Below are positions 1 through 37,796 of a stretch of 37,796 nt of DNA, piece by piece. The position numbers and the translations under genes were made by a program. This stretch comes from Alphaproteobacteria bacterium (GTDB taxonomy: Bacteria > Pseudomonadota > Alphaproteobacteria > Rhizobiales > Aestuariivirgaceae): NCBI GenBank assembly GCA_024279045.1, contig JAJRRZ010000027.1:1-37796 (forward strand), given 5' to 3'. The first letter of the stretch is position 1, and each line of letters opens with the position of its first letter. Below the pieces are notes generated by a model. That model had not been told where the DNA came from. It saw only the letters and a program-made list of their open reading frames with translations, and did not search any database.

Positions 1-11
1 AAGCCTTGCAA

Positions 12-91
12 TTTTCCTCAGGCAAAAATGTTGTTGTGCCGGCGCAGCGCCGCCGCAAGCCGGCACAACGCATCATTTTTCCTGAAGAAAA
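12..91. repeat. Long imperfect hairpin beyond the accC 3' end
   Basis: The arms are 12-43 and 59-91. The inner part GTTGTGCCGGC (33-43) pairs perfectly with GCCGGCACAAC (59-69). The outer part TTTTCCTCAGGCAAAAATG (12-30) pairs with 74-91 with only a couple of mismatches. A short internal loop separates the two parts, and the terminal loop is about 15 nt and GC-rich. It lies 66 nt beyond the accC stop on the minus strand. Its right arm shares bases 85-91 with the next hairpin, so the two cannot form fully at once. It may be a terminator or 3'-end stabiliser, or a small palindromic repeat; the sequence does not decide. Confidence 0.6.
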
Positions 92-130
92 GTATTTGTG
101 GCCGACACCGTCGGCCACAAAACTTTTCTT
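85..130. terminator. Probable bidirectional terminator hairpin after accC
   Basis: TTTGTGGCCGA (95-105) pairs perfectly with TCGGCCACAAA (111-121) around a 5-nt loop. The stem is extended by AAGAAAAGT (85-93) against ACTTTTCTT (122-130), with one bulged base. A GC-rich stem flanked by A-rich and T-rich sides is the layout of a factor-independent terminator that can work in either direction. Read on the minus strand it follows the accC stop (157) by about 27 nt, so it probably ends the aroQ-accB-accC transcript. Confidence 0.55.
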
Positions 131-156
131 CACGATCGACGGCACAGGAGCCGTGC

Positions 157-1506
157 TCAGTTTTCCTGCTGGCGCTTCAGCCAGTTTTCCAGCCAGTGAA
201 TGTCATACAGGCCGTCCTGGATGTCCGGCTCCTTGAGCAGTTTCTCGAACAGCTCGATCGTGGTCTTCACCCCGTCGATGACATATTCATCCAGCGCCCG
301 GCGCAGACGCATCAGGCATTCGTTGCGGTTTTTGCCGAAGACAATGAGCTTGCCGATGAGGCTGTCGTAATAGGGCGGGATGACATATTCGCCATAGACA
401 TGCGAATCCACCCGCACGCCCAACCCACCGGGGACGTGCAGATGCGTAACCTTGCCGGGCGAAGGGGTGAAAGTGGCGGGATCCTCGGCGTTGATGCGCA
501 CCTCGATGGCATGGCCGCTGATACGCACATCCTCCTGCTTCATGCTCAGCGGCGCACCGGCGGCAACACGGATCTGCTCCTGCACGAGATCGAAGCCGGT
601 GATCTGCTCCGTTACCGGGTGTTCCACCTGCAGACGGGTGTTCATCTCGATGAAATGAAACTCTCCGTCTTCATAAAGGAATTCCACGGTGCCGGCCCCG
701 GAATAGCCCAGCCTGGCGATGGCATTGGCCACTGTTTCACCGATCTGCTGGCGCTGCTCGGCATTCAGTGCCGGGGAGGGAGCCTCCTCCCACACCTTCT
801 GGTGCCGGCGCTGCAGTGAACAGTCGCGCTCGCCCAGGTGCACCGCGTTGCCCTGACCGTCGCCGAACGCCTGCACCTCGATATGGCGTGGCCTGGCCAG
901 ATATTTCTCGATGTAGACCTCGTCGTTGCCAAACGCCGCGGCGGCCTCGGAGCGGGCGGTGAGGAAGGCTTCCTCCAGCTCCGATTCATTGCGCGCCACC
1001 TTCATGCCGCGCCCGCCTCCGCCGGCGGAGGCCTTGATGAGCACCGGATAGCCGATATCACGCGCCACCTTGCGCGCCTCGTTCAGCGACTGGACCGCAC
1101 CATCGGAGCCCGGGACCACCGGAATGCCCAGTTCCGCGGCGGTCTGTTTGGCGGTTACCTTGTCGCCCATCAGGCGGATATGCTCCGCGGAGGGGCCGAT
1201 GAAGGCTATGTCATGCTCGGCAAGGATCTCGGCAAAGCGGGCGTTTTCGGAGAGGAAGCCGTAGCCTGGGTGCACGGCATCGGCGCCGGTGATTTCGCAG
1301 GCGGCGATGATGGCCGGGATATTGAGATAACTCTCGCTGGCAGGTGGCGGGCCGATACACACGCTCTCGTCGGCCAGGCGCACGTGCATGGCGGCCTCGT
1401 CGGCAGTGGAATGCACCGCCACGGTGGCAATGCCCAGCTCACGGCAGGCGCGCAACACGCGCAGGGCGACTTCGCCGCGGTTGGCGATCAGCACCTTCTC
1501 GAACAT
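157..1506 (-). CDS. accC: Acetyl-CoA carboxylase, biotin carboxylase subunit AccC
   Basis: The 449-residue product matches the length of E. coli AccC. It carboxylates the biotin on AccB with ATP and bicarbonate, the first half-reaction of malonyl-CoA synthesis in the cytoplasm. The N-terminal fold starts with [19 protein letters not shown]. The ATP-grasp glycine loop AGGGGRGMK is at about 161-169. Active-site residues E287, N289 and R291 lie in [16 protein letters not shown], corresponding to E288/N290/R292 of E. coli. The ATG is 13 nt beyond the accB stop, so the two genes are almost certainly co-transcribed. No truncation or missing key residue is seen. Confidence 0.97.
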
Positions 1507-1519
1507 GCGACACCCACCC

Positions 1520-2029
1520 TCATTCGATGATCATCAGCGGTTCGTCGAACTCCACCGGCTGGCCGTCTTCCACCAGGATGGCCTTCACCACGCCGGCGCG
1601 CGGGGCCGGGATCTGATTCATGGTCTTCATCGCCTCGATGATCAGCAGCGTCTGCCCCTCCTTGACCTGCTGGCCGACCTCCACGAACGGCTCCGCTCCG
1701 GGCGCGGGGGCGCGATAGGCGGTGCCAACCATCGGCGCACGCACCACGCCGGGGTGGCTGGCGGCATCGGCTTCCGCCGGGCCTTCCTCGACCTGAGCGG
1801 TCTTCTGCTCAGGCGCAGCGGCGGGTGCGGCACTCGCCACGGCAGGCGCAGCAACCTGCGCCACCACCTGCTGCGCTGGCAGGTCGCGCGCCAGGCGCAG
1901 GTGCAGGTTGTCGAGGTTCAGCTCGATTTCCGTCAGCTCCGTCTCGCGCAGCAGTTCGGCCAGCTGGCGGATGGTATCCATGTCGATGGCGGATGCGCCA
2001 GAAGGAATCTTGCCTTTTTTCTCAGCCAT
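1520..2029 (-). CDS. accB: Acetyl-CoA carboxylase biotin carboxyl carrier protein AccB
   Basis: A 169-residue protein with the usual AccB layout. A charged helical N-terminus (1-55) is followed by an Ala/Pro/Gln-rich flexible linker (about 56-90) and a C-terminal biotinyl domain (about 95-169). The biotin-accepting lysine is K135 in [14 protein letters not shown]. The 'thumb' segment [20 protein letters not shown], typical of AccB-type carriers, is present at 96-115. It carries carboxybiotin between AccC and the carboxyltransferase AccAD, which is not in this window. It sits between aroQ (46 nt upstream) and accC (13 nt downstream) on the minus strand. Confidence 0.96.
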
Positions 2030-2075
2030 GTCGGAGCCTTCCCGGTTCGAGCCTTTCCAGCAGTTGGTTGTTGCC

Positions 2076-2537
2076 TCAGATCTCGATGCTGTCGTCCTTG
2101 CTCAATCGCCACGCCAATGCCTGCAGCGCCAGCTCGTAGCCATCCGCGCCCAGTCCGGCGATGATGCCATCGGCCAGCGGGGCAATGAGCGACTTGTGGC
2201 GAAATGATTCGCGTGCGTGAATGTTGGAAAGGTGCACCTCGATGATCAGTCCATCAAAGGCTCGCAATGCATCATGAATGGCCACCGAGGTATGCGTGTA
2301 GGCAGCGGCGTTGATGATGATGGCTGCCGCGCCCGTCTGAATGGCATCATGTATATCGGCGACGATTTCACCTTCGCCGTTGCGTTGGCGGAAAGCGATT
2401 GCCAGCCCCAGCCGGGTGGCGGCCTGCTGGCAGCGGCGCTCGATATCGGCCAGAGTTACGTGGCCATAAGTGTCCGGTTCCCGCCGGCCAAGCAGGTTCA
2501 GGTTCGGACCGTTGAGGATATGGACAAGATCGGCCAT
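2076..2537 (-). CDS. aroQ: Type II 3-dehydroquinate dehydratase AroQ
   Basis: It dehydrates 3-dehydroquinate to 3-dehydroshikimate, step three of the shikimate pathway. The 153-residue length is right for the small dodecameric type II enzyme. The start beginning [20 protein letters not shown] is chosen because this motif opens the family; an upstream in-frame ATG would add 20 unrelated residues. Active-site residues seen are R19, Y24 (EPDTYG), N76 and H82 ([10 protein letters not shown]), H102 ([11 protein letters not shown]) and R113. The lid segment reads RQRNGEGEI, with Gly where many homologues have His. It heads the minus-strand group with accB and accC, a common alphaproteobacterial arrangement. 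Confidence 0.95.
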
Positions 2538-2849
2538 GTGCGTAGCGCCAGATCCCTGTGCTTGCGTCATGCCTGCCATGACGCGTGGCCAGAACATGCG
2601 GAATCGCGAAGCTTACATTGCATTGGTGTTGCCCGAAAAACGCGCCGGGCGCAAGCGAAAGCCCCGTTATCGCTTCGCAAGGGGCGGGCCGTAGAGCGCG
2701 CTCAATGCCAGCGCAAAATGCCGCACCTGTCTTCATTTGCCGCCACCACGCTATATTATCCTCGGCCAGAATTCCGACCGATCGAGTCGGGTATGTGTTT
2801 TCCGCATGCTGTCAAGATCAATGCTTCCAATATCGACGGAGTTGGGAAA

Positions 2850-3866
2850 ATGAGCGGTAATCCGACACAGGCGTCCGCCACGCCCGGCGAGGCAGCACAT
2901 CCCGCCGAGGGCATGCGGCTGAAATTCTTTCCCGTGTCGTTCTTCGCCCTGACCATGGGCCTGTCGGGCCTGACACTGGCCTGGCGCAAGGGAGCGGAGC
3001 TACTGGGCACCACGGGGCTGGTTTCGCACCTTCTGGGGCTGCTCACCCTTGCCGTCTTCGCCGTGTTGCTGGGCTTCTACGTGATGAAGCTGCTGCGCTA
3101 TCCGGAAGCGGTGAAGAACGAGTTCAACCATCCGGTGATGAGCGCCTTCGCGCCGACCATCTCCATCTCGCTGCTTCTGCTGGCGCTGTGCATGCTGCCG
3201 CTGACGCCACGTTTTGCCACCTTGCTGTGGGCGGCGGGTGCGGCGCTGCATCTGGTGCTGACCCTGCACATCGTGCGCAGCTGGGTCCACAATGACCACT
3301 TCGAGCTGGGCCACATCAACCCGGCATGGTTCATCCCGGCGGTGGGCAATGTGGTGGCGCCGCTGGCCGGTGTGCCGCTGGGACACACGGAGCTGTCATG
3401 GTTCTTCTTTGGCATCGGCATCTCCTTCTGGGTGATACTGCTGGTCATCGTTTTCTACCGCATCCTCTTTCATGACCCGCTGCCACCAATGCTGCTGCCC
3501 ACCCTGTTCATCCTCATTGCCCCGCCGGCAGTGGGCTTTCTCGCCTATGTCGAGCTGAACGGCGGCAATATCGATGCCTTTGCCCGCGTGCTCTACCATC
3601 TGGCGCTGTTCTTCACGCTGTTGATGCTCATCGAACTGCCGCGTTTCCTGAGGCTTCCGTTCTTCCTGTCATGGTGGGCCTATTCGTTTCCCCTGGCAGC
3701 CATGACCACGGCCACCTTCGTCATGGCCGAGAAGGTGGGCGGCGCTTTTTTCCAGTGGCTGGCGCTGATCATGCTGGTGGGGCTGAGCGTGCTCATTGCC
3801 TGGCTGGCCTTCAACACCGCGCGCGCCATCCGGGCAGGGAAGATCTGCCAGCCGCCGAAACACTGA
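2850..3866 (+). CDS. SLAC1/TehA-family (TDT) membrane channel or transporter
   Basis: A 338-residue, very hydrophobic protein with about ten predicted transmembrane segments, the layout of the tellurite-resistance/dicarboxylate transporter (TDT) family that includes TehA and plant SLAC1 anion channels. Family-like stretches include FFPVSFFALTMGLSGL near the N-terminus, a central NPAWFIPAVGNVVAPLAG, and a later LFILIAPPAVGFLAY, where the channel-lining Phe would lie. The ATG at 2850 is preferred because a GGAG lies 8 nt upstream and the family fold begins about 20 residues later; the open frame extends further upstream without family content. The substrate cannot be read from sequence. It stands alone, divergent from aroQ. 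Confidence 0.85.
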   Translation: MSGNPTQASATPGEAAHPAEGMRLKFFPVSFFALTMGLSGLTLAWRKGAELLGTTGLVSHLLGLLTLAVFAVLLGFYVMKLLRYPEAVKNEFNHPVMSAFAPTISISLLLLALCMLPLTPRFATLLWAAGAALHLVLTLHIVRSWVHNDHFELGHINPAWFIPAVGNVVAPLAGVPLGHTELSWFFFGIGISFWVILLVIVFYRILFHDPLPPMLLPTLFILIAPPAVGFLAYVELNGGNIDAFARVLYHLALFFTLLMLIELPRFLRLPFFLSWWAYSFPLAAMTTATFVMAEKVGGAFFQWLALIMLVGLSVLIAWLAFNTARAIRAGKICQPPKH

Positions 3867-4082
3867 GAACCGCGACGGAGCGACGGGGGCAGGGGAGCGC
3901 CCGCCGCCACGAAACTGGCGCAATGTTGCGAAATGTTGCGAAGAGTTCATTCGCGCGCGATCTTGTGAAATGCGTTGTGATGCGAACACATCGCAAGGCA
4001 TGTTATGTATTGCGGCACATCATGTATCACGGTGTAGAGGACATTTGCGCCAGCCGGTGCATCAGTCAGGGGAACGGATTGC
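3867..4082 (+). promoter_or_regulatory. Upstream region of the L,D-transpeptidase with a 10-bp tandem repeat
   Basis: This 216-nt gap holds two exact tandem copies of AATGTTGCGA (3922-3931 and 3932-3941), one helical turn apart. About 40 nt downstream lies a small dyad, TGCGA-ACACA-TCGCA (near 3978-3992). The spacing suggests protein binding on one DNA face. I cannot assign a confident -35/-10 pair. Confidence 0.3.
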
Positions 4083-5363
4083 ATGACGCTTTCGCGCAGG
4101 GACATGCTGGGGCTGATAGCCGTGGGATTGGCGGCGGGCGCGCTGCCGGCAGTGCCCGCTCAGGCCCGCAAGATCAGCAACTTCAACCGCCGCATGCTGG
4201 CGCCGCCGACAAAGACGGAAGTTTTTGGCGATGCCTCCACCGTGTCGCCGATGCTGGGTGAGGCCACGCCGCAGCTGATGGAAGAAGCCATTGCCCATTA
4301 CGACATGATCGCTCGCGCCGGTGGCTGGCCGCAACTGCCGCACTTGCGACGCACGCTGGTGGCCGGCAGCCGCGGCAGGCTGGTGCGCGCGCTGCGCGAG
4401 CGCTTGATCCGCGAGGGATATCTGCCGCCACAAGCGCGTGGCTCGAAGCGTTTCGACAAGCAGGTGGTCCAGGCGGTCATGCGCTTTCAGCGAAATCATG
4501 GCCTCAGGGTGATGGGCCATGTGGACAATGCCACCATCGACGCGTTGAACGTGCCTGCCGAGACACGGCTGGAAACCCTGCTGGCCAACCAGCCGCGGGT
4601 GGAATGGGCAGTGCGGGGCATTGCCCCGCGATATATCCTGGTGAACATTCCCGCCATCCAGATCGACGCTGTGCAGAACGGAGTGGTCTACTCTCGTCAC
4701 AACTGCATCGTCGGCATGCCCGACAGACCTTCCCCCGCGCTCATCTCGAAGGTCAGCGAACTGAACTTCAACCCCTATTGGACAGCGCCGCGCTCCATCG
4801 TGCGCCGCGACATCATTCCGCAGGCCATGAAGAGCGGCAATCCGAAGCGCTTCCTGCAGCAGCAGCGCATCCGCATTCATGATGGCTTCAACGGCCCGGA
4901 AGTCGACCCCGATACACTGCCGTGGCCGGATATTGACATCCGGCGCTATGTCTTCCGCCAGGATCCTGGGGACGGCAATGCGATGGCCACGGTGAAGATC
5001 AACTTTCCCAACAGATATGCCGTCTACATGCACGACACCCCGACGAAGCAGCTTTTCACGTCTTCGCAGCGTTATTTCTCGTCGGGCTGCGTGCGCGTGG
5101 AACAGGTGCATGTTCTCACCGAATGGATCCTGCGCGGCACGCCCGGCTGGGACAGGCGGCGCATCGAGCAGGTGGTGCGCTCGAAGGAGCGCATCGACGT
5201 GCACGTGGACAACAAGCCCGCCGTCATCTGGGCCTATCTTACCGCCTGGCCCATGGCCGACGGCTTCGTGCGCTTCCGCGAGGATATCTACCGCCTCGAC
5301 GGTACCGGCTTCGTCTTCGGCCAGCCACAGCCCGTTGGCCGGCTGGCCGGTCAGCCGGGCTGA
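4083..5363 (+). CDS. YkuD-type L,D-transpeptidase (YcbB-like) with peptidoglycan-binding domain
   Basis: A 426-residue exported cell-wall enzyme. The N-terminus TLSRRDMLGLIAVGLAAGAL has a twin-arginine-like motif (SRRDML), a hydrophobic core and a likely cleavage after AQA (about residue 28). A peptidoglycan-binding domain lies at about 95-165. The YkuD catalytic domain lies at about 190-360, with H317 in YMHDTP and the nucleophile C336 in SSGCVRVE. These enzymes form 3-3 cross-links between meso-diaminopimelate residues of periplasmic peptidoglycan, or attach proteins to it. Size and domain order resemble YcbB/LdtD rather than the shorter ErfK/YbiS type. It is apparently monocistronic. Confidence 0.92.
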   Translation: MTLSRRDMLGLIAVGLAAGALPAVPAQARKISNFNRRMLAPPTKTEVFGDASTVSPMLGEATPQLMEEAIAHYDMIARAGGWPQLPHLRRTLVAGSRGRLVRALRERLIREGYLPPQARGSKRFDKQVVQAVMRFQRNHGLRVMGHVDNATIDALNVPAETRLETLLANQPRVEWAVRGIAPRYILVNIPAIQIDAVQNGVVYSRHNCIVGMPDRPSPALISKVSELNFNPYWTAPRSIVRRDIIPQAMKSGNPKRFLQQQRIRIHDGFNGPEVDPDTLPWPDIDIRRYVFRQDPGDGNAMATVKINFPNRYAVYMHDTPTKQLFTSSQRYFSSGCVRVEQVHVLTEWILRGTPGWDRRRIEQVVRSKERIDVHVDNKPAVIWAYLTAWPMADGFVRFREDIYRLDGTGFVFGQPQPVGRLAGQPG

Positions 5364-5621
5364 CCTCAGCCGGGTTGACTGCAATCCGGTCGCCGATGGC
5401 TCTGCCTGCATGCCATCCCGCCGTGCCCCCTTGCCATCTGTATGGCTGAAAAGTTATTCATGAAGCGGAATTAACTGCCGCGTGGATTTTTGCTGGCGTT
5501 ATCCTTGCCATCGCGGCAAGGGGAGGGAATGCTCAACAGCGGCGGTGAGGAACGCCATGCCCGCAACAGCGCGCGCCATGCGCAATGTGGCAGGCGGGCG
5601 GCAGTGGGGAGCGTCGGTATC

Positions 5622-6866
5622 ATGGCGAACATCAATTACAAGCGTGTATTCCGCGAGGCCATCGAGAAACTTCACGATGAGGGGCGCTACCGCTATTTCG
5701 CCCAGCTTCGCCGCAAATGCGGCAACTATCCACGCTCCCTGTATTACGACGACGCCGGCAACGTGAAGGAAGTAACCGTCTGGTGCTCCAACGACTATCT
5801 CGGCATGGCTCAACACCCGGATGTGCTGGCCGCCATGCACGAGGCGCTGGATGATGTGGGCGCCGGCGCTGGCGGCACGCGCAACATTGCCGGCACGTCA
5901 TGGTATCACGTGCAGTTGGAGCAGGAACTTGCCGACCTGCACGGCAAGCAGGCCGCACTGTTGTTCAACTCCGGCTACATGGCCAACCAGGCCACGCTCT
6001 CCACCTTGGCGAAGCTGCTGCCCGGCCTGATTACCTTCTCCGATGCGCTCAACCATGCCTCGATGATCGAGGGCATCCGCCACGGGCGCGGCGAGAAACG
6101 CATCTTCCGCCACAATGATCTGGAGCACTTGGAGCAACTGCTGAAGGAGGCCGACCCGGACGCGCCGAAACTGATTGCCTTCGAGTCGGTCTATTCCATG
6201 GATGGCGACATCGCGCCGATCGCCGAGATCTGCGATCTGGCCGAAAAATACAACGCCATGACCTACATCGACGAGGTGCATGCGGTTGGCATGTATGGTC
6301 CGCGCGGCGGCGGCGTGTGCGAGCGCGAGGGCCTGCTGGAGCGCATCGACATCATCGAGGGCACGCTGGCCAAGGCCTTCGGCATCATGGGTGGCTACAT
6401 CGCCGCCGATGCCGACGTTACCGACGCCATCCGCTCCTATGCCGCGGGGTTCATCTTCACCACCTCGCTTTCGCCGGTGCTCACCGCCGGGGCGCTGGCC
6501 TCGGTGCGCCACCTGAAGGCATCGAGCCGCGAGCGCGAACTGCAGCAGAAACACGCCGCGCTGCTGCGCGAGAAGCTGCTGGACAGGCATTTGCCGGTCA
6601 TCGTTACGCCCAGCCACATCGTGCCGGTGATGGTGGGCAATGCCAAGCGCTGCAAGCAGCTCACCGACACTTTGATGGAACGCTACGATATCTATGTGCA
6701 GCCCATCAACTATCCCACCGTGCCGGTGGGCACGGAGCGCATCCGCCTCACGCCAGGGCCGTTCCACACGCCCGAATACATCGACGAGATGGTGGAGGCG
6801 CTGGACACCCTGTGGGACGAGCTGGAGCTACCGCGCAATTTGCCACAGCGCGAGGCAGCCGAGTGA
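5622..6866 (+). CDS. hemA: 5-aminolevulinate synthase HemA
   Basis: It condenses glycine with succinyl-CoA to 5-aminolevulinate, the committed step of haem synthesis in alphaproteobacteria (Shemin route); the enzyme uses pyridoxal phosphate. The 414-residue length fits. Visible features are WCSNDYLGM near residue 54, [14 protein letters not shown] (80-93), [12 protein letters not shown] (188-199), the cofactor-binding IDEVHAVG (216-223) and the Schiff-base lysine K251 in [14 protein letters not shown]. The start with ANINYKRVF is preferred over earlier in-frame ATGs because it has a GGGGAG about 9 nt upstream and matches the family N-terminus. A hairpin with a T-rich tail follows the stop. 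Confidence 0.96.
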
Positions 6867-6893
6867 CTGGCGGCTGCATGATTGAAGACAACA

Positions 6894-6936
6894 GGCGGCG
6901 CGCTTGCGGATTTCGTGGCGCGCTGCCTTGCTTTTG
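6894..6936 (+). terminator. Possible rho-independent terminator after hemA
   Basis: GGCGGCGCGC (6894-6903) pairs with GCGCGCTGCC (6918-6927) over 10 bp with one G-U. The loop is 14 nt, and TTGCTTTTGC follows. The strong stem and partial T-tract lie 28 nt after the hemA stop and upstream of glyA, suggesting the two genes are not one operon. Confidence 0.45.
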
Positions 6937-7028
6937 CATGGGCGCATTGCCATAAGCGAAGCCGAACAACGGGGCTCTTGCCGCTGCCCGGACTGGGCGG
7001 CGATGCATTGCACGAGAGGAAAGGCCAC

Positions 7029-8327
7029 ATGCCGCAAACCACCCACTCCGGTTTCTTCACCCGTCCACTGACCGGATCGGATGCCGATGTCATGCGCGCC
7101 ATTGCGCGGGAACTGTCGCGCCAGCAGAACGAGATCGAGCTGATTGCCTCGGAAAACATCGTCTCGCGCGCGGTGATGGAGGCGCAAGGCTCGGTGCTGA
7201 CCAACAAGTATGCCGAGGGCTATCCAGGGCGGCGCTATTATGGCGGCTGCCAGTATGTGGACGTGGCCGAGGAACTGGCCATCGAGCGGGCGAAAAAGCT
7301 GTTCGATGCTGAATTCGCCAACGTCCAGCCGAACTCCGGCTCGCAGGCCAATCAGGGGGTGTTCCTGGCGCTGCTGCAGCCGGGGGATACCATCATGGGG
7401 CTGTCGCTGGCCTCTGGCGGGCACCTCACCCACGGCTCGCCGGTGAACATGTCGGGCAAGTGGTTCAACGTGGTTGCCTACGGGCTGGAAGAGGGCACGG
7501 ATCTCATCGATTACGACGAGGCGGAACGGCTGGCGAAGGAACACAAGCCGAAGCTCATCATTGCCGGTGGTTCGGCCTATCCGCGCATCATCGACTTTGC
7601 CCGTTTTCGCGCCATTGCCGATGCGGTGGGGGCATGGCTGATGGTGGACATGGCGCATTTCGCAGGGCTCGTGGCTGGTGGTGTGCACCCCAACCCGCTG
7701 GAGCATGCCCACGTGGTTACCACCACCACCCACAAGACGTTGCGCGGCCCGCGCGGCGGCATGATCCTCACCAACGACGCCGATCTGGCAAAAAAGATCA
7801 ATTCCGCCATCTTCCCCGGCCTGCAGGGCGGGCCGCTGATGCATGTGATCGCGGCGAAAGCGGTGGCCTTCGGCGAGGCGCTGCGCCCGGAGTTCAGGGC
7901 CTATGCCGAAGCAGTGGTGCGCAACGCGAAGGTGCTGGCGCAAACGCTGGTGGATGGCGGGCTGGCCATCGTCTCCGGCGGCACGGACACCCATGTCATC
8001 CTCGTTGACCTGCGGCCACTGGGGCTGACCGGCAAGGCGGCAGAAGCGGCGCTGGGCAGGGCCAACATCACCTGCAACAAGAACGCCATTCCCAACGATC
8101 CGGAAAAGCCCTTTGTAACCTCGGGCATTCGCCTTGGCTCGCCGGCGGCCACCACGCGCGGTTTCGGCGAGGAAGAGTTCCGTCTCACCGGCGAGCTGAT
8201 CCTGGAAGTGCTGCGCGGCCTGGCGCAAAACGGCGAGGAGAACAACGCGGCGGTGGAAGCGGCGGTGAAGGAAAAGGTGCTGGCGCTGACCGGGCGCTTC
8301 CCCATCTACGACCAGCCAATGGGGTAG
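7029..8327 (+). CDS. glyA: Serine hydroxymethyltransferase GlyA
   Basis: It interconverts serine and glycine with tetrahydrofolate as one-carbon acceptor; cytoplasmic and pyridoxal phosphate-dependent. The 432-residue length is typical. Recognisable parts are [20 protein letters not shown] (36-55), [15 protein letters not shown] (59-73), [13 protein letters not shown] (206-218) and the cofactor lysine K236 in [15 protein letters not shown]. The ATG at 7029 has AGGAAAGG just upstream; the frame stays open further upstream but without family content. nrdR follows after 12 nt, a conserved pairing in alphaproteobacteria. Glycine produced here could feed HemA, encoded just upstream. Confidence 0.97.
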
Positions 8328-8339
8328 GGAACAACAGCC

Positions 8340-8807
8340 ATGCGCTGCCCGTTTTGTGCATCGGAGAACACGCAGGTGAAGGATTCGCGGCCCGCGGAGG
8401 GCGGGGCGGCCATTCGCCGGCGGCGTGAATGTGCCGATTGTGGCGGGCGCTTCACCACCTATGAACGGGTGCAGTTGCGCGAGTTGACGGTGATCAAGCG
8501 CTCCGGGCGGAAGGTGCCCTTCGACCGCGACAAGCTGGCGCGTTCCATCAACATTGCCCTGCGCAAGCGCGAGGTGGACGAGGAGCGCGTGGAACGCATG
8601 ATCAACGGCATCGTGCGGCAACTGGAAAGCGGCGGCGATGCGGAGATCACCTCCCTGCAGATTGGCGAGTTGGTAATGGACGGCCTGCGCAAGCTCGATG
8701 ACGTGGCCTTCGTGCGCTATGCCTCGGTTTATCGCAATTTCCGCGAGGCAGAGGATTTTTGCCAGTTTCTCGGCGAGCTGCAGCAGCGCAGCGCTGATTC
8801 GTCCTGA
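8340..8807 (+). CDS. nrdR: Transcriptional repressor NrdR of ribonucleotide reductase genes
   Basis: A 155-residue regulator. The N-terminal zinc ribbon uses C3, C6, C31 and C34 (MRCPFC and ECADCGGRF) and is followed by an ATP-cone domain (about 49-139, beginning [16 protein letters not shown]). In the family, the ATP-cone senses dATP/ATP and the zinc ribbon binds NrdR boxes in nrd promoters. Its start is 12 nt after the glyA stop, so it is probably co-transcribed. The ribD/ribE/nusB genes that often follow nrdR are not here; a convergent hydrolase gene follows instead. Confidence 0.96.
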
Positions 8808-8823
8808 CAGGCTATGTCAGCGA

Positions 8824-8839
8824 GGCGCTTGTGTGCGCC
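8824..8839. terminator. Weak hairpin between convergent nrdR and hydrolase genes
   Basis: GGCGC (8824-8828) pairs with GCGCC (8835-8839) around a 6-nt loop, with partial extension by flanking AGCG/CGCT. The 34-nt gap between the two stops leaves no room for anything else. There is no T-tract, so terminator activity is only a guess. Confidence 0.3.
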
Positions 8840-8841
8840 GC

Positions 8842-9525
8842 TCACTTCTGTTCCAGTTGCGGCATGGCGGGGGCGATGATGCCCATTTCCTCCAGCCGCC
8901 GGTCCAGATAGGCCGAACAGGCGTCGGCAAGCTCCTCCACCTTGTTCTCGAAGAAGTGGTTGGCGCCGGGCAGCACCTGATGCTCGATGGTGATGCCTTT
9001 CTGTGTCTTCAGCTTCTTCACCAGGTTTTCCACCACCTCCGGCGGGGTTACCTTGTCCAGCTCGCCGTTGATGAACAGCCCCGACGTGGGGCAGGGCGCC
9101 AGGAACGAGAAGTCGTAATGCCGCGCCAGGGGGGCGATGGTGAGAAAACCGTGCACTTCCGGGCGGCGCATCAACAACTGCATGGAAATCCACGAGCCGA
9201 ACGACACCCCCGCCAGCCAGCAGGTGCGCGCCTCCTTTACCTGGCCCTGCAGCCAGTCCAGCGCCGCCGCTGCATCGGCCAGCTCACCGGCGCCATTGTC
9301 AAAGAAGCCCTGGCTGCGCCCGCAGCCGCGGAAATTGAAGCGCAGCACGGCAAAGCCCTTGCGCGCGAACATGTGATACAGCGCGTGCGGGATGGGGTTG
9401 TTCATGGTGCCGCCGAAGCACGGGTGGCCGTGCAGCACCAGGGCGATGGGCGCGTTGGGTTCCTGCGCCGGATGGAAGCGGCCTTCCAGCCGCCCCGCCG
9501 GGCCGTTGAAGATGACCTCGGGCAT
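8842..9525 (-). CDS. Alpha/beta hydrolase, dienelactone hydrolase-like (COG2945 type)
   Basis: A 227-residue cytoplasmic hydrolase. The oxyanion-hole region is VLHGHPCFGGTMNN (30-43). The nucleophile elbow is GVSFGS with S108. The probable acid is D157 in INGELDKVTP and the catalytic histidine is H190 in PGANHFFENK. The start beginning PEVIFNGPAGRLEG is chosen because the fold starts there; the upstream in-frame extension of 39 residues has no family character. Homologues are usually small serine hydrolases of unknown substrate, so no reaction is assigned. It is divergent from iscR across a 369-nt gap and convergent with nrdR. Confidence 0.88.
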   Translation of the reverse strand: MPEVIFNGPAGRLEGRFHPAQEPNAPIALVLHGHPCFGGTMNNPIPHALYHMFARKGFAVLRFNFRGCGRSQGFFDNGAGELADAAAALDWLQGQVKEARTCWLAGVSFGSWISMQLLMRRPEVHGFLTIAPLARHYDFSFLAPCPTSGLFINGELDKVTPPEVVENLVKKLKTQKGITIEHQVLPGANHFFENKVEELADACSAYLDRRLEEMGIIAPAMPQLEQK

Positions 9526-9894
9526 GGTTCGGATGTGTCCTCGGTTTCGGGCTGTTTTTCCAAGTGTCGAACTGGCACCAGAGATATAAGCCGTGCGTGG
9601 CGGATGGCAAGCATATCGTGGCGGGGCAAGCGGCACGCTCAACCGGTCTCTTGCTCCAACAGGTGAAAAGCCATGCGCGGCAGGTGCAAAATAGTTGATT
9701 AGGCTAGTCGGGTATTTTATATCGCATGAGACAACAGGCGCGAACGGGTGCTGTCAGGGTGGTCTTGCGGTGTTGCCGCGGCTGCTCGACAGGCGAAAGC
9801 ATACATCCGCGCGACCGGAATTGCAAAGCCCCTGTTGCCGCGCCTGCTTGCTCATGGGGCAGGGTGCGCCGGGGTGCATATGGGAGAGACCGGC
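9526..9894. promoter_or_regulatory. Divergent intergenic region with candidate suf promoter and IscR-type dyad
   Basis: This 369-nt gap lies between the hydrolase (minus) and iscR (plus) and has no convincing gene. A near-palindrome GATTAG-G-CTAGTC sits at 9697-9709, followed by GGGTA. It overlaps a TTGATT (9695-9700) that could be a -35 element, with an AT-rich TTATAT at 9717-9722, 16 nt away, as a -10. An operator overlapping the promoter upstream of iscR would fit autoregulation. This is inference from position and symmetry. Confidence 0.4.
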
Positions 9895-10413
9895 ATGAAA
9901 CTTTCCACCAAGGGCCGCTATGCCGTCATGGCGATGGCCGACCTGGCCGTGCGCCAGAGCGACAGGCCGGTGCCGCTGGCCGCCATTGCCGCCAGCCAGA
10001 ACATCTCGCAGGAATACCTGGAGCAGCTTTTCGCCAGGCTGCGCCGTGCAGGGCTGGTGGAGTCGGTGCGCGGGCCTGGCGGTGGCTACCGCCTCAGCCA
10101 CGACCCGGAGGAAACCTTCATCATCGACATCATCCGTGCCGCGGACGAGGCGCTGCAGGTAACCCGGTGTGCTGATGGTGATGGTGTGATAGGTTGCCAG
10201 AATGGCGAGGCCTGTATCACGCACGAGCTGTGGTCGGCGCTGAGCCGGCAGATATGCAGCTTTCTCTCGCACATTACCCTGGGCGATGTTATCGAGAAGC
10301 GCAATCTGGCGCTGGCCGCGGAGGTGCGGCGCACTGCCGCGTTGCCGATGCACGACGCTGCCGGCGGCAGCCGCGCGAAGGCAGGCGCCAGGCGCGAAAG
10401 GGCCGATGCCTGA
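9895..10413 (+). CDS. iscR: Rrf2-family Fe-S-sensing regulator IscR
   Basis: A 172-residue winged-helix regulator beginning KLSTKGRYAVMAMADLA, the classic Rrf2/IscR opening. The recognition region RLRRAGLVESVRGPGGGYRLS is at about 48-68. C92, C101, C107 and a nearby H110 match the [2Fe-2S] ligand pattern of IscR (C92/C98/C104/H107 in E. coli), with slightly wider spacing. It probably reports cluster status to the downstream suf genes. An ATG five codons earlier (9880) is an alternative start. sufB begins 65 nt downstream on the same strand. The C-terminus is basic and Ala/Arg-rich. Confidence 0.93.
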   Translation: MKLSTKGRYAVMAMADLAVRQSDRPVPLAAIAASQNISQEYLEQLFARLRRAGLVESVRGPGGGYRLSHDPEETFIIDIIRAADEALQVTRCADGDGVIGCQNGEACITHELWSALSRQICSFLSHITLGDVIEKRNLALAAEVRRTAALPMHDAAGGSRAKAGARRERADA

Positions 10414-10478
10414 GCCGCGCAATGCCTGAACCATGCAAGGCAACCGTTTGCCGCGCCATCGAATACCGGAGATGATCA

Positions 10479-11942
10479 ATGGCCGATCAGGACACCATTC
10501 GCCAGGTCGAGGAGCTGAAGAAATACAAGTATGGCTTCGAGACGCAGGTGGAGACGGAAAAGGCTCCAAAGGGGCTGAACGAGGACATCATCCGCTTCAT
10601 CTCGCGCAAGAAGGGCGAGCCGGAGTGGATGCTGCAATGGCGCCTGAAAGCCTATGAGCTGTGGCTGAAGATGGAAGAGCCGCGCCACTGGCCCAACATC
10701 ACCTACGAGCCGATCGATTATCAGGATCTGCACTATTATGCGGCGCCGAAGAAGAAGAGCATCAAGAGCCTCGACGAGGTGGATCCGGAAATCCTGAAGA
10801 CCTACGAGAAGCTGGGCATTCCGCTGCGCGAGCAGGAGGTGCTGGCTGGCGTGGAGGGGGCGCCGAAGGTGGCGGTGGATGCGGTGTTCGATTCCGTCTC
10901 CGTGGCCACCACTTTCCGCGAGGAGCTGGAGAAGGCCGGCGTCATCTTCTGCCCCATCTCCGAGGCCATCCAGAACCACCCGGATCTGGTGCAGAAATAT
11001 CTCGGCTCGGTGGTGCCGCAGGGCGACAACTTCTTCGCCGCGCTCAATTCCGCCGTGTTCACCGACGGCTCCTTCGTCTACGTGCCGAAGGGCGTGCGTT
11101 GCCCCATGGAGCTGTCCACCTATTTCCGCATCAACGAGAAAAAGACCGGGCAGTTCGAGCGCACGCTGATCATCGTCGATGAGGGCGGTTACGTGAGCTA
11201 CCTGGAAGGCTGCACCGCGCCGATGCGCGACGAGCATCAGTTGCATGCGGCGGTGGTGGAGCTGATCGCGCTGGATGATGCGGAGATCAAGTATTCCACG
11301 GTGCAGAACTGGTATCCCGGCGACGAGGAGGGCAGGGGCGGCGTCTATAACTTCGTGACCAAGCGCGCCGATTGCCGCGGCAGGAACTCCAGGGTGAGCT
11401 GGACACAGGTGGAGACCGGCTCGGCCATCACCTGGAAGTATCCTTCCTGCATCCTGCGCGGCGACAATTCGGTGGGCGAGTTCTATTCCATCGCCATTTC
11501 CAACAATGCCCAGCAGGTGGATTCCGGCACCAAGATGGTGCACCTGGGGCGCAACACGAAAAGCCGCATCATCTCCAAGGGCATTTCCGCCGGCAGGTCG
11601 CAGAATACCTATCGCGGGCTGGTGTCGGTGCACCGCAAGGCGCACGGGGCGCGCAACTTCACCCAGTGCGACAGCCTGCTGATCGGCGAGAGGTGCGGCG
11701 CGCACACCGTGCCCTACATTCAGGCCAAGACACCGCATGCGAAGGTGGAGCATGAAGCCACCACCAGCAAGATCGCCGAGGATCAGCTGTTCTATCTGCG
11801 CACCCGCGGCATTCCGGAAGAGGAGGCCGTGGCGTTGATCGTCAACGGCTTTGTGCGCGAGGTGATCCAGAAACTGCCCATGGAGTTCATGGCCGAGACA
11901 CAGAAGCTGATCGGCATTTCGCTGGAGGGCTCGGTGGGGTAG
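10479..11942 (+). CDS. sufB: Fe-S cluster assembly scaffold SufB
   Basis: A 487-residue core subunit of the cytoplasmic SufBCD scaffold. The family marker [21 protein letters not shown] contains C397, equivalent to the cluster-building cysteine C405 of E. coli SufB. A GGAG lies 7 nt upstream of the start. The beta-helix core contains [34 protein letters not shown] and [18 protein letters not shown]. It partners with SufD (12980) and the ATPase SufC (12187). It is separated from sufC by 244 nt carrying a palindromic repeat, an unusually wide gap within this cluster. Confidence 0.98.
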
Positions 11943-12073
11943 GCGAAGGCTGCCGCTGGTGGAGCTTTCGCATGCTGGCGCCGCAGAAGGCAGAAGGCAA
12001 CGACAACGGGTTTTCTCCGGGACATGGAGATGACGTCAAAGGCCCGAAGTGGGACGCGAGAAACATGGTCATG

Positions 12074-12161
12074 TGTCATGCCCGGTCTGGAGCCGGGCAT
12101 CCAGGGCGGCAAACGCCGCGGCGTGTAGCTCTGGATTGCCGGATCAAGTCCGGCAATGACA
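12074..12161. repeat. Nested palindromic intergenic repeat between sufB and sufC
   Basis: The left arm is 12074-12104 and the right arm 12131-12161; each is 31 nt, and they are imperfect inverted copies of each other. Each arm is itself a palindrome: ATGCCCGG/CCGGGCAT on the left, ATTGCCGG/CCGGCAAT on the right. The layout TGTCATGCCCGG...CCGGCAATGACA is a dispersed repeat I recall from many alphaproteobacterial genomes. A partial relic may lie at 16675-16735. In mRNA it would fold into a cruciform-like structure inside the suf transcript. Confidence 0.75.
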
Positions 12162-12186
12162 GGGAGCAGAAACGGGAAAATGTGAA

Positions 12187-12966
12187 ATGCTGCTGGAAGT
12201 GAAGGACCTGCGGGTGCAGGTAACGCCGGAAGATGAAGAGGATGCGGGCGAGGCGAAGGAAATCCTGAAAGGCCTGTCGCTGTCGCTGGATCGTGGCGAG
12301 GTGCACGCCATCATGGGCCCGAACGGCTCGGGCAAGAGCACGCTGTCGCATGTGCTGGCCGGCAAGCCGGGCTACGAGGTGAGCGGCGGCGAGGTGCTGT
12401 TCGACGGCGAGGACATTCTCGAACTGGAGCCGGAAGAGCGCGCCGCGAAGGGGCTGTTCCTGGCCATGCAGTATCCGGTGGAAATCCCCGGCGTGCCTTA
12501 CATGCAGTTCCTGAAGATTGCCGTGAACTCCCAGCATAAGCTGCGCGGAGAGGAGGAGCTTTCCACGCCGGACTTCATGCGCTTGGTGCGCGAGAAGGCG
12601 CGGGAACTGGATATTTCCATGGACATGCTCAAGCGCCCGGTGAACGTCGGCTTCTCCGGTGGCGAGAAGAAGCGCATGGAAGTGTTGCAGATGGCGGTGT
12701 TGCAGCCGTCCCTGTGCATTCTCGACGAGATCGATTCCGGGCTGGACATCGACGCGCTGAAGGTGGTGGCCGAGGGCGTGAATGCCCTGCGCGACGAAAC
12801 GCGCGGCTTTCTGGTGATCACCCATTATCAGCGGCTGCTGAACTACATCGAGCCGGATCACGTGCACATCATGGCCGATGGGCGCATCATCCGCTCCGGC
12901 GGCAAGGAACTGGCCTTGCAACTGGAAAAGGAAGGCTATGCCGCCTTCGTGCAGGACGCAGCATGA
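12187..12966 (+). CDS. sufC: Fe-S assembly ATPase SufC
   Basis: A 259-residue ABC-type ATPase that powers rearrangement of the SufB-SufD scaffold in the cytoplasm; despite the ABC fold it is not a transporter. The Walker A is GPNGSGKST (44-52), the signature is FSGGEKKRMEV (156-166) and the Walker B is CILDEIDSGLDID (about 177-189) with E181 catalytic. A short acidic insert, PEDEEDAGEAKE, near residues 14-25 sits before the P-loop. The stop is 13 nt from the sufD start, and its end carries the GAGGAG used as the sufD ribosome site. Confidence 0.97.
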   Translation: MLLEVKDLRVQVTPEDEEDAGEAKEILKGLSLSLDRGEVHAIMGPNGSGKSTLSHVLAGKPGYEVSGGEVLFDGEDILELEPEERAAKGLFLAMQYPVEIPGVPYMQFLKIAVNSQHKLRGEEELSTPDFMRLVREKARELDISMDMLKRPVNVGFSGGEKKRMEVLQMAVLQPSLCILDEIDSGLDIDALKVVAEGVNALRDETRGFLVITHYQRLLNYIEPDHVHIMADGRIIRSGGKELALQLEKEGYAAFVQDAA

Positions 12967-12979
12967 GGAGATGGCAAGC

Positions 12980-14302
12980 ATGAGCAAGCCGATCAACATG
13001 CTGGCGGCGGAACAGGCCTGGCGGGAGGCGCTGGCAGACTTTCAGGCCGACCCGGCGTGGCTGCAGCCGCAGCGCGCGGCGGCCTTCGCACGCTTTGCCG
13101 AGCTGGGCCTGCCCACCCCACGCACGGAAAACTGGCGCTGGAGCGACATTCATCGCCACCTGAACGCGCTCTACACGCCACTGGCGGAGCCGCAAACGGC
13201 AGCCGAGGCGGCGCGGGCATTGCTGGATGATCACCTGCTGAAGGTGGCCGATGCGGCAACGATGGTGTTCGTCGATGGCCGCTTCGCCCCGGAACTGTCG
13301 CGGCTGATGGAGGAAGAGGGGGTGGAGGTCGTCGCCCTGTCGGAAACGCCGCTGCCCATCGACTGGGCCGATCTCGCCGCCGACGAGCACGACGCGATGG
13401 ATCTGCTCAACCTGGCCCATGCCGGCGATGGCGCGCTGATCCGCGTGCGCACCGGGGTGCGGGCGGGCATTCCGCTGTTGCTGGTGAACATTCTCACCGG
13501 TGCGGGGCATTCCACCGCGCTGCGCCATTTCATCCGGGTGGAGGAGGGCGCTTCCTTCACCCTCTACGAGGCGCAACTGGGCGGCGGCGATCATGTGGCC
13601 AATGTGGCGACGAAGGCCATCGTGCATGACCATGCCAGCCTGCGCCGCGTGCAGGTGAACGAGACCGACGAGCAGGCCATTCGCCTTGCGGCGCTGCGCG
13701 CGGAGGTGCTGGGCCATGCCACGTTGCACGATACCACGCTGCTCACCGGCGGGCGTTACCACCGCCAGCACACGGAAGTGCATCTGAACGGCGAGCATGC
13801 CGACATCACCACCAATTGCGCCTATCTGATCCGCGGGCGGCAGCATGCCGACACGCGGCTGCTGATCAACCATGCCAAGGCGCACGGCGCCTCGCGCGAG
13901 ACCTTCAAGTGCGTGATGGACGAACATGCGCGCGGGGTCTTTCAGGGGCTGATCAACGTCGCGCCGGGGGCTTCGGCCACCGATGGGCAGATGGCGGCGC
14001 ATGGCCTGTTGCTGGGTGAGGCAGCGGAGTTCGACTCCAAGCCGGAGCTGACCATCTATCACGACGACGTGGCCTGTGCGCATGGCTCCACGGTCGGCGC
14101 GCTGGACGAGGAGCAGATGTTCTACCTGCGCGTGCGCGGCATTTCCGAGCGCCGGGCGCGGGCGTTGCTGGTGGCGGCCTTTGTCGGCGAAGTGTTCGAT
14201 GGCATCGAGGAAGAGGCCGTGCGCGAGGCGCTGGCCGCCCATGCAGAACGGTGGCTGGCCGAGGGCGCGGAACGGGGTGGCAAGCCGGAGGCGGCGGCAT
14301 GA
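12980..14302 (+). CDS. sufD: Fe-S cluster assembly protein SufD
   Basis: A 440-residue partner of SufB. The C-terminal region holds VACAHGSTVGALDEEQMFYLRVRGIS, where H368 corresponds to the SufD histidine (H360 in E. coli) that with SufB C405 forms the cluster-assembly site. The N-terminal part contains PTPRTENWRWSDIHRHLNALY, typical of SufD. Two ATGs lie close together (12971 and 12980). The second is chosen because GAGGAG (12965-12970) is 9 nt away, whereas it abuts the first. The stop overlaps the sufS start (ATGA), implying translational coupling. Confidence 0.96.
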   Translation: MSKPINMLAAEQAWREALADFQADPAWLQPQRAAAFARFAELGLPTPRTENWRWSDIHRHLNALYTPLAEPQTAAEAARALLDDHLLKVADAATMVFVDGRFAPELSRLMEEEGVEVVALSETPLPIDWADLAADEHDAMDLLNLAHAGDGALIRVRTGVRAGIPLLLVNILTGAGHSTALRHFIRVEEGASFTLYEAQLGGGDHVANVATKAIVHDHASLRRVQVNETDEQAIRLAALRAEVLGHATLHDTTLLTGGRYHRQHTEVHLNGEHADITTNCAYLIRGRQHADTRLLINHAKAHGASRETFKCVMDEHARGVFQGLINVAPGASATDGQMAAHGLLLGEAAEFDSKPELTIYHDDVACAHGSTVGALDEEQMFYLRVRGISERRARALLVAAFVGEVFDGIEEEAVREALAAHAERWLAEGAERGGKPEAAA

Positions 14303-15552
14303 CGGAGGTGCTGGCCAGAAAGGCGGGAGCCGCGGCCCTTGATGTGGAACGCATCCGCGCGGATTTTCCCATCCTGTCGCGGCAGGTGCACGGCAAGCCG
14401 CTGGTCTATCTGGACAACGGCGCATCGGCCCAGAAGCCGCAATGTGTCATCGATGCCGTATCCCGCGCCTATGCGGAGGAATATGCCAACGTGCACCGCG
14501 GGCTGCATTATCTCTCCAACCTGGCCACGGAGCGCTTCGAGGCGGCGCGCGAGACGGTGCGCGGCTTTCTCAACGCTGCTTCCACCGACGAGATCGTCTT
14601 CACCCGCAACGCCACGGAGGCCATCAACCTGGTGGCGGCCAGCTTCGGCCAGGCGTTCATCGGCGAGAGCGACGAGATCATCGTCTCGCTGCTGGAGCAT
14701 CATTCCAACATCGTGCCGTGGCATTTCCACCGCGAGCGCAAGGGCGCGGTGCTGAAATGGATCCCGGTGGATGATGATGGCCAGCTCATCGTCGAGGAAT
14801 ACGAAAGGCTCTTCACGCCGCGCACGAAAATCGTGGCGCTGACCCACATGTCCAACGCGCTGGGCACCATTCCACCGGTGAAGGAGATGATCCGCATTGC
14901 CCATGAGCACGGTGTGCCGGTGCTCGTTGACGGGTCGCAGGCGGCGGTGCACCTGCCGGTGGACGTGCGCGATCTCGACGCCGATTTCTATGTCTTCACC
15001 GGGCACAAGACCTATGGCCCCAGCGGTATCGGCGTGCTGTATGGCAAGTCCGAATGGCTGGAGAAGCTGCCGCCTTACATGGGCGGGGGCGAGATGGTGG
15101 GCGAGGTTACGCCGGAGACAATCGACTATGCCGCGCCACCGCATCGCTTCGAGGCCGGCACGCCACCCATCGTGCAGGCCATCGGCCTGGGCGAGGCATT
15201 GAAATACATGGACGGCATCGGGCGCGAGAAGATTGCCGCGCACGAGGCGGCACTGCTGACTTATGCGACGGAGCGGCTCGGCGGCTTGGAGGGATTGCGC
15301 ATTATCGGCACGGCGCGGGAGAAGGGTGCGATCGTCTCCTTCGAGCTGCAAGGCGTGCACTCGCATGACCTGGCGCAGATCATCGATCGATACGGCGTGG
15401 CGGTGCGCGCCGGAACCCATTGCGCGCAGCCCATCCTGCAACGCTTTGGCGTGCGCAGCACCTGCCGCGCCAGCTTTGCCATGTACAACACGATCGAAGA
15501 AGTGGATGCACTGGCCGAGGCGCTGGAGAAGGCGAAGATGTTCTTCATGTGA
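14299..15552 (+). CDS. sufS: SufS-type (group II) cysteine desulfurase
   Basis: A 417-residue pyridoxal phosphate enzyme that takes sulfur from cysteine as an enzyme persulfide and supplies it for cluster assembly. VYLDNGASAQKPQCVIDA lies near the N-terminus. The cofactor lysine is K237 in FTGHKTYGPSG. The active cysteine is C375 in RAGTHCAQPILQRF, the short-loop group II type. The ATG overlaps the sufD stop. No sufE or sufU sulfur acceptor gene, and no second iscS-type desulfurase, is visible in the cluster, so the acceptor must be elsewhere. Confidence 0.97.
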   Translation: MTEVLARKAGAAALDVERIRADFPILSRQVHGKPLVYLDNGASAQKPQCVIDAVSRAYAEEYANVHRGLHYLSNLATERFEAARETVRGFLNAASTDEIVFTRNATEAINLVAASFGQAFIGESDEIIVSLLEHHSNIVPWHFHRERKGAVLKWIPVDDDGQLIVEEYERLFTPRTKIVALTHMSNALGTIPPVKEMIRIAHEHGVPVLVDGSQAAVHLPVDVRDLDADFYVFTGHKTYGPSGIGVLYGKSEWLEKLPPYMGGGEMVGEVTPETIDYAAPPHRFEAGTPPIVQAIGLGEALKYMDGIGREKIAAHEAALLTYATERLGGLEGLRIIGTAREKGAIVSFELQGVHSHDLAQIIDRYGVAVRAGTHCAQPILQRFGVRSTCRASFAMYNTIEEVDALAEALEKAKMFFM

Positions 15553-15691
15553 AATACGCCCTGCTCGCCATCTCCGCCGCCTTGTTCATCATTCGAGGGC
15601 GGCACAGAGGAGGCGGGCAGGGCAGAAGGCGAAACGCGAAACGCAGGATGTGCCGGAAAAGGCAAGGATGTTTTGCATGCAAGGTGGTGCC

Positions 15692-16678
15692 ATGAGTGAT
15701 CGGGCCGATGACAAGACGCAGGGAAAGGGGCGCCGCTTCACACCTGAAGAGCGCGAGCAGATCAAGCGCGAGTTGAAGGCGCAGATGCGTGCCTACGTGG
15801 ATGCGCTGAAGGCGCAGATGCTGGCCAACAGGGAAGGCGGCAAGCCCGACCTGGAAGAGGCCATGAGCAAGGCCGAACAGGAAGCCGCGCGCAAGATCGC
15901 CGAGCAGGCGGCGCAGGGTGATCCGATGGTGGAGGAGGTCGCGCGCGTGCAGGCAGCGGCGCACCCGTCGGCGCAACCCGCGGCGGCTCCTTCGGCTTCG
16001 TCGGCTCTGTCGGCACAGCCCGCGCCCCGGTCTGGCCAGCAGGCGACGCACCATGACGGGATGATCCCGAAGCTGTCGAGCTGGAAGCCGGCGACGAAGC
16101 AGGAGGACGAGCCGGAGAAACAGCCCACATCACAGCCCGTGGCACAACCTGATGCGCGCGAGGTGCTCGATGTCGCCAGCAAGGCCGATGAAGCGCCGCC
16201 GCCGCAAGCCGGCGCCGCGCCGCAGGCCGCGCAGCCTTCGCAGGCCTCCGCGGCCATTGACGTGAACCCCGGCGAAGATGCCGGCAGCTTTGATGCCGAT
16301 GCCGCGGAAGGGCAGGGCGGTTATATCGTGCCCGATGAGGAGGCGGCGAAATCGGCCATTCCGCGCGATGAGCTGGAGCGTTTGACGAAGGACATCATCG
16401 CCGCGCTGAAGACCATCTACGACCCGGAAATCCCGGTGGACATCTACGAACTGGGGCTGATCTACCGTATCGACATTGCCGATGATCGCACTGTTACCAT
16501 CGACATGACGCTGACCGCGCCGGGCTGCCCGGTGGCGGGCGACATGCCCGGCTGGGTGCAGAAGGCCGTGGCGGAGGTGGAAGGCGTGAATGACGTGAAG
16601 GTCAACCTGGTGTTCGACCCGCCGTGGGACATGTCGCGCATGTCCGACGAGGCGCGCCTTGCGCTGAACATGTTTTGA
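15692..16678 (+). CDS. sufT: SufT-like MIP18/DUF59 protein with long low-complexity N-terminus
   Basis: A 328-residue protein. The last ~100 residues are a clear MIP18-family (DUF59) domain, beginning LTKDIIAALKTIYDPEIPVD and including TAPGCPVAGD with C279 and LVFDPPWDMSRMS, as in SufT proteins that mature Fe-S enzymes. The first ~225 residues are unusual: a highly charged helical segment (about 15-75, FTPEEREQIKRELKAQMRAY onward), then an Ala/Pro/Gln/Ser-rich, probably disordered linker. Stand-alone DUF59 proteins are about 100-130 residues. The ATG has AAGGTGG 5 nt upstream; an ATG at 15677 is possible. It lies 139 nt after sufS. Confidence 0.85.
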   Translation: MSDRADDKTQGKGRRFTPEEREQIKRELKAQMRAYVDALKAQMLANREGGKPDLEEAMSKAEQEAARKIAEQAAQGDPMVEEVARVQAAAHPSAQPAAAPSASSALSAQPAPRSGQQATHHDGMIPKLSSWKPATKQEDEPEKQPTSQPVAQPDAREVLDVASKADEAPPPQAGAAPQAAQPSQASAAIDVNPGEDAGSFDADAAEGQGGYIVPDEEAAKSAIPRDELERLTKDIIAALKTIYDPEIPVDIYELGLIYRIDIADDRTVTIDMTLTAPGCPVAGDMPGWVQKAVAEVEGVNDVKVNLVFDPPWDMSRMSDEARLALNMF

Positions 16679-16691
16679 TCCGGCAATGAAT

Positions 16692-16707
16692 GGCAGGCTT
16701 GCCTGCC
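16692..16707 (+). terminator. Perfect hairpin in the sufT-sufA gap
   Basis: GGCAGGC (16692-16698), a TT loop, then GCCTGCC (16701-16707). There is no T-tract, so it may be an mRNA-processing or stabilising stem, or part of a decayed intergenic repeat. The flanking TTGATCCGGCAAT (16675-16687) matches one arm of the repeat at 12131-12161. Confidence 0.4.
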
Positions 16708-16742
16708 ACACGCCGCAGCAATGACGAAAGGAGCCAGGACAA

Positions 16743-17120
16743 ATGACCGGTATGGCAATCCTCAATCTGACCGATGCTGCCGTGGCGCGTATTCGTGCGT
16801 TGCAGGAGAAATCCGGCAAACCTGGTGCGGGCTTGCGCATATCGCTGAAGGAAGGCGGCTGCGCAGGCTATGAATACGACATGCAGTGGGCGGAAGAGCC
16901 CAACCCCGGCGATGACGTGGTGGAACAGGACGGCGTGAAGGTCTACATCGACCCGGGCGCATTGCTCTATCTGCTGGGCTCCACCATGGATTACCAGGAA
17001 GACAGGCTGAAGGCCGGTTTCGTCTTCGACAATCCCAACCAGATTTCCGCTTGCGGCTGTGGCGAATCGGTGCAGTTGAAGCCGGTGGATCCGGAGGTGG
17101 TGGAGAAAATCCGCGGTTGA
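16743..17120 (+). CDS. sufA: A-type Fe-S carrier SufA/IscA family
   Basis: A 125-residue HesB/IscA-type protein that carries assembled clusters to target apoproteins. The three conserved cysteines are present: one in KEGGCAGYEYDM (about residue 40) and two in ISACGCGESVQL near the C-terminus. Spacing and length are typical. GGAG lies 9 nt before the ATG; a second ATG three codons on is an alternative. It is the last suf gene here, 64 nt after sufT, and probably belongs to the same transcript. Confidence 0.95.
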   Translation: MTGMAILNLTDAAVARIRALQEKSGKPGAGLRISLKEGGCAGYEYDMQWAEEPNPGDDVVEQDGVKVYIDPGALLYLLGSTMDYQEDRLKAGFVFDNPNQISACGCGESVQLKPVDPEVVEKIRG

Positions 17121-17281
17121 ATATGCGCAATCCAGTGGGATGCAAGTGCATGCCACTGGCCGATGTTGCCGCCGCCAGGCACGCCAGCTCCATTGCCACA
17201 GTCTGTTCCGCACCGCCATGTCGGCAAGGTGCTGCACGGAGATGCCGGACGCTTTCACTCACGCCATTGTCAGGTGCACAT

Positions 17282-17301
17282 GATTATCACATGCGATAAT
17301 C
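17282..17301. promoter_or_regulatory. Perfect dyad upstream of the cytochrome gene
   Basis: GATTATC (17282-17288) and GATAATC (17295-17301) are exact inverted copies with a 6-nt spacer, 49 nt before the cytochrome start. The 20-bp symmetric, AT-containing site looks like an operator. There is no T-run to suggest termination. The regulator is unknown. Confidence 0.4.
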
Positions 17302-17349
17302 CCGCATGACCATATCAGGGTGGAGCACCTGCAAGAGAGAGTCGCGAAG

Positions 17350-17814
17350 ATGAAAACCTTGCACAGGCGCGGCATGTTTGCCGCAACAATGTTGTCTGCT
17401 GCCATTATGCTGTTGCCCGCACATGAGATACAGGCGCACAAGGGCGCGCAAGGCGTGGTGAAAGAGCGCATGAAGGGCATGATGCGCATGGAGAAAAGCT
17501 TGCGCCCCATCAATGCCATGCTGCAGGGCAAAAAGCCGTTCGACGCGAATCTGGTGCACAGGCAGGGGCGTGAGATCCTGCGCCATGCCGAGCGCATCCC
17601 GCACCTGTTTCCGCAGGGTTCGCTGCAATATCCCAGCGAGGCCGCGCCCGCCATCTGGCGGAACTTCGACGATTTCCGCCAGCGCGCCGATGAGCTGAAG
17701 CGCACCGCTCTGCTGCTGATGGAAGCCAACGCCGCCACCCTGCCGGACATCGCCCGCGAGATGCGCGCTGCCTGCAAGGGCTGCCACGAGAAATACCGCA
17801 TCGAGAAGGATTGA
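17350..17814 (+). CDS. Periplasmic c-type cytochrome of the cytochrome c'/c556 type
   Basis: A 154-residue protein with a signal peptide (1-29, ending IQA). It has a four-helix-bundle-like composition and a single haem site CKGCH close to the C-terminus (C142, C145, H146), followed by EKYR, the placement seen in cytochromes c' and c556. Several early methionines (M41, M44, M45, M47) could supply the sixth ligand of a c556-type low-spin haem. GAGAGAG precedes the chosen ATG; the frame opens 10 codons earlier. It follows sufA by 229 nt with its own dyad, so it is probably a separate unit. The electron partner is unknown. Confidence 0.88.
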   Translation: MKTLHRRGMFAATMLSAAIMLLPAHEIQAHKGAQGVVKERMKGMMRMEKSLRPINAMLQGKKPFDANLVHRQGREILRHAERIPHLFPQGSLQYPSEAAPAIWRNFDDFRQRADELKRTALLLMEANAATLPDIAREMRAACKGCHEKYRIEKD

Positions 17815-17855
17815 GGCGTCGCCAGGCCGCCATACAGGGCAGGGCGGTAGCGGAG

Positions 17856-18728
17856 TCAGTTGCCCGCCTGGCCCGAATGCAGGGCGAACAGGGCAATGGC
17901 GCAGGCGTTGGAAACGTTCAGCGAGCGGATTGCGCCAGGCATGTCCAGCCGCAGCACCGCATCACATGTCTCGCGTGTCTTGCGCCGCAGGCCTTTGCCC
18001 TCTGCGCCCAATACCAATGCGACCTTGCCGGGCACGTCCATGCCGCAGCGCAGTTCGCCCTCGCCGTCGCTATCCAGCCCCCACAGGGTGAAGCCATGGC
18101 CGCGCAACTCATCCATGGCGCGGGCCAGGTTGACCACGCGCACCAGCGCCACATGCTCCAGCGCGCCGCTGGCCGCCTTGGCCAGCACGCCGGAGGCCAG
18201 CGACGGGGCGTGCCGGGCGGTGGTGATGAGCGCACGCACGCCGAAGGCGGCGCAACTGCGCAGGATGGCGCCGACGTTGTGCGGGTCGGTTACCTGATCC
18301 AGCAGCAACAGCACGCCTTCCCGCGCAGCCACATCGGCCAAAGTTGGTGCGGGCAGTGGCTCGGCGAACAGCAACACTCCCTGATGCACCGCCTCCGCGC
18401 CCAGCCGCTGCGAAGGCTCCTGCGGACGCACCACCTCCGGCGTGATGCCGGCGGTGCGGAAGTCCTGTTGCAGCTTCTTTACCGCGTTCAGCGTGGCGAA
18501 GGCGCGCAATATCTTGCGGCCCGGGTTGTGCAGCGCTTCGCGCACGGTGTGAATGCCGTAGAGGATCTCCTCGTTTTCCGCCAGCGGCGAGAAGCAGGGC
18601 CGTGCATCCGCACCCTGGCGCTTCCTGTCGCATGCTTTGCCATCACCCTTGCCACTTCTTCTGTCATCCCCCTTGCCAAGGCTGGCTCTGTCGCGCCGCC
18701 CGCTGTTCCTGCCTTCGTGCCGAGCCAT
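17856..18728 (-). CDS. rlmB: RlmB/TrmH-family RNA 2'-O-ribose methyltransferase
   Basis: A 290-residue SPOUT methyltransferase. A very basic N-terminus (1-50) is followed by an L30e-like substrate-binding domain (about 55-130, starting EILYGIHTVREALHNP) and a SpoU catalytic domain. Motifs are LLLDQVTDPHNVGAILRSC, VALVLGAEGKGLR and LDMPGAIRSLNVSNACAIALF, which form the trefoil-knot SAM site. Best guess is methylation of G2251 in 23S rRNA; another TrmH-like target cannot be excluded. The start with MARHEGRNSGRRD is chosen over an upstream ATG that adds 32 unrelated residues. It is convergent with the cytochrome gene. Confidence 0.88.
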   Translation of the reverse strand: MARHEGRNSGRRDRASLGKGDDRRSGKGDGKACDRKRQGADARPCFSPLAENEEILYGIHTVREALHNPGRKILRAFATLNAVKKLQQDFRTAGITPEVVRPQEPSQRLGAEAVHQGVLLFAEPLPAPTLADVAAREGVLLLLDQVTDPHNVGAILRSCAAFGVRALITTARHAPSLASGVLAKAASGALEHVALVRVVNLARAMDELRGHGFTLWGLDSDGEGELRCGMDVPGKVALVLGAEGKGLRRKTRETCDAVLRLDMPGAIRSLNVSNACAIALFALHSGQAGN

Positions 18729-18829
18729 GCCCCTGCCTCCATCAATCAATACTGCGTGATCCTCTTGCAACCTCCGCCGGAATTGCCAACATCCCTGTCG
18801 CAACATGCCGCAAGGAGCAGGCAAACACC

Positions 18830-19510
18830 ATGAGTTCGGTCAATACCCCGCACGGCAAGGCGCGCGACAAGGCACCTGATGCCGACAAGGCACCTGATAC
18901 CATGCAACAGCACTGGAGTGGTGTCTACGCCACGAAAAACGAGGATGAAGTGAGCTGGTATCAGGCCCGCCCGGAAACATCCCTGCGGCTGATTGCCAAC
19001 ACCGGCTGCGGCGCGCACGCAGCGCTGATCGATGCCGGAGGCGGCGCTTCCACGCTGGTGGATCATCTGCTCGATGCCGGCCATGACGATCTCACCGTGC
19101 TGGACATTGCGCCCGAGGCGCTGGAAAAAGCCCGCGCACGCGTTGGCGAGCGGGCAGGGCATGTGGAATGGATTGCCGCCGATGTGCTGCAATGGCAACC
19201 CACGCGCCGCTACGATATCTGGCATGATCGCGCAGTGTTTCATTTTCTCACCGATGCGCAAGACCGCCGCCGCTACGTGCAAGTGCTCACCCGCGCCCTG
19301 AAACCCGGCGGACATGTCATCATTGCCACCTTCGCGCCCGATGGCCCGGAGAAATGCTCCGGCCTGCCGGTGATGCGTCATTCGCCACACAGCATTGCCG
19401 CGGAGCTGGGTGATGCGTTCGAGTTGCTGGAAACGGTGGATGAACATCACATCACGCCCGCCGGGCGGGTGCAGCATTTCAATTATGCCCGCCTGCGCCA
19501 CAAGCGCTGA
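18830..19510 (+). CDS. Class I SAM-dependent methyltransferase
   Basis: A 226-residue cytoplasmic methyltransferase. After a charged, likely flexible N-terminus (1-25) comes HWSGVYATKNEDEVSWYQ. The SAM-binding motif I is LIDAGGGASTLVDHLL, followed by VLDIAPEALEKAR, IAADVLQW and HDRAVFHFL, then ALKPGGHVIIATFAPDGP. This matches Methyltransf_25-type enzymes, some annotated as thiopurine/tellurite-resistance-like. The substrate is unknown. AAGGAG lies 12 nt before the start. It is divergent from rlmB across 101 nt. Confidence 0.85.
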   Translation: MSSVNTPHGKARDKAPDADKAPDTMQQHWSGVYATKNEDEVSWYQARPETSLRLIANTGCGAHAALIDAGGGASTLVDHLLDAGHDDLTVLDIAPEALEKARARVGERAGHVEWIAADVLQWQPTRRYDIWHDRAVFHFLTDAQDRRRYVQVLTRALKPGGHVIIATFAPDGPEKCSGLPVMRHSPHSIAAELGDAFELLETVDEHHITPAGRVQHFNYARLRHKR

Positions 19511-19663
19511 ACACTTGTCCCGGTGGGAGCGGGCATGGAAGTGTTAACGCAAGGTTGCCGAGACCCGGCGCAATTGCCGGTTTCGCGTTTGCGGCAAGGC
19601 AACCTTTTCATGTCATCCTGCCCGGACGAGTATCGGGATTGTTTCGGGAAGGGAACATCCGTC

Positions 19664-20746
19664 ATGTCCTTTGTTTACCGCACCGTGCTGGATGTGCTGC
19701 ACCGTTCCGGGCTGGCGCGCGCCAGCCGCGGCACTTGCCGTGGCGTGGGCGTGGTGTTCATGCTGCATCGCGTGCTGCCCGCTACCTTCAGCGCCGCCAG
19801 CACCACAGGCACGGCTGGAGATGCCTTCGCGCCCAATGCGGGGCTGGCCATTACACCGGAATTCCTGGATGCCGCCATAGCCATCACTCGCCAGCAGGGC
19901 TATGACATCATCCCCCTGCGCGAGGTGCCCGCACGGTTGGCCGCCGCGCGCGAAGGCAAGGCGCGGCGCCCCTTTGCGGCATTCACGCTGGATGATGGCT
20001 ACCGCGACAACATGGAACACGCCTGGGAGGTGTTCCGCCGCCACGAGGCGCCCTTCACCATCTTCGTCGCTCCGGCCTATGCCGATGGAGAAGGCGAATT
20101 GTGGTGGGATGCGCTGGAGCAGGTCATCCGCGCCAACGATGTGCTGCACTGCGATCTGCCCGGCTTGCCGCGATCCATTCCCATGGTCAGTGCCGCCGAC
20201 AAGCAGGCGGCATGGGACATGCTCTATCCTGCCATCCGTTACATGGACGAGCATGCCCAGCGCGAATTCATCATCCGTTTTGCCGCGCGCCACGGCGTGG
20301 ATGTGCATCAGCAGTGTCGCGAGCTGATCATGGACTGGAACGAGCTGCGCGAGATCGCCGCCGACGAGCTGTGCGACATCGGCGCGCACACGCTGCATCA
20401 CCGGGCGCTGGCGCGCACGCCGGAAGATGAGGCTCGCCACGAGATGGCCGCCTCGCGCCAGCGCCTGCAGCAGGAGCTGGGGGTGGCGGCGGACATGCTG
20501 GCCTATCCCTATGGCGATGCCGATTCCGCCGGACCGCGCGAGTTTGCCTTGGCGCGGGAACTGGGCTTCACGCTGGCGCTCACCACCCGCAAGGGCCACC
20601 TCTATGCCGAACATGCGGATCATCTCACCGCCTTGCCGCGGCTGTCGCTGAATGGCTTCTACCAGCAACCGCACTACCTCGACGTGCTGCTTTCCGGCCT
20701 GCCATTCCTGCTCTACAATCGTTTCCGCCGCCTCAATGTTGCCTGA
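19664..20746 (+). CDS. NodB-type polysaccharide deacetylase
   Basis: A 360-residue carbohydrate esterase family 4 protein. D110 and D111 in FTLDDGYRDN give the catalytic base and metal ligand. H242 and H246 in IGAHTLHHRAL are the metal ligands, and LAYPYGDADS is the later family motif. A large insertion (about 145-225) separates the metal motifs. There is no obvious signal peptide; a hydrophobic stretch (29-40) may associate with the membrane. It would remove N- or O-acetyl groups from a surface or biosynthetic polysaccharide. The ATG at 19664 follows GGGAAGGGA. It may work with the export and glycosyltransferase genes after 35987, but they are far away. Confidence 0.88.
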   Translation: MSFVYRTVLDVLHRSGLARASRGTCRGVGVVFMLHRVLPATFSAASTTGTAGDAFAPNAGLAITPEFLDAAIAITRQQGYDIIPLREVPARLAAAREGKARRPFAAFTLDDGYRDNMEHAWEVFRRHEAPFTIFVAPAYADGEGELWWDALEQVIRANDVLHCDLPGLPRSIPMVSAADKQAAWDMLYPAIRYMDEHAQREFIIRFAARHGVDVHQQCRELIMDWNELREIAADELCDIGAHTLHHRALARTPEDEARHEMAASRQRLQQELGVAADMLAYPYGDADSAGPREFALARELGFTLALTTRKGHLYAEHADHLTALPRLSLNGFYQQPHYLDVLLSGLPFLLYNRFRRLNVA

Positions 20747-20813
20747 GCCGTGCCGGGCGCGGGTGGCCGAAACAGGACGGGAGAAAATTCCCGGCACCCC
20801 TGTCGCGTTGCGG

Positions 20814-20842
20814 TTGACGTCCTGTGTGCCGCGGCGCAATAT
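20814..20842 (+). promoter_or_regulatory. Candidate promoter for rnd
   Basis: TTGACG (20814-20819), a 17-nt spacer, then CAATAT (20837-20842), 48 nt before the rnd start. The -35 is good and the -10 weak. No better pair is visible in the 143-nt gap after the deacetylase. Confidence 0.35.
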
Positions 20843-20889
20843 CCCTGACCGTTGCAATATCAATTTACCACAATTGATGGCAGGCGGGC

Positions 20890-22050
20890 ATGCGGATCAT
20901 CACTGAAACGGCGGCGCTGCGCGATCTCTGCCGGGATCTCGCGGCGGAAGACTACATCACCGTGGATACTGAATTCATCCGCGAACGCACCTATTGGGCC
21001 AGGTTGTGCCTGATCCAGGTGGCCGGCGCACGCGAGGCGGTCATCATCGACCCGTTGGCCGAAGGCATCGACCTGTCGCCATTCTTCGACCTGCTGGCCG
21101 ATGAGAGGGTGCTGAAAGTGTTCCATGCCGGGCGGCAGGACGTGGAAATCTTCCATCATCTTGCCGGACGCATACCCGCGCCGTTGTTCGACACGCAGAT
21201 CGCCGCCATGGTCTGCGGCTTCGGCGATCAGGTGAGTTATGGCGCGCTGGTGGAAAGGCTCACCGGCGTGCGAATCGACAAGGGCTCGCGCTTCACCGAC
21301 TGGGCGCGCCGCCCGCTGTCGCAGCGGCAACTGGAGTATGCCCTGGCCGATGTTACGCACCTGCGCGAGGCCTACGAGAAGCTACGCGAGGAACTACGCC
21401 GCTCCGGGCGCGAACCCTGGCTGAAGGAAGAGCTGGCCATTCTCACCAGCCGTGAAACCTACGAACAGGACGTCGACGAGGCATGGCGGCGCATCAAATT
21501 TCGCCCGCGTGATGCGCGGCAACTGGCTTTGCTGCAGCGCCTGGCCCGCTGGCGCGAGGAGGAAGCCCAGCGCCGCGACCTACCGCGCCGCCGCATATTG
21601 AAGGACGAGGCCATTGTCGAGATCGCCAGTGAAATGCCACGCACCGAGAAGGCATTGGCCGCCTTGCGCAATGTCTCCGCCGATCAGGCCCGGAAGGGGG
21701 CTGGCAAGGCCATCGTGAAGCTGGTGGAGGAGGTGCTGGCCCTGCCAAAGGAACAACTTCCACAGCTGGCGAAACGCGAAAAGCCCCACCCGGAAGGCAC
21801 CCAGGCGCGCGCCGACATCCTGAAGTTGGCGCTCAAGATCGTCTGCGAACGAGAGAACATTGCACCGAAACTCCTTGCCTCCGCCGCCGACCTGGAAAAA
21901 CTGGCCGCCGGGCGCGAGGATCTGCCAGTGCTGAAGGGCTGGCGCCGCGAGGTTTTTGGCGATCTGGCATTGCAATTGCTGCGCGGCGAGCGGGTCATTG
22001 GCCTGAAAAGTGGCCGCCCCGCCATCCTGCCGGCCCGGGGTGAGTGCTGA
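20890..22050 (+). CDS. rnd: Ribonuclease D
   Basis: A 386-residue 3'-5' exoribonuclease that trims tRNA and other stable RNA precursors. The DEDDy catalytic set is complete: D26 and E28 in TVDTEFIRERTYWARLCLI, D84 in KVFHAGRQDVEIF, Y150 and D154 in LEYALADVTHL, corresponding to D28/E30/D85/Y151/D155 in E. coli. An HRDC RNA-binding domain follows at about 208-290. The length is normal for the family. GGCAGGCGGGC immediately precedes the ATG. It is followed by a gene-free stretch with two hairpin elements. Confidence 0.96.
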   Translation: MRIITETAALRDLCRDLAAEDYITVDTEFIRERTYWARLCLIQVAGAREAVIIDPLAEGIDLSPFFDLLADERVLKVFHAGRQDVEIFHHLAGRIPAPLFDTQIAAMVCGFGDQVSYGALVERLTGVRIDKGSRFTDWARRPLSQRQLEYALADVTHLREAYEKLREELRRSGREPWLKEELAILTSRETYEQDVDEAWRRIKFRPRDARQLALLQRLARWREEEAQRRDLPRRRILKDEAIVEIASEMPRTEKALAALRNVSADQARKGAGKAIVKLVEEVLALPKEQLPQLAKREKPHPEGTQARADILKLALKIVCERENIAPKLLASAADLEKLAAGREDLPVLKGWRREVFGDLALQLLRGERVIGLKSGRPAILPARGEC

Positions 22051-22185
22051 TGCTGTTGATTGTTCCTGCCGGATGCTGCCTTCCCTTCTCTTCCTTGCCA
22101 TGGAGTGATGAAATTTCTCTCGTCCGGGAGCTGTTTTTGGTTATGTTGGGAATTTGATGGTCATTTGCACCGAAACGGGCTTTCC

Positions 22186-22348
22186 TGGGCCCGGGGCCCA
22201 TTAAGAGGCATGGTAGGTGCGTCATTTGCGAAAAATATCAGCGTTTTTTGCCCGCCGGGAATGCCTGTAGGTATTTCCAAGGGCAAAAAGGCGTTGATAT
22301 GCAGCATGAACGCCACAGATGCCGTAAAAATTTATGGGTCCTGTCCCA
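22186..22348. mobile_element. Hairpin element A: 163-bp MITE-like palindrome
   Basis: The element runs from TGGGCCCGGGGCCCAT to ATGGGTCCTGTCCCA, and its two halves are imperfect inverted copies over almost the whole length. Good inner pairing includes CGTTTTTTGCCC with GGGCAAAAAGGCG and GGAATGCC with GGTATTTCC. No transposase is encoded. Element B, 26 nt downstream, has exactly the same length and carries GATATGCAGC at the same offset (position 111 in both), so they belong to one family although many bases differ. It is most likely a non-autonomous miniature transposon. Confidence 0.7.
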
Positions 22349-22374
22349 AGGCAGGCGGGAAATCCCGAACATCT

Positions 22375-22537
22375 AGGGTCTGGTCTCAATAAATGAGTGC
22401 TTCTCATGGGCATTTTGGCAAAATAGCAGCGGCTTTTCGTTCGCAGGCAATAGTGGAGCTATTGGCAAGAACGAAAAACCGCCTGATATGCAGCCAAAAT
22501 GCCCATGGGGAGTGCTCAGGTATTGAGTCCAGACCCT
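22375..22537. mobile_element. Hairpin element B: 163-bp MITE-like palindrome flanked by CTAG
   Basis: The terminal inverted repeats AGGGTCTGGTCTCAATA and TATTGAGTCCAGACCCT match at 16 of 17 positions. Internally ATGGGCATTTTGGC pairs perfectly with GCCAAAATGCCCAT, CTTTTCGTTC with GAACGAAAA, and GCAATA with TATTGGC, so nearly all 163 bp fold into one stem. CT precedes and AG follows, so CTAG reads across both junctions, as at IS5-type insertions into a CTAG/TA target. There is no coding capacity. It lies about 60 nt upstream of gpt and may add a structured leader to its mRNA. Confidence 0.75.
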
Positions 22538-22597
22538 AGTGCAACACCTCTGAAATGGCTCGCCTGCACAAGGCGCAACATATGGAGAGAAAGGCAC

Positions 22598-23110
22598 ATG
22601 CAAAACACCGGGCCTGACCTGGACGAACGCTACCGCAAGGGGTTCCCTGTTTCGTGGGACCAGTTCCACCGGGATGCCCGCGCGCTGGCCTGGCGGCTGG
22701 CGGAGAAGGGCCCATTTCATGCAGTGCTGGCCATTACCCGAGGCGGGTTGGTGCCTGCGGCCATCGTCGCGCGCGAGCTTGACCTGCGCGACATCGAAAC
22801 CATTGGCATCGCTTCCTACGATTTCAGCAGGCAGGGCGAACTGAACATGCTGAAAAGGCCGGCGGAGAAATATCTGAAGGATGGCGGCGCCGGGGTGCTG
22901 GTGGTGGATGACCTGGTGGACACCGGCAAGACGCTGAAATTCACCCGCGAGCTCTTGCCGAACGCGCATTACGCCTGCGTTTATGCCAAGCCCGCCGGGG
23001 TGCAACTGGTGGATACTTTCATTACCGAGGTGTCGCAGGATACTTGGATTTTCCTGCCGTGGGACATGGCGCTGCAATTCGCGCCCCCCATCCGCGAAAG
23101 CGGCGCCTGA
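22598..23110 (+). CDS. gpt: Xanthine(-guanine) phosphoribosyltransferase Gpt
   Basis: A 170-residue type I phosphoribosyltransferase for purine salvage, converting xanthine or guanine plus PRPP to the nucleotide. It contains the PRPP loop [16 protein letters not shown]. The N-terminal [19 protein letters not shown] and [20 protein letters not shown] are typical of Gpt, as is the C-terminal [17 protein letters not shown]. The ATG with GAGAGAAAGG upstream is chosen. An in-frame ATG at 22499 would place the start inside hairpin element B, so it is unlikely. Confidence 0.93.
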
Positions 23111-23471
23111 TGCTGCCAGCGCAGGCAGGGCAGACTCATTACGCACGCCTTCGAACTCGTGTGCATTTCTGCTCTCGACAAGGCCCCTTATCGCATGGAG
23201 ACCAAAATTTCCGCAGGCGCCTGCATGCATGTTGTTTGCAACATGCCGGGGCTGCTGAAAAGCAGGCGCGGCTGTGGCGCGATAGCAATTTTCGTCATTG
23301 TCCTGATTGTCTCGTCAACCACCACAGACAAGGGGTAGACAAGAGGTGTCTGTGATGAAGCTGTTTCTTCGGGAGTTCGGTAGCAGGCACAATGCTTGTG
23401 CATTGCGTGCGGGGCGGCCCTGCGTTATCAAGCGGACACGCAAAAACTGGATGCACACGGGAGAATCGCGA
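23111..23471 (+). promoter_or_regulatory. 361-nt gpt-gatC gap with stacked palindromes
   Basis: It holds a perfect 12-bp palindrome GCAGGCGCCTGC (23213-23224) and a perfect hairpin GCATGTTG-TTTG-CAACATGC (23227-23246). A dyad CACAGACA (23323-23330) / TGTCTGTG (23347-23354) follows, in which AGACA occurs again at 23337. No clear -35/-10 pair stands out. A short open frame overlaps it (separate entry). The dyad could be an operator or mRNA leader element for gatCA. Confidence 0.4.
23195..23338 (+). CDS. Doubtful small ORF, 47 residues, with one membrane-like segment
   Basis: The frame reads [14 protein letters not shown] at the start and ends with a hydrophobic stretch [14 protein letters not shown] and a short polar tail. 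Three cysteines lie before the hydrophobic part. The ribosome site is weak (AAGG about 11 nt upstream), and the reading frame runs through both palindromes of this gap, so chance is quite possible. I do not recognise it. Confidence 0.2.
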
Positions 23472-23759
23472 ATGTCCGTGGATACAGAGACGGTGCAGCG
23501 CATCGCGCGGCTGGCGCGCATACGCATTGCCGAGGAAGAACTGGAGCCGATGGCCAGGGAGTTGTCGGCCATTCTCGACTGGATCGGCCAGCTCGACGAA
23601 GTGGATACGGCTGACGTGGAGCCGATGACCTCGGTGGAAGACATGCCGATGAAGAAGCGCGCCGATGTGGTAGCCGACGGCAATTGCGCGGACGACATCC
23701 TGGCCAATGCGCCAAGGCGCGAGGGCAACTTCTTCGTTGTTCCCAAGGTGGTTGAATAA
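23472..23759 (+). CDS. gatC: Glu-tRNA(Gln)/Asp-tRNA(Asn) amidotransferase subunit C
   Basis: A 95-residue GatC. It stabilises GatA and belts the GatAB complex that converts misacylated Glu-tRNA(Gln) or Asp-tRNA(Asn). It begins [20 protein letters not shown], the standard GatC opening. It continues with [18 protein letters not shown] and ends with [14 protein letters not shown], both family hallmarks. The frame is open upstream to 23355, but the family start is the ATG at 23472. gatA follows after 30 nt; gatB is not in the window. Confidence 0.96.
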
Positions 23760-23789
23760 TCAGATACAGATATCTGAAGGGCTGGATGA

Positions 23790-25271
23790 ATGTCCGAACT
23801 TACCGATCTGACATTGGAGCAGGCGCGTGATGGCCTGAAGAAGGGTGAATTCAGCGCCAGCGAACTCGTCGAGGCCTATTTGCAGGCCATCGAGGCGGCC
23901 AATGGCGCGCTGAATGCCTACATTGCCAGCACGGCGGAAAAGGCGCTGGAAATGGCCGCAGAGAGTGATGCCCGCCTGAGCAAGGGTGAGGCGCGCCCCC
24001 TGGAGGGCGTGCCCATCGGCGTGAAGGACCTGTTCGCCACCCGTGATGTGCATACCCAGGCCTGCTCGAACATCCTGCGGGACTTCCGCCCGCGCTATGA
24101 ATCCACCGTTACCGCCAATCTGTGGCGGGACGGCGCGGTGATGCTGGGCAAGCTGAACATGGACGAGTTCGCCATGGGCTCGTCCAACGAGACGTCCTGT
24201 CATGGCCCGGTGGTCAATCCGTGGCGGCGCAAGGGAGATGAGGCGAAGCTCACCCCCGGCGGCTCTTCGGGCGGTTCGGCGGCTGCCGTGGCGGCACGAC
24301 TGTGCGCGGCGGCGACTGCCTCGGATACCGGCGGCTCCATTCGCCAGCCCGCGGCCTTTACCGGCACGGTGGGCATCAAGCCCACCTACGGGCGCTGCTC
24401 GCGCTGGGGCATGGTGGCCTTTGCTAGCTCGCTGGATCAGGCCGGGCCCATTGCCCGCACGGTGCGTGATGCCGCCATCATGCTGACTTCCATGGCCGGC
24501 CATGACGAGAAGGACACCACTTCGGCCAATGTCGAGGTGCCGGATTTCGAGGCGGCACTGGACGGCGGCATCGAGGGAATGAAAATCGGCATTCCGAAGG
24601 AATACCGCGTGCAGGGCATGCCGAAGGAAATGGAAAAGCTGTGGCAGCAGGGCGCGCAGTGGCTGAAGGAGCAGGGCGCGGAAATCGTGGAAGTCTCCCT
24701 GCCGCACACGAAATATGCGCTGCCGGCCTATTACATCGTTGCCCCGGCGGAGGCCTCTTCCAATCTGGCGCGTTATGACGGCGTGCGCTACGGCCTGCGG
24801 GTGGAGGCCGACGACCTCACCGACATGTATGAGCTGACGCGTGCGCAAGGGTTTGGCGCGGAGGTGAAGCGCCGTGTGCTCATCGGCACCTATGTGCTTT
24901 CCGCCGGTTATTACGATGCCTATTACCTGAAGGCGCAGAAGGTGCGCACGCTCATCAAGCGCGATTTCGATGCGGTTTTCGAGCAGGTGGATGCGCTGCT
25001 CACGCCAACCACGCCGTCGCCCGCCTTCGCGCTGGGAGAAAACGTGGACGACCCGCTGAAAATGTATCTCAACGACATCTTCACCGTTACGGTGAACATG
25101 GCCGGGCTGCCGGGCATTTCCGTGCCGGCGGGGTTTTCGGCGGATGGCTTGCCACTGGGCCTGCAGTTTATCGGCAAACCGTTCGACGAGGCCACCATCC
25201 TGAAACTGGCGCACGGCATCGAACAGGCGGCTGATCTGGATATGGCGCCCAGTGCCTGGTGGAAGAGCTGA
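23790..25271 (+). CDS. gatA: Glu-tRNA(Gln)/Asp-tRNA(Asn) amidotransferase subunit A
   Basis: A 493-residue amidase-signature enzyme that releases ammonia from glutamine (or asparagine) for transamidation of mischarged tRNA by GatB. The Ser-cisSer-Lys triad is visible: K79 in [11 protein letters not shown]159 in [13 protein letters not shown] and nucleophile S183 in [11 protein letters not shown]. Length and flanking motifs ([30 protein letters not shown]) are normal. It lies 30 nt after gatC, with GAAGGG in the gap. The presence of gatCA suggests that glutaminyl- or asparaginyl-tRNA is made indirectly in this organism. Confidence 0.97.
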
Positions 25272-25452
25272 TCTCCTGTGGTCGGCAGGTTCACTGCGCG
25301 ACACGAGTTCATCCACTCCATCGTCTCCGCCGAAGCGGGGATTCACAATATACCTTGAAAACAGTTGCCAGGCTCAGAACCGGTCAGTCCCGGTTTGCGC
25401 GGTGGTTGTTGTGGCCGATCTTTACCTTGCCGGCCATTTCATTTTCCTGCCA

Positions 25453-25481
25453 TTGATTGCATATGGCCTTTTTGCGATAGT
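25453..25481 (+). promoter_or_regulatory. Candidate promoter for tatABC
   Basis: TTGATT (25453-25458), a 17-nt spacer, then GATAGT (25476-25481), 76 nt before the tatA start. A hairpin CATGCCC-CGCGC-GGGCATG (25497-25515) lies between it and tatA and would sit in the mRNA leader. The rest of the 285-nt gap after gatA shows nothing recognisable. Confidence 0.4.
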
Positions 25482-25556
25482 GCGGCCACACTGCCGCATG
25501 CCCCGCGCGGGCATGGCGGGTTTACATGCCACACAACACGAGTGAGGACATCGCAC

Positions 25557-25820
25557 ATGGGCGCGTTTTCCATCTGGCACTGGCTGATCGTTCTGGTGGT
25601 GGTGCTGCTGCTGTTCGGCGGCTCCGGCAAGATTTCCTCCCTGATGGGCGATCTAGCCAAGGGCATCAAGAGCTTCAAGAAGGGCCTCTCCGACGATGAC
25701 GAGGCCGTTGCCGCGGAAGACAAGAAGAGCATCGAAGACAAGAAAAGCATCGAGGCAAAGCGCCAGGCCGATGCCGGCGAAGCCTCGTCCAGCGAAAAGA
25801 AGACCGGCACCGGAAGCTGA
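25557..25820 (+). CDS. tatA: Twin-arginine translocase subunit TatA
   Basis: An 87-residue protein: an N-terminal membrane helix ([17 protein letters not shown], about 8-24) with the conserved FG hinge, then the amphipathic helix [20 protein letters not shown] and an acidic tail. The tail has two adjacent DKKSIE copies. TatA oligomerises to form the conduit for folded proteins exported across the inner membrane. Glycine-rich GGSGKI and the second position suit TatA rather than TatB. The start has a GAGG about 10 nt upstream. First of tatABC. Confidence 0.95.
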
Positions 25821-25911
25821 GGCGCAACTTCCGGCACGGCTCGTGCGCAAGCCCCGTTTCGCGGCTGCGCCGCGCCTCGAATTCATCTGAACAGGCAGGG
25901 CACCTCTCGCC

Positions 25912-26457
25912 ATGTTCGATTTCGGCCTAGGCACATCGGAATTGCTGCTCATCGCCATGGTGGCGCTCATCGTAGTGGGCCCGAAGGAGCTGCCCGGGCT
26001 GCTGCGCACCATTGGCCGCTGGGTGGGCAAGATCAAGGCCCTGGCCGCCGACTTCCAGAGCCACCTTGACGACCTTACCCGGGAAACCGGCGTGAAGGAG
26101 GTGAAGGAAAAGGTGGAAAAGGACATCGGCGCGTTGTCGATCGAGGACCTGGATCGCGAATTCGCCGAGATCGAGAAGGAAATGCGCGAGCAGTTGGCCG
26201 AAGGGGCGAAACAGCCAGGCGGGCCGAAAGAGGCGGATGACGAGAATCTCGTCGAGGAAGAGGAGCGCCCCCTGCCGGAAACGCTCGATCTGGACAGCGA
26301 ACCAGGCGCGGCCAATGCACGGAAGGCCGCGCCAGGCAACGATGCCGAAGAAACTGGAGACGCCGCGGATGCGTCACGGAACATCCCGGCGGATACGGAC
26401 GATGCCGCGTCGAAGAAAACTGCGCCAGGGAAAGTAGCCGCCGGAGAACAGGCCTGA
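25912..26457 (+). CDS. tatB: Twin-arginine translocase subunit TatB
   Basis: A 181-residue protein with MFDFGLGTSELLLIAMVALIVVGPKELPGL, the TatB signature (E in the helix, GPKELP hinge). A long amphipathic helix and an extended acidic, Ala-rich tail (about 85-181), probably disordered, follow. With TatC it forms the receptor that binds twin-arginine signal peptides. It lies 91 nt after tatA and 53 nt before tatC. Confidence 0.95.
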   Translation: MFDFGLGTSELLLIAMVALIVVGPKELPGLLRTIGRWVGKIKALAADFQSHLDDLTRETGVKEVKEKVEKDIGALSIEDLDREFAEIEKEMREQLAEGAKQPGGPKEADDENLVEEEERPLPETLDLDSEPGAANARKAAPGNDAEETGDAADASRNIPADTDDAASKKTAPGKVAAGEQA

Positions 26458-26510
26458 GAACATCGTGCTGATCCCCGAAGCATTCACCCAGCCAGGTTGA
26501 ACGAACGAGC

Positions 26511-27347
26511 ATGAGCAGCAACGACATTGCCGAAAAGACGCCGGCACAGACACCTGCTCCGTCCGGCGGGGAGGAGCCGGACGAGGTGGAGGCCTCGCGC
26601 GCGCCGCTCATCGAGCATCTCATCGAGCTGCGCCAGCGGCTCATTCATTCGCTCATCGGCTTTGTCATCGCCTTCATTGTCAGCTTCTATTTCGCCAACC
26701 CGATCTTCAACTTCCTGCTGATCCCCTACAAGTGGGCCATTGGCGATGCGGCGGATCTGCAACTCATCTACACCGCGCCGCAGGAGTTCTTCTTCACGCA
26801 ATTGAAGATCGGCATGTTCGGCGGGCTGTTCCTGGCCTTTCCGTTGATCGCCATGCAGATCTACAAGTTCGTCGCACCCGGCCTCTACAAGCACGAGCGC
26901 GCCGCCTTCCGACCCTATCTGATTGCCACGCCGCTGCTGTTCCTGCTGGGCGCGGCGTTGGTGTTCTTCTTCATCCTGCCGGTGGCGTTGAAGTTCTTTG
27001 CCAGCTTCCAGCAGACCGGCGAGGGCGGCAAGGCGGCCATCGAACTGCTGCCGAAAGTGTCGGAATATCTCTCGCTGGTGATGACACTGATCCTTGCCTT
27101 CGGGGTGGCCTTCCAGTTGCCGGTCATCCTCACCCTGCTGGGCCGCGCGGGCATCGTAACCGCGGAACAACTGCGCAAGGGGCGGCGCTACGCCATCGTC
27201 GCGGTGGTAACCATCGCCGCCATCTTCACGCCGCCCGATCCGTTCTCGCAGATCGGCCTGGCCCTGCCCATGGTGGGCCTTTACGAGGTGGCCATCTGGC
27301 TGGTGGCGCGCGCCGAGAAGAAGCGCGAACAGGAATCACGGGCATGA
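26511..27347 (+). CDS. tatC: Twin-arginine translocase subunit TatC
   Basis: A 278-residue inner-membrane protein with six transmembrane helices. A charged cytoplasmic N-terminus contains [16 protein letters not shown], the conserved region that contacts the RR signal. [15 protein letters not shown], the following helix pair, and [23 protein letters not shown] near the end are family hallmarks. The first ~30 residues are Pro/Glu-rich and longer than in E. coli TatC. The ribosome site is weak, suggesting coupling to tatB. A possible substrate, the L,D-transpeptidase with an SRRDML signal, is encoded at 4083. Confidence 0.97.
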
Positions 27348-27358
27348 TGCCGCACGAT

Positions 27359-27375
27359 ATGGCAGGATGTGCCAT
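27359..27375 (+). terminator. Small hairpin between tatC and serS
   Basis: ATGGCA (27359-27364), loop GGATG, TGCCAT (27370-27375), followed by GATCCTTTCC. Only 6 bp with a weak pyrimidine tail, 12 nt after the tatC stop. It might attenuate read-through into serS; a chance dyad is equally possible. Confidence 0.25.
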
Positions 27376-27377
27376 GA

Positions 27378-28697
<1,320 letters not shown>

Positions 28698-28700
<3 letters not shown>

Positions 28701-28726
28701 AGCCACCACACGGGTGGGAAGCTTCA
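28698..28726. terminator. Hairpin spanning both stop codons of convergent serS and DUF2207 genes
   Basis: TGAAGC (28698-28703) pairs with GCTTCA (28721-28726), and CACC inside pairs with GGTG. The left arm starts with the serS TGA. The right arm ends with TCA, the minus-strand TGA of the DUF2207 gene. The genes are only 23 nt apart, so this may serve both transcripts. There is no long T-tract. Confidence 0.5.
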
Positions 28727-30736
28727 CCAGCCACCACCGCCGCCACCACCACCACCGCCGCCTGAGCTTCCACCACCGAAGGAGCCGGAAGACGAATGCG
28801 ACGGCATCGACGCTGCCATGCTAGCCGCCATGTCCTGTGCCAGGGATGAGGACAGGGAATCCGCGCCACTGGAAAAATCACGCATCAGGTCGCCCTCGTA
28901 CCAGCGTGGCTGATAGGTTGCCGCCACCGCGCCACCAGCCGCCGCCGCCGTGGCCAGCCATGCCCTGAAGGCGCGTGTCCACGGCTCTTCCACGTCCAGC
29001 GCCACCGCCCAGGGCAACAGCTTCTCATACAGCGGAATGGACATTTCCGGCATGCCGTCCTCGCCGCGCCTGTTCAGGCGCTGCCTTTCCGCTGTTTCGA
29101 TGAACATGCGAAGGCCCTCGATCTCGTCCATTACACGCCGCCCTTCACGGGTGGGGCGCGGCAACAGGCGCTGAAACACCATCAACAGCAGTGGCGGTGC
29201 AAACAGCAGCGCCGCCAGCGGCCACAGCGCGATGCCGGATTGCAGCAGCGGCGCCAGCAGATGGCGCACGCCCGCGTTGAGGAACGCCAGCAGGATGAAG
29301 CCGACGAACAACAGCGCGAAAACAGTATGCAGCCGTGTCATGATTCCCCGTGCTGAGAAGACCTCCCGCAACAGGTTGTAGATGATGACGACCGGTATCA
29401 GCAGAAAGACTTCCACCAGCAGCAACTCGTGTGCGTAAGGCGCACCCAGCGTTGCCAGCGCCACCAGTCCGACGCCGATCAGCGCCAGAATGCCCAGCCC
29501 GATGAGAAAGTAACGCCTGTTGCGCTGGTACAGGTTGTCTGCGTATTCACGCTCCAGGGCTTCCTGAAATCTGCCCAGGACCATCCGCAGGCGCTTGCCG
29601 GTGGACTTGTCCAGTGTCAGCGGGGCATCAGGGTCGAGCAATTCGCTCAGGATCAGCCGTTCCCCCGGCGGCAGGCTGTTGTCCACGGGTTTCAGGCGGC
29701 GCAGGCTCAGCCTGCCGGCCTCGTCGCGTTTCAGCGAGACAAATCCTTTTGTTGCCAACGACAGCAGTGCGGCGATGAACGGGCGCGATTCTTCGGCGCG
29801 GATTTCGCCGGCTTCACGCATCAGCGCCGCGGCAATGGCGGGAGAAATGCCCTGTGGTGGTTCCCAGCGCGGCACGATGATGCCCGGCGACGGATCGCGC
29901 CCGTAACGCCACCAGGCCCAGCCGAAATAGCCCGCCAGCAATGCCACACCCGCCGCCAGCCAGCCCAGCCCGGCCAGATCCCATGCCTGCCACCAGAATT
30001 GTTTCAGCGCGCCGGGGGGCTTCACCACTCCGCTGGGAAAGGCGATGGCTATGGTGAAGCCTTCACCCGGCATCAGCGGGCGGTTGGTTTCCGCCACGAA
30101 ACGCCCGGCCCGGGCGAGCATGACACGGGCATCGCGCCCTTGTTCGCCCAGCCGCCCCGTATAGACGGCATGGCGCAGGACGGGGGCAGGGGAGGGCAAT
30201 GCCACTTCCACCCGCGCATGGCGGATGGGAAAGATCCAGAAATTGCCCGTAACGTTCCAGTAAAGCTCGTCGTAATCATTGAAGAAGCGCAACTGGCGCG
30301 TGGTGCGGTATGTAATGGCGTAGGTGTATGTCCCTGGCGGCAGAAATGCCTCCTGGCGCCCGATATAGATGCGCGCCACGCCCCTATCGGGGTGCTTGAC
30401 GAACCAGTTTTCCGGCTGGCCGTCGCGCAACACCTTCAGGACCTTCAGACCCACCTGGCCAACCCCGCCGTCGGCGCGGCGGAAACGCAGTGGAAAGTCG
30501 CGGTAGATGCCGCGTCGGATCTGCCGTCCCTCGGCCCGCACACGAATGGTTTCGGTTACCAGCAGCGCACCATCATGCTGCACCCGCACCGTGCTGGAGA
30601 AGTCGAGAATTTCCTCTGCCGCACGCGCCAGATATGAGGTGCCGGCCAGCAACGCGGCAACCAGCACTGCCAGCAGCAGCCAGTGGCGGGAAGCGAGCCT
30701 GGGCAGAGGGTGGTGCGGGTGCCGGGTCCACATCAT
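28724..30736 (-). CDS. DUF2207-family membrane protein
   Basis: A 670-residue protein. A signal or anchor helix (about 18-40) precedes an extracytoplasmic beta-rich DUF2207 domain (about 42-240; note ILDFSSTVRVQHDGALLVTE, RGIYRDFPLRFRR, YWNVTGNFWIFPI). A helix at about 258-285, a cytoplasmic region with REAGEIRAEESRPFIAALLSL, three or four further transmembrane segments (about 405-520) and a Gly/Ser-rich tail ending in a run of glycines and Trp follow. The tail is typical of these proteins. The function is not established. It begins 9 nt after the lemA stop, and the two families are often paired. GAGGGGG precedes the start. Confidence 0.88.
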   Translation of the reverse strand: MMWTRHPHHPLPRLASRHWLLLAVLVAALLAGTSYLARAAEEILDFSSTVRVQHDGALLVTETIRVRAEGRQIRRGIYRDFPLRFRRADGGVGQVGLKVLKVLRDGQPENWFVKHPDRGVARIYIGRQEAFLPPGTYTYAITYRTTRQLRFFNDYDELYWNVTGNFWIFPIRHARVEVALPSPAPVLRHAVYTGRLGEQGRDARVMLARAGRFVAETNRPLMPGEGFTIAIAFPSGVVKPPGALKQFWWQAWDLAGLGWLAAGVALLAGYFGWAWWRYGRDPSPGIIVPRWEPPQGISPAIAAALMREAGEIRAEESRPFIAALLSLATKGFVSLKRDEAGRLSLRRLKPVDNSLPPGERLILSELLDPDAPLTLDKSTGKRLRMVLGRFQEALEREYADNLYQRNRRYFLIGLGILALIGVGLVALATLGAPYAHELLLVEVFLLIPVVIIYNLLREVFSARGIMTRLHTVFALLFVGFILLAFLNAGVRHLLAPLLQSGIALWPLAALLFAPPLLLMVFQRLLPRPTREGRRVMDEIEGLRMFIETAERQRLNRRGEDGMPEMSIPLYEKLLPWAVALDVEEPWTRAFRAWLATAAAAGGAVAATYQPRWYEGDLMRDFSSGADSLSSSLAQDMAASMAASMPSHSSSGSFGGGSSGGGGGGGGGGGW

Positions 30737-30745
30737 CTTGCCCCC

Positions 30746-31318
30746 TCATGATGATGGGGAAAGATCAACCTTCGGCACCTGCCGGGCAGAAGCGTCATCC
30801 AGCTCGAAGTATTCCGCCTTGGTGAAGTGAAAGGCATTGGCGATGATATTGGAGGGGAAGGATTCCACCAGCACGTTATTGTCGCGCACCGCGCCGTTGT
30901 AATAGCGCCGCGCCATCTGGATATCGTGCTCGATCTGCTGCAGTTGCCGTTGCAGATCCAGCACATTCTGGTCCGCCTTCAGGTCGGGATAGTTTTCCAC
31001 CGCCACGATGATTTTGCCCAGCAGCGAGCCGATCTCCTGCTCCACGGCGGAGCGCTCGGCGGGTGATGCATCACTCATGCCACTGGCCTTGGCACGCAAC
31101 TCTGTTACCTTTTCAAGGAGATCCTTCTCGTGCTTCATGTAACCCTTTACCGCAGCAACGAGGTTCGGGATGAGATTGGCGCGTTTTTTCAGTTGCACAT
31201 CGATGCCGGAATAGCCCTCCTGAACCATCTGGCGCGCGCGCACCAGACTGTTATAGATGATGATGCCATAGCCGACGATGGCGGCGGTGATCAGCAGCAG
31301 GGTCAAGGACGTGGACAT
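30746..31318 (-). CDS. lemA: LemA family protein
   Basis: A 190-residue protein. The N-terminal membrane helix (TSLTLLLITAAIVGYGIIIYN) is followed by the LemA helical bundle with YSGIDVQLKKRANLIPNLVA, VTELRAKASG, AVENYPDLKADQNVLDLQ and ARRYYNGAVRDNNVLVESFPS. LemA proteins are membrane-anchored with the N-terminus outside. Their biochemical role is unclear, and they commonly sit beside DUF2207/TPM proteins, as here. A purine-rich GGGAAGGGGGGAAGAAG precedes the ATG. It is divergent from radA across 108 nt. Confidence 0.94.
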   Translation of the reverse strand: MSTSLTLLLITAAIVGYGIIIYNSLVRARQMVQEGYSGIDVQLKKRANLIPNLVAAVKGYMKHEKDLLEKVTELRAKASGMSDASPAERSAVEQEIGSLLGKIIVAVENYPDLKADQNVLDLQRQLQQIEHDIQMARRYYNGAVRDNNVLVESFPSNIIANAFHFTKAEYFELDDASARQVPKVDLSPSS

Positions 31319-31345
31319 CTTCTTCCCCCCTTCCCTCGTTGAACA

Positions 31346-31389
31346 GGCTCCTCGCACATTGCATGCATCATGATACCATGCACGGAGCC
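31346..31389. promoter_or_regulatory. Nested dyads in the lemA-radA divergent region
   Basis: GGCTCC (31346-31351) pairs with GGAGCC (31384-31389), enclosing GCATG (31361-31365) with CATGC (31377-31381). Central placement between two divergent starts suggests a shared operator or promoter region. No regulator can be named. Confidence 0.3.
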
Positions 31390-31426
31390 ACCGCAACCTG
31401 CCACAGATGAAGGAGCATTGCCAGCC

Positions 31427-32815
31427 ATGGCCAAGGCGAGGAGCACATACGTCTGCCAGTCTTGCGGGGCCGTGGCGCCGCGTTGGGCCGGGCGCTGCGA
31501 TGCCTGTGGACAATGGAACACCATTGTCGAGGAAGCGCCTGAGCAGCCGCTGGCCGCTTCCGGCGGCGCGCGCCTGCCGAAGGGTCGGGGGCGCGAGCTG
31601 CACCCCCTGGCCGGCGAGGCCACGCCGCCGCCCCGCATCACCTGCGGCATTGCCGAGCTGGACAGGGTAACCGGTGGCGGCTTCGTGCCCGGCTCGGCGC
31701 TGCTCATCGGCGGCGATCCGGGCATTGGCAAGTCCACGCTGATGTTGCAGGCGCTGGCGGCGCTGGCCGGGCAGGGCAGGCGGGTGGTCTATGTCTCCGG
31801 CGAGGAGGGACTGGATCAAATCCGCCTGCGGGCGCAGCGCCTGGGCGTGCTCGACGCGCCGGTGCTGCTGGCCGCCGATACCAATGTCGCCGACATCGTC
31901 GCCACGCTGGAGCGCGAAAGGCCGGACGTGGTGGTCATCGATTCGTTGCAGACGCTGTGGACGCCGGTGGTGGAATCGGCCCCCGGCACGGTCAGCCAGT
32001 TGCGCGCCGGGGCGGAGGCGCTGGTGCGGCTGGCCAAGAAGAGCGGCGCGGTGGTGTTGCTCATCGGCCACGTTACCAAGGAAGGGCAGATCGCCGGGCC
32101 GCGGGTGGTGGAGCACATGGTGGACGCGGTACTCTATTTCGAGGGCGACCGCGGGCACCAGTATCGCATTCTGCGGGCGGCAAAAAACCGCTTCGGCGCC
32201 ACCGACGAGATCGGCGTGTTCGAGATGCGCGGGCGAGGGCTGGTGGAGGTGGAGAACCCGTCGTTGCTGTTCATGGGCGATTCGCAGGCCAGCGTGGCGG
32301 GCGCGGCGGTGTTCGCCGGCATGGAGGGGCGCCGTCCGTTGCTGGTGGAGCTGCAGGCGCTGGCCGTGCCCACCACCTTCGCCACGCCACGGCGCGCCGT
32401 GGTCGGCTGGGATTCCGCCCGCCTGGCGATGATCCTGGCGGTGCTGGAGGCGCGCGCCGGGGTGCGGCTGGGCCAGCACGATGTCTATCTCAATGTCGGT
32501 GGTGGCATGCGCGTGCGCGAGCCCGCCGCCGATCTGGCCGCCGCCGCGGCGCTGATTTCCTCGCTTTCCGGCCAGCCGTTGCCCGCCGGCACGGTGCTGT
32601 TCGGCGAGGTGGCTCTGTCGGGCCGCGTGCGCGCCGCGCCACAGGCCGAGCAGCGCCTGCGCGAGGCAGCCAAACTGGGCTTTTCGCTGGCGCTGGTGGC
32701 GGAAGAAACGCAGGTGCCGAAGGGGCTGGCCATGAAGGTGCGCCCACTGGCCGATGTGGCGGCGCTGGCGGCATTGCTGTTACAAGGTGGTGGAGGAGGC
32801 GCCGCCGCACCTTGA
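31427..32815 (+). CDS. radA: DNA repair protein RadA (Sms)
   Basis: A 462-residue recombination helicase/ATPase of the RecA superfamily. A zinc finger (C10, C13, C24, C27 in CQSCG and CDACG) precedes the RecA-like core with Walker A GGDPGIGKST (95-104), the RadA-specific KNRFG motif (253-257) and a C-terminal Lon-protease-like domain (from about 290; DVYLNVGGGMRVREPAAD). It promotes branch migration of recombination intermediates. GAAGGAG lies 11 nt upstream. radA-cvpA-purF is a recurrent alphaproteobacterial order. A decayed, inverted copy of bases 32614-32722 of this gene lies at 35304-35413. Confidence 0.97.
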   Translation: MAKARSTYVCQSCGAVAPRWAGRCDACGQWNTIVEEAPEQPLAASGGARLPKGRGRELHPLAGEATPPPRITCGIAELDRVTGGGFVPGSALLIGGDPGIGKSTLMLQALAALAGQGRRVVYVSGEEGLDQIRLRAQRLGVLDAPVLLAADTNVADIVATLERERPDVVVIDSLQTLWTPVVESAPGTVSQLRAGAEALVRLAKKSGAVVLLIGHVTKEGQIAGPRVVEHMVDAVLYFEGDRGHQYRILRAAKNRFGATDEIGVFEMRGRGLVEVENPSLLFMGDSQASVAGAAVFAGMEGRRPLLVELQALAVPTTFATPRRAVVGWDSARLAMILAVLEARAGVRLGQHDVYLNVGGGMRVREPAADLAAAAALISSLSGQPLPAGTVLFGEVALSGRVRAAPQAEQRLREAAKLGFSLALVAEETQVPKGLAMKVRPLADVAALAALLLQGGGGGAAAP

Positions 32816-32920
32816 CGCGGGCGGGGTGGCTGTGGTGTTTGAGGCGCAAGTCAAACCGCCCGCATCTCGACTGGCATAACAGGCAAGAAGAGCGTCGGGC
32901 GCACGGGGGACGAGGCCAAG

Positions 32921-33526
32921 ATGCAACTGCTCGACATCATACTCGTCGTGCTGATGCTGGTTTCCGGCCTGCTGGCGCTGATGCGCGGCTTCACCCGCGA
33001 GATCCTCTCCCTGTTCGCCTGGGTGGTGGCGGGTGCGGCGGCGTGGTGGGCGGTGCAGTTGCCGCCCCTGGTGGAGTTCGCGCAAGGCTTCATTGCCAAC
33101 CAGAAACTGGCCGTGGTGGTTACTGGCGCGGCGGCCTTCCTGCTGGTGTTGCTGGTGATGTCGGTGATATCGGTGAAAATCGGCGACTGGGTGCTGGATT
33201 CAGCCGTCGGCCCGTTCGATCGCACATTGGGTGGCTTCTATGGCGTGTTGCGCGGACTGGTGCTGGTTACCATTGCCTACCTGTTCTATATCTGGATGGT
33301 GCCGGAGAACCGGCGCGCCGAATGGATCGAGAAAGCCAGTCTGAAGCCGCTGATCACCGGCACGGCGGAAGTGCTCATCGGCTTCATGCCAGCCGATATT
33401 GGTGAGGTTCTCACCCAGAAGCTGGCGGCTGGCAGTGGTCAGAACCAGGAGGGCAGGGCGGCAGACATCGGCGCTGATGACAAGCAGAGGCTGGAAAACC
33501 TTGCCGGTGGACATGGCGAGCAGTAA
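32921..33526 (+). CDS. cvpA: CvpA family membrane protein
   Basis: A 201-residue inner-membrane protein with four hydrophobic segments (about 5-25, 28-45, 64-84, 105-125). It begins with LLDIILVVLMLVSGLLALMR and the family pattern GFTREILSLFAWVVAG. The conserved VGPFDRTLGGFYGVLRGLVLV is followed by a polar C-terminal tail. CvpA is named for its role in colicin V production in E. coli; its general role is envelope-related. GAGG lies 5 nt before the ATG. It stands between radA and purF as in many relatives. Confidence 0.95.
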   Translation: MQLLDIILVVLMLVSGLLALMRGFTREILSLFAWVVAGAAAWWAVQLPPLVEFAQGFIANQKLAVVVTGAAAFLLVLLVMSVISVKIGDWVLDSAVGPFDRTLGGFYGVLRGLVLVTIAYLFYIWMVPENRRAEWIEKASLKPLITGTAEVLIGFMPADIGEVLTQKLAAGSGQNQEGRAADIGADDKQRLENLAGGHGEQ

Positions 33527-33622
33527 GGCATTGGCGGCGCCAAGGGTGGCAAGGGCTGCTGTGGCAATGGCGCAGATGGCCGACATGCGCGGCACAGGCG
33601 GAATGATGCGGGCGGAATGACC

Positions 33623-35089
33623 ATGTGGCACGATTTCGATCTCGATGGCGATCTGCTGCGCGAGGAGTGTGGCATTTTCGGCATTCACGGGCATGCCGAT
33701 GCCGCCGCGCTCGCCGCGCTGGGTCTGCACGCGCTGCAACACCGTGGCCAGGAGGCGGCGGGCATCTGCACCTATGATGGCCAGCAGTTCAACCTGGAGC
33801 GCCGCCTTGGCCTAGTTGGCGATCATTTCACCAAGGAGACCACCATCCGCCGTCTCGCAGGCGAGGTGGCCATTGGCCATGTGCGCTATTCCACCACCGG
33901 CACCACCATCCCGCGCAACATCCAGCCATTCTTTGCAGAGCTGGCCACCGGCGGTTTCGCCATCGCACACAACGGCAACCTGACCAATGGCCTGCTGCTG
34001 CGCCGCGAGCTGATCGATTCCGGGGCGATCTTTCAGAGCACCTCGGACACGGAAGTGTTCCTGCACCTGGTGGCGCGCTCGCCGCACCGCCGCCTGATCG
34101 AGCGCTTCATCGACGCGCTCAGGCAGGTGCAGGGCGGTTATGCGCTGGTGGCGATGACGGAAAAGAAGCTCATCGGCGCGCGCGACCCGCTGGGCATCCG
34201 CCCGCTGGTGCTGGGCCGGCTGGGCGAGAACTGGATCCTCGCTTCGGAGACGGTGGCGCTGGACATCATCGGCGCGGAATTCGTGCGAGAGGTGAAGAAC
34301 GGTGAGGTGGTGATGATTACCGGCACCGGCGAGGAGGGCATCGCCAGCTATTTCCCGTTCCCCGAACAGCGCGAGCGCCCTTGCATCTTCGAATACATCT
34401 ACTTCGCCCGCCCCGATTCCATCGTTGGCGGACGCTCGGTCTATCAGGTGCGCAAGCAGATGGGGCGCATTCTGGCCGAAGAGTCGCCAGCGTCTGCCGA
34501 CATCGTCGTGCCGGTGCCCGATTCCGGCGTACCAGCGGCGCTGGGCTATGCGGAAGCCTCCGGCTTGCCGTTCGAGCTGGGCATCATCCGCAACCACTAT
34601 GTGGGTCGCACCTTCATCGAGCCAACGCAAAAGATTCGCGCGCTGGGCGTGAAGCTGAAACATAACGCCAACCGCGCGATACTGGAAGGCAAGCGGGTTG
34701 TGCTGATAGACGATTCCATCGTGCGCGGCACGACATCGAAGAAGATCGTGCAGATGGTTCGCGAGGCTGGCGCGGCGGAGGTGCACATGCGCATTGCCTC
34801 GCCGCCCATCACGCACCCGGATTTCTACGGCATTGACACGCCCAGCCGCGAGCAACTGCTGGCGGCAACGCACTCGCTGGAGGAAATGCGCGCCTTCATG
34901 GAAGCCGATTCCCTGGCCTTTATCTCCGTCGATGGACTGTATCGCGCGCTGGGCCATGAAGGACGCGATGCACAACATCCGCAATATACCGATCATTGCT
35001 TCACGGGCGATTATCCGACGCCACTGGCCGATCAGCGGGACAGTGAGCGGGACCCGAAACAATTGCCGCTGCTGGCCGATACTGCCTGA
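33623..35089 (+). CDS. purF: Amidophosphoribosyltransferase PurF
   Basis: It catalyses the first step of purine synthesis, PRPP plus glutamine to phosphoribosylamine. The 488-residue product has a glutaminase domain beginning after a short propeptide at C16 (EECGIFGIHGHAD), which would be the N-terminal nucleophile after processing. The phosphoribosyltransferase domain has the PRPP loop VVLIDDSIVRGTTSKKIV. It resembles the B. subtilis class, but the Fe-S cysteines seem mostly absent: HPDFYGIDT has Asp where Cys is expected, and the region before CFTGDYPT lacks the CxxC. GGGCGGA suits the ATG at 33623; an ATG at 33617 is possible. Confidence 0.96.
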   Translation: MWHDFDLDGDLLREECGIFGIHGHADAAALAALGLHALQHRGQEAAGICTYDGQQFNLERRLGLVGDHFTKETTIRRLAGEVAIGHVRYSTTGTTIPRNIQPFFAELATGGFAIAHNGNLTNGLLLRRELIDSGAIFQSTSDTEVFLHLVARSPHRRLIERFIDALRQVQGGYALVAMTEKKLIGARDPLGIRPLVLGRLGENWILASETVALDIIGAEFVREVKNGEVVMITGTGEEGIASYFPFPEQRERPCIFEYIYFARPDSIVGGRSVYQVRKQMGRILAEESPASADIVVPVPDSGVPAALGYAEASGLPFELGIIRNHYVGRTFIEPTQKIRALGVKLKHNANRAILEGKRVVLIDDSIVRGTTSKKIVQMVREAGAAEVHMRIASPPITHPDFYGIDTPSREQLLAATHSLEEMRAFMEADSLAFISVDGLYRALGHEGRDAQHPQYTDHCFTGDYPTPLADQRDSERDPKQLPLLADTA

Positions 35090-35200
35090 ACGGTCTGTCT
35101 GGAACGCGGCAATGTGCAAGACGTATGTTCCGCCCGTGCCGTGGCAGACACAACTCCTGCATTTGTGGCAGACATCGGGACAGACACGAACCTCGTATTC

Positions 35201-35243
35201 ATGGAAAATTTCTGCCTGCGTTTGGTGGGCAGAAAGTTTCCAT
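35201..35243. repeat. Strong 16-bp hairpin after purF
   Basis: ATGGAAAATTTCTGCC (35201-35216) pairs with GGCAGAAAGTTTCCAT (35228-35243) with one mismatch and an 11-nt loop. It runs directly into the palindrome CATAATA-CA-TATTATG (35241-35256). It lies 111 nt after the purF stop and has no T-tract. It could be a transcript 3' end or the remains of an inserted element. Confidence 0.6.
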
Positions 35244-35303
35244 AATACATATTATGCGAATTGCTGATGTGGCGCACTGCCGCTTTCGGATTGCCCCCTT
35301 TGC

Positions 35304-35413
35304 CTTCGGCACTTGCGTTTCTTCCGCTACGACCGCCAGCGAAAAAAACCAGCCTGGCCCGCCTCACGCAGGGGCTGTTCAGTCTGTGGCGCAGCGCGGA
35401 TGTGGCCCGACAA
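35304..35413 (-). pseudogene. Decayed partial copy of the radA 3' region, inverted
   Basis: Read on the minus strand, this stretch aligns with radA bases 32614-32722 over about 110 nt, at roughly 80% identity by hand, with a 2-nt insertion in a T-run. The shared core includes exact stretches such as GCGCCACAG and GGAAGAAACGCA. In one frame it still reads FSLAVVAEETQVPK, against FSLALVAEETQVPK in RadA. In-frame stops and the frameshift show it is not functional. Probably an old duplication or a relic of a second radA-like gene. Confidence 0.75.
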
Positions 35414-35527
35414 TGCCCTTGCATGGCGCATGCTTGATGCACCATGCTTGTTGCGCCGTCAGGAACGTTTCTGCGATGAAGCTTTCGCAGATGTCCACAT
35501 GTTCAATGAAATGCGCAGGAGTTGCTG

Positions 35528-35644
35528 ATGGATTGCGGAGAATTCCTTGCCGAGATGGCCCTGCTGATTGTCAAGCTGCTGGCGATCTGTGTGGTGCTGG
35601 CATTGGCCATCACCGGGTTGGTTCTCTACATGGGCTGGCTGTAA
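35528..35644 (+). CDS. Candidate 38-residue single-span membrane protein
   Basis: The frame reads MDCGEFLAEMALLIVKLLAI and continues with about 18 mostly hydrophobic residues ending YMGWL. This makes one long transmembrane helix with an acidic N-terminal end. AGGAG at 35517-35521 lies 6 nt before the ATG, an ideal ribosome site. I recognise no family. It lies alone in a gene-poor gap, 343 nt before the polysaccharide export lipoprotein gene. Real small membrane proteins look like this, but only expression or conservation would prove it. Confidence 0.45.
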   Translation: MDCGEFLAEMALLIVKLLAICVVLALAITGLVLYMGWL

Positions 35645-35690
35645 GGGATGATGGCAGCGAGATGCGCCAACGCAGCAATATGTGCCAAGG

Positions 35691-35804
35691 TCACCAGGTT
35701 TGATGCGTGTGGTTGGTGTGCTTGGGCATGTGGCTGATCCCCATGCTGTCATGAGGCCAGTCGAAATCCACGCCAATATCCCCGTTCAACCGCAACAATT
35801 GCAT
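35691..35804 (-). CDS. Doubtful 37-residue ORF on the minus strand
   Basis: The frame begins MQLLRLNGDIGVDFDWP and ends in a His-rich tail (HMPKHTNHTHQTW). AGGAG lies 5 nt before the ATG on the minus strand. It is convergent with the small ORF at 35528-35644 across 46 nt. No family is recognised. The good ribosome site is the only support; chance is likely enough that it should be treated as a candidate only. Confidence 0.25.
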   Translation of the reverse strand: MQLLRLNGDIGVDFDWPHDSMGISHMPKHTNHTHQTW

Positions 35805-35986
35805 TTCTGCTCCTGATGCCTGCCAGGCCTGGCTCTGGGGAAGGCCTCCCCGTGCCAAACTGGCACATCCCGGCAAGCGCCACGCAAGGCCTGCGCAGCA
35901 GCCCGTTAACCATGATCGCCTAGACTTTCCGCACACGGCCAATGCGGCGCTTTCGTGCCTTTCGAGGCCATAACGGGAAGTCTGTC

Positions 35987-36676
35987 ATGCGTAGCAACAA
36001 GTCATTGTTTCGCTTTTCTCCCACACTGGCAGTGGTTGGTGTGGCGCTGTTGCTGAGCGGCTGCAGCCGAGCCTGGGAAAGCAACCCGCCACAGGCCGAC
36101 GCCGACGGCGTCGCCGCGGTGCAGACCAGTTCCATTACCCCTGCTCCGGCACACAATGCACAAGGAACGGTGCCACCATTCGGCGCATCGGGCGTGCCGG
36201 CCGCCTATGAGTTTGGCCGTGGCTACCGCGTTGGCGCGGGCGACAGGCTGGCCATCCGGGTGATGGGCCAGCAGGAGCTGACCGGTGTCTACACCGTCGA
36301 TCCGGACGGCAACATCTCCATGCCATTGATCAACACCATATCCGTGGCAGGCCTGAGCCTGCGCGAAGTGGAGCGACTGATCACCACGCGCCTGCGCAAT
36401 GGTTTCCTGCGCAATCCGTCCGTGGCTGTGCAACCAATGGAACTCCGCCCATTCTACATTCTTGGTGAGGTGCGCCAGGCCGGGCGCTATGCCTATCAGC
36501 CAGGCATGACAGTGGCCGAAGCCGTGGCGCTGGCGCGCGGCTTTTCCGAACGTGCCGACACCGGAGTAGTGCTGTTGACCCGTCGCACGGCGGAAGGAAC
36601 CAGAACCTACAAGACACCCGTAACCGCACAGGTCTATCCGGGCGACATCATCTACGTGCGCGAGCGCTGGTTCTGA
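35987..36676 (+). CDS. Polysaccharide export lipoprotein, Wza/Poly_export family
   Basis: A 229-residue outer-membrane-type lipoprotein. The signal ends in the lipobox LLSGC with the lipidated C26. A Pro/Ala-rich spacer leads to a Poly_export domain (about 75-155; FGRGYRVGAGDRLAIRVMG, VDPDGNISMPLINTISVAGL) and one SLBB domain (about 155-225; FYILGEVRQAGRYAYQPGMT). Such proteins form or gate the periplasm-to-surface channel for capsule or exopolysaccharide. It is shorter than E. coli Wza (one SLBB rather than several), as is common in rhizobial export proteins. An earlier in-frame ATG at 35942 would spoil the signal peptide. A glycosyltransferase follows 106 nt later. Confidence 0.92.
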   Translation: MRSNKSLFRFSPTLAVVGVALLLSGCSRAWESNPPQADADGVAAVQTSSITPAPAHNAQGTVPPFGASGVPAAYEFGRGYRVGAGDRLAIRVMGQQELTGVYTVDPDGNISMPLINTISVAGLSLREVERLITTRLRNGFLRNPSVAVQPMELRPFYILGEVRQAGRYAYQPGMTVAEAVALARGFSERADTGVVLLTRRTAEGTRTYKTPVTAQVYPGDIIYVRERWF

Positions 36677-36782
36677 TTTCCCGACCAAAAGCAGCCCGCT
36701 TCCTCGCACAAGCATTTTCATGCCTTGATGTTCGAGCCACCGGACGGGGACGGAGCCAATACCACAAGCAAGCGAAAGAACG

Positions 36783-37796
36783 ATGCGCATCCTCCACATA
36801 TTTCGTGCACCGGTGGGTGGGCTGTTTCGCCACGTGCGCGATCTCGCCCGCGAACAGGCCGCCATGGGCCACGAGGTAGGCATCATCTGCGACCTGTCCG
36901 GCGGTGAAGCCGCCACCGCACAGCTTGCTGACATGGTGGACTACCTGAAAATGGGCGTAACACGACTGAAGATGGGCCGCCTGCCCGGCCCCGCCGACAT
37001 CGAGACGGCAAGCGAGATTCGCCATCGTCTGAAGCTGTTTCGTCCGCATGTGGTGCACGGGCATGGCGCAAAGGGTGGCTTCCATGCCAGGCTGGCAGCG
37101 CGCGGGCATGATGCCGTGGCGCTCTACACGCCGCATGGCGGCTCGTTGCATTATCAGTGGCGCTCGCCCGCCGGCGCGATGTTCCTGACCGCGGAACGCT
37201 GGCTGTTGGGCAAGACCGATGGGCTGGTGTTCGTCTGCCACTACGAGCGCAAGGTCTTCAGCGAAAAGGTTGCTCTCCCCCCCTGCCCCGTGGCTGTTGT
37301 GCACAATGGGCTGAGCGAGGAGGAATTCAGTCCCGTGGAGCCAGCGGAGGATGCCGCGGATTTCCTGTTCATCGGAGAGATGCGCCGGCTGAAAGGCGTT
37401 GACGTGCTCATCGAAGCGCTGGCGCAGATGCATGCACAAGGCCACAAGGCGCGTGCCGTGCTGGTTGGCGACGGGCCGGACCGTCAGAGTTTTGCGGCGC
37501 TCATCGAGCAATATGGTCTGGCCGACCATGTGCGCATGCCCGGCGCCCTGACGGCGCGCGAGGCCTTCACGCTGGGACGCGTCGTGGTGTTGCCTTCACG
37601 CGCGGAGTCCTTCCCCTACGTGGTGCTGGAGGCACAGGCCGCCGGGCTGCCGGTGATCGCCAGCCATGTCGGTGGCATTCCGGAGGCGTTGCCCGAGGAT
37701 ATGCTGGTGGAGCCGGAGAATGCCGAGGCCCTGGCCGCGCGCATGACCCATGCCCTGTTCGATCCGCATCTGCATGGCGATGCCCGCCAGCGGGTG
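36783..37796 (+). CDS. Glycosyltransferase family 4 (GT-B fold), 3' end outside window
   Basis: 338 codons are visible with no stop before the window end. It begins MRILHIFRAPVGGLFRHVRD, a GT-B N-terminal domain with PHVVHGHGAKGGFHARLAA. The C-terminal domain contains ADFLFIGEMRRLKGVDVLIEAL, AVLVGDGPDR and the nucleotide-sugar-binding region VVLPSRAESFPYVVLEAQAAGLPVIAS, with the paired acidic residues (E of RAES and E of VLEA) of the retaining GT4 EX7E motif. It transfers a sugar to a lipid-linked or nascent polysaccharide; donor and acceptor are unknown. With the export lipoprotein just upstream it suggests an exopolysaccharide or capsule locus running out of the window. Confidence 0.92.
   Translation, partial: MRILHIFRAPVGGLFRHVRDLAREQAAMGHEVGIICDLSGGEAATAQLADMVDYLKMGVTRLKMGRLPGPADIETASEIRHRLKLFRPHVVHGHGAKGGFHARLAARGHDAVALYTPHGGSLHYQWRSPAGAMFLTAERWLLGKTDGLVFVCHYERKVFSEKVALPPCPVAVVHNGLSEEEFSPVEPAEDAADFLFIGEMRRLKGVDVLIEALAQMHAQGHKARAVLVGDGPDRQSFAALIEQYGLADHVRMPGALTAREAFTLGRVVVLPSRAESFPYVVLEAQAAGLPVIASHVGGIPEALPEDMLVEPENAEALAARMTHALFDPHLHGDARQRV

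Follow-up and report, generated by a model that had tools for sequence, protein, structure and literature searches.

Two adjacent hairpins between rnd and gpt-like genes as probable IS5-type MITEs of a high-copy family

The window, that is, the whole 37,796-nt stretch of DNA analyzed here, carries two hairpin elements, A and B, in the space between a ribonuclease D-like gene and a gpt-like phosphoribosyltransferase gene (Table 1). The preliminary description had already recognized this two-hairpin layout, which stands, while the ends that it assigned are 1 to 3 nt off and the true units measure about 161 nt. Both stretches are strong hairpins when compared with dinucleotide shuffles, with a minimum free energy (MFE) of −76.3 for A (z = −6.0) and of −105.3 for B (z = −14.1). 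As described, GATATGCAGC lies at offset 111 of each element, corresponding to position 22296 in A and 22485 in B, and CTAG spans both junctions of B.

Table 1. Features of the rnd-gpt interval, with positions counted from the first base of the window
Feature	Coordinates	Strand	Basis
Upstream gene, ribonuclease D-like (rnd)	20890..22050	+	PF01612 and HRDC
Element A, old, degenerate copy of the A subfamily	22188..22347	+	Covariance model placement; TA flanks lost (TG / AA)
TA target duplication left of B, inside CTAG 22373-22376	22374..22375	.	Sequence
Element B, near-consensus B-subfamily copy, 161 bp, ends GGGTCTGGTCTCAATAAA ... TATTGAGTCCAGACCC	22376..22536	+	Covariance model placement; 93-99% identical copies
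TA target duplication right of B, inside CTAG 22536-22539	22537..22538	.	Sequence
Downstream gene, phosphoribosyltransferase, gpt-like	22598..23110	+	PF00156

The model-placed ends leave a gap of 28 nt between A and B. B retains both TAs and full CTAG junctions, whereas the ends of A are mutated and its TAs are gone, which suggests that A is the older, decayed insertion and that the young element B arrived later. Given this difference in decay and the 28-nt gap, A and B seem to have inserted separately and at different times, not in one tandem event.

A and B had been proposed to be diverged members of one family, and they do align far better than shuffled palindromes. Their global alignment score of 117 compares with 40 ± 8.8 for a pair-shuffled palindrome null (none of 300 as high), and with 53.5 ± 8.6 when the outer 17 pairs are held fixed (0/300). 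The two subfamily consensus sequences give a score of 143 against 42 ± 8.5 under pair shuffling and 62 ± 9.6 with the outer 17 pairs kept (0/300 in each case). The A consensus is 161 bp long with ends GGCTCAGGACTCATAAAGAGG ... AAATTTATGGGTCCTGAGCC, and the B consensus has ends GGGTCTGGTCTCAATAAATG ... TATTGAGTCCAGACCC; the units of both kinds are 161 bp, with ends complementary over ∼17 bp and no transposase inside. Among the pairs sharing coordinates in both consensus folds, 17 of 42 differ on both sides. The compensatory change suspected from A and B recurs among 31 related copies from several species, in which 96.6% of pair cells show standard pairing and two-sided changes are seen in 20 of 46 pairs. 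The covariation score of 0.376 compares with 0.165 in shuffled data, and sliding the partners destroys the signal (≤0.09).

The source genome is a MAG-like assembly of 2.23 Mb in 300 contigs, many of which end inside the elements, making any count, all of them taken from searches, a lower bound. By BLAST, A has 43 matches (70 to 88% identity apart from A itself) and B matches at 41 places (93 to 99% identity apart from B itself), and the terminal-repeat pattern TAGGSTCNGGNCTCA occurs at 115 sites compared to none for a reversed control. We built a covariance model from 31 copies and applied it to 11 genomes of the genus, which is probably Thermopetrobacter, and to 60 genomes of the family. All 11 genus genomes were positive, with at least 150 matches in the source genome (both strands counted), 110 in G001, 56 in G005, 32 in G003, 26 in G004, 22 in G010, 15 in G009, 11 in G008, 10 in G006, and 2 each in G002 and G007. 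Outside the genus, the only matches among the 60 family genomes were four weak ones, all in one genome (best E value, 8e-9), and plasmid and viral collections gave no match. Judged by these sequence relationships, A and B are subfamilies of one high-copy MITE family.

Both flanks carry TA in 50 of the 94 full-length copies with flanks, and most of the other copies differ by one transition in one TA. Read with its neighbors, the target in copies with both TAs is CTAG (22), CTAA (12), TTAG (10), or TTAA (2), which together make YTAR. Each subfamily is matched by an empty site bearing only one TA: B is inserted inside a copy of A (L037 versus L103, 94.5% identity over 91 bp) and A inside a transposase gene (L020 versus L143); in a third case (L095 versus L137 and L128) the flanks are no longer exact. 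Where a target duplication has decayed at the junctions of the 94 elements, CCAG often stands in place of CTAG; VSP-like repair would change the site in this direction (CTAGG to CCAGG), although this is only a hint. CTAG itself is scarce, with 7 occurrences in the whole window (by extrapolation, ∼420 genome-wide) where composition predicts 126 for the window, making it ∼18 times rarer than predicted.

IS5-family elements with the same ends as the MITEs are present in the source genome. The A-type IS is ∼870 bp long and its ends, GGCTCAGGACCCATAAA and GGCTCAGGACTCATAA, are the two ends of A (16 to 17 bp) with their order swapped; the match extends to the T/C difference at position 11. Both ends are seen on different contigs, the left one as GGCTCAGGACCCATAAAATGG on G000:C242 and the other as inverted GGCTCAGGACTCATAA on C94 and C146. 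Its transposase is encoded in two overlapping frames around AAAAAGGGGGG, scores above the cut-off of the IS5 model NF033580 in both halves, and also exceeds the cut-offs of PF13340 and PF01609. The B-type IS is represented by seven contig-end copies that start with GGGTCTGGTCTCAATAAA, the left end of B (18 bp), followed by MSELFWLSDGQWARIQP, where an IS5-like transposase open reading frame begins; this short piece gives only a weak Pfam match. At other contig ends, GGCTCCGGACTCAATTG is a right end that encodes an IS5-like C terminus and is probably the other end of this IS; for the putative parent of B, the left end is thus observed and the right end is one that we infer. The assembly breaks inside these IS, and each was pieced together from different contigs, the B-type from short end fragments only. 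Taken from their sequences, the A-type and B-type IS, which are IS5-family elements of the IS427 type, are putative parents of the MITEs; the A-type IS fits the IS427 group in its length, 2-bp duplication, and split frame. The MITE interior derives from neither of them.

Other candidates for the mover were rejected. The IS630/Tc1 elements also target CTAG with duplication of TA, but no DDE_3 protein is encoded in the source genome. An IS5-type IS with the end GGCTCTGTGGACGAATTTT adjoins B at C255 and A at C214 and is not a parent, its ends differing beyond the first bases. The IS5-type IS at C255 and C214, with its end read as GGCTCTGTGGACGAATTTTATCC, was seen at six places (G000:C255, C214, C32, C146, C12, and C67; loci L089, L092, L090, L113, L096, and L097), inserted at TA directly beside B in C255 and beside A in C214. 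In the transposase of the A-type IS, B (C94) and the GGCTCTGTGGACGAATTTTATCC-ended IS (C146) have hit an identical position.

The reading of the hairpins as IS5-type MITEs, offered from the two elements alone, has gained from the many copies, the TA duplications in YTAR, the empty sites, and the IS elements with the same ends. A and B are, with little doubt, MITEs from two related subfamilies, non-coding and non-autonomous, that would be moved in trans by IS5-family (IS427-type) transposases and that insert at the TA of YTAR, preferably CTAG, with duplication of the TA. The hairpin pair is, in this respect, an ordinary kind of mobile DNA. That the palindromes are instead of the REP/BIME or RAYT type, spread by an IS200/IS605 mechanism and not by a DDE transposase, is scarcely credible: they are present in high copy, mostly intergenic (3 of 62 copies possibly lie inside genes in a rough open reading frame context), and found in tandem arrays, as such palindromes would be, but they have long terminal inverted repeats, a TA duplication, a 161-bp unit, and matching IS5 ends.

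In the mechanism that we propose for the MITEs, IS5-family transposases would recognize the terminal inverted repeats and mobilize the elements in trans, and insertion would take place at the TA within YTAR, with CTAG preferred and the TA duplicated. An element with G as its first base and C as its last would, on entering CTAG, leave CTAG at both junctions (TA-G...C-TA), and this regenerated, rare target could then receive tandem insertions. A hundred elements would add ∼200 target sites, which alone predicts frequent tandems. Exact element-TA-element pairs are indeed common, for instance, on C241, C233, C262, C282, C74 (twice), C216, C1, and C205 and on C377 of G001; they combine A with A, A with B, B with B, and MITE with IS, in every orientation, with exactly one TA between the partners. 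We suggest that tandems are frequent because the G...C ends rebuild a CTAG that is otherwise depleted. The earlier notion of a tandem landing site therefore holds in its general form and fails for A and B themselves, which are 28 nt apart. Some of these tandems are A-B pairs (C241, C233, C74, C216, and C262, among others), as would be expected if the neighbors A and B inserted jointly, as a single composite unit. Such a unit is very improbable, since partners are found in all combinations and orientations with exactly one TA between them, the pair described here joins a decayed A to an intact B across a 28-nt gap, and we saw no other locus with the A-28 nt-B arrangement.

What was not expected is a hairpin core unusually well conserved within the genus, combined with ends that are specific to each subfamily. 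Core identity between species reaches 91% (G003 and G004), in contrast to the differing ends, although the cores of G003 and G009 are only 68% identical; for comparison, four-fold degenerate sites of gpt are 51 to 74% identical among the other species and 39 to 68% identical to the source genome. Constraint, horizontal movement, or renewal by copying are candidate readings of this likeness. It is conceivable, though we consider it rather unlikely, that the hairpin serves as a "chassis," with a core kept for a function of its own (as a transposition enhancer, a host-factor site, or an RNA) and terminal repeats re-fitted to the resident IS5 transposase. What points to it in the sequences is the match of the ends to the A-type and B-type IS, the identity of the core set against that of the gpt four-fold sites, and the end GGGCGTGGACTCATAAA of the G003 MITEs, which resembles the end GGGCGGGACTCATAAA of an IS5 remnant in G003 itself. 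We also noted that the left-arm block GATGCCAGCGGCATTTTCGC is identical in aligned representatives of five species (L241, L247, L250, L251, and L252, from G003, G009, G005, G010, and G004, respectively) despite their differing terminal repeats. Mini-MITEs of ∼66 bp, with the terminal repeats but no core (L081, positions 1424 to 1491; L053, positions 1369 to 1435), indicate that spreading does not strictly require the core.

Genus-wide conservation of the core alongside differing terminal repeats, the very stable folds, and real covariation in the stem would also suit hairpins that act mainly as RNA structures before gpt (a terminator, an mRNA stability element, or a small RNA) and are kept for it, and RNase cleavage is known for MITEs of the Correia and ERIC types (PMC10969869). 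The compensatory pattern is real, yet a DNA palindrome copied by transposition can yield the same covariation without RNA function. Rfam returned nothing at the gathering cut-off or even at an E value of 1, no promoter-like site was seen, and terminator-like sites are near chance (2 versus 0.8 ± 0.9 in shuffles). Copies lie in all gene orientations (28 co-directional, 12 divergent, and 10 convergent, in a rough open reading frame context). The relative G002 has no hairpin between rnd and gpt, which lie ∼110 bp from each other there, the flanks being too diverged for a base-level comparison of the empty site. The suggestion that the pair works as RNA found no support in these checks, and we regard it as improbable. 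We conclude that A and B are most likely selfish elements.

The literature searched contained no published report of such a MITE from Thermopetrobacter, and the family is thus, within that literature, an undescribed genus-wide one with likely parents, a target rule, and insertion sites. It offers a simple cause for MITE tandems, in that the ends rebuild a target otherwise depleted in the genome, and it may help in testing how MITE ends track changing transposases.

Among known systems, ERIC and RUP repeats are MITE-like as well, with a long hairpin and a conserved center; we know of no resident IS with ends matching those of ERIC, whereas same-end IS elements are present in the source genome here. 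REP sequences of RAYT systems are GTAG-tagged palindromes of 20 to 40 nt without target duplication, unlike the 161-bp unit and TA duplication of this family. Correia elements (NEMIS) of Neisseria duplicate TA and share with these MITEs the form of short, non-autonomous palindromes that are high copy, intergenic, and, as predicted here, moved in trans. They differ in their ends and host and carry promoters and an IHF site (PMC10969869), while the MITEs described here showed no promoter-like site. The closest likeness for the putative parents is to the IS427-group elements of Paracoccus, which are 832 to 865 bp long, mostly with 2-bp duplications and two overlapping frames (PMC3281130): the IS found here is ∼870 bp, with an IS5-family transposase in two overlapping frames, terminal repeats of ∼16 to 18 bp, and a 2-bp TA duplication. 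What sets the present family apart from the IS427 group and from IS5-family MITEs is a MITE interior unrelated to the IS interior.
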